64,000 nt of DNA. Origin: Desulfosarcina sp. BuS5 (GTDB taxonomy: Bacteria > Desulfobacterota > Desulfobacteria > Desulfobacterales > BuS5). The stretch is from assembly GCF_028752835.1 (NCBI RefSeq), contig NZ_CP087952.1, positions 2,585,041-2,649,040 of the forward strand. Reading direction: 5' to 3'. The translations under genes and the position numbers were made by a program. A model generated the notes under the pieces. The model did not search any database. It was not told the DNA's origin and was given only the letters and a program-made list of their open reading frames with translations. How positions within the stretch are numbered: the stretch's first letter is position 1; each line of letters starts with the position of its first letter. Below, piece by piece: positions 1 through 64,000 of this stretch.

Positions 1-3000
1 GAATGGAAACTTAAATCCGGAATCCCGCTGAATCATGCCTTAAGGCCCGGACTTATAAGAATCTTGAGAAACCCCGCCATCAGGGTCTTTCTTCCTGCCG
101 AAGTCATTTCAATCAAGCACAGCGCCCAGGGATTTCGTGGACGAATTAAACGCAGCCAGACTTTTATTGACCCGGACAAATGTACTCTTTGCGGACGTTG
201 CGTAGAAGTATGCCCTGTATCCCTTCCCTGCGGTGAAAAAGCAGTTAAACTAAACAGTCGTCGCAGCATTCCCGGCAGAGCTGTTATCGATAAAAGAATG
301 CAGCCTTTATGCCAGGCAAACTGCCCCCTGGGAGTCAACGCGCAGGGGTATATAAATCTTGCAAGGACAGGCAAGTTCGCCGAAGCTTTGGCCCTGATCA
401 GGAAAAATAATATTTTACCCGGAATTTGCGGGCGTATTTGCACCCATCCATGTGAAGATGCCTGCCGCCGCAATGAACTGGATGAACCACTGGCGATAAG
501 GGATATAAAAAGGTTTCTTGCCGATTACGAATTATCTCATTCCGGAGACATAAATAATAATATTGATCCAAAAATATCAAATATCGGGAAAAGACCTGAA
601 AAAATTGCAATCATCGGCTCAGGTCCCTCGGGACTCGCAGCAGCAGCGGAGCTTGCCAAATCAGGATATAACGTCACTCTTTTTGAAAAAGAGAACCAGG
701 CCGGCGGGCTGCTTCGTTACGGCATCGGTTCCCACCGGCTCCCAAGAAAGATTCTCGATACCGAACTTAAATATATAGAAAACCTGGGGGTGAATTTTGT
801 CACTTCAAGTAATATTGACCTCAAAATAGATATTGACCGTTTGGCAAAAGAATTCAATGCGGTAATCCTTGCTACAGGGGTATGGTCGGATCGCATGCTT
901 GGAGTGCCGGGCGAAGAGCTTGAAGGTGTTGAGGGGTGCATCTCTTTTCTTAGAAAATTTCATAATAGCGAAATTAACGGTCTGCCAAAAAAAATAGCAG
1001 TAATCGGAGACGGAAATGCAGCTTTCGATCTTGCGCGCACTGTTGCAAGAACAGGCTCTGATGTAACGATCCTTTCATGGTTTTCCCATGCATCGATCCC
1101 CGCAGATAAAGAAGAGATAAAGGCTGCCAAAGAAGAGGGGATTTCGATAATAGACCAGGCAAAGACCGTGGAATTTATCGGAACGGGCGAAAAACTTGAA
1201 TCAATCAGCTGCAAACCCACAATGCCTGGGGAACCGGACGTCACAGGGATATGCTGGCCGGAAATTATCCCGGGCAGCAAATCTTTTGAACTTGAGTTTG
1301 ATATGGCCCTGGTCGCTATCGGTCAGAAAAGTCCTTTTGCCGTAGGAGCTGGCTCCAGTGCCCGCCCTAAATGCGATATTAATGAGCATGGGTATATTTT
1401 AACTGATCAATCCATGCATACAAGTTTTACAGGGGTTTATGCAGCCGGTGATGCTGTTTCCGGGCCATCCTCGGTTGTCGAGGCCATGGCGGCAGGCAGA
1501 AAGACGGCCATGTCGGTTCATCTTGATTTAAGCAAAACTTCAGGGTTGAATATTGAACCGGAAAATCGTCCCTCGCGACCTGCCAGCAGGGATTTTCCTC
1601 AAATCCCACAGGATATACCCTCCCTTGCCCGGCCCACAATACCTGAGCGGCAGCCGGCAATTCGTATAAAAGATTTTGATGAGGTAGCCCTGGGCTTGAA
1701 AAAAACCCAGATAATCATTGAGGCCGAGCGGTGCCTGCAATGCGGAGTATGTTCGGAATGTATGCAATGCGTGGAAGTCTGCAATGTAGGAGCCATAAAT
1801 CACTCTGCCGCATCTGAAGAAATAAACATAAATGGAGGGGTAGTAATTATAGCTGATCCTTCCATGGCTCCTAATATAAAAGGTGAAGATATAATCCGGG
1901 CATATGGACCCGCTGCTGCAAGGCCGGATGTTAATGCAATGCTTATACGTGGTTATGCGTCCGCAGCAAGGGCTATGCACCTGCTTGGCGGAACCTCGCA
2001 GCGGCTTAAAGGACATGGAATATCATTTTCTCCACCTGAACCAGAGCTCTCATCCGATATTCGTATCGGGATATTCGCATGCAGATGCAACGATTCTTTT
2101 GGCTGGCTTGACAGTATGAGCAAATATCTAACAAACTTGCAGTCACGTAAAGATGTCGTTCATACTGAAGTTATGCCGGCCGCCTGTTTGGAGGAAGGAT
2201 ATACCGGAATAATAAGGAAAGTGCGCGAAAAAGGGATTACACGCATAGTCCTGGCATCATGCGTATGCTGTCCCTTAAATTTTATCTGCAGTTCATGCAC
2301 AGATCAGAGGAGCAGGCTAAAAAACGCCCTCTTTCAAGGCACCGGTATCAGCCGTTCAATGGTGGAGACATGCAACCTTAGGGGCGAAGTCCTCCGCCTT
2401 ATACGCGCAAATGTGTTTAATGCTTTAAACAGTTTTATGTGGCTTATCGACCGTTCCCTGAAAATGGCAAGAATGTTAAAGCCTCTTCCGGTACTTGCAA
2501 GAAACTATAATTTTACCACAGGGGTTATAGGTAATTCAGAGGCTGCAATTTGCAGCGCTTTGACTCTTGCCAGATCAGGTTTTGATGTTTTTTTGTTAGG
2601 GAGCCCTGAACAGCCTTTTTACGAAAAACCGGATCATCCAAATATTTACTGTTTTGAGAATTCGTCAGTTAAAGGCTTTACCGGCACTCTCGGTGATTTT
2701 CAAATTTTTATCGAATCAGGAGAAACAAAGCAGACCTTGCAGGTTGGAACCGTTATTATTGGTGAAAAATCAATAAAAAGGATACCATATCTTCATCAAG
2801 CAGGTCTTCCAAGCCGCATGGTTGCATATTCTATCCAGAAAGCAGGTAAACCCGACAGACCATTCTTGTATCCTGGAACCACTTCTGTTCGTGGCCTTTT
2901 TCTGGCAAATTCGCCCGGTATAAATGCCTCCAATTTAATTAAGGGAGCTGCCGCAGCAGCGCATGCGGCTGCCATAATGCCCAGCAGACCGCGTCAAAGC

Positions 3001-3288
3001 CGTGGCTTTACCGTATTTGTGAATGAAAATCTATGCCGCGGATGCGGCCGCTGCATTGCAAGCTGTCCATATCACGCGGTTACATTACACGAGAACTCTA
3101 TCGGAGGATGGTCGGCTGCAGTTGACCAGGCAATCTGCATGGGGTGCGGCAACTGTATTTCGGTATGCCCTACAGGAGCAGCAGATAGTCCGCATCGAAA
3201 TCAAACTTTTCTGGAGCATACCCTTGAAGAAATATTAATACAAGGGAAGCTACTTTTCACTCTTGATAACCCCGAGAAACCAAAATGA
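1..3288 (+). CDS. Large GltD/HdrA-type FAD and iron-sulfur oxidoreductase (HdrL-like), 5' end outside window
   Basis: The frame is open from base 1, so the N-terminus lies upstream of the window. Modules in order: a ferredoxin-like motif (CTLCGRCVEVCP), the GltD-type N-terminal helical Fe-S domain (CQANCPLG, CGRICTHPCEDAC), a GltD FAD fold (IGSGPSGLAAAAEL) and NAD(P) fold (IGDGNAAFDLA), a further Cys-rich cluster (CLQCGVCSECMQCVEVC), a region resembling the HdrA N-terminal domain, and a terminal 2[4Fe-4S] ferredoxin (CRGCGRCIASCP, CMGCGNCISVCP). The few residues before the first ferredoxin resemble the HdrA region just ahead of its ferredoxin, so the missing part is probably HdrA-like. The gene overlaps the next one by 4 bp (ATGA), which suggests translational coupling. 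Inferred role: NAD(P)H or ferredoxin entry point of a cytoplasmic bifurcating Hdr complex. The family is clear; the electron donor is not. Confidence 0.85.
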   Translation, partial: EWKLKSGIPLNHALRPGLIRILRNPAIRVFLPAEVISIKHSAQGFRGRIKRSQTFIDPDKCTLCGRCVEVCPVSLPCGEKAVKLNSRRSIPGRAVIDKRMQPLCQANCPLGVNAQGYINLARTGKFAEALALIRKNNILPGICGRICTHPCEDACRRNELDEPLAIRDIKRFLADYELSHSGDINNNIDPKISNIGKRPEKIAIIGSGPSGLAAAAELAKSGYNVTLFEKENQAGGLLRYGIGSHRLPRKILDTELKYIENLGVNFVTSSNIDLKIDIDRLAKEFNAVILATGVWSDRMLGVPGEELEGVEGCISFLRKFHNSEINGLPKKIAVIGDGNAAFDLARTVARTGSDVTILSWFSHASIPADKEEIKAAKEEGISIIDQAKTVEFIGTGEKLESISCKPTMPGEPDVTGICWPEIIPGSKSFELEFDMALVAIGQKSPFAVGAGSSARPKCDINEHGYILTDQSMHTSFTGVYAAGDAVSGPSSVVEAMAAGRKTAMSVHLDLSKTSGLNIEPENRPSRPASRDFPQIPQDIPSLARPTIPERQPAIRIKDFDEVALGLKKTQIIIEAERCLQCGVCSECMQCVEVCNVGAINHSAASEEININGGVVIIADPSMAPNIKGEDIIRAYGPAAARPDVNAMLIRGYASAARAMHLLGGTSQRLKGHGISFSPPEPELSSDIRIGIFACRCNDSFGWLDSMSKYLTNLQSRKDVVHTEVMPAACLEEGYTGIIRKVREKGITRIVLASCVCCPLNFICSSCTDQRSRLKNALFQGTGISRSMVETCNLRGEVLRLIRANVFNALNSFMWLIDRSLKMARMLKPLPVLARNYNFTTGVIGNSEAAICSALTLARSGFDVFLLGSPEQPFYEKPDHPNIYCFENSSVKGFTGTLGDFQIFIESGETKQTLQVGTVIIGEKSIKRIPYLHQAGLPSRMVAYSIQKAGKPDRPFLYPGTTSVRGLFLANSPGINASNLIKGAAAAAHAAAIMPSRPRQSRGFTVFVNENLCRGCGRCIASCPYHAVTLHENSIGGWSAAVDQAICMGCGNCISVCPTGAADSPHRNQTFLEHTLEEILIQGKLLFTLDNPEKPK

Positions 3289-4877
3289 ATGAATACAAAA
3301 TAATACTTTTCCTCTGCAACTGGGGGCCTCACACTGCGCTACAATCTCTTCAGGATACTTATGATGAAAAAAAAAATATTCCTGTAGAGATTAAAATAGT
3401 CAGGATTCCATGCACAGGCAGGATAAGTAAAGCCCTGCTTTTAAAAGCGTTCGAGATGGGAGCGGATGGGGTGGCGCTTGTGGGTTGCAAATCCGGCACT
3501 TGCCGTTATGGAAGAGGAACAGTTACAGCAGAAGATAATACCAGAGATACCCGTGATATCCTGGAACTGCTCGGACTGGGAAAGGATAGAATGCAGCAGG
3601 CCACCTTTCTGCCTGACGAAGGGGATGCTTTTTTAAAATTTATAAACAATTTTTGTGATCAAATTAGATCACTCTGCACGAGCCCTGTTATTCCTGATAA
3701 AAAAATTGAACTTGAGCATGTAGAGAAAAAATCTATTGAGGAAATAATTTCCACGTATGACATATATGCCTGCCAGGACTGCGGCAAATGTACATCCGCC
3801 TGTCCACTGGCATTAATCGGAAAGCCTTTTTCACCGCGCACCATAGCAGGTTCGATACTTAAGGGCGATCTTGAATCCGATGCCATAATTAATGATGTCT
3901 GGTCATGTCTTACTTGCGGTATCTGTTATGACCGATGTCCTTCAAACGTGAATTTTCCCGAATTTATCAGGGATGTCAGGCATCTTTTAAAACAAAACGG
4001 CAAAAATGGTCATGAAAACCATGGTGGATTTTTTCATTCCCTGATGCGGACGATGACATCCTCCAAGCTCGAGACAAAGCGCTGGCATGATATTCCTGAA
4101 GATATAAAAATTGATCATGATAGCAAAACACTTTTTTTTGGAGGGTGCGCTCCATTTTTTGACATCTTTTTCAGAAAATTTCTTGGCGTCAATACCAACA
4201 AAATTTTGATTGACAGCCTCAGGCTTCTTAACTTTTTCGACATACAGCCGGCCATTTTTAATGATGAACGCTGCTGCGGGCATGATCTGCTATGGTCAGG
4301 AGATCGGGATAATTTCTTAAAGCTTGCCCAACTAAACGCAAACTCCATTAACAGCCTCAATATTGAGGAAATTATTACATCATGCCCCGAATGTTACCGA
4401 ACCCTGTCACACGATTATCCCGGATATGGAATAAAGTTGAACTGCAAGATTACATATATCCATGAATTTCTTGAGAATAGAATAAGCAAGGAAGCGGTGA
4501 AATTTAAAAAATCGAATAAACGATTAACATATCAGGATGCATGCCGCCTTAACTGGATCGATGATCAGAGGGATCTACCCAGGAAACTCATAAAACGTCT
4601 TAAGCTTGCCGGTTTTCAGGAACTGCAGAATCATGGAAATACTGCAATCTGTTGCGGCAATTGCGCCTGGATCGGCTGTGATTCATACAGCAAGGCGCTC
4701 CAGGTAAAACGTCTGCGTCAGGCTAGTGATACGGGAAGCAATGTCATGTTAACCTCCTGTCCCAAATGCCAGATACATCTCAGTTGTGCCATGGAGGATC
4801 CATTCATAGGGGATAAGCTTAAAATCAAGTTGGTTGATTTAATCAGCGCGATTGCCGGAACTATCTACAGGGAGTAA
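3285..4877 (+). CDS. MvhD-HdrC-HdrB-type fusion, heterodisulfide reductase-like subunit
   Basis: A 530-residue fusion of three electron-transfer modules. Residues 1-130 are MvhD/FrhD-like (C11, C43, C68 and C73 as likely [2Fe-2S] ligands). Residues ~155-235 carry two [4Fe-4S] motifs as in HdrC (CQDCGKCTSACP, CLTCGICYDRCP). Residues ~280-530 hold two CCG-type Cys-rich domains as in HdrB/HdrD (ERCCGHD with CPEC; AICCGNC with CPKC), which in the family bind the non-cubane cluster that reduces a disulfide. No membrane segment, so cytoplasmic. The start overlaps the upstream stop, and the hdrA gene begins 4 bp after its stop. Inferred partner of the two flanking Hdr proteins; the physiological disulfide (DsrC-type or other) cannot be read from sequence. 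Confidence 0.85.
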   Translation: MNEYKIILFLCNWGPHTALQSLQDTYDEKKNIPVEIKIVRIPCTGRISKALLLKAFEMGADGVALVGCKSGTCRYGRGTVTAEDNTRDTRDILELLGLGKDRMQQATFLPDEGDAFLKFINNFCDQIRSLCTSPVIPDKKIELEHVEKKSIEEIISTYDIYACQDCGKCTSACPLALIGKPFSPRTIAGSILKGDLESDAIINDVWSCLTCGICYDRCPSNVNFPEFIRDVRHLLKQNGKNGHENHGGFFHSLMRTMTSSKLETKRWHDIPEDIKIDHDSKTLFFGGCAPFFDIFFRKFLGVNTNKILIDSLRLLNFFDIQPAIFNDERCCGHDLLWSGDRDNFLKLAQLNANSINSLNIEEIITSCPECYRTLSHDYPGYGIKLNCKITYIHEFLENRISKEAVKFKKSNKRLTYQDACRLNWIDDQRDLPRKLIKRLKLAGFQELQNHGNTAICCGNCAWIGCDSYSKALQVKRLRQASDTGSNVMLTSCPKCQIHLSCAMEDPFIGDKLKIKLVDLISAIAGTIYRE

Positions 4878-4881
4878 AAGT

Positions 4882-7317
4882 ATGGAACCAATTAAAGCTA
4901 TTACCAAGGCAACCGGTTATGAGACGGAAACACGCGTGGGCGTATATGTTTGCAAGTGCGGACTTAACATTGCTCAAACAGTAAACTGTCCCGAAGTTGC
5001 AAATTTTGCATCCGGTCTTGATGATGTTGTCCTGGCAAAGGACATATCATACGCCTGTTCGGAACCTGGTCAAAAAGAGATCAAGGAAGATATTGAGGAA
5101 AACAGGCTCAATAAAATTGTTATAGCATCATGCTCCCCGCGCCTGCACGAATCTACGTTCCGGCAGATGATGCAGTCGGCCGGCCTTAATCCATACTTGA
5201 TGGAGATGGCTAATCTGCGTGAACAATGCAGTTGGGTGCATATTGAGCAGCCGGCAGAAGCGACACAAAAAGCGATCGACCTTGTAAAGATGGCTGTTGC
5301 ACGAGTGCGCATTCTCTCTCCTCTTTTTGAAGAGACCCTTCCTCTTACCAAACGAACCTTGGTGATAGGCGGTGGCATTGCAGGCATTCAGGCTGCGCTT
5401 GATCTTGCGGATAACGGATATGAAGTTGTCATGGTGGAGAGGAGTCCTTCGGTGGGCGGGATTATGGCCCAGATTGACAAGACCTTCCCGACCATGGACT
5501 GTTCCATCTGAATTCTCGGTCCCAAAATGACGGATGTCGGTCGGCATCCCAAAATCAAACTCCACACTATGAGTGAAGTTGTTGACGTTAAAGGCTATGT
5601 TGGCAATTTTAAAGTAAAAATATTAAAAAAAGCCCGCTATGTTAATGAAAATGAATGCACTGCCTGCGGTGAGTGCGCCAAAGTCTGCCCGGTGGTGCGT
5701 CCTGATGAATTCAACATGGGGCTTTCATCACGCCGGGCCATATATTCGCCTTTTCCCCAGGCCGTGCCTTCCTCTTTTCTGATTAATATTAATGAATGCC
5801 TGGGCCACAATCCCGTGGTATGCGCAAAATGCCTGGATGTCTGCGACAAAGGCTGTATAAATTTTCACATGTCCGACTCTGAGTTTGTGGAGGATATCGG
5901 CTCCATAGTTGTCGCCACCGGCATGGATGTTTATGACCCCACCGAACTTGATGAATACGGATATACAAGATTCGAAAATGTAGTAACCAGCCTCGAACTT
6001 GAACGTCTTGTCAATGCCGGAGGACCTTCACAAGGTGAGCTTATTCGTCCTGCAGACAGAAAAAAACCGAAATCGATAGGTTTTATTCAGTGTGTAGGTT
6101 CCCGTTCATCCAGAAAAGGGAGTGAATACTGTTCCAATATATGCTGCATGAATACCATCAAAAGCACCCTTTTACTCAAAGAGCATTACCATGATATTGA
6201 AATTAAGGTTTTTTACATAGACATCCGCGCCTTTGGAAAAGGGTTTGAAAATCTCTATCTTCGAAGCCGCCGCCTGGGAGTACAATATCTCAGGGGCTTG
6301 CCGGGCACGGTCGAGGAGCAGGCCGACGGGAGCCTCAAAGTCGCGGTGGAGAATACATCAACCGGGAAGCTGGAATTCCATAATCTCGACATGCTGGTTC
6401 TGGCGCTTGGTTTAAAACCGTCAAAAAGCACCCGGAAGCTCCAGGAGATGCTCGGGCTTCAGCTTACTCCGGATGGTTTTTTCCTGGAAGCTCATCCCAA
6501 GCTTCAGCCGGTTGATGCCGCAACCAGGGGCGTCTTTTTTGCCGGATGCGCCGAAGCTCCCAAGGATATAAAAGAGAGCGTAACACAGGCTTCGGCAGCC
6601 GCAGCGCGTGCAATCAGGTTGATGCACAAGGGTGAAATAACCTCCGAGCCGATAACTTCCGAAGTCATTGAGGAACACTGCAAATCCTGCGGAAAATGCG
6701 CTGAGGTCTGCCCATACAACGCCATTACAGTTGATGTCAAGAAGAAGACCCCGGCGGTTGTGAATACAGCATCATGCGCCGGATGCGGGACATGCGCGGC
6801 GGAATGCCCCTTCGGCGCCATTACCATGAGCCATTTCACGGATGACCAGATCACCGCCCAGATTGATGCCCTGCTGGATGAAATGCCCAAAGAAAAAATA
6901 CTGACTTTTGCATGCAACTGGTGTTCCTATGCCGGCGCCGATTATGCCGGTGTTTCGCGTCTTCAGTATCCTCCCAATGTTCGTATTGTAAGGACCATGT
7001 GTTCCGGGCGCGTTGATGAAAATTTCATTTGGCATGCTTTTAAAAAAGGAGCGCCGGTTGTCCTGATCAGCGGCTGTCATATTGGAGATTGCCACTATAT
7101 TGACGCCAATCACTGGACCGAAAAAAGAATCCGAAAAGTCCACAAAAAAATGGAAAAATTAGGGATCCGAAAAGAACGTCTCCAGCTTGAGTGGATCAGC
7201 GCAGCCGAGGGCATCAGATTTGCCGAGGTAATGAATAGAATGGAAAAACTCAGGGAGAGTGTTTCATACCAGGAGATTGCAGAAACTATCAAAAAGTTAA
7301 AAAAAAAAAGCGCATAA
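4882..7317 (+). CDS. hdrA: Selenocysteine-containing HdrA-MvhD fusion (in-frame TGA at 5509-5511)
   Basis: 811 residues when the TGA codon at residue 210 is read as selenocysteine. The start ATG at 4882 follows a GGAG 7 bp upstream. Frame and homology continue across the TGA: DKTFPTMDCSI-U-ILGPKM matches the HdrA segment that normally has Cys at this site, one of the ligands of the HdrA-specific cluster. Other features: N-terminal HdrA domain with Cys pairs, FAD fold (IGGGIAGIQAAL, ~residue 160), ferredoxin motifs CTACGECAKVCP, CAKCLDVCDKGC, CKSCGKCAEVCP and CAGCGTCAAECP, then an MvhD domain from ~residue 675 (FACNWCSYAG, CSGRVD, GCHIGDCHY). HdrA is the flavin-bifurcating subunit of Hdr complexes. 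Automated annotation would split this gene into two. Sec-HdrA is known from methanogens and some deltaproteobacteria. Confidence 0.92.
5532..5549 (+). promoter_or_regulatory. SECIS-like hairpin downstream of the hdrA UGA codon
   Basis: GGATGTC pairs with GGCATCC (seven pairs, one of them G-U) around a GGTC loop at 5539-5542. The loop starts 27 nt after the TGA. Bacterial SECIS elements are short hairpins within a few tens of nt after the UGA with a GG(U) apical loop that is bound by SelB, so form and place both fit. It lies inside the coding sequence. No folding program was run. Confidence 0.65.
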
Positions 7318-7370
7318 TCTCTTAAAAAAATATCAATTTATTTATTTCCGTGTTATCTACAGGTTTTTTT

Positions 7371-7808
7371 ATGAATAGCATGACTGGTTTGGAAATGCAG
7401 CATGGTCGCCTTTTTGTGGGCAGGCTGCCTTGCAAAAAAGATCTGATTACCTCAGTTGAAAATTTTTGCAAAGAATCTTCAATAGATATGGCGATTTTTT
7501 CAATAATCGGCGCTGTTTCTTCAGTTACCACAGGATCTTACGACCAAAAACAGCAGGTTTATGTTTCACATTTTGAAAAAGCACCTCTTGAGATTTTAAC
7601 TTGCACAGGCAATATTTCTTTAAAAGAAGGCAACCCTGTTGCGCATGCCCATATTGTTTTATGCGATGAAGAGGGAAAAACAACAGGCGGACATCTTTTT
7701 TCCGATACTATTGTTTTTGCTGCAGAAATTGAATTACAGGAATTAATCGGAAATACCCTGGAAAGGGTTTATGACAAGAATACAGGGCTTATGCTCTGGA
7801 AACTATAG
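7371..7808 (+). CDS. PPC/DUF296-domain protein
   Basis: About 145 residues, matching the plant-and-prokaryote-conserved (PPC, DUF296) fold. The diagnostic features are the His motif HAHIVLCDEEG followed by GGHLFSDTIVF, and the early FIIGAVSS-like strand (here FSIIGAVSSVTTGSYD). Bacterial members are trimeric and probably bind a metal through these His residues; their role is unknown, although some occur fused to DNA-binding motifs in plants. I place the start at the ATG at 7371; ATG 7380 is also possible. The gene sits 53 bp after hdrA and 33 bp before ilvE, on the same strand, so it may be co-transcribed with either. No function is assigned. Confidence 0.75.
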   Translation: MNSMTGLEMQHGRLFVGRLPCKKDLITSVENFCKESSIDMAIFSIIGAVSSVTTGSYDQKQQVYVSHFEKAPLEILTCTGNISLKEGNPVAHAHIVLCDEEGKTTGGHLFSDTIVFAAEIELQELIGNTLERVYDKNTGLMLWKL

Positions 7809-7841
7809 GCTGTTAATATTAATAAACTCCGAGGTATTAAA

Positions 7842-8903
7842 ATGCAATTGACCATTACAAAAGCAAAAAAATTAAAAGAACACCCGAACGATGACAGTCT
7901 ATCATTTGGAACAATCTTTACTGATCATATGTTCAATATGGATTATAATCCTGAACAAGGATGGCATAATCCACGCATTGAACCTTACAGTTCAATTAAT
8001 TTTGATCCTTCCACCATGGTACTCCATTATGGTCAGGCCATTTTTGAAGGGCTCAAGGCATTTAGTACGGAATCGGGCAGCATTCAGATGTTCAGGCCAA
8101 AAGAAAATATCAGTAGATTTAACAAATCTGCACATCTTTTATGCATACCTGAACTTGATGAGGCTTTTCATTTTGATATTCTAAAGCAATTTATAAATAT
8201 CGAGCGAGACTGGGTGCCTAAAGCTCCCGGTACCGCACTCTATATTCGCCCTACAATCATTGCAACCGATGCCTACCTTGGGGTACGCGCTTCTCACACA
8301 TATCGTTTTTTCATTATTCTTTCACCTGTCGGCGCTTATTATGCGGAAGGATTTAATCCTGTTAAGATCTGGGTGACAAAAAGCCATGTCCGCGCGGTAC
8401 CTGGTGGCATGGGTGAAGCCAAGACTCCCGGCAACTATGCGGCCAGTTTGTATGCGGGGGAGGAAGCTACTAAAAACGGTTATACCCAGGTACTTTGGCT
8501 TGATGGAGTTGAGCGTAAATATGTGGAAGAAGTAGGCTCCATGAACATTTTCTTTGTTATTGATGACGAAGTAATAACGCCAATGCTTAACGGAAGCATA
8601 CTGCCCGGTATTACAAGGGATTCTGTCATAGCGCTTGCAAAGAACTGGAATCTGAAAATTTCTGAAAAAAAGATCAGCATAGATGAGGTTCTTAAGGCAA
8701 ATGATTCAGGTAAGCTCCAGGAAATTTTCGGAACCGGAACAGCTGCTGTTATTTCACCTGTCGGAGAGCTTAAATACGGTGACAGGGTTATAAAAATAGA
8801 CGATGGAAAGGTTGGTCCGATGGCATTGAAGTTTTTTAATGCAATAACAGATATTCAGTATGGCAGGGTTGAAGACAGCATGGGATGGATCGAAAAGGTG
8901 TAG
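7842..8903 (+). CDS. ilvE: Branched-chain amino-acid aminotransferase
   Basis: 353 residues, the usual length of the larger (BCAT-like) class IV aminotransferases. It transfers the amino group between glutamate and the keto acids of leucine, isoleucine and valine using PLP. The likely PLP lysine is K194 in GEAKTPGNYAAS, and the family motif EEVGSMNIFF and the GT-GTAAVISPVG loop are present. The start ATG has GAGG about 8 bp upstream. It stands next to a tRNA-Val gene, which is probably coincidence. A class IV family member with D-amino acid specificity cannot be fully excluded, but the motifs favour IlvE. Confidence 0.93.
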   Translation: MQLTITKAKKLKEHPNDDSLSFGTIFTDHMFNMDYNPEQGWHNPRIEPYSSINFDPSTMVLHYGQAIFEGLKAFSTESGSIQMFRPKENISRFNKSAHLLCIPELDEAFHFDILKQFINIERDWVPKAPGTALYIRPTIIATDAYLGVRASHTYRFFIILSPVGAYYAEGFNPVKIWVTKSHVRAVPGGMGEAKTPGNYAASLYAGEEATKNGYTQVLWLDGVERKYVEEVGSMNIFFVIDDEVITPMLNGSILPGITRDSVIALAKNWNLKISEKKISIDEVLKANDSGKLQEIFGTGTAAVISPVGELKYGDRVIKIDDGKVGPMALKFFNAITDIQYGRVEDSMGWIEKV

Positions 8904-8978
8904 CCGGAATTTTTCATAAAAAATTTATTTTGTGAGAAATTATCAGGTCTAAAATGTTACAGGAAATCACCTTTTATC

Positions 8979-9007
8979 TTGACAAAAAGGTTAGTTATTA
9001 GTTAAAT
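8979..9007 (+). promoter_or_regulatory. Putative sigma-70 promoter of tRNA-Val
   Basis: TTGACA at 8979-8984 and TTAAAT at 9002-9007 are separated by 17 bp and lie about 40 bp upstream of the tRNA. The -35 box is perfect and the -10 box matches 4 of 6 consensus positions. Confidence 0.5.
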
Positions 9008-9048
9008 TTTTTCTTATATAGATTTCAAGGTAATGAATTTCAGGTTTA

Positions 9049-9123
9049 AGGCACGTAGCTCAGGGGGAGAGCGCTACCCTGACACGGTAGAAGTCGTTGG
9101 TTCAAATCCAATCGTGCCTACCA
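9049..9123 (+). tRNA. tRNA-Val (anticodon GAC)
   Basis: Cloverleaf read by eye: a 7-bp acceptor stem AGGCACG/CGTGCCT, T8, a D arm starting AGCTCAG, an anticodon stem CTACC/GGTAG with loop CTGACAC (anticodon GAC at 9081-9083), a T arm with TTCAAAT loop, discriminator A and an encoded CCA at 9121-9123. The GAC anticodon reads GUC and GUU valine codons. Confidence 0.95.
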
Positions 9124-9126
9124 ATA

Positions 9127-9288
9127 AGGATCGCAAATTAAATAACTTGAACAATATTATTTGTCTTTTGGCCCATCTGCTGTGTTGCATTAAAGGCCGA
9201 ATACTTCGAGTATTCAACCTTTAATGCGCCTTGCAGATGAACCAAAATCCTTCATAATCTTTGTCCAATTTATTCAATCTCCGATCCT
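9127..9288. repeat. Palindromic MITE-like repeat R3, long copy
   Basis: The element runs from AGGATCGCAAATTAAATAA to an inverted and imperfect copy of the same end (CAATCTCCGATCCT). In its centre lies a long hairpin at 9174-9239 (CATCTGC...GCAGATG with inner arms GCATTAAAGG/CCTTTAATGC). It begins three bases after the tRNA CCA end. A shorter, reverse-oriented copy lies at 49529-49611. No coding potential. Confidence 0.7.
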
Positions 9289-9295
9289 AAAAATA

Positions 9296-9328
9296 AGGTG
9301 TTACGTTATTATAGCGTAACACCTTTTT
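9296..9328 (+). terminator. Rho-independent terminator after tRNA-Val
   Basis: A perfect 10-bp stem AGGTGTTACG (9296-9305) / CGTAACACCT (9315-9324) is followed by a T run. The stem could also serve the converging minus-strand gene, as A residues precede it. It closes the 9124-9373 gene-free stretch, which otherwise holds only repeat R3. Confidence 0.8.
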
Positions 9329-9373
9329 CTTTGCTCAAAGTTTCAGGAATGGAGCAGGAGGTATTCACTTAAC

Positions 9374-9799
9374 TCACTTGTGGTCTTCGAAGCTGGGGCA
9401 GTCATGTTTTTCAACCACATGGGGCTTAATATCAAGTATAGGCGTACCGTCAAACATATCAAGTCCTTTGACATAAATTGTATTGCCTTCCTTGTGGATT
9501 ACCTTCAGCACAGACATACCTATTGGATTAGGTCTTCTCGGGGAGCATATACTGAATACACCCATACGATTTTTCCTGTGAGAGGGAGTTTGCGTAAAAT
9601 AATCCGGTGTAAATTCCGAACTCCTATGAAAATGAAAAATAACAACTATCTTCTGTCCAGCTTTTATGTCCTTAAGCCCTTCTGTATACTCATCTTTTAT
9701 AACCAGTGACCCTTCAACATCAGAAACGGACCAGTGGCGTGGAATATTTGCGGCACTGGTCCGTACAAAACCGATGTATTTCATCTTTACACTTGTCAT
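9374..9799 (-). CDS. trmO: tRNA N6-threonylcarbamoyladenosine methyltransferase (TrmO/UPF0066)
   Basis: 141 residues from the ATG at 9799, chosen because GGTGAG lies 6 bp upstream; a TTG at 9805 is the alternative. The protein shows the single-domain TrmO (YaeB/VirR) hallmarks: KYIGFVRTS at the N-terminus, the IVVIFHFHRSSEF strand, then SPRRPNPIGMSVLKV and GLDMFDGTPILDIKPHV. TrmO uses SAM to methylate t6A37 of tRNA-Thr, which improves decoding. It is shorter than the E. coli enzyme because it lacks the C-terminal extension, as in many bacterial and archaeal members. It lies just downstream of the bactofilin gene on the same strand. Confidence 0.9.
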   Translation of the reverse strand: MTSVKMKYIGFVRTSAANIPRHWSVSDVEGSLVIKDEYTEGLKDIKAGQKIVVIFHFHRSSEFTPDYFTQTPSHRKNRMGVFSICSPRRPNPIGMSVLKVIHKEGNTIYVKGLDMFDGTPILDIKPHVVEKHDCPSFEDHK

Positions 9800-9826
9800 G
9801 ATCAACTCACCATTTCATTTTCGCTA

Positions 9827-10162
9827 TCAGTTTGAACCTGTAACACATGTAACCTCGGCATTTAAAACACCGCCGGATTCAACCACAAGGTCCTTACACT
9901 CTACCTTGCCGGTACACTTTCCGGTGGAAAGGACTACCAGCTCCCTGCTTGCCTTAATGTTGCCTTCAAAGACCCCGCCTATGGTCATACTGGCCACATT
10001 GGTCTCCGCATAAATGGCACCGTCTTCCGAAACAACTACTGCATCCCCGTCAAGGGTTCCCTTAATAGTGCCTTTGACTATCAACCTTCCGGTAGTCGAC
10101 AATGTCCCGTCTACTGTCAGACCTTTATCGACAATAGAAATATTTTTTGTTTTATCCGCCAT
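9827..10162 (-). CDS. Bactofilin (polymer-forming cytoskeletal protein)
   Basis: 111 residues forming a short right-handed beta-helix repeat: successive turns such as GRLIVKGTIKGTLDG, IYAETNVASMTIGG and VFEGNIKASRELVV carry the regular Val/Ile and Gly spacing of the bactofilin core. Bactofilins polymerise without nucleotide and localise cell-shape or stalk-forming enzymes at the membrane. The gene is preceded on the minus strand by a coiled-coil membrane protein (10497-11498), which would make a plausible membrane partner, although this is only positional inference. Confidence 0.88.
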   Translation of the reverse strand: MADKTKNISIVDKGLTVDGTLSTTGRLIVKGTIKGTLDGDAVVVSEDGAIYAETNVASMTIGGVFEGNIKASRELVVLSTGKCTGKVECKDLVVESGGVLNAEVTCVTGSN

Positions 10163-10307
10163 TTTTATTTTCCTGTATAAAATTTAAATAAATATCTCCA
10201 AGAATAATATTATCACGTTCTATTATAATTCTCTCAAAAATGCGCATGCCCCTGTTGCCGTCAGATGGCAAATCGTCCAAGACAAAAGGCTCGTTTCTCT
10301 TAATCAA
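10152..10307 (-). CDS. Possible small ORF or gene remnant overlapping the bactofilin start
   Basis: An open frame of about 51 codons from a TTG at 10307 (or about 31 from ATG 10247) ends in a TAA within the first codons of the bactofilin gene. It contains a charged stretch (MRIFERIIIERDNIILGD). I do not recognise it. It may be the C-terminus of a decayed gene; the rest of 10308-10496 holds nothing I can identify. Confidence 0.25.
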   Translation of the reverse strand: MIKRNEPFVLDDLPSDGNRGMRIFERIIIERDNIILGDIYLNFIQENKNGG

Positions 10308-10496
10308 CTTTTTCCAGGCTCTTTGCGATAAATCATGTAAACATTCAGTTCATGATCAGTGCCTTAGAAAAAACAGCATGCCGTCTTGTTTGCGCATCAA
10401 CCCGAAAGCCCGACTGTAATATAAAAATTACCAAAAAAATCATTCCGATTAAATGTAATCCAGGGCTTCTTTTCCGCTATATTCTTTCCTTCAATA

Positions 10497-11498
10497 TCAT
10501 TCCCCCATATACGGTTTTGTATCAACCGGTTTTTGGCCGACTCCATCAGATTTCGTTACCTGCTCAGACTCCTCTACATCAATGTTTTTAACTATCCCAG
10601 CCTGAATAGTCCCGTCTGCGGGGAGTACCTTTTGTGCGCGCCCTTTCTTATCAACTTTTGCTTTGGACGGATTTAATTTAATCGAAAAAGGAAAAACCTT
10701 CTCAATCAAAAGGTCGCCGTTTGAATCATAAACAAAAACAATAGCCTCATTAAAACTCTCAATATTTTCCCCAGGAACTTTCAGGCTGAACTTAATTATA
10801 TTATATCTGGAAATCAAAAAAAAACGCCCTTTTTTAAACTGGGCCGGCTTCCCGGAAAGAATTGCAACCTGTGGAGATATAAGCCATTTATTTTTATCTA
10901 TTTCATTGTTTTTTAACAAAACAAAAGTATGTCCTGAGGCAGCTCTGAATTTTGAGCTCTTATTGATCAGCTTGAATTGTGTTCTAATTATCCTGTTATC
11001 ATCAGAAATGGAGTACGCAAAATTATCGATAGCCATCTTAAAGGTCACCTTTTTATCAGCAGCAACGGCTGACTTTACGTCAGGCTTCTTTTTTATTTTC
11101 TTTACTGATTGTTTATTTTTATGCTGTAAAAGAGTTTCTGTTTTCAGTTTGGATGTCAAAGCTTTGTTTTCTTTCTCCGCCACAACAAGACGCACCATAA
11201 ACAGATCCTTCTCTTCCTTTAATGACAAAACCTGATTTTGGGCGGATTGAAAAGCAGACTTGAGACTCTCCGCCTCATTTTCAGCATTTTTATAAATAAA
11301 AAAAATAAAAACAACAGCAGTGACTGCAATAATCAAAGCGATTAGTAGAGCGCTTATTATCCAGATAAAATTCCTGACGGATATAATCTCTCCGTGATCT
11401 CCGACCAGGAGCAGTGTCCATTTTTTATTTTTTTTTATAGTTTTAGTTGAATTGGCCACTGTTAAATTTTTATTCGAATTTTCCTGTGGATTATTCAT
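10497..11498 (-). CDS. Single-pass membrane protein with coiled coil, unknown function
   Basis: About 333 residues from the ATG at 11498 (AAGGGC lies 6 bp upstream; the frame remains open to 11537). It has a Lys/Asn-rich cytoplasmic N-terminus, one strong membrane helix (NFIWIISALLIALIIAVTAV), a coiled coil of ~50 residues just after it (NQVLSLKEEKDLFMV, EKENKALTSKLKTE), a Lys-rich linker, and a C-terminal beta-rich domain that would face the periplasm (FKLINKSSKFRAASGHTFVL). I do not recognise the C-terminal domain. The layout, and bactofilin downstream on the same strand, suggest an envelope or scaffold role, but this is inference. Confidence 0.7.
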   Translation of the reverse strand: MNNPQENSNKNLTVANSTKTIKKNKKWTLLLVGDHGEIISVRNFIWIISALLIALIIAVTAVVFIFFIYKNAENEAESLKSAFQSAQNQVLSLKEEKDLFMVRLVVAEKENKALTSKLKTETLLQHKNKQSVKKIKKKPDVKSAVAADKKVTFKMAIDNFAYSISDDNRIIRTQFKLINKSSKFRAASGHTFVLLKNNEIDKNKWLISPQVAILSGKPAQFKKGRFFLISRYNIIKFSLKVPGENIESFNEAIVFVYDSNGDLLIEKVFPFSIKLNPSKAKVDKKGRAQKVLPADGTIQAGIVKNIDVEESEQVTKSDGVGQKPVDTKPYMGE

Positions 11499-11627
11499 AA
11501 TAGCCCTTAATAAATCATTTTTTCTTGCAAAAAACAAACAATCTATGTAACCATCAATAGAGTAAAATACAATAGCAAAATAGATGACGGTAGAACTTAT
11601 ATAGAACTATAGATTGTCAGATAAATA

Positions 11628-12368
11628 ATGTTTCCGCATATTCTCATTGCTGCAGCAGTACATAATGAACTTACAAATCTAATAGATTTAGTCGAGAAGC
11701 CTGTTTCATCATTAATTGGAGACAGAAAAGTTATCTCAGGCTATATATCTGATCAGCCTGTAAGGATCATCATTACAGGCCCGGCCCTGTTTAATAATGT
11801 CCAGTCATTAACCGCAGCAATAGAAAATTCAAGGCCCTCAATGATAATCCAGACAGGATCGGCGGGCGCATTTAAAGTGGCAGGACTTAATATAGGGGAC
11901 ATCGGCATTGCAACAAAAGAGATAGATATTCACCTGGGCATCGAACTGGAACCCGGAAGTTCATTTATAAATGAACTTCCATTTTCTCTGATGATTCATG
12001 AAGGTCATAATATTAAAAACAGGTATTACCTGGATCAGGACCTTGCCAAACTGGCATATAACTGCTTGAAAAAATTTTTGGAAGATAAAAACATCGGTCT
12101 GAAGCAAGCCCCCTTTATTACTGTTTCAACAATAACAGCAACAGACCGGAAGGCAGAGGCACTCTATCGGGAGTTCAAGCCCTGTATGGAAAATATGGAA
12201 GGTTCCGGCACTGCTCTGCTTGCTATCCATTATGGAATTCCATGCATTGAGATTCGCGCTGCATCCAATTTTACAGGAAAAAGGAATATAGAGGCATGGG
12301 ACATTCCCCTTGCTTCGGCAAGAGTATCTTTGGCAGTTTGTAAATTTATTCAAAGCATCAAAAAATGA
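11628..12368 (+). CDS. mqnB: Futalosine hydrolase
   Basis: 246 residues, a nucleoside-phosphorylase-like protein (MTAP/PNP fold): ILIAAAVHNEL at the N-terminus, QTGSAGAFK in the middle and MENMEGSGTALLA as the purine/ribose-binding loop that contains the catalytic Glu. It splits futalosine into hypoxanthine and dehypoxanthinyl futalosine in the alternative menaquinone pathway. The assignment is strengthened by the ATGA overlap with mqnD downstream. The rest of the pathway (mqnA, mqnC, mqnE) is not in the window. Confidence 0.9.
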   Translation: MFPHILIAAAVHNELTNLIDLVEKPVSSLIGDRKVISGYISDQPVRIIITGPALFNNVQSLTAAIENSRPSMIIQTGSAGAFKVAGLNIGDIGIATKEIDIHLGIELEPGSSFINELPFSLMIHEGHNIKNRYYLDQDLAKLAYNCLKKFLEDKNIGLKQAPFITVSTITATDRKAEALYREFKPCMENMEGSGTALLAIHYGIPCIEIRAASNFTGKRNIEAWDIPLASARVSLAVCKFIQSIKK

Positions 12369-13207
12369 CATATAAAAAAAGCTTAAGACTCGGTTATTCC
12401 ACCTGCCCCAATGATACCTTTATATTTTATGCTCTGGCGCACAACTTGATCGACTGTGAAGGTTTTGAATTTAAAATCGAATTACAGGATGTGGAGACAT
12501 TAAATCAGCAGGCCAACACATGCATGATAGATATATCAAAACTTTCGTTTGCCGCTATGGGCCACCTCCACGATAAATACGGGCTTCTTCACACCGGAGC
12601 CGCACTTGGCAGAGGCTGCGGTCCTCTTATTGTAGCGCGCCCTGGGGCAAAGTTGCTTCAACTCGAATCAAACAGGATTGCGGTTCCCGGCCTGTGGACA
12701 ACGGCCTGTATGCTGCTCGGCCTGTTTATATCCGGAAAACCGGATGCCGTTCCATTACCATTTGACAAGATTATGCCCGCTATTCAAAAAGGGGATTTTG
12801 ATTTCGGTGTAATCATTCATGAAGGGCGATTTACCTTTAAACAATATGGCCTTGTCAAACTTCTCGATCTTGGAGAATGGTGGGAATCCGAAACATCTCT
12901 TCCGATTCCCCTTGGAGGAATTGCAATACGCAGGGATTTGGGTAAAAAAACTGCCAAAATAGTAAATACAGCTATAAATGCAAGTGTTAAATATGCATTT
13001 AATAACAGGAGTAAAACAGACCAATATATAAAAAATCATGCCCAGGAGATGGAGCAGTCGGTTATTCATCAGCATATTGATCTTTATGTAAACGATTTTA
13101 CCCTTGATCTTGGAAATGAAGGCGCTGAAGCAGTAGAAAAGCTTTTTTCCATAGCCAGGAATAGAGGGGTAATCCCAAAAAGCGATTTACCTGTTTTTGC
13201 ATTTTAA
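12365..13207 (+). CDS. mqnD: 1,4-dihydroxy-6-naphthoate synthase
   Basis: 280 residues of the MqnA/MqnD periplasmic-binding-protein-like fold. Family motifs: LGYSTCPNDTFIFYALAH at the N-terminus, DVETLNQQA, ISKLSFAAMGHL, and RGCGPLIVA. It converts cyclic dehypoxanthinyl futalosine into 1,4-dihydroxy-6-naphthoate. The start overlaps the mqnB stop by 4 bp, so the two are translationally coupled. The SFAA-plus-CGPLI combination favours MqnD over MqnA. Menaquinone would serve as the membrane electron carrier in this anaerobe. Confidence 0.92.
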   Translation: MTYKKSLRLGYSTCPNDTFIFYALAHNLIDCEGFEFKIELQDVETLNQQANTCMIDISKLSFAAMGHLHDKYGLLHTGAALGRGCGPLIVARPGAKLLQLESNRIAVPGLWTTACMLLGLFISGKPDAVPLPFDKIMPAIQKGDFDFGVIIHEGRFTFKQYGLVKLLDLGEWWESETSLPIPLGGIAIRRDLGKKTAKIVNTAINASVKYAFNNRSKTDQYIKNHAQEMEQSVIHQHIDLYVNDFTLDLGNEGAEAVEKLFSIARNRGVIPKSDLPVFAF

Positions 13208-13232
13208 AAAATAAACAAAGGAGAGATAATAG

Positions 13233-14477
13233 ATGTTGGCTGAAATTCTTGCAACAGGCGATGAAATACGATCCGGTGCATTGATAGACAGTAATTCAGC
13301 ACATATTGCACAAAAACTTGAAGAAGCAGGGATTGAGGTTATCAGGCATATATGTGTAGGAGATGATATGGATATTATGGTCTCCACCTTGAAAGAAATC
13401 AGCAATCGAGCCGATTTTGCCTTGGTAACAGGAGGACTCGGCCCGACAGTCGACGATATCACCGCTGAAGCAGCCGCAAAAGCTGCAGGAGTTGATCTTG
13501 TTCTCGATAATAAAGCATTAGAGAATATCGAATTTTTTTTTAAAAACCGCAAACGTCTTATGACTAGTTCCAACAAAAAACAGGCTATGATGCCTGAAAA
13601 TTCCGAGGTTATATATAATCATGCGGGAACTGCTCCAGGTTTTCATTTCAAAATAAACAGATGCTCTTTCTTTTTTATACCAGGCGTTCCATTTGAAATG
13701 AAAAAAATGCTTTCAGAGACTGTTATTCCTGCCATTCGCAATCTATGCGGGAAAAAACAGGAATTCTGCATGGTCAAAACCATATCGACTTTTGGCATAA
13801 CCGAATCCGCTGCAGGTGAAAAACTTGCAAGTATAAAATCAGTATTCCCGGATTTAAAAATCGGCTTTCGCGCAAAATTTCCTGAAATACAGGTAAAAAT
13901 TTATCTTTACGGTAAAGATGAAAAGATAATGAACCGACGCATGGATGAATCCTGTAAATGGATACTCGAAAAAATAGGGCACAAAACTTTTTCGGTAAAA
14001 AACAAATCAATGGAGGCTGAGGTGGCGGTGCTTCTGTTAAAACAAAAATCTACAATAGCCGTTGCTGAAAGCTGCACCGGAGGCCTTATATCTCACCTTC
14101 TTACAAATATACCCGGCAGTTCCGAATATTTTCTCTTTTCAGGCATATCCTATTCAAACGAATCCAAAATAAAAGTGCTTGGCGTTTCTCCTGATACTTT
14201 GGAGAGAAACGGAGCAGTAGATGAGAAAACAGCACAGGAGATGGCGGAAGGGGCACGAAGGCTTGCCGGAGCCGATTACGGACTCTCAACAAGCGGTATT
14301 GCAGGGCCGTCAGGAGGAACAGACGAAAAACCGGTGGGCACATTATGTATAGGTATAGCAACTCCTTCAGGCACTAAAGGGTTTAAATTCAATTCAGTTT
14401 TTGATAAAAGATCGATGAACAAAATAGTCTTTGCCATGAAAGCTTTAGATCTCTTAAGGCGGGAATTACTCTCTTGA
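13233..14477 (+). CDS. cinA: CinA family protein (MocF-like domain plus NMN amidohydrolase domain)
   Basis: 414 residues, the normal CinA length. The N-terminal half is a MoCF/COG1058 domain (EILATGDEIRSGALIDSN, VTGGLGPTVDDIT), known in the family as an ADP-ribose pyrophosphatase. The C-terminal half is the PncC/CinA amidase (AVAESCTGGLISHLLTN, GISYSNESK, STSGIAGPSGG), which deamidates nicotinamide mononucleotide. Together they recycle pyridine nucleotide breakdown products. GGAGAG lies 7 bp before the ATG. It follows mqnD by 25 bp and may share its transcript. The older name 'competence/damage-inducible' should not be taken as function. Confidence 0.92.
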   Translation: MLAEILATGDEIRSGALIDSNSAHIAQKLEEAGIEVIRHICVGDDMDIMVSTLKEISNRADFALVTGGLGPTVDDITAEAAAKAAGVDLVLDNKALENIEFFFKNRKRLMTSSNKKQAMMPENSEVIYNHAGTAPGFHFKINRCSFFFIPGVPFEMKKMLSETVIPAIRNLCGKKQEFCMVKTISTFGITESAAGEKLASIKSVFPDLKIGFRAKFPEIQVKIYLYGKDEKIMNRRMDESCKWILEKIGHKTFSVKNKSMEAEVAVLLLKQKSTIAVAESCTGGLISHLLTNIPGSSEYFLFSGISYSNESKIKVLGVSPDTLERNGAVDEKTAQEMAEGARRLAGADYGLSTSGIAGPSGGTDEKPVGTLCIGIATPSGTKGFKFNSVFDKRSMNKIVFAMKALDLLRRELLS

Positions 14478-14479
14478 GA

Positions 14480-14585
14480 TATAGACCGTCAGATAATTAA
14501 TTTCACAAGGATAGAGTGAGGAGATAATACTAATCGTATATCTCCGACCGATAACGCAGTGAAATTATTTATGTGACGGTCTATA
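14480..14585. repeat. Dispersed palindromic repeat R1, copy A
   Basis: Near-perfect 27-bp terminal inverted repeats (TATAGACCGTCAGATAATTA and its complement at the other end) surround a core with CGACCGATAACGCA. Copy B follows immediately, sharing the TATA junction. With the terminator at 14692 these two copies fill the 14478-14733 gap. Confidence 0.75.
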
Positions 14586-14686
14586 GACTTTAAGATAATG
14601 ATTTTGGGAAGGCCAGAGGGAGGAAGGCGTATTATAATACTCCGATGACCGATAATGCACCCAAAATCTTTATCTTAAAGTCTATA
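14582..14686. repeat. Dispersed palindromic repeat R1, copy B
   Basis: Terminal inverted repeats TATAGACTTTAAGATAATG and complement; core AAGGCCAGAGGGAGGAAGGC then ATTATAATACTCCGATGACC. It is nearly identical over its full 105 bp to copy E at 62909-63013 in the other orientation, although the copies are 48 kb apart. Confidence 0.8.
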
Positions 14687-14691
14687 TAAAA

Positions 14692-14726
14692 TTCAGGGGT
14701 GGCGCTTAGCCAACCCCTGAAAATGA
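14692..14726 (-). terminator. Rho-independent terminator of the DUF5320-like gene
   Basis: Arms TTCAGGGGT (14692-14700) and ACCCCTGAA (14713-14721) with an inner GGC/GCC pair form a stem. Read on the minus strand it follows the stop of the 14734-15063 gene and is followed by a TTTTAT run. Confidence 0.7.
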
Positions 14727-14733
14727 GATAAAT

Positions 14734-15063
14734 TTATTCAGACGATTTTTCCAGTTCTGCAACACGGCTGTTGATATTATCAAGGATATTTTTCAGATAA
14801 TCTGCTTCAGCCTTCAGGCTGTTGACCTCGCTGGTTTGATTAACCGGTAATCCGGATCCGTAAACAGGCATATTCCCTGCAAAACCACGTCTCATACCGA
14901 TACCATTTCCATAACCACCCCTGAAACCACGTCCCATACCTCTGCCATAATAGCCTCCTACAAATCGGCCGCCATATCCCGGGGCTGCCGTATTGCAAAC
15001 CCCCCTGCCGCCTCCCGTCATAGGCCCGGCTCCCTGGGGGCCGCTCCCGTCTAATCCTGGCAT
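14734..15063 (-). CDS. DUF5320-like Gly-rich small protein
   Basis: 109 residues from the ATG at 15063, chosen over the upstream GTG because GAGGAGG lies 8 bp before it. The N-terminus MPGLDGSGPQGAGPMTGGG is the signature of this family; a Gly/Arg/Tyr-rich middle follows, and the C-terminus is a short coiled coil (SLKAEADYLKNILDNINSRV). One Cys is present (RGVCN). Family members are common near NifX/NifB-type and MRP/MinD ATPase genes in anaerobes. Function is unknown. A second member precedes it at 15100-15303, and a Gly-rich relative closes the window. Confidence 0.75.
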   Translation of the reverse strand: MPGLDGSGPQGAGPMTGGGRGVCNTAAPGYGGRFVGGYYGRGMGRGFRGGYGNGIGMRRGFAGNMPVYGSGLPVNQTSEVNSLKAEADYLKNILDNINSRVAELEKSSE

Positions 15064-15099
15064 AATATACACCTCCTCTAAAAATTAAAAAATCCTAAA

Positions 15100-15303
15100 C
15101 TATCTTCTTCTTCCGGAACCTCTTCCGCCGCCTCTTCGTTGACCGCCTAAGCCTGAACCTCTATTTGTACCGAATTGACCGGCCAGGCCTGTTCCTCTAC
15201 CTGGCTGCGGCGCTGCACCACCGCCGCCCGGGTTACAGGGGCCCAGCCCCCTTCCTGTTTTTGACCCTCCTCCCTGGGGACCTGATCCATCTCTGTTAGG
15301 CAT
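15100..15303 (-). CDS. Second DUF5320-like Gly-rich small protein
   Basis: 67 residues. It begins MPNRDGSGPQGGGSKTGRG and ends with a Gly/Arg-rich tail (GQRRGGGRGSGRRR); one Cys lies in LGPCNPGG. Compared with its neighbour it lacks the C-terminal coiled coil. GGAGG is placed about 7 bp upstream of the ATG. It sits 36 bp before the next gene on the same strand, so the two probably form a small operon. The upstream region 15304-15525 separates it from the divergent MIP18-like gene and should hold both promoters. Confidence 0.65.
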   Translation of the reverse strand: MPNRDGSGPQGGGSKTGRGLGPCNPGGGGAAPQPGRGTGLAGQFGTNRGSGLGGQRRGGGRGSGRRR

Positions 15304-15525
15304 ACTATCACCTCCTTTTTAGTAACATTGATTATGACCAATGTTTAGTTATGAGCATTTGACTATAAAATAGTAATTAGATTGGAAGGTGTCAAGTACT
15401 TTTTTGGGCATAAGACCAAAATTAATTTTGTTCTATTTAAAAAATCATAAAACTGCTTGACGAATTCAGGGTTCCAGTTTAAATATTATTATAAGCATAT
15501 ACTCATAACAAACCCTGGGATTACC

Positions 15526-15810
15526 ATGACTTTAAAAGAAAAAGTTGAAGATAGATTGAAAAGCTTTAAAACTCCGGGCTCTGTCCATGATGTAATTGAA
15601 AAGAATGTTGTAAAAGAGATTCAGGTTGATGAAAAGGGGAAGGTAGCTTTTACGTTTCATCCGGTTTCTTCCGTCTGCCCCATGGCATTCAAACTGGCGG
15701 CAGACATCAAAAAAACTGTTGAACAAATTGAAGGCGTAACAGATGTAAATATTGATATAATCGATTACAATAGGGCTGATGAGCTTATGCGGCTTTTAAA
15801 TAGTGCCTGA
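15526..15810 (+). CDS. MIP18/DUF59-like Fe-S assembly protein
   Basis: 94 residues from ATG 15526. The sequence LKSFKTPGSVHDVIEKNVVK, the strand VAFTFHPVSSVCPMAFKLA and INIDIIDYN-type end match the DUF59/MIP18 fold. The conserved Cys in SSVCPM is the residue used by SufT/Fe-S assembly relatives. It lies divergent from the two Gly-rich genes. The last three codons and the TGA stop (15808-15810) overlap the left end of repeat R2, which starts at 15801, so the repeat insertion set the present C-terminus. Confidence 0.75.
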   Translation: MTLKEKVEDRLKSFKTPGSVHDVIEKNVVKEIQVDEKGKVAFTFHPVSSVCPMAFKLAADIKKTVEQIEGVTDVNIDIIDYNRADELMRLLNSA

Positions 15811-15868
15811 ACGAAAACTGCTAATTTTCCCAATTTCTGCGTCAGGCGAAAATTTTAATCCTCAAAAT

Positions 15869-17177
15869 CAGTAGTGTCCGGTTAGGTTTTTGCATGTTAT
15901 ATGGGATAAAAAAATTAGAAAAATGTTCATTTTTTACTTGACAAACCAAATAAAAATTTTTTATCGTTTTGTTATAAAATTATAATTATAACAAGGAGTT
16001 AAGACAAAAATGGACATATTCAATATCCCAAAAAAGAATTTTAATCCCCAATCTCATGCTCGATTTCTCAAACCTTTGCAAAAGATTTTTCCTGACACGC
16101 CACAGCTTAAATCCCGAGGTCACAGGCCATTGAAAATGACTTTTGAAGATCAGCTTCACGCACTGATATTTTTCCATCTACAAGAACATGAATCAGCTCG
16201 TGATCTTATTCAACACCTTAAAGAAGACGATTTTGCCAAAGAATGTGTCGCTCCAGATGGAGGGATCAGTCGTAGCAGTTTTTCCGAAATTATCAATTCT
16301 CGAGGGCTTGAACAGCTTGAATATGTTTTTCAAGCTCTTTGCAGCCAGGCACAAAATGCTTTACCATCAAATTATTCAGATCTCGGTGAACTCGTTTCCA
16401 TTGATGGATCTTTAATTGATGCAGTTCTGTCCATGTACTGGGCTGATTACAGAAAAGGCGCTAAAAAAGCAAAAGGCCATTTCGGCTTTGATGTCAATCG
16501 CAAGATTCCTATAAAAATTCATCTGACAAATGGAAATGGCGCTGAACGCCCCTTTGTCAGGTCTATCCTTACAAAAGGCCAAACAGGAATCATGGATCGG
16601 GGGTATCAATCACATAAGGATTTTGATCTTCTTCAGGATGAAAAAAAACATTTTGTTTGCCGCATCAAAGCGAAAACAACAAGAACTATTATCAAAGAGC
16701 AGCCTGTTGATCCCGACAGCTATATTTTTTATGATGCTGTGGTTCTTCTTGGCACTCCTGGGGTAAACCAGACCAGAAAGCCGGTTCGACTGGTTGGTTA
16801 TAAAATTGCCGGTGTCAAATATTTTGTGGCAACTGATCGTTATGACCTTACAGCCGAGCAGGTTGCAACCGTTTATAAGCTTAGATGGGATATCGAAACT
16901 TTTTTCAAATGGTGGAAGAAACATTTAAAAGTGTACCACTTGATTGCTCACAGTAGATATGGCCTGATGGTTCAAATCCTTGCGGGGTTAATAACCTACC
17001 TGCTTATGGCCATATACTGCCATGAACAGTTTAATGAACCTGTATCAATAAAGAGGATTCGTCAGCTTAGAAATACCATCCAGAACGAATTACGTACTGA
17101 CGAAAAAAACGTATGGTCTAATAATCTGATTATCAAAGAGCAAATGCTATATGCCAAAACTTAACCGGACACTACTG
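15869..17177 (+). mobile_element. IS4-family insertion sequence, copy 1 (1309 bp)
   Basis: Perfect 16-bp inverted ends CAGTAGTGTCCGGTTA / TAACCGGACACTACTG, flanked by the 9-bp direct repeat CCTCAAAAT (15860-15868 and 17178-17186). It is inserted inside repeat R2. Copy 2 at 26127-27434 differs by one missing base in the leader and very few substitutions, which implies recent movement. Confidence 0.95.
16010..17164 (+). CDS. IS4-family transposase (DUF4372 N-terminal domain)
   Basis: 384 residues. The N-terminal ~75 residues are the DUF4372 domain found ahead of some IS4-type DDE transposases. Catalytic residues are visible: Asp in LVSIDGSLIDAV, Asp in GIMDRGYQS, and Glu in the YREK-type motif YKLRWDIETFFKWWKKHLK. 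AAGGAG lies ~10 bp before the ATG, and a TTGACA box lies in the left leader. The frame is intact, and its protein is identical to that of copy 2, so both copies may be active. Confidence 0.95.
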   Translation: MDIFNIPKKNFNPQSHARFLKPLQKIFPDTPQLKSRGHRPLKMTFEDQLHALIFFHLQEHESARDLIQHLKEDDFAKECVAPDGGISRSSFSEIINSRGLEQLEYVFQALCSQAQNALPSNYSDLGELVSIDGSLIDAVLSMYWADYRKGAKKAKGHFGFDVNRKIPIKIHLTNGNGAERPFVRSILTKGQTGIMDRGYQSHKDFDLLQDEKKHFVCRIKAKTTRTIIKEQPVDPDSYIFYDAVVLLGTPGVNQTRKPVRLVGYKIAGVKYFVATDRYDLTAEQVATVYKLRWDIETFFKWWKKHLKVYHLIAHSRYGLMVQILAGLITYLLMAIYCHEQFNEPVSIKRIRQLRNTIQNELRTDEKNVWSNNLIIKEQMLYAKT

Positions 17178-17276
17178 CCTCAAAATACTTAATGTATTCC
17201 TGCGGTTAAAATTTTAGCCTTCCTTGAACTTAAAAAATTTTCTAGTTTTCGTCCGGGCACTAAATAAAACAAAGAA

Positions 17277-19802
17277 TTAAATCTGGGACAGCAGCTCGGA
17301 TGGCATTTCCACTTTTTTTCTTGTCAGCCACATACCCTGATATGGTTGAACCGGCAAATATAATTTTCCATCCGGAGCAGTCTGCACAATTCGGCCCTCA
17401 ATATTATCAAACAAAGACCGGGACCCATGCAGACCGCACGCGCCAAGGTCAATCGTTATAGTTTCCATGCTTTGTTTAACATTTACTATAACCAGGGTAT
17501 GATGCTCATTATAAGAGTTGTGGATAAGAGCCACAGATTTGGCAGAAGAGGTACCTGAAGCAATACCTGCTTCAGCTTCATTGCCTCTAAAATGAAGGGC
17601 CGGGTCCATATCGGCCAGGGCAATAATATTATTTATTCCCCTGGCTATCTTGTGCTGAAGGGAGGCAGGATCTGATAAACGCTTTTCCAGCTCTTTCAAA
17701 TCTGACTTCGTTCTTTTAATATCTCTTAACTCGCCATTTTCTTTAAGTCTCTTATAATCATTCGGGAGACCCAGCAGATCATTAAAATAGATGGACTTGA
17801 CATTCCGTCCCATTAAAGCAAAAGCTAGGGTGTAGAAGGCCAGGTAACGTTTTGCTTCCATATCCTTATCATCCAGTCTGATCATGGAATCGATCGTGGA
17901 GATACATAGCTCATAAGGCTCCCGGCCGTTAATGACTTTGTTAATAAAATATCTAAGGGAGTCGTTTTTGGCAAACTGACCTGCGCCGATACCTAATGCC
18001 CGGGCTATATCCGATTCATCATGAATGCTTTTCCTGAGATATAGAATAGTATCAGAAGGATTGACACACTTAAACAAGGCTGTTTTTGCCGAATTACAAT
18101 CAATTCCGGTTTCTCTGCAAAGTTCCTGAAACTCCATGCCGGCATACTGACGCCGCGGCACGGCTCTATACTTGATTTTACCTCCATTTATTTCAACAGT
18201 GTCAGCCAGGTTCTGCCTTTCCGTAAGAGATAAGAGATCGAGGCTGCCGCGTACGGATTTGCCGTCATGACTTTCCGCCAGGCTGAATCTTATGCTTGTT
18301 TTAGGGATATCATATTTGGCTATCACCTTAAAAATTCTTGGAAGTACTCCTGCGTTACCGGTGTTGAACACAACCGGCAGCATACTTGCCAGGTGAAAAT
18401 CATACATCATGGGCGGCGGACCTTTGTCCGCCATTTGATTTAATATATTGCCGAGCTGGTCGTTTACTTCCAGATTGGGCACAATTCCGGGAGCAACACA
18501 ATCCATGGAAAGATAAAGAATTTTCATGACAGATTTAACTTCAGGCAATCCGAAACAGGAGGTTTTCCATTTTTTAAAGGCAAAATTGGCGGCATCCAGG
18601 CGAAGCATATTCAGATCCATACTAAGATACCAGAAAAAATCATCCGCAAGCATTTTCAGCCCCTGATATGTCGAGGTATTCAAATCAACCTGCACATGAC
18701 TGAAAGTCGTAAGCGCTCGAATCTCTTCACCGAAAACAAGCGGATCATACTGCTGATAAATTTCAGCATATTTCATTGCCGAATCCGGTCTGTATCCAAC
18801 AGACTCTAAAATGTCCGCCATATTTTTAATCTTGTTATTAAAAATATATGGTTTATGCTTGGTTTCCTGGGTTGCCGAAAGCGTAAAAATTGTATCAGGA
18901 TTAACAAAAACTTCCTTTTCGAGGTAATCCCTGAAGCCTATAATATGACGATAATCTTCGGGTAGCAGCATCTGGTCGTTTTTGATTTTATTAAAAATCG
19001 ACAGCAGGCCGACCACCGCTCCAGGGAGACTGCCCTTTGTAAGATGAGCAAAATGACTAAAATGATTGTTTATTTCTGTAATTTTTTCCTTGTGGTTTAA
19101 TTTGGCAAATTTGTCATCCTTTGGTTTCCTTCTGAAAATTGTAAAGAGAGGAAATGGCCGGGGACGAAAAATTTGATCAAAATCGCCATTTTTCAAGCGC
19201 TCCTGATATTTCTCTTCTGTGAAGATATAAAAAGATTGGCCTGCATCATCATCACCGTCAAGAAAGGCTTGGAATAAGGGATTGGTGATATCGACATGGT
19301 TAAGGATAAAATCAGACATGGAAAAATATTTTCCCATCATTTCAGCATATTGCTGATTTGTTCCAAATGATTCATGGATTTCATTACGAACTACCTGGGA
19401 AAAAAAACCATCATTAAACCGATTTTCAACTATTTGACAAGCCGGGAGTACGTGCAACCCTCGTATGGCCGGAAAATATTTACTTAAAAAACCATCAAGG
19501 GTAATCAGTGAGTTCTCATCCCCCTTGCTGACACTATCCGCATAAGATATCAATACGGTTCTTTGCTGAATTCGTGATAATGGGTCAGAGGGTCTGTATT
19601 GCTGGTTCTTATCCTTTATGCTTTGCGCTTTGTTGTTCCATGCCAGGCGCATTTTTTGAGTCCAGTAATCCGAAATTCTTGCAGCCAGATCGGCATATTG
19701 ATCAGCAGGAAACAGGTCGGCAAAGATTTTTTTTATGGCCGATATCTTGTCCGGCGACAGGGGTTTCCAAGTTTCACTTTTCCCCGGTGTTATAACGCTC
19801 AT
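17277..19802 (-). CDS. Long GH13_18-type glycoside phosphorylase (sucrose/glucosylglycerate phosphorylase-like)
   Basis: 841 residues from the ATG at 19802 (AAGGA 7 bp upstream), well over the 490-600 of ordinary sucrose-phosphorylase relatives. GH13 catalytic residues: nucleophile Asp402 in LRLDAANFAFKKW, likely acid/base Glu445 in VPNLEVND, and Asp513 in ESHDGKSVRG. The substrate-pocket stretch IRGLHVLPACQIVENRFNDG fits GH13_18. The C-terminal half has a normal beta domain (HTLVIVNVK). The extra length comes from an N-terminal region and an insert of ~100 residues before the NPDTIFTLSATQE block. Phosphorolysis of a glucoside, perhaps glucosylglycerate from osmolyte metabolism, is likely; the acceptor is not readable. 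The 19803-19994 stretch upstream holds only a GTTCCCAGGCTCTGCC-type repeat. Confidence 0.75.
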   Translation of the reverse strand: MSVITPGKSETWKPLSPDKISAIKKIFADLFPADQYADLAARISDYWTQKMRLAWNNKAQSIKDKNQQYRPSDPLSRIQQRTVLISYADSVSKGDENSLITLDGFLSKYFPAIRGLHVLPACQIVENRFNDGFFSQVVRNEIHESFGTNQQYAEMMGKYFSMSDFILNHVDITNPLFQAFLDGDDDAGQSFYIFTEEKYQERLKNGDFDQIFRPRPFPLFTIFRRKPKDDKFAKLNHKEKITEINNHFSHFAHLTKGSLPGAVVGLLSIFNKIKNDQMLLPEDYRHIIGFRDYLEKEVFVNPDTIFTLSATQETKHKPYIFNNKIKNMADILESVGYRPDSAMKYAEIYQQYDPLVFGEEIRALTTFSHVQVDLNTSTYQGLKMLADDFFWYLSMDLNMLRLDAANFAFKKWKTSCFGLPEVKSVMKILYLSMDCVAPGIVPNLEVNDQLGNILNQMADKGPPPMMYDFHLASMLPVVFNTGNAGVLPRIFKVIAKYDIPKTSIRFSLAESHDGKSVRGSLDLLSLTERQNLADTVEINGGKIKYRAVPRRQYAGMEFQELCRETGIDCNSAKTALFKCVNPSDTILYLRKSIHDESDIARALGIGAGQFAKNDSLRYFINKVINGREPYELCISTIDSMIRLDDKDMEAKRYLAFYTLAFALMGRNVKSIYFNDLLGLPNDYKRLKENGELRDIKRTKSDLKELEKRLSDPASLQHKIARGINNIIALADMDPALHFRGNEAEAGIASGTSSAKSVALIHNSYNEHHTLVIVNVKQSMETITIDLGACGLHGSRSLFDNIEGRIVQTAPDGKLYLPVQPYQGMWLTRKKVEMPSELLSQI

Positions 19803-19994
19803 TATGCTTCCTTGTTCCGATATCCGACGGTCTATAGCAGGATTTGGGACATCCTTTCTCCTCGTTCCCAGGCTCTGCCTATGAATGCATACCACAAGGC
19901 TCTGCCTTTTTTAAATCAGCGGTTTTACTGCCCCCCATCCTTTAGCGCCCATATTTATTCTTAAAATTTTGTCCATGAATTCCCTCCTTTTAAA

Positions 19995-22007
19995 TCAGGT
20001 TTCAGAAAATTTAATAAGAATATCTCCTGTTTCAACCGGCTGACCTGCAGATACCAGAATCTCGGAAACCTTGGCATCACATTGCGAAGCAACGCCGCTT
20101 TCCATTTTCATCGACTCAATTATCACAAGCTGCTGGCCGCGATGAACCATTTCGCCAGGTTCAACTTTAACTTCAACGATCATTCCCGGCATGGAGCTTA
20201 CCAGGATATTTTGAGCCACCCGCTTGATGGACTCGGGCATAAAACTGGCAAGCTCCCACTCCCTTGGGCTGTAAATCTCATAAGTGCGGCAAATTCCGCA
20301 GTATGCCGCTTTGACAAAATTTCCCCGGTTCTGCATTCTGAGCATGTGGTCTTTGCCGTTGATTTTCAAGCTGAGTCTGCGTCTGTAAAATTCGAACTTT
20401 GGAGTAACAACCTTATATTCCACACCATCTACAGTTATCTCCCATTTTTTGCTCTCCTGGTCTCCCCGCACTATAAGGTCAAAAACATCATCTCCCCCCT
20501 TAACTATATAATGATAGCTGTCTTTCAAGGTTGCAGTTACGCCTACATGGGCTGCCATAGGTTTAAGAGAGAGCCTGATAAGATCTTTTTTGTTGTGATA
20601 AACAAGCGCCGCCGCAATCGCTGCATGATGAAGATGCTCTATATTGACGACGGGCTTCAACTTTGGGGCGTCCATATATTTTTTAATGAAATCGGTTGAG
20701 ATGTCTCCTTCAATAAATATGTGATGATTAATAACGGCATTGACAAAATTTAGATTTGTTGCAAAACCTTCTATATGATAACCATTCAGTGCGTTTGTAA
20801 GGATTGCCAAGGCATCTTCCCTGGTTTCGGCATGGCAAATAATCTTTGCCAAAAGAGAGTCGTAATATACCCCGATCATGCTGCCGGCCTGAATACCGCT
20901 GTCAACACGAACCTTTTTACCGCGCGGCTCAAAATATCTGGTGACTATTCCGGTTGAAGGCATAAAACCCATCGAAGGGTCTTCTGCACAGATCCTTGCC
21001 TCTATGGCCCATCCTGAAAACCTACAATCCTTCTGCTGCATTCCTAGTGGCTCACCGGATGCGATTTTAAGCTGAAGTTCCACAAGATCGAGACCCGTGA
21101 CCATCTCGGTGACAGGATGTTCCACCTGCAGCCGAGTATTCATCTCGAGGAAATAAAAATTTTTATTAGAATCAAGGATAAACTCAACAGTTCCCACGTT
21201 TGTATAGCCTGCCTCGCGCGCAAAGCCGCAAGCCAGTTTTCCCATTTTTTCTCTAAGCAATTCATCAACTGCAACAGATGGAGTTTCTTCAATTATTTTT
21301 TGATAGCGCCTCTGAATGGAACATTCCCTTTCGACCAGGTAAACCACGTTTCCATGATTATCAGCGATGATTTGGATTTCTACATGACGCGGCGCAGCAA
21401 TATAACGTTCTACGAATATCTGGTCATCTCCAAAAGATTTTATAGTTTCTTTTTTACAGGCCGAGAGGGCATCTTCAATACCGTCTTTATCGTAGACAAT
21501 CCGCATGCCTTTCCCACCCCCCCCTGCCGCCGGTTTAAGAAGAACCGGATACCCGATGCTGTCTGCCTGGACAATTGCTTCATCAATATCCGCAACAGGA
21601 CGATTGTGTCCTGGAACTGTCGGCACTCCAGCCTTGATCGCCATATTTTTTGACACTATTTTATCCCCCATCGCCGCGATGGCGGCAGGTGAAGGGCCAA
21701 CGAAAACGAGTCCCGCATCAGAAGTCAGCTTACAAAATTCAGCATTTTCAGAAAGAAAACCGTACCCCGGATGAATTGCCTGGCAATTGGAATTCAAAGC
21801 CGCATCGATTATTTTCTGTTTATTAAGATACGACTCGATAGGACGGGCACCACCGAGAAAAGCAGCCTCATCCGCCATCTTGACATACAGACTACGGGCA
21901 TCTTCTTCAGAATAAACCGCCACCGTGCCGATTCCAAGTTTTTTGCAGGTTCTGATGATACGGACGGCAATTTCACCGCGGTTTGCAATTAAAATTTTAT
22001 CAAACAT
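19995..22007 (-). CDS. pccA: Acyl-CoA carboxylase biotin carboxylase subunit with biotin carrier domain
   Basis: 670 residues. Biotin carboxylase region 1-450 (ILIANRGEIAVRIIRTCKK, HPGYGFLSENAEF, ATP-grasp loop GGGGKGMRIV, ECSIQRRYQKIIEE, EMNTRLQVEHPVTE), a central domain of propionyl-CoA carboxylase alpha type, and a C-terminal biotinyl domain with ESMKME, the Lys being the biotin site. The gene starts 8 bp after the carboxyltransferase stop, and its GAGG ribosome site overlaps that stop. Acts with the upstream gene in the ATP-dependent carboxylation of propionyl-CoA or acetyl-CoA; substrate choice is set by the carboxyltransferase and cannot be fixed here. The symbol is therefore provisional. 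Confidence 0.88.
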   Translation of the reverse strand: MFDKILIANRGEIAVRIIRTCKKLGIGTVAVYSEEDARSLYVKMADEAAFLGGARPIESYLNKQKIIDAALNSNCQAIHPGYGFLSENAEFCKLTSDAGLVFVGPSPAAIAAMGDKIVSKNMAIKAGVPTVPGHNRPVADIDEAIVQADSIGYPVLLKPAAGGGGKGMRIVYDKDGIEDALSACKKETIKSFGDDQIFVERYIAAPRHVEIQIIADNHGNVVYLVERECSIQRRYQKIIEETPSVAVDELLREKMGKLACGFAREAGYTNVGTVEFILDSNKNFYFLEMNTRLQVEHPVTEMVTGLDLVELQLKIASGEPLGMQQKDCRFSGWAIEARICAEDPSMGFMPSTGIVTRYFEPRGKKVRVDSGIQAGSMIGVYYDSLLAKIICHAETREDALAILTNALNGYHIEGFATNLNFVNAVINHHIFIEGDISTDFIKKYMDAPKLKPVVNIEHLHHAAIAAALVYHNKKDLIRLSLKPMAAHVGVTATLKDSYHYIVKGGDDVFDLIVRGDQESKKWEITVDGVEYKVVTPKFEFYRRRLSLKINGKDHMLRMQNRGNFVKAAYCGICRTYEIYSPREWELASFMPESIKRVAQNILVSSMPGMIVEVKVEPGEMVHRGQQLVIIESMKMESGVASQCDAKVSEILVSAGQPVETGDILIKFSET

Positions 22008-22015
22008 AAACTACC

Positions 22016-23569
22016 TCATAATGGAATATTACCGTGTTTGCGTTCTGCTCTATAAACCTTTTTATTTTCCAGGAACTGCAGGGAACGAATCAACCTGTGA
22101 CGGGTATCTCTTGGAAAAATAACGTCATCAATATAGCCTCTTTGGGCCGCAAGAAAAGGATTAACAAAGGCTTTCCTGTATTCTTCTATTTTTTCCGCCA
22201 AAAACTCTTCAGGATTTACCGCTTTTTTTATTTCCTTCCGATAAATTACCTCTACTGCCCCTTTTGGTCCCAGCACGGCTATCTCTGCTGAAGGCCAGGC
22301 ATAATTCATATCGCCTCGTATATGCTTGGAGTTCATAACAAGATACGCGCCTCCATAGGCTTTTCTGACAATAACCGTGATTCGCGGCACAATTGCCTCT
22401 ACATAGGCATATAGGAGTTTTGCGCCATGTCGTATGATACCGCCGTGTTCCTGCTCCGGCCCCGGCATAAATCCCGGCACATCAACCAGGCAAATCAGCG
22501 GAATGTTAAATGCATCACAGAATCTGACAAACCGGGCGGCCTTGTACGAAGCATTGCTGTCGAGCACGCCTGCCAGCACGGCGGGCTGATTAGCCACAAG
22601 TCCTACGGTCTGACCGCCAAGGCGTCCGAGACCACAAATAATATTCCGCGCGAAATTTGCCTGAATCTCCAGGAATTCCGCGCCATCCAGGATACTATAG
22701 ATCAAAACGTTCATATCATAAGTCTGGTTGGGGTTTGAAGGAACCAGGTAGTCCAGGACCGGATCGGTTCGGTCGGACGGATCACCGATATCAAAAATAG
22801 GGGCCTTCTGGAGATTGTTGGAAGGAAGATAATTGATCAGCCTTCTGACTTCCCGGAGACACAAGATATCATTCGGCAAGACAAAATGAGCTACTCCGCT
22901 TTTTTCCATATGAACATGCGCCCCGCCAAGCTCATCAGTGCTTATATCCTGGTGAATTACGGTCCTGACCACATTGGGACCGGTAACAAACATATATGAT
23001 GTGTCTTCCACCATAAAAGTGAAATCCGTTATGGCGGGACTGTATACGGCCCCACCCGCACAAGTACCCATTATGCATGATATCTGGGGAACAACACCGC
23101 TGGCCTCAACATTTCTGTGGAAGATTTCGCCGTATGCCGCAAGACCGTCAACGCCCTCCTGGATACGAGCGCCTCCGGAGTCGTTAAGACCGATTATCGG
23201 CGCTCCCACTCGAACCGCCTGATCCATTACCTTGCAGATTTTTTGCGAATGGGCCTCGCCAAGTGACCCGCCTACAACGGTAAAATCCTGGCTGAAAATT
23301 AAAACTTCCCGACCGTTAATTGTTCCGTGCCCCACAATCACACCGTCACCGGAATGGACTTTACTATTACCTAAAACACTGCCGCGGCCGATTTTAAGCA
23401 TATCAAACTCTTCAAATGAGGCTTCATCGACCAAAAGCTCAATTCTCTCCCTGGCAGAAAGCTTTCCGCGTTTGTGCTGATTTTCTATTTTATCTTTTCC
23501 GCCGCCTACTAAGGCTTCATTGCGCATTCTCTCTAAAACGGGAATGTTGTCATTTATACAATTTTCCAT
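22016..23569 (-). CDS. pccB: Acyl-CoA carboxylase carboxyltransferase subunit
   Basis: 517 residues, the usual PccB length. Start at ATG 23569 with GAGG 7 bp upstream. Family motifs: [14 protein letters not shown], the CoA-binding oxyanion loops ([27 protein letters not shown]), GCAR-like second half with [21 protein letters not shown] split over VDVPGFMPG, and [13 protein letters not shown]. It carries the carboxyl group from biotin to the acyl-CoA. Likely in propionate/methylmalonyl-CoA metabolism of a sulfate reducer, although the same subunit type serves methylmalonyl-CoA decarboxylases. Forms an operon with pccA. Confidence 0.9.
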
Positions 23570-23599
23570 CAACTAAACCTCGCTCAATTTAGATTAACT

Positions 23600-23717
23600 A
23601 TATGGATTATCAGATAAATAATTTCATAAGGCCGGAGTTAGGAAGCAGGGATACAAAACATCAAGCTCCTAACCCGGCGACCGATAACGCAGTAAAATCA
23701 TTTATGTGAAACTTTAT
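23600..23717. repeat. Dispersed palindromic repeat R1, copy C (diverged)
   Basis: Starts TATGGATTATCAGATAAAT, holds GGCGACCGATAACGCAG in its core and ends in a weak inverted copy of the start. It stands upstream of pccB, in the 23570-24089 gene-free region together with a half copy of R2. Confidence 0.6.
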
Positions 23718-23834
23718 ATTGTAATTTATATTATATAAGTAAGGCAACATAACAATCATTGTTTCTGTAGCCAAATATTTGCCAGTGCCAGAAGCAAAAA
23801 AAGAATTTTAGCACATACGGCCTGGTAATGTAAA

Positions 23835-23900
23835 TAGTGCCTGAACAAATAATGCTAATTTTTCCAATTTATGAGTCAGACGAAAATTTTAATCCTTAAA
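23835..23900. repeat. MITE-like repeat R2, truncated copy (left half)
   Basis: TAGTGCCTGAACAAATAATG through GTCAGACGAAAATTTTAATC matches the left half of copy 1; the right half is not found before the DUF4143 gene. Confidence 0.6.
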
Positions 23901-24089
23901 ATACCAGCACTTTCAAGGTATAAATTGTCATATCATTACCTGATTTTAAAATTTGGCACAAGACCAGGGGGAGGAAGGCGGCCAACCCGTTTCATATTAT
24001 CTAAATAGTTCAGTTGACCTCCGGTATTTAAACGATTATATTTAGCCCTATCGAAAAAAACTCGCGTGTATTTTAAGATGAGGGTTAAA

Positions 24090-25226
24090 ATGTCTGATTA
24101 TATAAATCGGTATATTGAGGATGCTATTATTGATGACATTCAGTATAAAATGGTCTTTGTCGGCGGTCCACGGCAGGCCGGAAAAACCACACTGGCAAAA
24201 CATTTGTGCCAAACGGCAGGTTTTGATATCCAGACACGGTACCTTAACTGGGACGCGCCAAAAGATCGGGAAAACATAATAACCGAAAGTTTTCCTACAG
24301 GTCCCGGATTCATCGTGCTGGATGAAGTTCACAAGTACTCAAGGTGGAGGCAGGTGGTTAAGGGGCTTTTCGATAAACGCGGAGATGAACTCCAGATACT
24401 TGTTACCGGCAGTGCCCGGTTGGATTATTATCGCCGAGGAGGAGATTCCTTGCAGGGGAGATATCATTTTTTTCGCCTGTTGCCCCTGACATTGGCAGAA
24501 TTGGGTGTACATACCAGGGATGCAGTTATGGATCTTCTCGTTTACGGTGGATTCCCTGAGCCGTTTCTCCGGCAGTCAGAAAGACATACAAAGCGCTGGA
24601 GCAGGAAGTATCGCACAAGAGTTATCCGGGAAGATCTGGCTGATCTTGAAAATGTCAAAGACCTTGGTCTGATTGAGCACCTGGCCCTGCGCCTCCCTGA
24701 CCTTGTGGGCAGCCCGCTTTCGATCAATGCTCTGAGGGAAGATCTGCAGGTTGCACATCAGTCAGTCGCCCGATGGATAAGCATGCTTGAAAACCTGTAT
24801 ATGATTTTCAGGATATATCCGTTTGGAGCACCACGAATAAGAGCCGTAAAAAAAGAGGCAAAGCATTATCATCTAGACTGGACAGTGGTAAAAGATCCGG
24901 GTAAACGGTTTGAAAATCTTGTCGCCTGCCATCTTCTCAAATGGTGTTTATTTCAGCAGGATACAGAAGGCCGAGACATTGAGCTTCGCTATTTTCGGGA
25001 TATAGATAAAAGAGAAGTGGATTTTGTTATTACAGAAGACGAAAAGCCCGTTTATTTCATTGAATGCAAAAAATCGGATAAAAATATCAGCAAATCACTC
25101 TACTATCTTAAAGTTCGTTTCCCTCATGTCCCGGCAATACAGGTTTTGATTGAAAATGATATTGACCTTGTTACTAAAGATGATATCCGGATATGTTCAG
25201 TACATTATTTTCTTTCAGATTGGTAA
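24090..25226 (+). CDS. DUF4143-type AAA ATPase
   Basis: About 378 residues from the ATG at 24090 (GAGG 6 bp upstream). N-terminal AAA_14 ATPase: Walker A GGPRQAGKTTLAKH, Walker B GFIVLDEVHK, sensor LVTGSARLDYYRRGGDS. C-terminal DUF4143 domain with a restriction-endonuclease-like core (KREVDFVITED, then FIECKKSDK: the D-E-K pattern of PD-(D/E)XK nucleases). Such proteins are abundant in anaerobes and often patchily distributed; their role is unknown. It sits in a repeat-rich accessory zone, which fits horizontal acquisition. Confidence 0.88.
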   Translation: MSDYINRYIEDAIIDDIQYKMVFVGGPRQAGKTTLAKHLCQTAGFDIQTRYLNWDAPKDRENIITESFPTGPGFIVLDEVHKYSRWRQVVKGLFDKRGDELQILVTGSARLDYYRRGGDSLQGRYHFFRLLPLTLAELGVHTRDAVMDLLVYGGFPEPFLRQSERHTKRWSRKYRTRVIREDLADLENVKDLGLIEHLALRLPDLVGSPLSINALREDLQVAHQSVARWISMLENLYMIFRIYPFGAPRIRAVKKEAKHYHLDWTVVKDPGKRFENLVACHLLKWCLFQQDTEGRDIELRYFRDIDKREVDFVITEDEKPVYFIECKKSDKNISKSLYYLKVRFPHVPAIQVLIENDIDLVTKDDIRICSVHYFLSDW

Positions 25227-25228
25227 AA

Positions 25229-25348
25229 GGAAAGAGTAACCGTAGTTATCGGTTCGCGGTTGAAAAAACCAAAAAATTGGGTGTATTTGGGGTTGACGAC
25301 ACCAACTTTACACGTGCAATGACAGGTTGGGCTATCCCGATGAATTAA
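25229..25348 (+). pseudogene. Unassigned C-terminal gene fragment
   Basis: Just after the DUF4143 stop a ~38-codon open frame ends with a protein-like tail (FGVDDTNFTRAMTGWAIPMN) but has no start codon. I do not recognise the parent protein. It is probably the end of a gene lost when the neighbourhood was rearranged. Confidence 0.3.
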
Positions 25349-26126
25349 TAGTTTTATTGATGACTTACATAATAACATATGGGCGGGACGCCTGCCATTC
25401 TTTTAACCGTTCAGGAAGCCAGCCTCCCAGCTCTTTTGACAAGTAAAAATGTGGATGGAATAAAAAACCCATACGTTCAATCCCGTAATCGGCAAACATT
25501 ACTGATGTTGTCCGTACATCTTCAAGTGTATATTGCTTGTTCATATTTTTGAGTATCTCCTCGGAGCCGCTTTCAAAACCCAGGCTTATCTGCCTGCAAC
25601 CGGCCATGGCCATGAGTTCAACAATTTCCTCATCAATATTTTTCGGGTAAATAATACATCTCCAAAGCATATCAAGTTCTCTTTCAAGAATCTGGCGGCA
25701 TATCGATTTGGCATAGGCTGGGGGGAGATTAAATGTGTTGTCCACGAAAAAAAAATTTACATACCCTGCCTTCACCCAATTCTCAAGCCAGGCTGCGACA
25801 ATCCCTGGTGAGCGTTTCCGCAGGAGAGAGCCTTCAATGGTGGCGGTGGAACAATAACTGCATTTGAGAGGGCAGCCACGCCTGGTTTGTACAGGAATCC
25901 ATGGTTCGTGGTTCCGGGATGCCGAAACAGAAAGGATGCTGGTATCCGGAAGGGTTAACTCATCAAGATCTTCGGCAAATATTTTCAGCTGTGGTTCGTC
26001 GTGATCCCGAATATGCATCCGGGTATTCCGGAAAGATCGGAGTTGTTCTCCAATCGTGTCAGCAGAGCAGGAAAGGTAATTTCCCCTTCCCCCTCTATTC
26101 CAAAATCCGCATCAAGGTAAGCCAGG

Positions 26127-27434
26127 CAGTAGTGTCCGGTTAAGTTTTTGCATATAGCATTTGCTCTTTGATAATCAGATTATTAGACCATACGTTTTTT
26201 TCGTCAGTACGTAATTCGTTCTGGATGGTATTTCTAAGCTGACGAATCCTCTTTATTGATACAGGTTCATTAAACTGTTCATGGCAGTATATGGCCATAA
26301 GCAGGTAGGTTATTAACCCCGCAAGGATTTGAACCATCAGGCCATATCTACTGTGAGCAATCAAGTGGTACACTTTTAAATGTTTCTTCCACCATTTGAA
26401 AAAAGTTTCGATATCCCATCTAAGCTTATAAACGGTTGCAACCTGCTCGGCTGTAAGATCATAACGATCAGTTGCCACAAAATATTTGACACCGGCAATT
26501 TTATAACCAACCAGTCGAACCGGCTTTCTGGTCTGGTTTACCCCAGGAGTGCCAAGAAGAACCACAGCATCATAAAAAATATAGCTGTCGGGATCAACAG
26601 GCTGCTCTTTGATAATAGTTCTTGTTGTTTTCGCTTTGATGCGGCAAACAAAATGTTTTTTTTCATCCTGAAGAAGATCAAAATCCTTATGTGATTGATA
26701 CCCCCGATCCATGATTCCTGTTTGGCCTTTTGTAAGGATAGACCTGACAAAGGGGCGTTCAGCGCCATTTCCATTTGTCAGATGAATTTTTATAGGAATC
26801 TTGCGATTGACATCAAAGCCGAAATGGCCTTTTGCTTTTTTAGCGCCTTTTCTGTAATCAGCCCAGTACATGGACAGAACTGCATCAATTAAAGATCCAT
26901 CAATGGAAACGAGTTCACCGAGATCTGAATAATTTGATGGTAAAGCATTTTGTGCCTGGCTGCAAAGAGCTTGAAAAACATATTCAAGCTGTTCAAGCCC
27001 TCGAGAATTGATAATTTCGGAAAAACTGCTACGACTGATCCCTCCATCTGGAGCGACACATTCTTTGGCAAAATCGTCTTCTTTAAGGTGTTGAATAAGA
27101 TCACGAGCTGATTCATGTTCTTGTAGATGGAAAAATATCAGTGCGTGAAGCTGATCTTCAAAAGTCATTTTCAATGGCCTGTGACCTCGGGATTTAAGCT
27201 GTGGCGTGTCAGGAAAAATCTTTTGCAAAGGTTTGAGAAATCGAGCATGAGATTGGGGATTAAAATTCTTTTTTGGGATATTGAATATGTCCATTTTTGT
27301 CTTAACTCCTTGTTATAATTATATTTTATAACAAAACGATAAAAAATTTTTATTTGGTTTGTCAAGTAAAAAATGAACATTTTTCTAATTTTTTTATCCC
27401 ATATAACATGCAAAAACCTAACCGGACACTACTG
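26127..27434 (-). mobile_element. IS4-family insertion sequence, copy 2 (1308 bp)
   Basis: Same 16-bp ends as copy 1, flanked by the 9-bp duplication TAAGCCAGG (26118-26126, 27435-27443). One T fewer than copy 1 in the AT-rich leader ahead of the transposase. Inserted within the B12/radical SAM gene. Confidence 0.95.
26140..27294 (-). CDS. IS4-family transposase, copy 2
   Basis: 384 residues, protein-identical to the copy at 16010-17164: DUF4372 domain followed by the DDE core (IDGSLIDAV, IMDRGYQS, RWDIETFFK). The intact frame means either copy could mobilise the other. Confidence 0.95.
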   Translation of the reverse strand: MDIFNIPKKNFNPQSHARFLKPLQKIFPDTPQLKSRGHRPLKMTFEDQLHALIFFHLQEHESARDLIQHLKEDDFAKECVAPDGGISRSSFSEIINSRGLEQLEYVFQALCSQAQNALPSNYSDLGELVSIDGSLIDAVLSMYWADYRKGAKKAKGHFGFDVNRKIPIKIHLTNGNGAERPFVRSILTKGQTGIMDRGYQSHKDFDLLQDEKKHFVCRIKAKTTRTIIKEQPVDPDSYIFYDAVVLLGTPGVNQTRKPVRLVGYKIAGVKYFVATDRYDLTAEQVATVYKLRWDIETFFKWWKKHLKVYHLIAHSRYGLMVQILAGLITYLLMAIYCHEQFNEPVSIKRIRQLRNTIQNELRTDEKNVWSNNLIIKEQMLYAKT

Positions 27435-27780
27435 TAAGCCAGGACACTTTCCGGAAACATACTGTATCCGGCATCACCAAGGACGATCGGTGTGCTGGAT
27501 AAATCCCGGCAGATCGTCACAATTTCTTTCACCTTTTCGAGCAGAAACATAGGATTTGCAGGATTCTGGTCGTCAATGTTCCTCACCGCAACACCGATAC
27601 ATTCCGGACTAAACTCCGCAATACCACTTTTCAGTGTGACACTGATATCGGCTTCAAACATCAGATCCAGCATGGTGATATCGTGCCCGGCGTTTTTTGC
27701 GGCCTCGGCTACACATGCCAGCCCCAAAGGCATGGCCGGCATGTTGAATTGTTCCGTATTGGCCGAAACAAGAAAGACCT

Positions 27781-28077
27781 TCATGGGCAAATATCCTCGT
27801 TATCAGCCCTGCCCGTTCTTTCCAGGCGATAAACAACCCTGTTGTGATGATCAGGGCAACTTATGTAGGCCACGTCAGGGTTCTTTTCCCAGGGAAAACT
27901 GCCGCCGTACTTCAACACCTGTATGGACGGTAAAACTGCTCCGAATGCACTGATACACATACCAGCAGGGGTTAACTCCTTCACAGTGAACACTTTACCG
28001 GGTTTGTTGCCAAGCGGACATTTTCCTTCAACCGAGTCTACCGTTATTGTTATCGTATGAAACTGAATCGCAGACAT
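27781..28077 (-). CDS. TIGR04076 family protein
   Basis: 98 residues. The sequence matches the TIGR04076 pattern: TITITVDSVEGKCPLGNKPG near the start, GMCISAFGAVLPSIQVL in the middle, LKYGGSFPWE, then ISCPDHHNRVVYRLER. Three conserved Cys (KCPLG, GMCIS, SCPD) suggest metal or cluster binding. The family is found mostly in anaerobes and has no known function. AGGAG lies 5 bp before the ATG. It overlaps the B12/radical SAM start by 4 bp; the coupling implies a joint role that has been lost here by disruption of the partner. Confidence 0.75.
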   Translation of the reverse strand: MSAIQFHTITITVDSVEGKCPLGNKPGKVFTVKELTPAGMCISAFGAVLPSIQVLKYGGSFPWEKNPDVAYISCPDHHNRVVYRLERTGRADNEDICP

Positions 28078-29114
28078 AAGAACTCCTTTAAATTATAAAA
28101 ATGCCCCCACTCATAGAAATGTATTGACCAGGCAAAAATCTGACAACAAAGATGCCGGGAAAACGGCAACACCGGCGGCATTGTATGGTCGCGAATGATG
28201 AAGTATTACTGGAACGTTTGTGTAAAAAAGGGGGTTTACAATTTTTACAAGGAACCAAAATGACAGCAATGGTAAAATAATAACTTGAATCAAAAAAATC
28301 CCAACATAAAGAAATGTAAGCTTTAGGAGATTCTCTATTATAGCTCCCATATTGCTGACGGTAGCCGCAATGGCATTTTTGAACTCTATTGATTTTCGTT
28401 GAAGAAACGATGTGCTGTTCTCAATGGTTCCTAAAACGCCATCAATTTCCGGTAGTGAAAAATCTTTTAATTTATCAAGTTCAACAATCCCTATGGCCAG
28501 TTCTTTGTTTGCCACTGATATTTGATCAGCAAAGAAATGTTTATGAACAAACTCATTTGCCATAGACGATATCGGAAGACAAAAACGAGCAATTACAATA
28601 AGTAGTAGAAACCGCATTATGATTTTCTGAAAGGAGTTTAACCTTTCATTCTCGAACCATATCATAATAGACAGGGATAGCAGGAACATAGAAAGTATAG
28701 GTGGCACAAGCGATACGCTAATTTCATATGCCAGTTTCTGAACCCCTAATGACGTAATCGCCATTACAAGTACATCGGACAAACGCTCCGTCATATCATC
28801 AATCGGATCCAAGGCTTGTCCCACAGCCAATGATACGCCTACCCCTGCGGGTTCCAACTGTAGAGTTGAATCCTTTACAATTGAAACAGCAGCGTTGACA
28901 ACCCTGCATGTAGCATAGGCTACTCCGGCTTTAGTTATTGCTTCACGAAAGTAAACCTCAGTCGCGGTGTCTAATAGAGGAAGCTTTAGTCCGGAGGAAA
29001 AGAATAGCAATATCGCTATCAAGACTCCAAGAGATGATCTTATTGTGGGGTGTCCAAAAACTCAGTTTTGTGGCTACTTTTTTTGCTCAACTTTTGGCCC
29101 TATCATGAGTGCGA

Positions 29115-29420
29115 TTAATATCTTGGCACATTGTTGGGGTCATGAAATGCAGCATTAAAATTATCTTCCCCAACCAAATCCCGGCATTCTTTGCACTCCT
29201 GCCATATCCCTGAATGGCTGTTATTGTACTGAAAATGACAGAGACTCTCGTGCTCGTGATGATATTGGCAATAATCTCCACCTTTTATAGATGCAAAAGA
29301 AGTGTCACAGCAAATCCATTGGTCACAACATTTTGTTTTTATTAAAGGAACAGAATCGTTTCCACAAAAGCTACAATGTTTGCCAGGGATTATTTTTGCT
29401 TGCAATCTATCATATGTCAT
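29115..29420 (-). CDS. IS passenger: Cys/His-rich small protein, copy 1
   Basis: 101 residues with paired Cys motifs (CSFCGN, CCDQWICCD) and a later CQYHHEHESLCHF and CKECRD, an arrangement that resembles a zinc-binding treble-clef or HNH-like small domain. It is transcribed away from the transposase and lies wholly inside the IS. Copy 2 (48379-48684) differs at two residues (S to G and Q to H near the His cluster) and both frames are intact, which suggests selection. I do not recognise the family; a role in transposition or as cargo is equally possible. Confidence 0.65.
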   Translation of the reverse strand: MTYDRLQAKIIPGKHCSFCGNDSVPLIKTKCCDQWICCDTSFASIKGGDYCQYHHEHESLCHFQYNNSHSGIWQECKECRDLVGEDNFNAAFHDPNNVPRY

Positions 29421-29556
29421 TCAGGCACCTTCAATATTTTCAGTAAAATTTGCGTAGACCATAACAAAATGCCGTCAATAATTCAAAATTGCTGATTGAA
29501 AAAAATTATTATTCCCTATATATTCAAATATTTTAACCAAAAAGATGGTTATTGCT

Positions 29557-31196
29557 ATGAGTAAAGTTTCAAAATTAAAAAAAGTAGAACTGCCTGGAAA
29601 GACAAAGCAGTTGATCGTACTCGTATAATTAAGTATCAGAAAGCTGAGCTGAAACGTACTAAAAATGAACGAAATAAATACAAGTCTGAACTCCGGAAAA
29701 ATAGACAAGAATTAGAACAAGAACGTAAAAAGAACACATTGTCGGTTAATAGTAAGGAGGAATTGATTTTTATTTCTTTACGCCTATTTTTGGTCGGACA
29801 CGTTGGATTCAGAGCAATATCAAGGATGTTTGGCATTTTACAAGCATACCTTGGGATAACCAAAACACCGTGCCCTCAAACGATCATTAACTGGGTCACC
29901 AGATATTCACTATCAAAAATCTGGAACTATAAAGGGCTTTCTTCTGTTTCTTTTGATATGGATAAGATTGTAAATGGTGCTATTTGGATGATAGATACCT
30001 CAATAGCATTGGGAGCTGATAAAATTCTTGCTATTTTGGAGCTTAGAACTGATCATTTTAAAAATCATGAAGGTGCTCCAACTCTTGAAAACATCAATTG
30101 TGTAGCAATTTCAGTGGCGAAATCATGGACTGGAGAATCCATTGCAAATTTTTTACAAAAGGTGATTCTCATCACCGGAAAACCTGCTGCATATTTGAAA
30201 GACGGAGGAATGGACCTCATGAAAGGTGTCAGACTCCTAAATGAAAGAGGATTTTCAAGTTTCTCCATTGATGATATTTCTCATGTTGTTGCCAATCTAT
30301 TAAAAAAAGAATATACAAAACATCCTTCGTATGACTGTTTTATCTCTGCTTGCGGACAAGCCTCAAAAAAATTTAAGCAAACAGTACTTGCATTTTTTGC
30401 ACCCCCAAAGGTTTCGACAAAAGCTCGATTCATGAATATTCATCGAATGGTGAAATGGGCTGAAATGGTTCTTAAGCACTCACCACGGGGGCGAGTTTCA
30501 AAGGACTCTGTAGTTTCAAAACTTAGGAATTATCTTGGTAAACTTCCTGAATATAAACAGTTTATCAAGCGATTTCTTCGTGATGCATCTCCTCTTTTAA
30601 AAAGCCAGGAAATTCTTAAAGCTCAAGGCTTGAATATGAAAACCTACAAAGAGTGCAAAGAACTTTTAAAAAATATCCCTCAAAGCTCTCAAGTACGTAT
30701 CGGTTTTATTACCTGGATGGAAAAACAATTAATAGTCGCTGAATCATTGGGCATGGGCAATACTGGAATGCCTATTTGTTCTGATAATATTGAATCCCTG
30801 TTTGGACTTGGTAAAACACATGGTACAGGAGAAGTAAAAGATGCAAACCGAATTGCACTTCGTTTACCGGCTTTTTGCGGATCTGTGAATAGAGAATCCG
30901 TTCGGATGGCAATGGGCGTTACAGTAAAGGAACAACAGGAAGTTGAAAATAAGTTGTTGTCTTTAACTCGGCAGCGCCGAAAAATTTTACCAACCCCCGG
31001 AAGCCTTACAGATAGTTTGTCAACTGAGTTTGACTGTGGTTTAACTCTTCTACCGGTGCCAAAAAATGATGAAAAATCAAAAGATGTAACTGATATTACA
31101 GCAAATTTTGAACAATTAGGTGGGCCCGTAAATAAGTTTACAAAACAACCTTATGCGCCCAATAATGCCGAATATAATAACCGTGCCGCAGCTTAA
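29557..31196 (+). CDS. DDE transposase read through a probable -1 frameshift, copy 1
   Basis: The clear long frame starts only at TTG 29739, but homology-like sequence extends further upstream: a basic coiled coil (SRTAWKDKAVDRTRII, AELKRTKNERNKYKSEL) typical of this transposase type. That extension has no ATG. An ATG at 29557 begins a short frame (MSKVSKLKK) that reaches A AAA AAA G at 29577-29584; a -1 slip there enters the long frame and gives 546 residues. DDE candidates: Asp in WMIDTSIALG, Asp in LKDGGMDLMKG and Glu in CSDNIESLFGLGK. Copy 2 keeps the same seven A residues. Without a frameshift the ORF from TTG 29739 would lack the coiled coil. Confidence 0.75.
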
Positions 31197-31420
31197 TAAG
31201 CATTTGTTTAACCACATTCAAATATAAATAATGGGTATTATCAACATGTTAATGCTTTGTTTATAAATGGAGCAAATTGACATACATAACTTATATTCTG
31301 AAGGGGGGGGCCAAATCCTGAGCAAGCTAATTATGGGGATTTAGACACCCCAATCTTATTGTCTTTTGTTTTTTTGTATTTTTCATATCTCATAGAGTTG
31401 GGTTACGGGCAAATCCCGCC

Positions 31421-31687
31421 TTAGTAGATACAAGCATCTAATATCGATAGCACATTTGACAGCAATTCATCTGGGGCACGTTCGATGCGCTTCGCTCGAC
31501 GAGTACGGAAATCGACCGACTTGACCTGCTCAACCATGATGACTCCTGTCAGGTTGCTGTTTTCCGGAATAGGCACGTGGAAGGAAAACCCGCGTTCTGT
31601 GTTCGTTAGGGGACACAGAATGGCCAGGCCAGCGCTACTGTTGAACAAGTCTTTGCTTACAACCAGAAAAGTATAGCCACTACAGGC
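31421..31687 (-). pseudogene. MazF/PemK-type toxin remnant
   Basis: The frame reads YTFLVVSKDLFNSSAGLAIL, then CPLTNTERGFSFHVPIP and VEQVKSVDFRTRRAKRI, which are the middle and C-terminal strands of MazF-family ribonucleases. A TAG at 31688-31690 lies in frame just upstream and the N-terminal catalytic strand (GDIVWV-type with the conserved Arg) is missing. No antitoxin gene is recognisable nearby. Non-functional as it stands. Confidence 0.7.
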
Positions 31688-31818
31688 CTATCGGTCAACA
31701 GGTGTTTTAGGACAACAGCAATTCTAATTATGGAATTTTTTATGATTTTTCATGGGAATATTCGCTATTTTTAGCATCCTTCATTCTCAGTTTACATTTA
31801 TTTTGTATAAAAAATTAA

Positions 31819-31909
31819 ATTTTACCGCCGAGAACGCAAAAAACGCAGAGAAAACTACTTGATTTTTAATGTAATATCTCAGCGTTCTCAGCGAACTCTG
31901 CGGTAAAAT
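31819..31909. repeat. Inverted repeat with ACCGCCGAGAACGC arms
   Basis: ATTTTACCGCCGAGAACGC at the left pairs with the right end AGCGAACTCTGCGGTAAAAT, with inner AACGCAGAG / CTCAGCG pairing. This type of dispersed repeat occurs in many bacteria. The remaining parts of 31688-32259 show no confident gene. Confidence 0.55.
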
Positions 31910-32034
31910 ACTGATTCTGACATTAAAAAAAAGTGTTAACTACTTTTGGGCATTAATGAAAGATGCCCTATTTTTTAACATTGTTTTTGCCAGTTTTGCC
32001 TGTTTTTATGGTAAGAAAATGCTCATAGGTAGCC

Positions 32035-32142
32035 ATGATTAGAATTGCTGTACTTACACCTGATCAAATAAGCAACCTTGATCTTTATCCTGGTAAAGAA
32101 GTCATTCTTAAGTTTCACTCAAATGATTTTGAATGGTTTTAA
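32035..32142 (+). CDS. Possible 35-residue ORF
   Basis: An ATG-initiated frame encodes MIRIAVLTPDQISNLDLYPG followed by a short charged end. No recognisable family and no strong ribosome site. May be a gene remnant. Confidence 0.2.
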   Translation: MIRIAVLTPDQISNLDLYPGKEVILKFHSNDFEWF

Positions 32143-32202
32143 GCATTAGTATCACAATCTATAGTAACCCCTGATCAATTTAAAAAGCTGAAGATATTTG
32201 AC

Positions 32203-32841
32203 TTGCATCACTATGCACAGCACTGTAAAATATCTGGAAAGGAAACACATTGTAATTATATGGATAATAATAAACTTTTAAAATTATTTATTGAAGCCGG
32301 CAAATTAAAACGGATTAAAAGAACCGGATGGGCAATGAAAAATATTCCATGTCCGGAATCTGTTGCGGATCATTCTTTTCGCACATCTTTTATTGCTTTA
32401 ATTTTAGGAACAATGCTTGAACTCAATGTAGAGAAATTATTAAAAATGAGTTTATTGCACGATTTACCAGAAATAATAACCGGAGACATAACACCTCATT
32501 GCGGTATTCCTGTTACTGAAAAGTACGAAAAAGAAAAAATCGCAATAAAAAAATTTAACGATATTTTTCCTGATAACAACTCAAGTATAGTCGATCTTTG
32601 GGAAGAATATGAAAGCAGAAATAGTCCAGAGGCCAGGTTGTTAAAAAATATTGATAAACTGGAAATGGCTATACAGGCTTTTGAATACCAAAAACAATAT
32701 CCGGAAATTGATTTGGAGGAATTTATTAATAACGCAAAAATGAATATAAATAATCCTACCATACTTTCAATTTTTAAAGCGTTAACCCGGCAAATAACAG
32801 GGCAGCGATTTTCAAGCCCTGGTTTTGACTGCTGCCAATAG
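32203..32841 (+). CDS. HD-domain phosphohydrolase (HDDC2/YfbR-like)
   Basis: The frame opens at 32203, but the family match begins near ATG 32260 (MDNNKLLKLFIEAGKLKRI), giving 193 residues; neither start has a good ribosome site. The HD metal motif is complete: His in VADHSFRTSF, the His-Asp pair in LLHDLPEIITGDI, and Asp in LKNIDKLEMAIQAFEYQ. Relatives are 5'-deoxynucleotidases that dephosphorylate dNMPs. The C-terminal ~25 residues look family-atypical. It lies alone between repeats and the ABC-F gene, so context gives no further hint. Confidence 0.8.
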   Translation: MHHYAQHCKISGKETHCNYMDNNKLLKLFIEAGKLKRIKRTGWAMKNIPCPESVADHSFRTSFIALILGTMLELNVEKLLKMSLLHDLPEIITGDITPHCGIPVTEKYEKEKIAIKKFNDIFPDNNSSIVDLWEEYESRNSPEARLLKNIDKLEMAIQAFEYQKQYPEIDLEEFINNAKMNINNPTILSIFKALTRQITGQRFSSPGFDCCQ

Positions 32842-32994
32842 TTTTTTTCAGGTAAGGAACGTGAACAAAAAGCCGGACACTACGTACCTGGATCTTTACT
32901 GCTTTTCATCTTCAGGGAGAAAGCAAGGAGCGGTCTATTTTTTTTAGAGTGGTGACGGCTAATAGAATGCAACAGGACGGTAAAAAATAAATAT

Positions 32995-34806
32995 ATGCCT
33001 TCAAACGTACTTATAAGCACCCATTTTATGAGCAAATCCTATGGGGCACAGCCCTTGTTTACCGATATTTCTCTAAAGGTTTTAGAGAATGAGCGCCTGG
33101 GATTGATAGGTCCCAATGGCGCCGGGAAATCCACGTTATTGAAAATACTTGCGAATATGGAGCCTGCCGATTCAGGAGAGATTTCGCGAAAAAGAAACAC
33201 AAACATGATTTACCTCCCGCAGGAGGACGTTCTAGACTCGGATAAAACCATAGAGGAAACCCTGTTCCACGCCATTCCCAAAGAGCTTGAGGCATGGCAA
33301 GTCAGTAAGCGACGCCAGAAAATCATTAGCCTCATTGAAATTGATAACACTAATCAAAAGGTAAAAACACTCTCCGGCGGTTTGCGCAAAAGGCTGGCCA
33401 TTGGTCAAGCCCTTTTTCAAAAACCGGATTTACTCCTCATGGATGAGCCTACCAATCATCTGGATCTGGAGGGTATTTTGTGGTTGGAGAAAATTTTAAA
33501 AGATGCCGCCTTTGCTTTTGTACTGGTGAGCCACGATCGGTTCTTTCTGGAAAATACGACAAACCGTATTGTTGAACTGAATCGGCGGTATCCTGGGGGA
33601 TTCATCAAAGTGGAGGGAAATTACAACGAATTTGCTGAAAAACGGGAGAAGTATATCCAGGAACAGGCAAAACAGGAAACCGTCCTTTCCAACAAAGTCC
33701 ACCGTGAGATAGAATGGCTCCGTCGCGGTCCCAAGGCGAGAACATCAAAGGCGCGATATCGAATCGACAAGGCTTACCGGCTGGAGGAAAATCTTGAGAC
33801 GATTAAGGGGCGTAACGCCCATAACAGGAGCGTTGATATCGCCTTTGAGAGCACCCACCGAAAAACTAAGAAACTATTGGATGCAAAAAAACTGAGAAAA
33901 AGCCTGGGTGGAAAACTCCTTTTTGACAATTTAAGCTTGCAACTCACACCAGGCAGGGGCATCGGGGTAATGGGACGTAATGGAACGGGGAAAAGTAGTC
34001 TCATTCATATTCTTAATGGTAAGCTGGCTCCCGAAGCCGGTTCTGTTAAAACGGCGGATGGTTTAAAGATCGTGACTTTTGATCAAAAAAGGGAGCTAAA
34101 GGACGGGAGCCGGACCTTGCGGCAAGTCCTGTCCCCGGAAGGAGACACGGTCATATATCAGGGGCGTCCTTTTCACGTGACCGTTTGGGCAAAGCGATTC
34201 CTCTTTAAAACAGAGCAATTGGACATGCCGGTTGCCGGGCTCTCCGGTGGAGAAAAGGCCCGGGTTTTTATAGCGAACTTGATGTTGCAACCGGCGGATA
34301 TTCTCCTGTTAGACGAGCCCACCAACGATTTGGATATCCCCACGCTTGAGGTACTCGAAGATAGTCTGGAGGAATTCCCCGGCGCCATAGTCCTCATTAC
34401 GCATGATCGGTTCCTCATGGAGCGTATTTGTGATCTTTTGCTTTACTTGGACGGGAATGGCAGTGCGGAATATTTTGCGGATTATGACCAATGGCTTCAA
34501 TACAGGAAGATCAGGCTGTCCGCCAAACCTAACGCCGGGGAAACATCAAAAAGCCCCCCTGATAATAAGCCCCATAAGCTGGCCTACGAAGAGCGTAAGG
34601 AGCTAAACCGGATTGAAAGACAGATAGAAAAGGCAGAAGTAATTGCGGATAACTTAAAACAGCAGCTTCATGATCCTGACATCATGTGTGATGCCGATCG
34701 ATTGGCGAAAATATATACCGAACATCAAAAAGCACAAAAGAAATTTGAGCATCTATATCAACGTTGGGAAGAATTAGAGTCAAGGAGTAACGGTATGGAA
34801 TCTTAG
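32995..34806 (+). CDS. uup: ABC-F family ATPase (Uup-like)
   Basis: 603 residues with two ABC domains and no membrane segments. Domain 1: Walker A GPNGAGKST, signature LSGGLRKRLAIG, Walker B LLLMDEPTNHLDL. Then the ABC-F linker (WLRRGPKARTSKARYRID). Domain 2: GRNGTGKSS, LSGGEKARV, LLLDEPTNDLDI. A C-terminal Lys/Glu-rich coiled coil (ERKELNRIERQIEKAEV) is the DNA/ribosome-binding arm that marks Uup. ABC-F proteins act on the ribosome; Uup is also linked to precise excision of transposons. The symbol rests on the C-terminal arm. AT-rich flanks and repeats on both sides. Confidence 0.88.
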   Translation: MPSNVLISTHFMSKSYGAQPLFTDISLKVLENERLGLIGPNGAGKSTLLKILANMEPADSGEISRKRNTNMIYLPQEDVLDSDKTIEETLFHAIPKELEAWQVSKRRQKIISLIEIDNTNQKVKTLSGGLRKRLAIGQALFQKPDLLLMDEPTNHLDLEGILWLEKILKDAAFAFVLVSHDRFFLENTTNRIVELNRRYPGGFIKVEGNYNEFAEKREKYIQEQAKQETVLSNKVHREIEWLRRGPKARTSKARYRIDKAYRLEENLETIKGRNAHNRSVDIAFESTHRKTKKLLDAKKLRKSLGGKLLFDNLSLQLTPGRGIGVMGRNGTGKSSLIHILNGKLAPEAGSVKTADGLKIVTFDQKRELKDGSRTLRQVLSPEGDTVIYQGRPFHVTVWAKRFLFKTEQLDMPVAGLSGGEKARVFIANLMLQPADILLLDEPTNDLDIPTLEVLEDSLEEFPGAIVLITHDRFLMERICDLLLYLDGNGSAEYFADYDQWLQYRKIRLSAKPNAGETSKSPPDNKPHKLAYEERKELNRIERQIEKAEVIADNLKQQLHDPDIMCDADRLAKIYTEHQKAQKKFEHLYQRWEELESRSNGMES

Positions 34807-34936
34807 TACCTTCTAATCCACTAACTATTTTTTAGGAGATTAAATTTTATGACGATCAAACATGATGGGGCGTAAACAGAAATAGTTCCAACAAAGCAAG
34901 TGTTAAATTGGGAATGGAGTCAGCATTGGAATCGGG

Positions 34937-35330
34937 TCAACTTACAGCATTGATTGCAAATGATTCCAGGAGGCGTAGCCGCCTGGAACCATTTGCAATC
35001 AGCCGCGCGGCTTTTTGCGTCGGCTGAATTTGCCTTGTTCGCCCTTTTATCTTGCTTTTAGGTAATTCTTTTAAGTCCCGATAGTAATTTTCATAAGGTC
35101 CAATCATTATTAATTCGAGATCATCCCCTATATAACGATAAGAGAGCAAATACTGGATGGTTTTTATCTTGAACTTATGAACAAATACTCCACGGAGTAT
35201 CACCTTTTTTTTCAACGCCAATAGATGGATTTTCGGCAATCTTTATCACTTGTTTGTTCAGCAATTTTTTTTCTTGCTCGATAAATTTTCTAACTTTTCG
35301 TTCAAATGATCGGGACTGAATAATTTTCAT
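34937..35330 (-). pseudogene. RelE/ParE-superfamily toxin gene with frameshift
   Basis: From ATG 35330 the frame reads MKIIQSRSFERKVRKFIEQE and continues to SIGVEKKGD, then runs into a stop. The other frame continues the family sequence (LRGVFVHKFKIKTIQYLLSY, then LIMIGPYENYYRDLK). A single extra base near 35200 (GATACTCCG for GATCTCCG) explains the shift. The frame then runs past the usual C-terminus into a hairpin repeat. Toxin activity is probably lost. The antitoxin gene ends 7 bp before the start. Confidence 0.8.
34952..35016 (+). terminator. Long hairpin repeat followed by a GC-rich terminator-like stem
   Basis: GATTGCAAATGATTCCAGG at 34952 pairs with the complement ending at 35000 (CCTGGAACCATTTGCAATC) around GGCGTAGCC. 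Directly after it AGCCGCGCGGCT plus five T form a second stem. It lies inside the degraded toxin frame, so the toxin's present C-terminus is read from this repeat. The stretch 34807-34951 holds an AGGAG site before a nine-codon frame and nothing else. Confidence 0.5.
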
Positions 35331-35336
35331 TGGCGA

Positions 35337-35555
35337 TTACCCAAATTTGTACTCTGATGATTCACCCTGTTCCAGCTCTGCAATACCGATAAGGATATCT
35401 TTAATCAGGCTATAGGTTAAATCGGAATTTTCTTCAGCACACTTACCAATCCTCGCCCAATGCTCAATCTGACCAGTTAACGATCTCTTATCAATTTTAG
35501 AAAATATTTTTGCGTCCCGCACCAAATCGTCGGTAATTCTAACTGCGGTTGTCAT
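35337..35555 (-). CDS. ParD-like antitoxin
   Basis: 72 residues. MTTAVRITDDLVRDAKIFSK is the ribbon-helix-helix type start of the ParD-like (DUF3423) antitoxins, followed by SLTGQIEHWARIGKCAEENS and a Glu-rich toxin-binding tail. AGGAGG lies 8 bp before the ATG. It precedes a frameshifted RelE/ParE toxin gene on the same strand, the normal antitoxin-toxin order. The antitoxin remains intact while the toxin is broken, as expected when a module decays. Confidence 0.75.
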   Translation of the reverse strand: MTTAVRITDDLVRDAKIFSKIDKRSLTGQIEHWARIGKCAEENSDLTYSLIKDILIGIAELEQGESSEYKFG

Positions 35556-35696
35556 TATTATTACCTCCTTTGGTCTAAATCAAACTTTAAGTAACGGTAC
35601 CATAAAAAAGTTGCAGTACGCAACAAATAATTGCAATATGATTCTTGGCGGGTTTTATGAAGGCGAACGCCGGGTGGTAATCCGGAGACACCTTAC

Positions 35697-35972
35697 TTAA
35701 ACAAAGGATGTATTAAATCCGGCCATTGGGGAGGCGCACCAACGGTACACCCGGTGGATAAATTTTCGGGAAGTCCAGGCCAAAGAAAGAAAAAGAAGCC
35801 CCCAAAGACCACCCCACACAATACGAGGATAAAGCCAACCAGGAGTTAAAGATGAGGAAATTGAGACACCAAATGACGAAGTAATACCCAAGTCTCCAAA
35901 GAGCCAAACTGCAATGCTATTTACCAATGCACCCAAGCAACCTGCTGCAAAGAAAATTAATATTTTTTTCAT
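35697..35972 (-). pseudogene. Small membrane protein, probably truncated
   Basis: 91 residues. The first ~65 (MKKILIFFAAGCLGALVNSI, then a Pro/Trp-rich WLYPRIVWGGLWGLLFL) have two hydrophobic segments and look like the start of a larger bacterial membrane-protein family of ~150 residues. After LLFLSLAW the sequence becomes polar and unlike a membrane protein, so a frameshift or deletion has probably removed the rest. Family recognition is by memory of its pattern, so moderate. Confidence 0.5.
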
Positions 35973-36128
35973 ATTGGAATTCCGATTAATATTGTAAGGT
36001 TACGGAATGTAAATGATCATTAGGCATCAAACAAAACAGGTTAAAATACGGAAGAGATAACCCTTCTGACAGATGACAAACGACGATATAGGAAGATTTT
36101 ATTTGAAATATGCCATGAACTTTATAGT

Positions 36129-36326
36129 TCACTTTGCCACCAGGGAGGTGCCTGCAGTCAGTTTAGGAGTGATAAAAAGCGCTCTTGCCTCCGAAAAACT
36201 TTTCAGCGTACAAGTAGCTTGGAAATCTGAGAGATGAATTCTCAGATCAAACGGGTAAAGATCTAATAAATCTGTTTGTTGTGAAAGGAATTCATAAGCC
36301 TTGCCAATAAAACCATTAAACTTCAC
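36129..36326 (-). CDS. Hypothetical protein
   Basis: 65 residues starting at GTG 36326, which overlaps the end of the upstream gene by 11 bp. No recognisable domain; contains KAYEFLSQQTDLLDLYPFDL. Overlap with the upstream reading frame supports it as a real coupled gene, but its short length and lack of motifs leave doubt. Confidence 0.35.
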   Translation of the reverse strand: MKFNGFIGKAYEFLSQQTDLLDLYPFDLRIHLSDFQATCTLKSFSEARALFITPKLTAGTSLVAK

Positions 36327-36609
36327 ATTTTATCCCTTCACCAAAATCTTTAAGTGAAAAGTTATAAAAAACATGGTGGCCGTCATAATCGAGAACCCGC
36401 AAATCATCGTTCTGTTTTAAGTCACCCATAACCACATCATATTGTTTACCATATTTTTCCTTAACCATCTCAATGGGTAGTTCATAGACAATAAATTTTT
36501 TAATCCCTTTCAAGACAAACCTATCCACAAGATTTGGGTCTGATAAAGAATCAAAGGATGTTAAAACAAGAATCGGACCTGTGCCTGTAAAAAAAACCCC
36601 TGCTTTCAT
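36316..36609 (-). CDS. Small cytosolic hypothetical protein
   Basis: 97 residues with an excellent AGGAGG 7 bp before the ATG. The sequence MKAGVFFTGTGPILVLTSFD and GIKKFIVYELPIEMVKEKYG has the hydrophobic strand pattern of a small alpha/beta or beta-sandwich protein; no Cys pairs except one near the C-terminus. I have the impression of a conserved family of unknown function but cannot name it. Stands alone in a gene-poor, repeat-rich region with a short ORF coupled to its end. Confidence 0.6.
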   Translation of the reverse strand: MKAGVFFTGTGPILVLTSFDSLSDPNLVDRFVLKGIKKFIVYELPIEMVKEKYGKQYDVVMGDLKQNDDLRVLDYDGHHVFYNFSLKDFGEGIKCEV

Positions 36610-37266
36610 AATGTACCTCCTTTTTTTGGATATGCTAAATTAGTAAAAGCTGTTATATGAATCCCTTTCACGCATCATAACCCTAATGTATTAGACTTTA
36701 GCCCCCTATCTAAAATCATTTTTTTATTTAAAACTCATGTTTAACATTGTAATGCATTTTATGTTTGGAACAATTAATTGAAAAGTTACCCAAAAAGAGT
36801 ATCAATGAGGAAATGAAACCGTATTTTTAACTAACAAAAAACGGATTAAAAAGAAGATTAAAAATATTTTGTAATTAATATTAATCACTGCCGGATACCC
36901 TGTCAAGCAAAAAAAACAGTATCTCTTTTTCACCTGATCATATCCCTTAAGAAATGGGGACGAAATAACTTTCCCAACCATAAAACACCCAAAAAAATAT
37001 AAAAAAATTTTGATATTCCCAGGGGCAACCCCACGTGGTTGCCCAATATTTCGTGGTCAATTTGTAATCGAACAGACACAGTGGCATCTCCCTATGATTC
37101 CTTATAATGAAGAAATCGAATTAAAATTGACCTTTTCCGGGTAGTATGATAAAATTAAATATTAAAATAAAAATTGATCTTGATTTTTTGTTCACTTTTA
37201 TACCTGATTTGCGCAAAGACGCTTATTATCGTTTTTGAAATATGTGTCGGGTTGCGCTGTTTTTTA

Positions 37267-37587
37267 TAGTGTCTGAACGAAGGGAACTTACAGAAAATAA
37301 TCTACGCATCCTGCTTGCCCTTTTGTCCGTCTTCTACGTTGCGGTAACAGTTGTATAGTTCACTATGCAACTGTTACCACGCCTTGAAGACGAACAAAAA
37401 ATCTGCACGATATGCGTAGATTATTTCCTTCCAGTTCCCTAAAACTGTTACTTTTCCTAATTTTTGCGTCCAGCTTAAGAGTTAATTTTCAAAATACTTT
37501 ATGTATTCATCCGGTTAAACCTGATTTAAAATTTGGTAGCCGTCCTTGAACTTGAAAAAAATTATCTGCTTTTCCTTCGGGCGCTAA
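37267..37587. repeat. MITE-like repeat R2, copy 3, with nested palindrome
   Basis: TAGTGTCTGAACGAA at the left and TTCGGGCGCTA at the right match the R2 ends; after GAACGAA a different 159-bp palindrome interrupts it. The remaining 36610-37266 is AT-rich without a recognisable gene. Confidence 0.65.
37282..37440. repeat. 159-bp palindromic element nested in R2
   Basis: GGGAACT...AGTTCCC ends, inner arms ATAATCTACGCAT / ATGCGTAGATTAT and a centre GTAACAGTTGTATAG TTCA CTATGCAACTGTTAC. Very strong potential hairpin; non-coding. Sits 180 bp upstream of nfnA. Confidence 0.7.
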
Positions 37588-37626
37588 TTAATTGTTGTTG
37601 TATTATTGTTTACCTTGGAGGTTGAT

Positions 37627-38454
37627 ATGTTTAAAATTGTGGAACGGGAAGAAATGACGGGAGGCACGGTCATACGGAATGAAATTAATGCTCCTTTGAT
37701 AGCGCGCAAAGCTAAGCCCGGTCAGTTTGTTATACTGAAGGCAAATGAAACTGGTGAACGTATTCCATTGACAATGGCTGACACTGACCCGGAAAAAGGC
37801 ACAATAACTATAATCTATATGGTTGTTGGTAAATCTACAGCTCTTTTCAGGGAATTGAAGGTGGGGGATGCTTACCAGGATATTATAGGACCCCTCGGCG
37901 CTCCGACACATATTGAAAAGTTTGGTAAGGTAGTTTGCGTAGGCGGTGGGACAGGCATTGCCGTCCTGCATCCGATTACCCGAGCGCTCAAGGAGGCAGG
38001 GAATGATGTTACCTGTATTATAGGTGCCAGAAGCAAGGACATCCTGATAATGGAAGATAAGATGAAAAACGCTTCCCATGATTTAAGAATATGTACAGAT
38101 GACGGTTCGTACGGGCATCATGGTTTTGTAACAGATGTTTTAAAGGAAATTCTGGAAAAGGGTGATATCAAGCTTGTAGTTGCAATAGGCCCTGTGCCTA
38201 TGATGAAATTTGTATCCAAAATGACTAAAGAGTACAACGTCAAAACAATGGTAAGCCTAAATCCGATTATGGTTGACGGAACCGGAATGTGCGGCTGTTG
38301 CCGTGTATCGGTTGGCGGCCAGACAAAATTTGCTTGTGTCGACGGCCCGGAATTTGATGGCCACGAGGTCGATTATGACGAACTGATGCTTCGTTTACTG
38401 GCATACCAGGAGGATGAAAAGAGAAGCCTTGAGGAGAGTGGTTTGCGGTTATAA
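37627..38454 (+). CDS. nfnA: NADH-dependent ferredoxin:NADP+ oxidoreductase subunit A
   Basis: 275 residues from ATG 37627 (GGAGG 7 bp upstream). Ferredoxin-NADP reductase fold: flavin-binding RIPLTMADTD, NAD(P)-binding CVGGGTGIAVLHPITRAL, and the C-terminal [2Fe-2S] site DGTGMCGCCRVSVGG plus FACVDGPEFDG. Together with NfnB it couples NADH and reduced ferredoxin oxidation to NADP+ reduction by flavin-based confurcation; in sulfate reducers the pair was earlier called sulfide dehydrogenase. Its neighbour 113 bp downstream is nfnB, so the complex is complete. Confidence 0.92.
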   Translation: MFKIVEREEMTGGTVIRNEINAPLIARKAKPGQFVILKANETGERIPLTMADTDPEKGTITIIYMVVGKSTALFRELKVGDAYQDIIGPLGAPTHIEKFGKVVCVGGGTGIAVLHPITRALKEAGNDVTCIIGARSKDILIMEDKMKNASHDLRICTDDGSYGHHGFVTDVLKEILEKGDIKLVVAIGPVPMMKFVSKMTKEYNVKTMVSLNPIMVDGTGMCGCCRVSVGGQTKFACVDGPEFDGHEVDYDELMLRLLAYQEDEKRSLEESGLRL

Positions 38455-38567
38455 AAATATAGATAGTTAATATCAAAATTTTATTATGTATAATCCGGTT
38501 TTTCTCCATATCTAATTAATGATATATGAATGATATGTAAAAAAGCTGGTTTTTGCGGGGGGATAAT

Positions 38568-39968
38568 ATGGCCAAAAAAGAAAAAATACCTAGGCAGATA
38601 ATGCCTGAACAGGCGCCGGATATAAGAGCAAAAAATTTCGTGGAAGTTCCGCTGGGATTAACACCTGAGGCGGCTATCAAGGAAGCGCAAAGGTGTATGC
38701 AATGTAAAAAGCCGGCCTGTGTTGAGGGGTGTCCGGTTGGAGTCGATATCCCGGGTTTTATCAAATTGGTAGCAGAAGAAAAATTTGTCGAATCCATCAG
38801 GAAAATATGGGAAAAGAACGCCCTGCCCGCAGTCTGCGGCAGGGTCTGCCCCCAGGAATTACAGTGTGAGGGAAAATGTATCGTCGGCAAAAAGGGTGAT
38901 CCGGTTGCCATTGGAAATCTTGAAAGATTTGTTGCTGATAAAGAAAGGATCAGTGGAAGTGGAGAGCTTCCGCCAAAGGCAGCGCCTACCGGCAAAAAGG
39001 TGGCGGTTGTCGGTTCCGGCCCGTCCGGCCTGACTGTTGCGGGGGATCTTATACTTAAGGGCCATCAGGTTACTGTTTTCGAAGCTTTTCATAAGCCCGG
39101 CGGTGTGCTTGTATACGGAATTCCCGAATTCAGGCTTCCCAAGGATATTGTTTTTTCAGAAGTAGCATCTTTGGAAAAACTCGGTGTAACAGTTGACTGT
39201 AATGCCGTGGTGGGGCGTACCGTAAGTATAGACGAACTTTTTGAAGAAGGATATGATGCGGTATATCTAGGTGTAGGCGCCGGTTTACCTAGATTTTTAA
39301 ATGTTCCGGGTGAAAACCTTGTCGGTATTTTTTCGGCAAATGAATATCTGACAAGATCAAATCTTATGAAAGCATATCTTTTCCCGGAATACGATACTCC
39401 GATAATCAGGGGTAAAAACGTGATAACACTCGGAGCCGGAAATGTGGCTATGGATTCGGCCAGAACAGCATTACGCCTGGGTGCGAAGAAATCCAGAATT
39501 GTATATCGACGCTCAAGGGATGAAGTGCCTGCCAGAGGCGCTGAGGTACACCATGCGGAAGAGGAAGGGGTTGAATTCTTTTTTCTCACCAGTCCTGTGG
39601 AATTCAAAGGCAACGAGCAAGGCCGTGTTACCAACATGGTGGGCCTGAAGATGGAGTTGGGAGAACCTGATGATTCAGGACGACGTCGGCCGGTCCCCAT
39701 AGAAGGCTCTGAATTTGAGCTGGATTGTGATCTGGCGATTGTTGCTGTAGGCGCAGGCCCCAACCCGCTGCTTACACAAACTACAGAAGGTCTTGCTTTA
39801 AACCGTTGGGATTATATCCTTGCGGATGAAGCAACCGGAAAAACCAGCAAAAAAGGTGTCTGGGCCGGTGGTGATATAGTAACAGGTTCAGCAACCGTAA
39901 TTCTGGCAATGGGCGCAGGCAGACTGGCCGCCGATTCGATACATGATTATCTGACATGGGGCTGGTAG
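38568..39968 (+). CDS. nfnB: NADH-dependent ferredoxin:NADP+ oxidoreductase subunit B (GltD-like)
   Basis: 466 residues from ATG 38568 with GGGGG 6 bp upstream. N-terminal Fer4_20 domain (CMQCKKPACVEGCPVGVDIP, CGRVCPQELQCEGKC), the FAD fold VGSGPSGLTVAGDLILKG, NADPH fold LGAGNVAMDSARTALRLG and the C-terminal GGDIVTGSATVILAMGAG. This is the bifurcating FAD subunit when paired with NfnA; the adjacent nfnA argues against glutamate synthase small chain. In this organism it would link the NADPH pool to the ferredoxin used by the acs pathway. Confidence 0.92.
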   Translation: MAKKEKIPRQIMPEQAPDIRAKNFVEVPLGLTPEAAIKEAQRCMQCKKPACVEGCPVGVDIPGFIKLVAEEKFVESIRKIWEKNALPAVCGRVCPQELQCEGKCIVGKKGDPVAIGNLERFVADKERISGSGELPPKAAPTGKKVAVVGSGPSGLTVAGDLILKGHQVTVFEAFHKPGGVLVYGIPEFRLPKDIVFSEVASLEKLGVTVDCNAVVGRTVSIDELFEEGYDAVYLGVGAGLPRFLNVPGENLVGIFSANEYLTRSNLMKAYLFPEYDTPIIRGKNVITLGAGNVAMDSARTALRLGAKKSRIVYRRSRDEVPARGAEVHHAEEEGVEFFFLTSPVEFKGNEQGRVTNMVGLKMELGEPDDSGRRRPVPIEGSEFELDCDLAIVAVGAGPNPLLTQTTEGLALNRWDYILADEATGKTSKKGVWAGGDIVTGSATVILAMGAGRLAADSIHDYLTWGW

Positions 39969-39976
39969 AGGAAGAA

Positions 39977-40083
39977 TAGAGATTTCCACCTAAATAATTT
40001 TACTGCGGTATCGGTCGTTGGAGTATTACAATACGCCTTTCTCCTTCCGACCTTATACCAAATTTTAAAATTCTGAAAATCTA
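39977..40083. repeat. Dispersed palindromic repeat R1, copy D
   Basis: Core GCGGTATCGGTCGTTGGAGT is the reverse complement of the R1 core, followed by ATTACAATACGCC. The outer arms are diverged. It fills the gap between nfnB and the converging small gene and may act as a bidirectional terminator. Confidence 0.6.
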
Positions 40084-40105
40084 TTCGGCAATTTTATCCG
40101 GGTAA

Positions 40106-40327
40106 TCATCGATTTTCGGTAACATTCTGTTTGTTGCCGGAAATCGATTTTTCAAGATACAAAATAGCCTTTTCAATTATTGTGGAAAGGCTATTCCCGG
40201 TCCGTTTTTTCTCATTCTCTAAAATAGATTGGGCTTTTCGGCCCAGCATGATCGTATATGACTTTTTACCGAGAGCTTTCTGCTTTTTTCTCCACTTTTC
40301 CTGTCTCTCTTTTTCCGACAGTTTCAT
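40106..40327 (-). CDS. Small Lys-rich, probably ribbon-helix-helix protein
   Basis: 73 residues from ATG 40327 with AGGAG 5 bp upstream. A basic N-terminus (MKLSEKERQEKWRKKQKALG) is followed by KSYTIMLGRKAQSILENEKK and TGNSLSTIIEKAILYLEK, a strand-helix-helix pattern typical of RHH DNA-binding proteins. No toxin gene is visible next to it. It probably acts as a regulator or an orphan antitoxin-like protein. Confidence 0.6.
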   Translation of the reverse strand: MKLSEKERQEKWRKKQKALGKKSYTIMLGRKAQSILENEKKRTGNSLSTIIEKAILYLEKSISGNKQNVTENR

Positions 40328-40488
40328 CCTGCTCCTTTGCAAAACAATGCACTTTTTTTTAACTGAAATCATTAAGAAACCATTAATAAAGCACAAATCG
40401 TGCCAAGCAGATCAAAACAGGTAGTAACTGAATAGATCAGGATCGGCTATAATTACAGCGGCAGAAAAGATTATAATGATATCATTTT

Positions 40489-41937
40489 CTATTTACGCCA
40501 GAATTCGGGAACAAGAAGTATAATAACGGTGAAAATTTCCAGCCGGCCTAAAAGCATGCACCATATAAGCAGCCATTTTCCCAAATATGGTATTTGTGAA
40601 TAGTTGTCCACAGGCCCCACAAGTCCAAAACCGGGGCCTATGTTTCCTATTGCTGATGCCACAGCCGTAATGGATGTTATCAAATCGACCCCCGTACCTG
40701 CAAGGAGCACTGAGCATAGGCCGAAAAGACCTATATAAAGGGCAAGAAACCCGAGGACACTCTTTACAACATCTTCAGAGACGGCCTTACCTCCTATTTT
40801 AATGTGCTTGACCGCATGGGGGTGTATCAAGGAGAAGATTTCTTTGTAGCAGTACTTCAGACATAGCATGATCCTCAGACATTTCATACCGCCGCCGGTA
40901 GAGCCCGCTGATGCTCCAAGAAACATACAGAGCAGAATGATAACTTGTGACATGGCCGGCCATTTTTCATAATCCGCAGTCGCATATCCGGTGGTGGTAA
41001 CTATTGAAACCACCTGAAAAGCCCCAAATCTGATTGCTTCTCCTATTTGCTTATATACTGAGCCATATAAATTAAAACTAATTATAATAATAAGAAAAAT
41101 TACCACGCCAATGAAAAAGCGGCATTCAGAATCACGCCAGTATGCAAGGGGCTTCCCTTTAATCATCTGGTAATGAAGGGAAAAATTAATCCCGGCCAGG
41201 AGCATGAATATAACTATTATGGTGTCAAAATATATGCTGTCATAATGTGCGATGGATAAATTTTTTGTGGAAAACCCGCCTGTGGGCATTGTGGTAAAAG
41301 TGTGGCATAATGCATTGTAAAGATCCATTTTTCCCATCATAAGCAGAATAACCCCTGCAAGGGAAATAATACCATATACCTTCCATAGAACCATTGCCGT
41401 ATCGCGTATACGAGGCCTCAGCTTGTCGGGGACAGGACTGGGTACTTCCGCCTTGTATAGCTGCATGCCTCCAACGCCGAGAAATGGTAGGATTGCAATA
41501 GAAAGGACTATAATACCCATCCCTCCCAGCCATTGAATAAAGCTTCTCCAGAAAAGGAGACCTTTAGAAATCCCCTCAATGTTTGTCAATATTGAGGATC
41601 CGGTTGTTGTAAATCCTGAAACAGATTCAAAAAAAGCGTCAACCCATGAATCGAACCCGCAACTCAAATAAAACGGAAGGGCTCCGAAAAGACCTACAGC
41701 CGTCCACCCTATGGCAACAATTGCTATACCTTCACGATGAGATATGGATTCAACGCGCGTATTCCTGAAAAATAAAAAAAGCGCCGATCCGGCACAAACT
41801 GTTATCCCGATCGATTTAGCGATTGGGATCAAGCTGTTGTCCTTGTAAAAAAGGCCGCATATGAGAGGAAACAACATCAACAGCCCCAAATAAATAATTA
41901 ATATGCCGATTGTTTTGGCAATAAAGCGCCAGCGCAT
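40489..41937 (-). CDS. trkH: Potassium uptake protein TrkH
   Basis: About 482 residues with eight or more membrane segments and four pore loops of the Trk/Ktr/HKT type, for example SVSGFTTTGSSIL, TFTTMPTGGFSTKN, IVTTTGYATADYE and AIGNIGPGFG. It forms the K+ pore and works with the RCK protein TrkA, whose stop codon overlaps the ATG at 41937 by one base (TGATG). Placed in the inner membrane. Complete length and all four filter loops make this a secure call. Confidence 0.95.
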   Translation of the reverse strand: MRWRFIAKTIGILIIYLGLLMLFPLICGLFYKDNSLIPIAKSIGITVCAGSALFLFFRNTRVESISHREGIAIVAIGWTAVGLFGALPFYLSCGFDSWVDAFFESVSGFTTTGSSILTNIEGISKGLLFWRSFIQWLGGMGIIVLSIAILPFLGVGGMQLYKAEVPSPVPDKLRPRIRDTAMVLWKVYGIISLAGVILLMMGKMDLYNALCHTFTTMPTGGFSTKNLSIAHYDSIYFDTIIVIFMLLAGINFSLHYQMIKGKPLAYWRDSECRFFIGVVIFLIIIISFNLYGSVYKQIGEAIRFGAFQVVSIVTTTGYATADYEKWPAMSQVIILLCMFLGASAGSTGGGMKCLRIMLCLKYCYKEIFSLIHPHAVKHIKIGGKAVSEDVVKSVLGFLALYIGLFGLCSVLLAGTGVDLITSITAVASAIGNIGPGFGLVGPVDNYSQIPYLGKWLLIWCMLLGRLEIFTVIILLVPEFWRK

Positions 41938-43301
41938 CAAAAAAACTCCAGTTTAACAGCCAGAATTTTTTCTATCCTGGGAATTGCCTCTTTTCTGGCA
42001 AAAATTATGACCCTGTCTCCCGGTTCAATCAGACTGCTGCCGGAGGGAATGATTATATCATTCCCGTGAATTATGCCTGTAATCAAGGCGCCTTTTGGAA
42101 AGGAGATGTCTTTCAAAGGTTTATCTACTATATCGGAAGTCTCCATAGCGACTGCTTCCAGGACTTCGGCCTCATCACCTTTAATCGATATTGCAGAGAG
42201 CACTTTACCTCTTCGAATATGTTGCAGAATAGAATTGATTGCTGAAAGCCTCGGATTAACAATCTGTTCCAGGCCTATCATCGACATTAACGGAAAATAA
42301 CTGAATTTACTTATTTTTGTTATTGTCTTGCTGATTCCCATTTTTCTGGCTAACAAAGAGGTCAGTATATTAGTCTCTTCATCATTTGTAAGGGTTATAA
42401 CAATATCAATATCCTGAACATTCTCTTCGCGCAGCAGTTCCTGGTCGGAACCGTCGCCATGGAGCACTACTGTTTTGTTGAGTCTGTCTGCCAGCATGCA
42501 ACAGCGATCCTGATCTTTTTCGATAATTTTAATATAAACCGGCTGCTTTTCCAAATGCCTGGCCAGCCTGAAACCAATACGTCCGCCCCCAACTATTAAG
42601 ACGCGTTTTACCGGTTCAGTATGCTTCCCGAAGGCGGCAAGGGCTTCCGAAAGTTTTATATCCTCACTTATAAAATATACAGTGTCTCCGGCACGAAGTT
42701 TGTCGTTTCCAGTAGGTATTATAAGTTCATCATTCCTTATAATAGCAGCAATAAGGGGAATATATATCCCTGTCCTTGAAAAAATTTCAGATAATTTAAA
42801 ATTCGCGACCTGTGTACCGTCTTCCACATGAATGCCGACAAATTTAACACGGCCGTCGGCAAATTCACCTATATCGACTGCGCCGGGCAGATTCATAAGC
42901 CTGTCTATTGTTTTTACAACCTCTATCTCCGGGTTGATTAGAGTATCTATGTGCGGCGCATGCTTATTGAATGTATCATGAAAATTATCGAAGTCGGCAT
43001 TTCTCAGTCTGGCCAGTTTTTTTGTTGTGGGAGAAATAATATCGGAAACCAGGCATGCCACCAGATTTGTTTCGTCACTGTTGGTCACGGCAAGAACTAT
43101 TTCGGCTTCTTTAATGCCTGCCTCTTCAAGAATTACAGGACTGCTGCCTGAACCATGCACGGTTTGAACGTCAATGTTATCAGAGACATGCCGGATAGCT
43201 TCCGGATCTGAATCGATCACAACAACATCTTTGTTTTCAAGAGCAAGATGACTGGCTATATGAAAACCGACCTCTCCGGCGCCTACAATAATTATTTTCA
43301 A
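41937..43301 (-). CDS. trkA: Trk system potassium uptake regulatory protein TrkA
   Basis: 454 residues starting at TTG 43301 with GGAG 10 bp upstream. Two RCK-N domains with NAD-binding loops (IIVGAGEVGFHIASHLA and LIVGGGRIGFRLARHLE), each followed by an RCK-C domain (FISEDIKLSEALAAFG; GDRVIIFARKEAIPRIE). Binds NAD(H)/ATP and gates the TrkH channel from the cytoplasm. Overlaps trkH, so both are co-expressed. The gene begins 20 bp after the sat-cysC stop on the same strand and may be part of its transcript. Confidence 0.95.
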   Translation of the reverse strand: MKIIIVGAGEVGFHIASHLALENKDVVVIDSDPEAIRHVSDNIDVQTVHGSGSSPVILEEAGIKEAEIVLAVTNSDETNLVACLVSDIISPTTKKLARLRNADFDNFHDTFNKHAPHIDTLINPEIEVVKTIDRLMNLPGAVDIGEFADGRVKFVGIHVEDGTQVANFKLSEIFSRTGIYIPLIAAIIRNDELIIPTGNDKLRAGDTVYFISEDIKLSEALAAFGKHTEPVKRVLIVGGGRIGFRLARHLEKQPVYIKIIEKDQDRCCMLADRLNKTVVLHGDGSDQELLREENVQDIDIVITLTNDEETNILTSLLARKMGISKTITKISKFSYFPLMSMIGLEQIVNPRLSAINSILQHIRRGKVLSAISIKGDEAEVLEAVAMETSDIVDKPLKDISFPKGALITGIIHGNDIIIPSGSSLIEPGDRVIIFARKEAIPRIEKILAVKLEFF

Positions 43302-43321
43302 ACGAAAAAGACTCCTTTTTT

Positions 43322-45037
43322 TTACACAAACCCCTTCTGACCGAGAAACAGGAGTATCTCTTGGGCAGATTCGTCGGGTGTAAGATCTGTTGTGTTGATT
43401 CTTAATTCCGGTGATTTTGGAATCTCATATGGATCATCCACACCCGTAAAGCCCTTTATAAGCCCGGCCCTTGCTTTGGCATACATCCCCTTTCTGTCCC
43501 TTTTTTCACACTCCTCTATTGGCGTGGAAACATGAACCTCAACAAAGCCGCCATATGCTTCAATATTTAATCTTATTTCCGCCCTTGTCGCCTCATAGGG
43601 AGCTATAGGCGCACAAATGGCTATACCGCGGTTTTTTGTAATCTCACCCGCCACAAATCCGATCCTGCGAACATTGATATCCCTGTGCTCTTTGGAGAAA
43701 CTGAGTTCGCTCGACAGATTATGCCTTACTATATCACCGTCCAGCAGGGTAACCGGCCGTTCTCCAATCTCCAGAAAACGGGAATAAATAATTTTGGCAA
43801 TGGTAGATTTGCCTGATCCTGAAAGACCGGTTAAAAAAACCGTAAAGCCCTGTTTTATCGGTGAGGGATAGGCCTTCTGCAATTCCCGGACAACTTCCGG
43901 GAAACTGGCCCATTCCGGTATCTTTTTCCCCTTGCGGATACGTTCCTGGATATCGGAACCCGTAAGAGATATTCTCTGGGTGCCGGCGGTCACCTCATTC
44001 ACCGGCTGGTATTCATCTTCAAAAGGCAGATATACCATCTCCTCAAAAGGGATCACCTCTATACCGATCTCCGTGCTGTAATCTACGGCAAGCTTGCGGG
44101 CTGCGTCATCATCGTAAAAGGATTCCCCCTTGCTATTTAGGCCCGGGCTGGCATGTCCATGCCCAACTATAAAATGAGTACAACCGTAATTTTTTGAAAT
44201 AATTGCATGCAGAATAGCCTCTTTAGGCCCGGCCATTCTCATTGCCAGCGGAAGCAGACTTAATATAAAAGAATCCGGCGGATAGTGACGCTCCACCTCC
44301 CGGTAACATCTTACCCTGGTGTAGTGATCAAAATCACCTGTTTTTGTTATACCGGCGGCAGGTAAAAAGAGCAGATTCGCTTTTGCCTCTCTCATGGCAC
44401 GTATTGTCATTTCAAACTGAGGCCTGTGAATCGGCTGCCTGGTATGGAATCCGACAACTCTTTGCCAACCTAATTTTTTATATAACCCCCGCACCTCATG
44501 CGGGGCCAGTCTAAGCTGCTTGAAATCCGGATGAATGGGAAGACTCAGAACCTCAAGCTTTCCGCCAATGTAAAACTCTCCGGCCTTGTTCAAAATATAG
44601 GCCGCGCCGGTATGATTTCCGTCAAGTGTGCCAAAGGATTGCAGCGCCTCCTTTTCACGATCAAGGGGCCATATATCCTCCAGATGCATCACCGCCAGCA
44701 GGAAGCCCTCCGTATCCCTGAGCGCAACCGACTGCCCCGCCTCCATGGCATCAGCCTGTAGAGCTGAAATATCCAGACAGATTGGAATAGGCCATAGAAC
44801 ATTGCTCTGCAGCCGCATCCGGTCTAAAACAGATTCATAGTCAGACCGGGTCATAAAACCTTCAAGGGGTGAAAAAGCGCCTGTTGCGAGAAGCTCCAAG
44901 TCGCAAAGCTGGCGATGGTTTAAAGTTATGTCAGGCAGGTTCAGTGCGATATCCTGCAACAGCAGGCACCGTTCTTTATCCACAACAAGGTGTGCCAGCC
45001 CGCCGCCGTGCGCTTCTAAATCAGGTAGATATTGCAT
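43322..45037 (-). CDS. Sulfate adenylyltransferase-APS kinase fusion with altered sulfurylase motifs
   Basis: 571 residues. Residues 1-385 are an ATP-sulfurylase (PUA-like N-domain, then the catalytic domain); 390-571 are APS kinase. The kinase looks intact: P-loop GLSGSGKST, LLDGDIVRHNL, IAPYEATR. The sulfurylase motifs deviate: the usual QTRNPxHRAH reads HTRQPIHRPQ (198-207), losing the second His of HxxH, and the usual GRDHAGPG reads GHGHASPG (292-299). In the family these residues bind ATP and sulfate. The protein may therefore be a divergent or crippled sulfurylase with an active PAPS-forming kinase, rather than the dissimilatory Sat. The region upstream is the right end of an IS607-type element. 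No clear ribosome site near the ATG. Confidence 0.8.
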   Translation of the reverse strand: MQYLPDLEAHGGGLAHLVVDKERCLLLQDIALNLPDITLNHRQLCDLELLATGAFSPLEGFMTRSDYESVLDRMRLQSNVLWPIPICLDISALQADAMEAGQSVALRDTEGFLLAVMHLEDIWPLDREKEALQSFGTLDGNHTGAAYILNKAGEFYIGGKLEVLSLPIHPDFKQLRLAPHEVRGLYKKLGWQRVVGFHTRQPIHRPQFEMTIRAMREAKANLLFLPAAGITKTGDFDHYTRVRCYREVERHYPPDSFILSLLPLAMRMAGPKEAILHAIISKNYGCTHFIVGHGHASPGLNSKGESFYDDDAARKLAVDYSTEIGIEVIPFEEMVYLPFEDEYQPVNEVTAGTQRISLTGSDIQERIRKGKKIPEWASFPEVVRELQKAYPSPIKQGFTVFLTGLSGSGKSTIAKIIYSRFLEIGERPVTLLDGDIVRHNLSSELSFSKEHRDINVRRIGFVAGEITKNRGIAICAPIAPYEATRAEIRLNIEAYGGFVEVHVSTPIEECEKRDRKGMYAKARAGLIKGFTGVDDPYEIPKSPELRINTTDLTPDESAQEILLFLGQKGFV

Positions 45038-45079
45038 ATTGAGTAAATACTGTTCCTTTCTTCTTACTCATTCTTACCT

Positions 45080-45260
45080 TTTTGGCATAAACGATGAGAA
45101 ATTTCTGCTTCACGGACGCTGCCCGAACCGACTACTTAGGTCTTACTGCATCTCCACAGGCTTTAACCGTAAAACCCACGGCAAAATTTTTTAAATTGAT
45201 CGCTGCATTTAGGTCACGGTCTATGATTGAACCGCAGTTGCTGCAACAATACACTCTGTC
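45080..45260 (-). ncRNA. Predicted TnpB guide RNA (omegaRNA) scaffold at the right end
   Basis: TnpB guide RNAs are made from the 3' part of tnpB and the element's right end. Here the minus strand after the tnpB stop reads GGCAGCGTCCGTGAAGCAGA, then AATTTCTCATCG, the kind of end seen in many tnpB elements. The limits are approximate and no structure was computed. Confidence 0.35.
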
Positions 45261-46251
45261 CGACAGATTTAAATCTATTTTTTTATGGTTACATCTACTG
45301 CAAAGTTTTGAAGACGGATAAAATCTGTCAGCTTGAACAATTTTGACCCCGGCAATCAAAGCTTTATATTCAAGTTGACGTTTAAACTCATAAAATCCCA
45401 TATCCAGAATTGATCCGGCTAATTTATGATTTTTAGACATCCCGTTCACGTTTAGATCTTCAATCCCGATAATGTCGTATTCACAAACCAGATGATTAGT
45501 TAGTTTGTGAAGGGCATCTTTACGGATATTACCAATCTTCATATGTAATCGTGACAACTTTAGCTTTGCTTTTTTCCAGTTATTAGACCCTTTGACCTTT
45601 CTGGATAATGATTTGTTCAACCGTCTTAATCTATTCAGTAGGGCATTATGCGGCTTCGGCCCTTCAAAGAACTTCACCATTGCTGATAGTGGCCAGTTTC
45701 TTTACGCCCAAATCAACACCAACTGCTTCTTGGTTTTCGCAAACACCTGGTGTGATTTTCATTTTCAGCGAGATAGAAACGAACCACTTATCAGCAATGC
45801 GTGAGATTGTAGCTGATAAAATTTTACCGGAAATATTTAAGCATTCCCGCATTCTCACCCAACCTAATTTTGAAATGTAAATTTTCTTTTTCTCAACCTT
45901 GAATTTATCATTGGCAATATAAAAACTATCATTTACGCTTTTCTTTTTAAATTGAGGATATTTTGAACTGTTTTTGAAAAACTGGTTAAATGCCGTTTGT
46001 AAATTACTGAACGGCTGACTGTTGGCATCTCTTAGCACTTCAAAAACCCAAGGATATAGTTCTTTTTTAATAGCGTTGAACTGTTTTTTCAGCTCCAATC
46101 CGGCTGGCTTCAATCCGTCTTCGTATTGCCGTTTCCATTCAGCCAGTCCCCAATTCCACGTAAACCTTGATATGCCGCACGCTTTTGCAAAATAGCCTTT
46201 CTGCGCGTCATTGGGTTTAGGTTCGATTTTATGGGCCAATTGAATGTTCAC
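45132..46251 (-). pseudogene. tnpB: tnpB (RNA-guided nuclease family) with a +1 frameshift site
   Basis: Two overlapping frames make one TnpB of ~372 residues: 46251-45664 carries the N-terminal helix-turn-helix and RuvC I (VGVDLGVKKLA), and the other frame to 45132 carries RuvC II (IIGIEDLNVNGM), the zinc ribbon (CSRCNHKK, CSNCG) and RuvC III (DRDLNAAINL). All catalytic acidic residues are present. The only lesion is at GAA GTT CTT TGA AGG: reading +1 at CTT-TGA gives GEV-L-EGPKP, as the family expects. CTT-TGA is also the programmed +1 site of RF2 genes, so recoding is possible. The GTG start overlaps the tnpA stop (TAGTG). The call as pseudogene is provisional. Confidence 0.8.
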
Positions 46252-46602
46252 TATTCAATTTCCTGGATTATTTTTTTTATGTTTTTTTTATACTTGCGTA
46301 AGCCGTATAACCTGCAACTAAAAGTATGAATAATTGCCATTAAATCTTCGACCATTTCCTGATGAGGGGACAAAGATTCTTGATTTACCACCTTTATTTT
46401 GCATCTATTTTCATTTGCCATATGTTCAAAAAAATCAAATCCAAATCTGGGGTGTCTAAATCCCCATAATTAGCTTGCTCAGGATTTGGCCCCCCCTTCA
46501 GAATATAAGTTATGTATGTCAATTTGCTCCATTTATAAACAAAGCATTAACATGTTGATAATACCCATTATTTATATTTGAATGTGGTCAAACAAATGCT
46601 TA

Positions 46603-48242
46603 TTAAGCTGCGGCACGGTTATTATATTCAGCATTATTGGGCGCATAAGGTTGTTTTGTAAACTTATTTACGGGCCCACCTAATTGTTCAAAATTTGCTG
46701 TAATATCAGTTACATCTTTTGATTTTTCATCATTTTTTGGCACCGGTAGAAGAGTTAAACCACAGTCAAACTCAGTTGACAAACTATCTGTAAGGCTTCC
46801 GGGGGTTGGTAAAATTTTTCGGCGCTGCCGAGTTAAAGACAACAACTTATTTTCAACTTCCTGTTGTTCCTTTACTGTAACGCCCATTGCCATCCGAACG
46901 GATTCTCTATTCACAGATCCGCAAAAAGCCGGTAAACGAAGTGCAATTCGGTTTGCATCTTTTACTTCTCCTGTACCATGTGTTTTACCAAGTCCAAACA
47001 GGGATTCAATATTATCAGAACAAATAGGCATTCCAGTATTGCCCATGCCCAATGATTCAGCGACTATTAATTGTTTTTCCATCCAGGTAATAAAACCGAT
47101 ACGTACTTGAGAGCTTTGAGGGATATTTTTTAAAAGTTCTTTGCACTCTTTGTAGGTTTTCATATTCAAGCCTTGAGCTTTAAGAATTTCCTGGCTTTTT
47201 AAAAGAGGAGATGCATCACGAAGAAATCGCTTGATAAACTGTTTATATTCAGGAAGTTTACCAAGATAATTCCTAAGTTTTGAAACTACAGAGTCCTTTG
47301 AAACTCGCCCCCGTGGTGAGTGCTTAAGAACCATTTCAGCCCATTTCACCATTCGATGAATATTCATGAATCGAGCTTTTGTCGAAACCTTTGGGGGTGC
47401 AAAAAATGCAAGTACTGTTTGCTTAAATTTTTTTGAGGCTTGTCCGCAAGCAGAGATAAAACAGTCATACGAAGGATGTTTTGTATATTCTTTTTTTAAT
47501 AGATTGGCAACAACATGAGAAATATCATCAATGGAGAAACTTGAAAATCCTCTTTCATTTAGGAGTCTGACACCTTTCATGAGGTCCATTCCTCCGTCTT
47601 TCAAATATGCAGCAGGTTTTCCGGTGATGAGAATCACCTTTTGTAAAAAATTTGCAATGGATTCTCCAGTCCATGATTTCGCCACTGAAATTGCTACACA
47701 ATTGATGTTTTCAAGAGTTGGAGCACCTTCATGATTTTTAAAATGATCAGTTCTAAGCTCCAAAATAGCAAGAATTTTACCAGCTCCCAATGCTATTGAG
47801 GTATCTATCATCCAAATAGCACCATTTACAATCTTATCCATATCAAAAGAAACAGAAGAAAGCCCTTTATAGTTCCAGATTTTTGATAGTGAATATCTGG
47901 TGACCCAGTTAATGATCGTTTGAGGGCACGGTATTTTGGTTATCCCAAGGTATGCTTGTAAAATGCCAAACATTCTTGATATTGCTCTGAATCCAACGTG
48001 TCCGACCAAAAATAGGCGTAAAGAAATAAAAATCAATTCCTCCTTACTATTAACCGACAATGTGTTCTTTTTACGTTCTTGTTCTAATTCTTGTCTATTT
48101 TTCCGGAGTTCAGACTTGTATTTATTTCGTTCATTTTTAGTACGTTTCAGCTCAGCTTTCTGATACTTAATTATACGAGTACGATCAACTGCTTTGTCTT
48201 TCCAGGCAGTTCTACTTTTTTTAATTTTGAAACTTTACTCAT
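46603..48242 (-). CDS. DDE transposase read through a probable -1 frameshift, copy 2
   Basis: Mirror of the copy at 29557-31196. The long frame runs from TTG 48060; the coiled-coil extension and the short starting frame from ATG 48242 join at the same A AAA AAA G (48222-48215). It differs from copy 1 at two residues (T/I in ITK-PCPQ and D/G in GA-KIL). DDE candidates are conserved. Confidence 0.75.
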
Positions 48243-48378
48243 AGCAATAACCATCTTTTTGGTTAAAATATTTGAATATATAGGGAATAATAATTTTTTT
48301 CAATCAGCAATTTTGAATTATTGACGGCATTTTGTTATGGTCTACGCAAATTTTACTGAAAATATTGAAGGTGCCTGA

Positions 48379-48684
48379 ATGACATATGATAGATTGCAAG
48401 CAAAAATAATCCCTGGCAAACATTGTAGCTTTTGTGGAAACGATTCTGTTCCTTTAATAAAAACAAAATGTTGTGACCAATGGATTTGCTGTGACACTTC
48501 TTTTGCATCTATAAAAGGTGGAGATTATTGCCAATATCATCACGAGCACGAGGGTCTCTGCCATTTTCATTACAATAACAGCCATTCAGGGATATGGCAG
48601 GAGTGCAAAGAATGCCGGGATTTGGTTGGGGAAGATAATTTTAATGCTGCATTTCATGACCCCAACAATGTGCCAAGATATTAA
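48379..48684 (+). CDS. IS passenger: Cys/His-rich small protein, copy 2
   Basis: 101 residues, 99 identical to copy 1; the changes (HEG, CHFHYN) fall in the His-rich centre but keep every Cys. Diverges from the transposase and lies inside the IS. Begins ATG ACA TAT GAT after GGTGCCTGA; no classical ribosome site. Confidence 0.65.
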   Translation: MTYDRLQAKIIPGKHCSFCGNDSVPLIKTKCCDQWICCDTSFASIKGGDYCQYHHEHEGLCHFHYNNSHSGIWQECKECRDLVGEDNFNAAFHDPNNVPRY

Positions 48685-48917
48685 TCGCACTCATGATAGG
48701 GCCAAAAGTTGAGCAAAAAAAGTAGCCACAAAACTGAGTTTTTGGACACCCCAATCCAAATCGGCATAATCTGTCTTTATGAGCTACGATTAATATTTCA
48801 ACCTCCCCGGTAGCTATCCGCGACATTAAAAAAAAATTTTTTCCTTTTAAAATTCATCCCGCCGCCAATTTCTTGAATTCATTCATCAACAGCGATTCCG
48901 CAGTTCAAACAAAATTG

Positions 48918-49133
48918 ATAACCGTTCACGGTTACAAGCGGCATAATTTCCTGTTTATAAATTGAATCTCAGGCCATCAACGTAAGGCGGGACAGCTACT
49001 TTGGTGGATTCGTCGCTTACGCTCCTTAATCCACCCTACGGTTCAAAAGCAACGTAAGTTTGTAGGGTGGATTAAGCGAAGCGAATCCACCGAAACCTGC
49101 TGTATTTTTCAACCGTTAACTGTGAACGGTTAC
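48918..49133. repeat. MITE-like repeat R4 (216 bp) inside tnpA
   Basis: Ends ATAACCGTTCACGGTTA and TAACTGTGAACGGTTAC are inverted copies; the target duplication CAAAATTG is at 48910-48917 and 49134-49141. The interior has a hairpin built from GGTGGATTCG and GTAGGGTGGATTAAGCGAAG-type arms, a motif spread in many proteobacterial genomes. No ORF. Confidence 0.8.
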
Positions 49134-49528
49134 CAAAATTGTTCCATTGCTGTTATTTGAGATTTGAGGTCATCTTTTTGGTTAGAAGAGGACACACGAC
49201 AATACACAATAGTTTTTCGATCAATATCTTTAATACCTAAAATTTTCCTTACATCTGATTCATCATAATATCTTTGACCTGTAAGTGTCCTCTTGGCTAT
49301 CAACCTACCCTCTGTGTCCCAACGTCTTAATGTTGAGGCTGATTTTCCTATTCTTTTTGCAAATTCGTTTATTCTATATATTTTACTTATAATAGATAAT
49401 TATAAATAAGAATGAATAAAATATCAATAACTATTTATCGCTCCTTTGAGCGGGGAAACCAGAATGGGGTCAGGTCTTCATTCTTGACAGATTTATGATT
49501 TTTATATATTAAATAAACTTATCCGCTA

Positions 49529-49611
49529 AGGATCGGAGATTAAATAAATTGGACAAAGATTATGAACCAAAAGACAAATAATATTGTTTAAGTTATTTAA
49601 TTTGCGATCCT
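49529..49611. repeat. Palindromic MITE-like repeat R3, short copy
   Basis: AGGATCGGAGATTAAATAAA... to ...AATTTGCGATCCT: reverse complement of both arms of the long copy at 9127-9288, without its central hairpin. Lies in the 49391-49744 gene-free stretch, which also has a GGGGTCAGGTCTTCATTCTT motif (49474-49493) and nothing else recognisable. Confidence 0.7.
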
Positions 49612-49744
49612 CAGCATGAAGAGGTTACCCACCAACGAAAAGATTGAAAGCTCCCCTAACTCATGGTAGATAGTTTTTATCTAAAAATCTATATAAGATA
49701 AATAATAAAATTTTAAAAGACCGGTCAATAAAAATATATCATCC

Positions 49745-50206
49745 ATGACTGCAAAAAACCGAATAAAAAAATTCATAAAAAAATGCAAAAGGCTCGAAGG
49801 GGATCCGCACCATATCGGCCTTGGTATGGGTATAGGAATATTTGTCAGCTTCACCCCAACCTTACCTTTTCATACTCTCATTGCCGTTACTATAGCCATT
49901 TTGCTCCGGGGAAACAAAATAGCCGCGGCGATCGGGGTCTGGTTCAGCAATCCTTTCACCATCCCTTTCTTTTATCTTGGAACTTATAAAGTAGGCACAA
50001 TGTTATTCAATAATTCCAAACCATTTGATACAAAATATGGATCTATCAAAGATCTGTTAGGGCTCGGGTGGGATGCAACCATAGCTATGATGGCCGGCGG
50101 TATCATTTTAGGCATCCCTTTCAGTATTGCCGCTTATTTTATTACCAGAAAAATATTCTTTACAATACAATTAAAAAAAAAATTAAAAAAAAAATTGCTG
50201 ACATAA
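49745..50206 (+). CDS. DUF2062 membrane protein
   Basis: 153 residues. The DUF2062 signature is present: GDPHHIGLGMGIGIFVSFTP, PFHTLIAVTIAILLRGN, AIGVWFSNPFTIPFFYLGTY, then a last hydrophobic segment IAMMAGGIILGIPFSIAAYF. Three to four membrane helices and a Lys-rich C-terminus on the cytoplasmic side. The family's function is unknown; some members are fused to glycosyltransferases. It is followed after 42 bp by rsmA on the same strand. Confidence 0.88.
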   Translation: MTAKNRIKKFIKKCKRLEGDPHHIGLGMGIGIFVSFTPTLPFHTLIAVTIAILLRGNKIAAAIGVWFSNPFTIPFFYLGTYKVGTMLFNNSKPFDTKYGSIKDLLGLGWDATIAMMAGGIILGIPFSIAAYFITRKIFFTIQLKKKLKKKLLT

Positions 50207-50248
50207 GGGCTCGTTCAAAAACAAATTCACAGTTTCTATAATTATAAC

Positions 50249-51112
50249 ATGACATCACCAGGAACACTCTTATCAGCATGGAACCTTCGGCCCCAAAAAA
50301 AAATGGGACAAAATTTTCTGTCCGATCCTTCAACAGCGGAAATGATAATTGCCCGATCAGGAATTGATTCCATGGATACCCTGCTTGAGGTAGGGGCAGG
50401 CCTGGGAGCTCTTACCGTTCCTGCCGCGCGTGCTTCAAAAAAAGTCTATGCCGTAGAAAAGGATCAGAGATTGATCGATCTGTTGAAAACAGAGCTTCTT
50501 GTATATAATGTATCCAACACCGTCTTGATTAACAGCGACATACTGCGGCTGGACCTTAGAAAGCTTGTGGAGGGCGGGACGGAAAAAATCATAGTAATAG
50601 GAAATCTTCCGTACAATATATCTTCCATGCTGCTTGTCCGGCTTATAGAAAACAGGGATATTATCAGCCGTGCAGTACTGATGTTCCAGAAGGAGATGGC
50701 AAAACGGATTTATGCCGGCCCGAATTGCAAAGATTACAGCAGACTCTCTGTTATGGTGCAGTATTGCGCTGATATAAAGAAGATTGCAACGGTAAAGGCT
50801 CCCCTTTTTTTCCCAAAACCAAAAGTCGATTCAGAAGTGATTGAACTGACTTTTAAAACTGAGCCTCAGTATAAAGCATATGATGAACAGCTCTTTTTCA
50901 GGGTCATCAAAGCGGCATTTTCCAAGAGAAGAAAAACCTTAAAAAATTCTCTATCAGGAAACATACTCAATATTGATGCGAAAAAATCGTTCAGCCTGCT
51001 TAACCAGGCAGGCATTGACCCTGTCAGGAGAGCGGAAAGTTTGACGGCACCGGAATTTGTTAAGCTCGGCAATCAGTATTGGACACAGTTGCACACAGAT
51101 AAACACAGATAG
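50249..51112 (+). CDS. rsmA: 16S rRNA dimethyladenosine transferase
   Basis: 287 residues, the family's normal size. Motifs: KKMGQNFLSDPSTAEMI near the N-terminus, SAM-binding loop LLEVGAGLGALTVPAA, acidic EKDQRLIDLL, catalytic NLPYNISSMLL, and the C-terminal FFPKPKVDSEVIELTF and FSKRRKTLKNSL. It dimethylates two adjacent adenines in helix 45 of 16S rRNA, late in small-subunit assembly. Also known as KsgA. Confidence 0.95.
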   Translation: MTSPGTLLSAWNLRPQKKMGQNFLSDPSTAEMIIARSGIDSMDTLLEVGAGLGALTVPAARASKKVYAVEKDQRLIDLLKTELLVYNVSNTVLINSDILRLDLRKLVEGGTEKIIVIGNLPYNISSMLLVRLIENRDIISRAVLMFQKEMAKRIYAGPNCKDYSRLSVMVQYCADIKKIATVKAPLFFPKPKVDSEVIELTFKTEPQYKAYDEQLFFRVIKAAFSKRRKTLKNSLSGNILNIDAKKSFSLLNQAGIDPVRRAESLTAPEFVKLGNQYWTQLHTDKHR

Positions 51113-51182
51113 GTTTATTTTTTAAAAAAAGTACTTTTGAAGTTATATAAAGGGTGCTTGAAAAGCTATAATAGTGAAAACC

Positions 51183-51656
51183 ATGAAACAAACATTTTAT
51201 CAGATATTAATAATACTATGTGCGGCGATAGTTATTTCCCTGTTGTTTAATCAGATAAGGCCTGATCCGATAAAATTCGGAGGGGTACCGCTGCTTTTAA
51301 ACAATGATTTATCGCAGCATGATAACAGTGCCGTCAGGGAGATATCGATTGGCAATGCATATAAAATATTAATGCAGGATTCCTCACTGCTCATTGACGC
51401 CAGATCTGAAAGTGATTTTGAGCAAGGACATATAAAAGGTGCTGTAAACCTGTATGAAAAAAAATTTGACGAATGGATAGACGATTTTTTATCCCGCACA
51501 GACCCGGAAACTAAAATAATTACATATTGTGACGGCATCCATTGCTCCCTTGGAAGGGAACTTGCCGAAAAGCTTTTTTCTGTCGGTTATAACAACGTCT
51601 ATTATATTGCAAACGGATTGATGCGCTGGAAAGAAAAATTAAAAAAAGATGAGTGA
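51183..51656 (+). CDS. Membrane-anchored rhodanese-like protein
   Basis: 157 residues from ATG 51183 (GTG 51174 also possible). One N-terminal membrane helix (FYQILIILCAAIVISLLF), then a single rhodanese domain: LLIDARSESDFEQGHIKGAV, the active-site loop TYCDGIHCSLGRELAEKL, and YIANGLMRWKEKLK. The loop has Cys at the catalytic position of CDGIHCS. The domain should face the periplasm, or the cytoplasm if the helix is inverted. Sulfurtransferase or sulfide-related role is plausible, but the substrate is not visible. Converges with acsE; a hairpin (GAGTGATGAGT/ACTCACCACTC) at 51649-51680 lies between them. Confidence 0.82.
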   Translation: MKQTFYQILIILCAAIVISLLFNQIRPDPIKFGGVPLLLNNDLSQHDNSAVREISIGNAYKILMQDSSLLIDARSESDFEQGHIKGAVNLYEKKFDEWIDDFLSRTDPETKIITYCDGIHCSLGRELAEKLFSVGYNNVYYIANGLMRWKEKLKKDE

Positions 51657-51688
51657 TGAGTCTTTTACTCACCACTCACCATGATAAT

Positions 51689-52579
51689 TTAGACTTCAAG
51701 CCATGAATCTGAATAAAGAGTTCTGCCAAGAATAACATCGGTTGTCTTGACAAATTCTTTTAACTCATCCGAAATAGAATCAAGAGCCGGAGGATTTCCA
51801 TCCATTGTAGCATGAACTACGTCTACAATATCCTGACGCTTTCCCTTAGCAATCTCGGTCAACCTGTCTTCCAGGGGATCGGATATTACTGAATACATTC
51901 CGTTTCTTTCCAGCATGATCATGTAGGTCTGGTTAAGAATCGGGCGCAGGTGGGTCGGCGGGCCGTTCGATACATTCGACAGGCCGCAGGTGCTCTTGGC
52001 GCCCGGAGCAATATCCTGAACCATAGCCTGGAAAGCCATCAGGCTCATAAGCTGGGGCTGCTGGATATTAACCGGCGTGACTATGCCGTCTACCCATATC
52101 CGCTCATTTTCAATTCCGGCTTCATTGGCAAAATAAAGAAGCTCAACTGCCAGGGCAGCGCGCTCATTTTCATCGCGTGGAAGCCCATCCGGCCCCCACA
52201 TCAGAGCGATAAAATCGGCGTTATATTCTGCAGCCAGCGGAACCATCCGCTCATAACGCTCAGGTCGGCACATGATTGAATTGATCAGAACCGGCTTGGG
52301 AGTCTCTTTATAAACCTTCAGGGCGGCTTCTATGGCATCAATATTCGATGTGTCGAGAGCCAGGGGTATATCAGGCACAACATCCTGAACAACCTCAACT
52401 ACCCAAGGCATCAGTTCATGTCCGTCTTTTTTTGCAGGTCCCAGGTTAATATCGATATAATCCATCCCCTTTTCTTTCTGGAACAAGGCTTCTTCCTGTA
52501 AAGGCTTGGGATCACGCTCCTTAAATGCCCGGCCTATTTTTTTTGAAATTACATTTAAGCTTTCTCCGATTAGATACAT
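51689..52579 (-). CDS. acsE: Methyltetrahydrofolate:corrinoid/iron-sulfur protein methyltransferase
   Basis: 296 residues of the pterin-binding (dihydropteroate-synthase-like) TIM barrel: LIGESLNVISKKIGRAF at the start, GMDYIDINLGPAKKDG, LALDTSNIDAIEAALK, PVLINSIMCRPERYE and STCGLSNVSNGPP. It moves the methyl group between methyl-tetrahydrofolate and the cobalt of the corrinoid protein AcsCD. GGAGG is 6 bp before the ATG. Last gene of the minus-strand acs operon; between it and acsC lies a 98-bp stretch with AGATTGAAGAT/ATCTTCAATCT inverted repeats that could attenuate or protect the transcript. Confidence 0.95.
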   Translation of the reverse strand: MYLIGESLNVISKKIGRAFKERDPKPLQEEALFQKEKGMDYIDINLGPAKKDGHELMPWVVEVVQDVVPDIPLALDTSNIDAIEAALKVYKETPKPVLINSIMCRPERYERMVPLAAEYNADFIALMWGPDGLPRDENERAALAVELLYFANEAGIENERIWVDGIVTPVNIQQPQLMSLMAFQAMVQDIAPGAKSTCGLSNVSNGPPTHLRPILNQTYMIMLERNGMYSVISDPLEDRLTEIAKGKRQDIVDVVHATMDGNPPALDSISDELKEFVKTTDVILGRTLYSDSWLEV

Positions 52580-52606
52580 AAATCCTCCATAGTTTTTAGA
52601 TTGACG

Positions 52607-52671
52607 TTTTTAGATTGAAGATCAAAAATTAATAGCATGTAAATCTTCAATCTTCAATCTTTAATCTAAAA
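52607..52671 (-). promoter_or_regulatory. Inverted repeat between acsC and acsE
   Basis: TTTTAGATTGAAGAT pairs with a doubled ATCTTCAATCT downstream, so two alternative stems are possible. It lies in the only intergenic gap of the acsBCE part of the operon long enough for an attenuator or processing site. No T run suited to a strong terminator. Confidence 0.35.
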
Positions 52672-52677
52672 CTAATT

Positions 52678-54018
52678 TTATCGGGATTTAAGAAATCCCG
52701 GTATATGGGCAGCTTCCCTGGGGCCTACAATAATCGTCCATCCCGGAAGTTCCTCTTCAACATCACCCGCAATAGCCGCTGCATACCCCGGAATGATAAG
52801 TTCAGTATGTTTCACCTTGTCCATGATACCCGATTTCTTTACAAAGACTCCGACATCGTCCCCCGCGAATTTACCGGCCGCCCAGGCAGTCATAACAGAA
52901 AGGCCTTCGGAATCTTTGACCAACAGCCATGAAGGAACCTTGCTCCCTTCAATCTCGCCGGATACGATGAAGTAGGTCAATGCAAAATTGGTTGTGACCA
53001 ACACCGGAGAGTTTTCGTCGGGATTACCGATCTCATAAATGCCCTCTGTAACGGTCATCGGTCTCTGTGGATCTGTAAATATATTCAATCGCTCCAGCAG
53101 GAGCGGAAAAACAGACTCTCCGGTAAAATCGGAAAGTGTTACAATGCCGCCGTATTTCGCAACAAACATGCCGGCGATCATTGCTTCAGTGTCTAAATTG
53201 GATGCCATCTCGCATGGGAAGGTTATAGTTGGAAAACCGAGCGCCCTGTTTCCTGATTTCAAAGCTGCTCTTCTTATTGCTACCTGGTCCTCAAGGGCCT
53301 GTTTGATCTCCCTGGAACCGGAATCCATAACAAGATCCTTCAGCCCCATGCCGGTTAATTTTTCCGTCAAGGGGATAAGCGCTTCAACAGAATCAGCCTT
53401 TACAGCCAGCGGAAGATCATTATCTTTTGCAATTTCACCAAAAGCATCGGCGGTGGCATCTGCGGCCGCATATAATAAAGGTCTTTTAAATCCGCAGGCC
53501 TCGACTCCGGCTTGCATGACATCCGGATCTTCGGTCATAAGGATTAAATTGAACTCTGACTTTTCAGCTATTATTCTGGCTGTATTTGCAAAAGCGTCCT
53601 TGTCGCCGCCCGCATCTTTTACTGCCACCAGTTCCGGCCTGAGATTCAAGCCGACTCTTTCAAACTGAAAAGCATTCCATATTTTTAATTTTGTTTCAAG
53701 ATCGGATTCGGAAATATCGGAAGCGACTGTTGCGGCCAGTAATGTTGGATTAAAAAAAGTTTTTTCGTGCCTGTACTGTACTGTCTCACCGCCGGTTTTG
53801 CAGGCCCGAACTCCCTTTCCTATATCTACCGGCCGGATCGGGGGGGCCGATGCCTCGGACAGTTGTTCTCTTGCCTCGTCCGATACATACGGGCAACTGT
53901 CCAGTTCCGCCTTGCCGGATGCCAGGTTCATGGCAAATGCAAGACAGGTTGGTACTCCGCACTCCTTGCAATTGGTCTTGGGCAGAAGTTTAAAAATCTG
54001 AATTCCGGTTAATGCCAT
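52678..54018 (-). CDS. acsC: Corrinoid/iron-sulfur protein large subunit
   Basis: 446 residues. The N-terminal domain holds the [4Fe-4S] site (TNCKECGVPTCLAFAMN, then DSCPYVSDE), the middle is a TIM barrel (VAVKDAGGDKDAFANTA), and the C-terminal domain binds cobalamin (TAWAAGKFAGDDVGVFVKKS, then HTELIIPGYAAAIAG). AAGGAG precedes the ATG by 5 bp. With AcsD it carries the methyl group from AcsE to acetyl-CoA synthase; the Fe-S cluster reduces inactive Co(II). Starts 73 bp after acsB. Confidence 0.95.
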   Translation of the reverse strand: MALTGIQIFKLLPKTNCKECGVPTCLAFAMNLASGKAELDSCPYVSDEAREQLSEASAPPIRPVDIGKGVRACKTGGETVQYRHEKTFFNPTLLAATVASDISESDLETKLKIWNAFQFERVGLNLRPELVAVKDAGGDKDAFANTARIIAEKSEFNLILMTEDPDVMQAGVEACGFKRPLLYAAADATADAFGEIAKDNDLPLAVKADSVEALIPLTEKLTGMGLKDLVMDSGSREIKQALEDQVAIRRAALKSGNRALGFPTITFPCEMASNLDTEAMIAGMFVAKYGGIVTLSDFTGESVFPLLLERLNIFTDPQRPMTVTEGIYEIGNPDENSPVLVTTNFALTYFIVSGEIEGSKVPSWLLVKDSEGLSVMTAWAAGKFAGDDVGVFVKKSGIMDKVKHTELIIPGYAAAIAGDVEEELPGWTIIVGPREAAHIPGFLKSR

Positions 54019-54091
54019 TTTTATCTCCTTAATATTAATTGCATAAAACGGGATGCGGACTTTGGCTCCGCAATCCCGTTTTATTATTTAA

Positions 54092-56305
54092 TTATCCGAT
54101 TATGGAATCCATGGATAACGCCGGATGTCCCTTTTCTTCGAGCCATGGCAGAATCTCTTCTTCGGTGATTCCCACAGTCTCGTCTGCAATTTTATCGTAT
54201 AGATCAGGAACGCCCATATCAGCACCGCGTTTCTCTATTCTCTCTTTAAGTTCTTCTTTCAACATTTTGGGCATCCAGACCATCCGGAGCAATCCGCCAT
54301 CGCCCAGGATAAATTTACCCTGGGTAATATTATGTTTGGAATGACCGACAAATCCGGGCGATGATGCTCCGCCGCCCATTACGCCCGCCAAGGTGGTAAA
54401 CTTCATTCCGCAGGGAGTCTCCCCGGTATAATCACGGCCCACAGTCATGACCCCGTTGCATGAAGGCAGCATTGCAGCGATACATTCGCAGCACCCGCAG
54501 GTGGTCATTGGGTCAATGCACATGGAATAGAAATTATAATGTGTTACAGCGCCGCGTGATGCTTTATATACAAAATCGTTAACGCCTTTCCACTGACCCA
54601 GCTTGGGATCGAGACATTCACCCTTTTCAATAGGCTGATTCGGGCCGGTGGGATTAATCTCAAAAGCAGCCTTGCAGTCCATCCAGTTGTATGCGCCGCA
54701 AAGTCCGGTTCTTTCAGGACTTACCGAGCAGACATGGTTGGGGGCAAATGACTGGCAGAGGGTGCAGGAATAATAAATTTCAACATCCTCGTCTTTCATG
54801 TTATCAACCCGCGAGTCCCTGGCATGGTATGCTGCACGGGCTTTTTCGGTCAACTTGTCCACATCCTCCTTTTTGGTATAAAGGGTTACCTGTACCTTAT
54901 CCACGATCTTGGTAAAATCCTGATGAAACTTGGCATGCAGAACAACGCCGATATCCTTTAGGGTAAAGCCCTTTTCAACGGCGCCTTTACCTACCCGCAA
55001 CCAGGCGATATCGCGCTGCCCGATATGCATGACGCCCTGGATATAGTTTACAAGATGGTGAGTTTGACGTTCCAGGATAGGCTCGAAATCTTCCTGGAAC
55101 TCCCGGCCCGCTATCTGGACGAAAATACCGAGCGGAAGTGTGTCGCCCTCTTTCATATCACCGATATCCGGGCCCACTACTTCTACCTTGCCGTCTTCGA
55201 TATCATTCATTTCAGCCATCTCGACAAACTCGGTACATTGTGTTTTGCCGCCGCCCATCTGGCAGTACAGATCGGCACCCCGGACTCTTTCACCCTCAAA
55301 AGCCGGGCCGAATGAACATGGAATATCAATTTCCGAGACCAGAACCTTAAGGCCCCTGACCTCAATCGATTTCTGACAGATTTCATCATGTGTAACCGGC
55401 GAAACAACATGCTCGTAAGTACAGATGCCGGTAGGCAGAATCTCGGTAATATCAGTATCCGCTATGGTCGGGAAGCCCCAGTTTACGCAACCCGCCGCGG
55501 CCACGCCCCATTCGGTTCCAACATCGCCGAGTGCATTTACAAACGCAAAGACCCGCTCTTTGTTATACATAAGAATCTTTTTATAATCACCAGGCTCAAT
55601 ACCGCCGAATGCCATTGCAACCCTGTTTGCAAAACCTGCCGCAAATACTGCCGAAGAAATATCAGGGCCAAAACAGGCTATCCTGGTATTCCAGCCGACC
55701 TGGACACCTTCTTCAATAAGCTGCTCAGTCACGGTTGTACCGTTATGGTTGGCAGCAAGGAACATATAGAGTCCTTTTTTCTGGTAATCTTCAACAATCA
55801 TCTTGGCTGTTGCAGAATCAGGCGCTGAACCGACTATTGCTGCAAAACCGGGCGCGCTGCCGTCCACAAACTCAACCCCTCTTTTCCTGAAAATAGTATC
55901 ATCGGCAGCACCGAGCCAGATTTTACCATTCTCGATATCCGGATCCTCGGCATGCAGATAAAAATCCGGGTCATTCAGATATCTTAAGGCCTCGATAATC
56001 TCATAGGATATAATTCCGGCCATGCCCGCATCCAGCAAGGGACCCAGGAAAGGAAGCCAGTTTTTCCCCTGGATATGCGGGGGAAGCAGTCCCCGGGCAA
56101 TATCCAGAGGAGTCTGCATATCCTCCAGAGTTTCAACCTTGATGCCGAATAAAGAATATATCACCGGCAGGAAATAGGCTGTATTTGGAAACCCGACCTT
56201 TGTATCCGCATTATAGGTTGCGAGAGCTTTTTTATATTGGCCTTCAGCCTGGGAAACTACCTTATAACCACCTTGAATAGCGGCAAACGCTATTAATCTT
56301 GACAT
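54092..56305 (-). CDS. acsB: Acetyl-CoA synthase (CODH/ACS alpha subunit)
   Basis: 737 residues, the bacterial length including the N-terminal CODH-docking domain. The A-cluster ligands are in CTLCQSFAPNHVC with RTGLCGAYNW, and in the CGC motif TTCGCCECIAAML. The protein joins CO, a methyl group and CoA to acetyl-CoA, or cleaves it in reverse. GAAGGAGG is 7 bp from the ATG. It is one gene of an operon with its CODH partner immediately upstream. The CO tunnel partner acsA is 68 bp away. Confidence 0.96.
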   Translation of the reverse strand: MSRLIAFAAIQGGYKVVSQAEGQYKKALATYNADTKVGFPNTAYFLPVIYSLFGIKVETLEDMQTPLDIARGLLPPHIQGKNWLPFLGPLLDAGMAGIISYEIIEALRYLNDPDFYLHAEDPDIENGKIWLGAADDTIFRKRGVEFVDGSAPGFAAIVGSAPDSATAKMIVEDYQKKGLYMFLAANHNGTTVTEQLIEEGVQVGWNTRIACFGPDISSAVFAAGFANRVAMAFGGIEPGDYKKILMYNKERVFAFVNALGDVGTEWGVAAAGCVNWGFPTIADTDITEILPTGICTYEHVVSPVTHDEICQKSIEVRGLKVLVSEIDIPCSFGPAFEGERVRGADLYCQMGGGKTQCTEFVEMAEMNDIEDGKVEVVGPDIGDMKEGDTLPLGIFVQIAGREFQEDFEPILERQTHHLVNYIQGVMHIGQRDIAWLRVGKGAVEKGFTLKDIGVVLHAKFHQDFTKIVDKVQVTLYTKKEDVDKLTEKARAAYHARDSRVDNMKDEDVEIYYSCTLCQSFAPNHVCSVSPERTGLCGAYNWMDCKAAFEINPTGPNQPIEKGECLDPKLGQWKGVNDFVYKASRGAVTHYNFYSMCIDPMTTCGCCECIAAMLPSCNGVMTVGRDYTGETPCGMKFTTLAGVMGGGASSPGFVGHSKHNITQGKFILGDGGLLRMVWMPKMLKEELKERIEKRGADMGVPDLYDKIADETVGITEEEILPWLEEKGHPALSMDSIIG

Positions 56306-56373
56306 TTTTTTCCTCCTTCGTTGAGGATTTATGTTTTATATGGTTGAATACTTAAATTTTTTGATTATTACAA

Positions 56374-58389
56374 TTAAAGAGCCTGACGTGATGCAAAATC
56401 CATCATAACCCTTTCCCTGGCCTTGTCTATACCGAGCTCTTTCCGTTTTTTATCGATATGAGCTATCATCTTATGGGCATGCTTGATCGGGTCAGGCTCG
56501 AAATCCCACATACCGCCGTAGATATTCTCAAAATCCTTGCAAATATAATCATTAAATACAGGCGCGCCCGAAGTCGGGAATGTAACACCCACAACAGTAT
56601 AAACACCTGAAACAACAAAATAATGACCAATGCTGATGGCCTTTTCACTCATCCATTCCGGAGCGCTTCCGGCAACCGGCCATTCGCTGATATCATTACC
56701 CAGGCCACCGGCTTTTACCACTTCAGTGGCAGCCAGCAGAATACGGCTGTTGTCAACACAAGACCCAAGATGCAGTACAGGCGGAATACCAACGGTTTCA
56801 CATACTTCCGCCAAACCTGCGCCCGCATGAACAGCCGCAGCCTCAGGTGTAAGCAGACCTTCCATAGCACAGGCGATTGCATTACATCCTGTTGTAAGAA
56901 CCAGAACATCATTTTTAATCAGTTCTTTTACCACTTTTATGTGGTCATTATTATGCCTTGTTCTCGCATTGTTACACCCCACAACGCCGGCAACGCCACG
57001 AACGCGTCCGTTAATAATGTTATCGTTCAAGGTGTAGTAAGTGCCGCGGAAAGAACCGCCCAGATGGTATTCGGTCGATTCAACCCCAAATCCTGCTACA
57101 ATCGGAGCTTTATGCTGCGGTATCATCACCTCGGCACCACGATTCTCAAAGTTGTCGATTGCCATCTTCACGATCCGCTCGGCATCTTCCAGGGCATGAT
57201 GTTCATCAAACTCAATATGGATAACATTATCCTGCTCTATCTGTGCGATCCGATGGGTAGTAATAACCTTTGTATGAAAACATTTGGCCACATCGGCAAT
57301 ATTCTGCATGATACACTGGATATCAACCACCATGGCATCGCAGGCACCGGTTATGATGGCCAGTTCCTGTTGCAGGAAGGTGCCGCACAGGGGTATCCCG
57401 TGGCGCTGCAGCATTTCATTGGCTGTGCAGCAGATACCGGAAAGCTGGATACCCTTTGCACCTTTTGACTTGGCATAATCAATCATTTCCTGCTTCTGGG
57501 CCACAGCCACGATCACCTCTGAAAGGATTGGCTCATGACCGTGAATAATGAGATTTACATGGTCCTCTTTCATAACCCCAAGATTCGCCTCTGACTGAAC
57601 CGGATAAGGAGTTCCGAAAATAATATCCTGAATATCAGTCGCCAGCATGGAACCGCCCCAGCCGTCGGCAATGGCTGCCCTGGTGCCCTGTTTCATGAGA
57701 TTCTTATAATGCATGTCAACGCCTATATGGGTGCGATGCATGATTTCGACGATTTCCCTGTCTATATTTCTGGGAAGCACGCCCTGTTTCTTCCAAAGCT
57801 CATAACGTGCCTTAGGAGCTTTCTTAGGATAAAGCAGCTCACCTTCGGATTTGCCCCACTCAGCCAGCGCAACTTCCGCGGTTTCCAAAGTGATTTCATC
57901 AAGATCACGGTCAAGTTCTTCGCCATCCACTTCAACGGTTGTTGCAACGCCAAGATCCTTAGCTACAGCTAAAAGTTTATCTACATCCTTAACCTGATAA
58001 ACATCCGTCTCTTTCCTGGCCACGGAAAGAAATACCTCGGCTACGCCTCGGCCATGATCCGAATGTGCGGCTGCTCCGCCGGCGATCATCCTGATAAAGT
58101 TACGTGCGGCTATTGTGTTGGCCGTAGCGCCGCAAAGACCTTTTCGTGTATCTTCACCAACAATCCCGCCTTTAGGAAGGGGTAAACGACACGGACCCAT
58201 GGAGCAATTTTTACAGCAAGTGCCCTGCACGCCGATACTACAACGCTTCATTGTCAAAGCCCTGTCAAAAATTGTTTCAACTCCCAGTTCATGGGAACGG
58301 GCGATCATCTCTTGAGACGCCACATCTATTGATGACGCAACCGGATCTGCCAGCTTGGGAGCCTTTGCTTTTTTCTTTTCTTCTGCCAT
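56374..58389 (-). CDS. acsA: Carbon monoxide dehydrogenase catalytic subunit (acetyl-CoA synthase partner)
   Basis: 671 residues. Cys50, 58, 59, 62 and 67 (KRCSIGVQGTCCKNCSMGPC) form the D/B cluster region. C-cluster ligands occur as the His in NLIIHGHEP and the Cys in GICCTANE, GCNNAR, TTGCNAIAC and LGSCVDNSR. Interconverts CO and CO2 at the Ni-Fe C-cluster. The gene order next to acsB favours the bifunctional-complex type over a stand-alone CooS. A short Lys-rich N-terminal tail (MAEEKKKAKAPK) precedes the domain. GAGG is ~7 bp before the ATG. Confidence 0.96.
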   Translation of the reverse strand: MAEEKKKAKAPKLADPVASSIDVASQEMIARSHELGVETIFDRALTMKRCSIGVQGTCCKNCSMGPCRLPLPKGGIVGEDTRKGLCGATANTIAARNFIRMIAGGAAAHSDHGRGVAEVFLSVARKETDVYQVKDVDKLLAVAKDLGVATTVEVDGEELDRDLDEITLETAEVALAEWGKSEGELLYPKKAPKARYELWKKQGVLPRNIDREIVEIMHRTHIGVDMHYKNLMKQGTRAAIADGWGGSMLATDIQDIIFGTPYPVQSEANLGVMKEDHVNLIIHGHEPILSEVIVAVAQKQEMIDYAKSKGAKGIQLSGICCTANEMLQRHGIPLCGTFLQQELAIITGACDAMVVDIQCIMQNIADVAKCFHTKVITTHRIAQIEQDNVIHIEFDEHHALEDAERIVKMAIDNFENRGAEVMIPQHKAPIVAGFGVESTEYHLGGSFRGTYYTLNDNIINGRVRGVAGVVGCNNARTRHNNDHIKVVKELIKNDVLVLTTGCNAIACAMEGLLTPEAAAVHAGAGLAEVCETVGIPPVLHLGSCVDNSRILLAATEVVKAGGLGNDISEWPVAGSAPEWMSEKAISIGHYFVVSGVYTVVGVTFPTSGAPVFNDYICKDFENIYGGMWDFEPDPIKHAHKMIAHIDKKRKELGIDKARERVMMDFASRQAL

Positions 58390-58474
58390 TAGAGGTTCCT
58401 CCTCATATTATAGGAAATTTTCTATTTAAACTTGATAAAAGTTATAACAGGTTAACCTGTTTATTTTAAAGTTT

Positions 58475-60004
58475 TTATCTGCGCGGCTTAATGAACTTGT
58501 TAAGACCTGATCTCTGGGTCTTGGCTGCTGTTTTGGTAACTGTTTCAGTCTTTACGCCGGCGGCTTTGGCCATTCTTTCTTCCTGCTCTTTCGCTCTTTG
58601 CTGTCTGACAGCCTCTTCTTCAGCCTCACGTTTGGCGACTTCGTCTGCTTTGGCCTTTGCTTCTGCATCGGCTTTAGCTTTGGCATCGGCTTCTGCCTTT
58701 GCTTTAGCGTCTGCTTCCGCCTTGGCTTTGGCTTCTGCATCCGCCTTGGCTTTGGCTTCTGCGTCGGCCTCTGCTTTGGACTTTGCTTCTGCTTCTGCTT
58801 CTGCTTTAGCCTTTGCTTCTGCATCGGCCTTGGCATCTACCTCAGGTTCAGCCGGTTTTTCAGCTGGAGCAGACTTCTTGGCCGGAGCCGCTTTTTCAGC
58901 CGGGGCGGCTTTCTTTTCAGGAGGAGCAGCCTTTTTCGCCGGAGCCGCTTTTTTCTTTTCCTCTTCAATCGTCAAATCCGGCTCAGGAGCCAGTGACGCC
59001 AAGTCTATATCAACATCATCAAGCCGTTTTGCAACCGGAGCAACATCGGTTGCCATTCCGCCGTTCATCGCAAGATCAATAAATGCCCTGGCCAGACGTA
59101 TGGCTTCAGGATGCCTCATTATCAGTATGTCCGAACCGGCCATGAGATATGTAACAGCGCCTACGGCTTCCATCAAAATGCCCCGTTTTTCCGGATCACC
59201 CAGTGTAGGAGCATCTTCGGCCGTCTGTTTGGCTTCCTTGCATTTCCAAACTTCATTTCCGAGGTTATTTATAAGCGGATACTGAAGTTTGTCATCACCC
59301 TGCGTCATGGCGGCCATCCTGAGACGTTCCATAACAGAATAGGAATATTCCATACCATAGCCCAAACCGCCCGTGGTCGGATCTACTATCACACGATCCA
59401 CCGGCATTCCCAAGTTTTCAAGAAGGATGTTTACCTGCTTGGCAAGGTTAACATCAATCGGAGATGAAGAAATTATGGTATGCCCGAAACCCATGGCGCT
59501 GGCGCCGATACCCTTGTGATTTTTATCCTCCACCGGTCCGATGGTAAGGTTTTCGCCCTGGCAATCCTCGGACACCTTCTTTAAAACCTCTTCATCCTTT
59601 TCAACATTCGCGCAACCCCATATAATCAAGGGAACGTCTATTGCTGACAGAACTTTCTTTACAACAGCCGAAGCATCTTCCGGGCCGGCATTATTCCCGT
59701 TCGGATCTATGCTCTTGAGCTGGAGAACGATCATATCCGCTCCGTAATCATCAACACATTTCTTGGCCCAGGCTGCAGGATCGGATATTACATCTTTAAA
59801 AGGAGCAACAGCGGATTCCGGCCATTCGTCCGGTTCCATGTCCCATACCTCCATTGCAATCCTGGGCTTGTTGGGCATTTCTCCTTCAAAAAGATAGAAC
59901 GGGTAGCTGGTCTCTCCACCGACAGTAACCGCTTTATCACCTTTCCCGATGGAAATTTCCCTTATGCCTCCGGCATAGGATTCTTTAAAAATATCAAAGC
60001 CCAA
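58475..60004 (-). CDS. acsD: Corrinoid/iron-sulfur protein small subunit with long Ala/Lys/Glu-rich tail
   Basis: 509 residues, starting at TTG 60004 with GGAGG 5 bp upstream. Residues 1-~345 are the normal AcsD TIM barrel (KAVTVGGETSYPFYLFEGE, MEVWDMEPDEWP, VDPTTGGLGYGMEYSYSVME). Family members end near 310-325; here ~165 residues follow: a Pro/Ala/Lys linker (residues ~350-388, e.g. APAKKAAPPEKKAAPAEK), a block of AEAKAKAEA-type repeats (~390-470), and a basic end with SGLNKFIKPRR. The tail is in frame and ends in one stop, so it is not an annotation artefact. The repeats predict a long charged helix, as in TolA. A tether to partners, nucleic acid or the membrane can only be guessed. Confidence 0.9.
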   Translation of the reverse strand: MGFDIFKESYAGGIREISIGKGDKAVTVGGETSYPFYLFEGEMPNKPRIAMEVWDMEPDEWPESAVAPFKDVISDPAAWAKKCVDDYGADMIVLQLKSIDPNGNNAGPEDASAVVKKVLSAIDVPLIIWGCANVEKDEEVLKKVSEDCQGENLTIGPVEDKNHKGIGASAMGFGHTIISSSPIDVNLAKQVNILLENLGMPVDRVIVDPTTGGLGYGMEYSYSVMERLRMAAMTQGDDKLQYPLINNLGNEVWKCKEAKQTAEDAPTLGDPEKRGILMEAVGAVTYLMAGSDILIMRHPEAIRLARAFIDLAMNGGMATDVAPVAKRLDDVDIDLASLAPEPDLTIEEEKKKAAPAKKAAPPEKKAAPAEKAAPAKKSAPAEKPAEPEVDAKADAEAKAKAEAEAEAKSKAEADAEAKAKADAEAKAKAEADAKAKAEADAKAKADAEAKAKADEVAKREAEEEAVRQQRAKEQEERMAKAAGVKTETVTKTAAKTQRSGLNKFIKPRR

Positions 60005-60055
60005 TGTTACCTCCTATATTTTACTATAAAATAGTTTTTAATATTAAATTCGATT

Positions 60056-60093
60056 AAAGCCCCAAACTTTCTTAAACAAAAAAAAGGGGCTTT
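60056..60093 (-). promoter_or_regulatory. Hairpin in the leader of acsD
   Basis: AAAGCCCC (60056-60063) and GGGGCTTT (60086-60093) pair around an AT-rich loop, 52 bp before the acsD start. On the minus strand the stem ends in TTTAAT, a weak terminator-like context. The 60005-60278 gap is the longest in the operon, so a promoter or attenuator here would let acsDABCE be regulated separately from acsV. No riboswitch motif was recognised. Confidence 0.4.
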
Positions 60094-60278
60094 AAAAAGT
60101 CCCTTGTCAAAGACAATATCTCTTGCCATTCCCCCTTTCACAATTTATTTTTTTTGATCTCAAAACAAGATAGAATCTTGTTGCGGTATCTATTTATCCT
60201 AAAATATTAAATCTTATGCTATATATCCTTAAAACATATATTTGTCAATAGAATGCGAATAATTTCGAGCTTAAATTT

Positions 60279-60494
60279 TCAAACAAGATAATAATGAACT
60301 CCGCATTCCGGACATTCCATATATTCACCATCTTTATCATGCTTTGTACAGCCTTCTCCTATGACGGGTACTTCATTTTGCTGATCATCAAGCTTTGTGC
60401 CGTTCATATCCGGACAATACACCCAGGTACCGCACTCACAATAAAAATCTTCCTTTAAAACGTCAGCACAGGCTACTGTTTTTCTTTCATCCAT
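60279..60494 (-). CDS. Small Cys-rich protein in the acs operon
   Basis: 71 residues with seven Cys: ACADV, FYCECGTWVYCPD, GEGCTKH and MECPECGVHYYLV. The two CxC/CPxC pairs suggest a zinc ribbon or rubredoxin-like site. AAGGA is ~10 bp before the ATG. It lies 34 bp after acsV on the same strand and 275 bp before acsD. I do not recognise a family; position points to metal or redox maintenance of the CODH/ACS proteins. Confidence 0.65.
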   Translation of the reverse strand: MDERKTVACADVLKEDFYCECGTWVYCPDMNGTKLDDQQNEVPVIGEGCTKHDKDGEYMECPECGVHYYLV

Positions 60495-60528
60495 TTGTTA
60501 TTTATCCTTTATCGATAACTATGACAAA

Positions 60529-62478
60529 TTACCGCCGGCTTTGAACACGTGCCTCCAGCCTGGCCTTAAGTTTTGGGAACTGCTCCATATCCGTATGCGG
60601 CAGAAACAGGGCGGCCATATAATTATCCATGTAAGATACGGTTTCAGAAAGCTCAAAATTGGTCATCTTGCTGGTCACCTCAACCACGTCCTTCCTTATT
60701 CGGTTTGTAAGAGCGGCCATTTTAGCGCCCATTAGCGAACCGTTGCCTATAAATGTAATTTTTTCATGCTCAATTTCGGGTAATAATCCTATCACGATAG
60801 CCTTTTCAATATCCACATAACTTCCGAATCCTCCTGCCAGATAAATCTGTTCTATATCTGCCATGCTCATGCCGACCTCTTCTACAAGAGTCTGGCAGCC
60901 ACTGTAAATCGCGCCTTTGGCGCGCATCAGGTTCTCGATATCAATTTCCGTTATAACAACATCCCGATCTATACCGGTATCATCTTTCCAGGCCAGAACA
61001 TATTCGTGAACACCGTTTCTTTCACGGATACGTTGTGTGTCAAGGTCCCTGTCAAATTTGCCTAAATTATTTATCAAACCCATCTCAAAGAGGGTGGCCA
61101 CCATTATTATAAGGCCGGATCCGCATATACCCCGGGGACGCACATTTCCTATGGTGATATTCATAGGTTCATAACTAACCGGGTCGATAGAAAAATCTTC
61201 TATGGCTCCCTTTGTGGCCCGCATGCCGAATTCAATTCCTCCTCCTTCAAAAGCCGGTCCTGCCGAACAGGCCGCACATGCCATCCACTCCCGGTTTCCT
61301 ATTACGATCTCGGCATTTGTTCCGATATCCATAAAAAGAGTCAATTTGTCGGTCCGATACATACCGGAACCCATTACCCCTGATACAATATCACCTCCCA
61401 CGTAACTTGATACCTGGGGATAAACAAGGGCCGCTACCTGTTCACCCAGATCTATTCCCAGGTCGGAAGCCCGGATCGGCGGATATATTGAAGAAGTCGG
61501 CACATACGGCGAGCGTCTTATATATTTTGGATTAACATTGAGCATCAACTGGGTCATGGTAGTATTGCCGGCCATGGTAATGGTAGAAATACAATCCTTA
61601 TCAATATCCGCTCTTTTCACAACCCTGTTTATAACTTTATTGATAGACCCTATAACGACCTTTTGAAGTTTTTCCAGTCCACCCGGTTTTTCGGCATAGA
61701 CAATCCTGCTGATCACATCCTCGCCATAACTTATCTGACCGTTAAATTCTCCGTACTGGGAAATGGTTTTCCCGTTAATCAAATCTATCAACTGTCCGTA
61801 TATGGTTGTAGTTCCAACATCAATGGCAATTGCATAATGACACCCCGAAGTATCGCCGGAATGGATGTTGACAATATGGGTCTTCCTTCCCTCCTGAACA
61901 GGCCGCATAAGTGTTGCTGTAACTTTAAAGCCGCCTTCTCTAAAAATATCTGAAATCCTGCGAATAACCTTCATATCAACAACAAGACGGTGTTCATCAT
62001 GTTGAAGCTTTAAAAAACTTACCAGCCGCGTTACATCAGGCAAGTGGTCCTGTGCATCCGGTTCGGTAAGTTCCAGGTAAATCTTTTCCACCGGGGGTAT
62101 AAAAAGCCCTTCTTCCTTTAATTGATTAAAATCAATCTTCCTGATGCGGGCTGTTTTTCTGGGTGTGCTCTGAAGATTCAGAACCCTGGCATCTATAGTC
62201 GATTCTGTGGGAATCCTTATTACAAGATCGCTCCTGACTTTCGATTGACAGGCCAGCCGGTAACCATTTTCAATATCCTCCCGGCTCAGTTTTTCGGAAA
62301 TCCCACCTTCAAGCTCTCCTTCTTCAAGAAGCACACGACACTTACCACAAAGACCTTCACCACCGCAGGAGGCGTTTATATGTACTCCGGCCTCCATGGC
62401 AGCCCGAATAAGTTTTCGTCCATCAGAAACGATTATCTCTTTATTGTGAGGTAAAAATTTTACTTTAAAAGAGCTCAT
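60529..62478 (-). CDS. acsV: Reductive activator of corrinoid protein (RACo, ASKHA ATPase)
   Basis: 649 residues. N-terminal [2Fe-2S] ferredoxin domain with C38, C44, C47 and C77 (SCGGEGLCGKCRV, LACQSK), a linker, a middle domain, and a C-terminal ASKHA ATPase (DUF4445) with AIDVGTTTIYGQLID, TMAGNTTMTQLML, FMDIGTNAEIVIGN and YLAGGFGSYVDIE. It uses ATP and a low-potential donor to return Co(II) of the corrinoid/Fe-S protein to active Co(I). First gene of the acs operon; the upstream 66-bp gap to the CGGC gene is short, so the promoter may be further upstream. Confidence 0.93.
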   Translation of the reverse strand: MSSFKVKFLPHNKEIIVSDGRKLIRAAMEAGVHINASCGGEGLCGKCRVLLEEGELEGGISEKLSREDIENGYRLACQSKVRSDLVIRIPTESTIDARVLNLQSTPRKTARIRKIDFNQLKEEGLFIPPVEKIYLELTEPDAQDHLPDVTRLVSFLKLQHDEHRLVVDMKVIRRISDIFREGGFKVTATLMRPVQEGRKTHIVNIHSGDTSGCHYAIAIDVGTTTIYGQLIDLINGKTISQYGEFNGQISYGEDVISRIVYAEKPGGLEKLQKVVIGSINKVINRVVKRADIDKDCISTITMAGNTTMTQLMLNVNPKYIRRSPYVPTSSIYPPIRASDLGIDLGEQVAALVYPQVSSYVGGDIVSGVMGSGMYRTDKLTLFMDIGTNAEIVIGNREWMACAACSAGPAFEGGGIEFGMRATKGAIEDFSIDPVSYEPMNITIGNVRPRGICGSGLIIMVATLFEMGLINNLGKFDRDLDTQRIRERNGVHEYVLAWKDDTGIDRDVVITEIDIENLMRAKGAIYSGCQTLVEEVGMSMADIEQIYLAGGFGSYVDIEKAIVIGLLPEIEHEKITFIGNGSLMGAKMAALTNRIRKDVVEVTSKMTNFELSETVSYMDNYMAALFLPHTDMEQFPKLKARLEARVQSRR

Positions 62479-62544
62479 AAAGGATCTCTCTCTATTATTG
62501 GTCTTTTAGGGTTAATCCGGGTTAGGTGTTTAGAACTGTTTTGA

Positions 62545-62889
62545 TTAGTGGTAATCGTGAGTTCCCTGTATAACCTTAATGCCTGTCTTATTCTCCAGAA
62601 TCTTGGCCATCTCATCGGCGTTTGAATAGGGACAGCCGGGTTTAGCATTTACAAGACAGGTGCTGAGATAAATTGCGTCGGCTTTTATATCGGCCATCTT
62701 CATGGCCATTGCCACAGTCGGCACAAGCGCCCGTCCGGGACATTCACATTTTACAAAAGCGCTTACATTGGAAGGCTTTTCTATCTTGCCTTCCCCCAGT
62801 GAGGCCGCCTTAAGACATCTCCATTCTCCCGGACAGCCATATCCGCTGTCCATATAGGCACCGCAACCTACAACTACTATATTGTCCAT
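62545..62889 (-). CDS. CGGC domain protein
   Basis: 114 residues with many Cys: VVGCGAYMDSGYGCPGEWRC, FVKCECPGRAL, LSTCLVNAKPGCPYSN. This agrees with the CGGC-domain family (PF08821), suspected to bind zinc or Fe-S and found in anaerobes. GGGAGG is 6 bp before the ATG. It ends 66 bp before acsV, so it could lead the acs operon. No biochemical role is established. Confidence 0.75.
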   Translation of the reverse strand: MDNIVVVGCGAYMDSGYGCPGEWRCLKAASLGEGKIEKPSNVSAFVKCECPGRALVPTVAMAMKMADIKADAIYLSTCLVNAKPGCPYSNADEMAKILENKTGIKVIQGTHDYH

Positions 62890-62908
62890 ATCTTTCCTCC
62901 CTTTAATT

Positions 62909-63013
62909 TATAGAGTTTAATATAAAGATTTTGGGTGCGTTATCGGTCGTCGGAGTATTATAATACGCCTTCCTCCCTCTGGCCTTCCCAAAATCATTAT
63001 CTTAAAATCTATA
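62909..63013. repeat. Dispersed palindromic repeat R1, copy E
   Basis: 105 bp with terminal inverted repeats (TATAGAGTTTAATATAAAGA and its partner), core TGCGTTATCGGTCGTCGGAG. It is nearly identical to the reverse complement of copy B. Lies between the NifX-like gene and the CGGC gene. Confidence 0.8.
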
Positions 63014-63016
63014 GCT

Positions 63017-63349
63017 TTAATGATCGCAAAGATTATCGCCGCTAATCAAGGCATTATTCAGATAGCTCTTAACCAGTATTTCAGGGTCTTCTACCGGAGC
63101 GCCCACGATTACAGTTATATCCTGCTCAGTAAAAAGGGTCTGGGCTCTCTGACCCATTCCGCCTGCTATAATAACATTTGCGCCTTGTTCGTGAAGCCAC
63201 CTGGGCAGGACTCCGGGCTCGTGGGGCGGCGGCACAAGAATCTCCTTGGCTTTTATCTCTTCGCCTTCAACATCTATGAGAGCAAATTCCTGGCAATGCC
63301 CGAAATGGGCGGTTAATTTACCTCCAGCTAACGGTATAGCAAATTTCAT
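63017..63349 (-). CDS. NifX/NafY-type dinitrogenase iron-molybdenum cofactor domain protein
   Basis: 110 residues. The pattern MKFAIPLAGGKLTAHFGHCQEFAL, then VPPPHEPGVLPRWLHEQGAN and VIIAGGMGQRAQTLF matches the stand-alone Nitro_FeMo-Co domain. Members bind metal clusters (FeMo-co precursors or Mo/Cu clusters). Stand-alone forms are widespread in anaerobes without nitrogenase and often lie next to DUF134, Gly-rich DUF5320 and MRP-type genes, as here. GGAG is ~8 bp before the ATG. Confidence 0.85.
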   Translation of the reverse strand: MKFAIPLAGGKLTAHFGHCQEFALIDVEGEEIKAKEILVPPPHEPGVLPRWLHEQGANVIIAGGMGQRAQTLFTEQDITVIVGAPVEDPEILVKSYLNNALISGDNLCDH

Positions 63350-63411
63350 TTTATTATTCTCCTGTTAAAAATTTAAATAGTTTTTTTTCTGACGGATTAT
63401 CTGGCCGGGCC

Positions 63412-63840
63412 TTACATTTTTACCAATTTCCCTTTAACACGTTGAATATTTTCACTTTTACAGGACGGACATCCCTTTGTCCTGCCTGTGCCGAAAGGTT
63501 CCTCCCATCCATGATCACAGGCGCAGCATATAAACTTGCGCGTTGCTTCAATAATATTATAATGTCCGCCTTCTACCTTAATGGCCTTACCGGTAATCAA
63601 CGCATCCGCGACTATTTTTCGCGCACGTTGCACAATTCTACCAAAGGTGGCCCTTGAAACACCCATTTCCCGTCCTGCATCCTCATGGGACAAACCGAGA
63701 AGATCCGCCAGCCTTATTGCTTCACGTTCATCAATGGTAAGGCTCACCTCCTCAAGATCAAAGATGGGAATACCCCTTGGTTTAAAATAGACAACATCAG
63801 GGTTAAATTTAACAATTCTATTTTTTTTTGGTCGCACCAT
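63412..63840 (-). CDS. DUF134 family helix-turn-helix protein
   Basis: 142 residues. N-terminal part VRPKKNRIVKFNPDVVYFKP and RGIPIFDLEEVSLTIDEREA is DUF134; then a sigma-70 region-4-like HTH (GLSHEDAGREMGVSRATFGR) and an extra C-terminal zinc-ribbon (FICCACDHGWEEPFG, then GCPSCKSENI) that shorter family members lack. Likely a DNA-binding regulator of the adjoining NifX-like and Gly-rich genes; metal sensing through the zinc ribbon is speculative. Confidence 0.85.
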   Translation of the reverse strand: MVRPKKNRIVKFNPDVVYFKPRGIPIFDLEEVSLTIDEREAIRLADLLGLSHEDAGREMGVSRATFGRIVQRARKIVADALITGKAIKVEGGHYNIIEATRKFICCACDHGWEEPFGTGRTKGCPSCKSENIQRVKGKLVKM

Positions 63841-63846
63841 ATTTTC

Positions 63847-64000
63847 TCAACCGCGACGACCGCCGCCACCCATGCCTCTTCCTTTTCCGCTGCCACCTCC
63901 CATCCCTTTGCCTCCGCCGCCGCCCATTCCTCGACCGCCGCCGCCTATGCCTCTACCCATCCCACGGCCACCTCCCATACCGCCGCCGGCGGGCTGAGGT
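63847..64000 (-). CDS. Gly-rich DUF5320-like protein, C-terminal part only (cut by window end)
   Basis: The frame runs from the window edge to a TGA at 63847, 6 bp before the DUF134 start on the same strand. It reads GGGMGGGRGMGRGIGGGG and continues as Gly/Arg/Met repeats ending GGGGRRG. This low-complexity tail resembles the Gly-rich proteins at 14.7-15.3 kb. The N-terminus needed to confirm the family is outside the window. Confidence 0.55.
   Translation of the reverse strand, partial: PQPAGGGMGGGRGMGRGIGGGGRGMGGGGGKGMGGGSGKGRGMGGGGRRG

Follow-up and report, generated by a model that had tools for sequence, protein, structure and literature searches.

The sat-cysC gene of Desulfosarcina sp. 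BuS5 joins an ATP sulfurylase and an APS kinase in a single polypeptide, and its sulfurylase half departs from the known catalytic motifs at both signature sites. This raises the question of whether the protein is the bifunctional enzyme that its database name implies and, if not, why a sulfurylase domain would be kept. We addressed this question for the gene within a 64,000-nucleotide stretch of the BuS5 genome, referred to here as the window (Table 1). We consider it highly probable that the protein is a monofunctional, sulfation-oriented APS kinase, which is fed by the dissimilatory Sat of the cell and in which the pseudo-sulfurylase is kept as a scaffold or modulator.

Table 1. Features in and around the BuS5 sat-cysC fusion gene; positions refer to the 64,000-nucleotide window.
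Feature	Residues or codons	Position	Strand	Remarks
sat-cysC fusion gene	571 aa	43322..45037	(-)	predicted pseudo-ATP-sulfurylase + APS kinase; ORF and profile matches
Domains of the fusion protein	8-165; 166-388; 394-571			PUA-like; catalytic-fold; APS kinase
HTRQPIHRPQ	198-207	44417..44446	(-)	degenerate QTRNPxHRAH; second HxxH His is Gln207
GHGHASPG	292-299	44141..44164	(-)	degenerate GRDHAGPG; Arg to His293, Asp to Gly294
Kinase P-loop GLSGSGKST	404-412	43802..43828	(-)	intact
Kinase motif LLDGD	431-435	43733..43747	(-)	intact
trkA-like gene		41937..43301	(-)	TrkA_N/TrkA_C; 20 bp downstream of sat-cysC
IS200/605-type element		45051..46251	(-)	frameshifted tnpB; Pfam HTH_OrfB_IS605, OrfB_IS605, Cas12f1-like_TNB

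By family assignment the protein looks bifunctional. It scores 816 bits over residues 10-571 against the NCBIfam model NF004040/PRK05537 (bifunctional sulfate adenylyltransferase/adenylylsulfate kinase; curated cut-off 669 bits), and Pfam matches are found for PUA_2, ATP-sulfurylase and APS_kinase. An active bifunctional PAPS synthetase is marked by QTRNPxHRAH with both His residues and by GRDHAxPG, and the BuS5 fusion has neither. The translated ORF bore out the two altered motifs and the residue numbering given in a preliminary description of the sequence, including the statement that HxxH lacks its second His, which is exactly right; N201 is missing as well, alongside R293 and D294. Ten further pocket residues are still present (T199, P202, H204, R205, E209, D235, D237, R267, H295 and P298), and neither the substrate loop nor the interdomain linker departs from canonical length. 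The kinase P-loop and DGD motif, which had been called normal, are indeed in place, and G404, L405, G407, G409, K410, S411 and T412 are invariant in the alignment of fusion proteins. An AlphaFold2 model (mean pLDDT 84) predicts an intact fold for the N-domain, which superimposes on truncated yeast ATP sulfurylase (1r6x) at 2.0 A with a Z score of 48. The BuS5 fusion thus resembles the enzymes of Thiobacillus denitrificans and Entamoeba histolytica in having a degenerate sulfurylase site within a seemingly intact fold next to an intact P-loop and DGD motif. It does not match the pattern of the fungal allosteric ATP sulfurylases, as its kinase motifs are intact and its sulfurylase motifs are not.

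From these motifs, the C-terminal domain is predicted to phosphorylate APS to PAPS, while the N-terminal domain would keep the ATP sulfurylase fold and no longer make APS. Sulfurylase function is almost certainly lost, because Gln207 stands in place of the final His of HxxH and the Arg of GRDHAGPG has become His; the sequence, the published inactivity of a homologue from T. denitrificans and human HxxH mutants all point in this direction. The closest PDB entries are those from Penicillium chrysogenum (1I2D, the best sequence match), Aquifex aeolicus (2GKS) and T. denitrificans (3CR8). The Aquifex enzyme has the same architecture and is about 47% identical to the BuS5 fusion along the fold alignment, but it carries QTRNPMHRVH and GRDHASPG and has a working sulfurylase. 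3CR8 (QARQPMHRAQ and GGEHQPDG) shares the domain order, the HxxQ in place of HxxH and the intact kinase; however, it is more eroded, with T199 replaced by Ala and both the D235-D237 region and R267 lost, whereas the BuS5 fusion keeps all of these as well as the substrate loop. A kinetic study of the T. denitrificans enzyme is said to have found the sulfurylase inactive, the kinase active but nearly abolished by removal of the N-domain, and a second, canonical and active sat in the same organism; the title of the structure paper (Gay et al. 2009) also presents an enzyme without sulfurylase activity.

A further article likewise describes the 3CR8 protein as lacking sulfurylase activity (PMC13213808), which supports an inactive N-domain next to a working kinase. 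The APS kinase of E. histolytica is a second precedent, in which an inactive sulfurylase-like N-domain sits on an active kinase and is needed for its full kcat. Removal of this domain lowers the kinase kcat about 100-fold and single contact mutants lower it 21- to 60-fold, although the authors themselves caution that the deletion protein aggregates (PMC13213808). The Entamoeba protein differs from the BuS5 fusion in having no substrate-binding loop and a short linker. Both relatives are presented there as devoid of sulfurylase function and as acting via oligomer or interdomain contacts (PMC13213808). The Penicillium enzyme (QTRNPMHRAH and GRDHAGPG) shows the opposite loss within the same architecture: its sulfurylase is active, and its dead kinase-like domain is a PAPS sensor that binds PAPS and tunes the sulfurylase (PMC13213808, PMC3734648). 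In human PAPSS1, each of the single mutants H425A and H428A is dead (PMC11697783). APS kinases with a dead sulfurylase are therefore already documented in Thiobacillus and Entamoeba, and the BuS5 fusion is another such enzyme. By analogy with the effects measured in Entamoeba and reported for T. denitrificans, its N-domain would be retained to organise the oligomer and to sustain kinase turnover.

The distribution of the altered motifs was followed in fusion proteins drawn from three sources: 80 named genome contigs, whole-genome searches of relatives, and plasmids. In the clade of 113 distinct Desulfobacterota fusions to which BuS5 belongs, His is never found at position 207; Gln occupies it in 99 members and L, M, G, T or another residue in the remainder. 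Because the 99 sequences come from independent genomes, the altered residues are not a sequencing error, and this explanation as well as a pseudogene was ruled out by the intact frame, the low dN/dS and the sharing of the residues with relatives. R293 is retained in 29% and N201 in 56% of the 113 sequences; T199, D235, R267 and Y336 are invariant, E209, D237, H295 and P298 are nearly so, and the kinase motifs hold throughout. Both His residues of HxxH and GRDHA[GS]PG are kept without exception in ten canonical fusions, of which two are those of Aquifex and Penicillium and eight come from Rhodobacterales and Serratia plasmids. The residues seen in BuS5 are thus not the usual ones of an active bifunctional clade, since the canonical and presumably active fusions retain HxxH.

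In a tree built with the two sulfurylase motifs removed, the 62 Desulfobacterota representatives that lack the His form a single clade (SH-aLRT 99). A quick tree had put 3CR8 outside this clade on a long branch, but when it was constrained into the clade the tree improved on the free search by 61 log units (p-AU 0.98); 3CR8 is probably a member, its placement being unsure owing to the long branch. Seven other Desulfobacterota fusions form a separate clade (support 98) that mostly keeps HxxH and has xxxHxDPF in place of GRDHAGPG. The different motif losses of the two lineages indicate that the sulfurylase site was lost by at least two routes. The loci of the second lineage (L119, L121, L136, L117, L120, L149 and L015) represent either an independent decay of the sulfurylase or a changed site.

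Among the sulfate reducers of a large lineage, an APS kinase with a probable pseudo-sulfurylase is the rule, and what had been described as the oddity of one gene is instead the normal state of this lineage. A search of the open-access literature found no paper that states such a lineage-wide rule or that calls the 'bifunctional' name misleading, and a search of viral contigs found no relatives of the BuS5 fusion. For this Desulfobacterota lineage, the name 'bifunctional sulfate adenylyltransferase/adenylylsulfate kinase' is misleading, as it implies a second ATP sulfurylase in many sulfate reducers, where such an enzyme is almost certainly absent. Inspecting position 207 and GRDHAGPG would serve as a simple annotation rule.

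The same alignment bears on the idea that the N-domain acts as a transferase on another substrate, such as another oxyanion or nucleotide. Most members share a fixed Gln207, and His293 is frequent among them, which suggests that the site is not random; yet position 207 also accepts L, M, G or T, position 293 varies widely, and neither the neighbouring genes nor the family point to another substrate. This option, raised in the preliminary description, found no positive support and is in our view extremely improbable.

Selection on the two halves of the protein speaks to a second option raised there, namely that the domain is a relic. In comparisons with same-genus relatives, dN/dS is 0.07-0.12 for the N-domains and 0.02-0.03 for the kinase. 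At matched kinase identity (about 0.85-0.90), the identity of the catalytic domain is 0.66-0.77 in the BuS5 clade versus 0.86-0.87 in the canonical fusions. The sulfurylase domain is thus relaxed yet constrained. A neutral relic heading for deletion would explain why the N-domain evolves faster than the kinase and why catalytic residues were lost by differing routes across lineages. Purifying selection at dN/dS values of about 0.1, however, argues against a drifting relic, as do the conserved pocket residues; moreover, the domain is full-length in the members read, its modelled fold appears intact, and the Entamoeba kinase needs its sulfurylase-like domain for full kcat. We therefore regard a relic as very unlikely.

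Within the domain, the former active-site columns vary less than the remaining ones (mean entropy 0.79 versus 1.40; permutation p below 1/5000). Either a structural role or retained ligand binding may account for this. The main rival to a scaffold is accordingly an N-domain that works as a regulatory nucleotide sensor, which would bind APS, PAPS or ATP and tune the kinase. This would invert the arrangement in Penicillium, where a dead kinase domain binds PAPS and tunes the sulfurylase. The low pocket entropy, the invariant T199, D235, R267 and Y336 and the nearly invariant H295 and P298 would fit such a sensor, as would the inhibition of APS kinases by their substrate APS (PMC3734648), which is relevant in an APS-filled cell. 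On the other hand, the conserved columns may be mere structural core, and the known relatives from T. denitrificans and Entamoeba are described as acting through oligomer or interdomain contacts. Nucleotide sensing appears compatible with the sequence data, and we hold it as possible at low confidence. That it extends across the lineage, so that a dead sulfurylase senses nucleotides wherever a sulfation kinase works with APS as a bulk respiratory intermediate, is rather doubtful. What stands of the regulatory role suggested in the preliminary description is a domain that would act on the kinase as its scaffold or modulator, in the way measured for Entamoeba.

A pseudo-sulfurylase kept as a scaffold or modulator implies that APS comes from elsewhere, and a separate dissimilatory Sat beside the qmo genes is the probable source. 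The preliminary description had asked for a second, canonical sat in the genome, and one further ATP sulfurylase was found in BuS5: a canonical protein of 424 aa with QLRNPMHRSH and GRDHAGVG, whose gene adjoins qmoC (508 bits to NF038018) in the dissimilatory sulfate reduction locus. A stand-alone sat is also present in 34 of the 36 fusion-bearing genomes of the order, with HxxH and GRDHAGVG in all 12 proteins read. The fused sulfurylase is therefore redundant in nearly all of these genomes, and the bulk supply of APS by the dissimilatory Sat would have left its site free to decay. Several relatives without the fusion have a stand-alone APS kinase instead.

It is also conceivable that the Gln207 enzymes retain a slow but real ATP sulfurylase activity and are still bifunctional PAPS synthetases. 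Thirteen clade members (among them L114, L115, L065, L071 and L097) are canonical at T199, R200, N201, H204 and GRDHA[GS]PG, and hence at the checked catalytic residues besides 207, although residue 198 is changed in some of them; L115 and L065, for instance, read QTRNPxHRAQ and GRDHASPG. In addition, no separate sat was found in two of the 36 fusion genomes (G001 and G040), though both assemblies are fragmented and G001 is 83% complete. Against this stand the inactivity of the characterised HxxQ homologue, the dead single His mutants of human PAPSS1, and the additional lack of N201, R293 and D294 in the BuS5 fusion; a slow activity is thus unlikely. Since the BuS5 N-domain is less eroded than those of T. 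denitrificans and Entamoeba, weak activity or ligand binding may nevertheless persist. The 13 least-eroded members suggest an order of decay in which His207 was probably lost first and other catalytic residues later, and they provide a set for asking whether loss of His207 is by itself enough to abolish activity. The G040 fusion (locus L004) has HCAQ and GRDHAGPG; the assembly is 95% complete with 9% contamination in 560 contigs, and the absence of sat is probably an assembly gap. G040 nevertheless offers a natural test case for residual sulfurylase activity.

For the preferred APS kinase, the PAPS produced would most likely go to sulfotransferases that decorate surface polysaccharides and not to assimilatory reduction. 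A cysQ gene lies near the fusion on the same strand in 25 of 79 loci, upstream in 17 of them (identified by TIGR01331, 269 bits, in one representative); galE is found in 23 and a UDP-glucose-dehydrogenase-like gene in 19 of the 79. Directly upstream of the fusion in the same-genus locus L033 are gmd (above cut-off) and a gene resembling that for GDP-L-fucose synthase (478 bits, slightly below the cut-off of 500). Canonical fusions have comparable surroundings, namely a sulfotransferase and cysQ on a Serratia plasmid and nearby polysaccharide genes on Roseobacter-group plasmids. At the genome level, 27 of 36 fusion genomes encode PF13469 sulfotransferases, versus 5 of 22 others (Fisher p 1.4e-4, with kinship ignored), and the association with cysQ is not significant (16/36 versus 5/22, p 0.16). 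In the BuS5 genome no CysQ scored above the cut-off, and the one candidate was rejected as a far better fit to inositol monophosphatase; a PAPS reductase candidate was likewise dismissed, its match being only 27 bits. The sole PF13469 sulfotransferase found in BuS5 (L160:8497-9174, at about 1214.5 kb of C1) lies in a glycosyltransferase cluster and seems to stop short at 225 aa next to an IS. Taken together, neighbours, sulfotransferase co-occurrence and BuS5 gene content make sulfation of surface polysaccharides a likely use of PAPS for the lineage and an uncertain one for the BuS5 strain. Sulfate reducers that make PAPS for sulfated surface polysaccharides are a lead worth following.

The immediate surroundings of the gene in BuS5 include a mobile element. 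The tnpB of this IS200/605-type element is split by its frameshift into two ORFs (45664-46251 and 45132-45680), and the right end of the element, as inferred from a second truncated copy, lies about 13 nt upstream of the start codon of sat-cysC. The native leader of sat-cysC is present in the relatives L034 and L033; in BuS5 the element replaces it, so that expression of the fusion may be altered in this strain. On the other side, a TrkA/TrkH operon was considered as a functional partner and rejected, as another gene follows the fusion in the same-genus locus L033; the trkA-like gene is probably unrelated in function to sat-cysC. Two ORFs of identical length (485 aa) are found at 46603-48060 (-) and 29739-31196 (+), the former being transposase-like in appearance yet without a Pfam match. 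Elsewhere in the genome, at C1:2786436-2786684 (-) in locus L159, a fragment of about 60 aa corresponds to an APS kinase C-terminus with 40% identity to the BuS5 fusion; it lies near mobile-element genes and appears to be a remnant of another copy.
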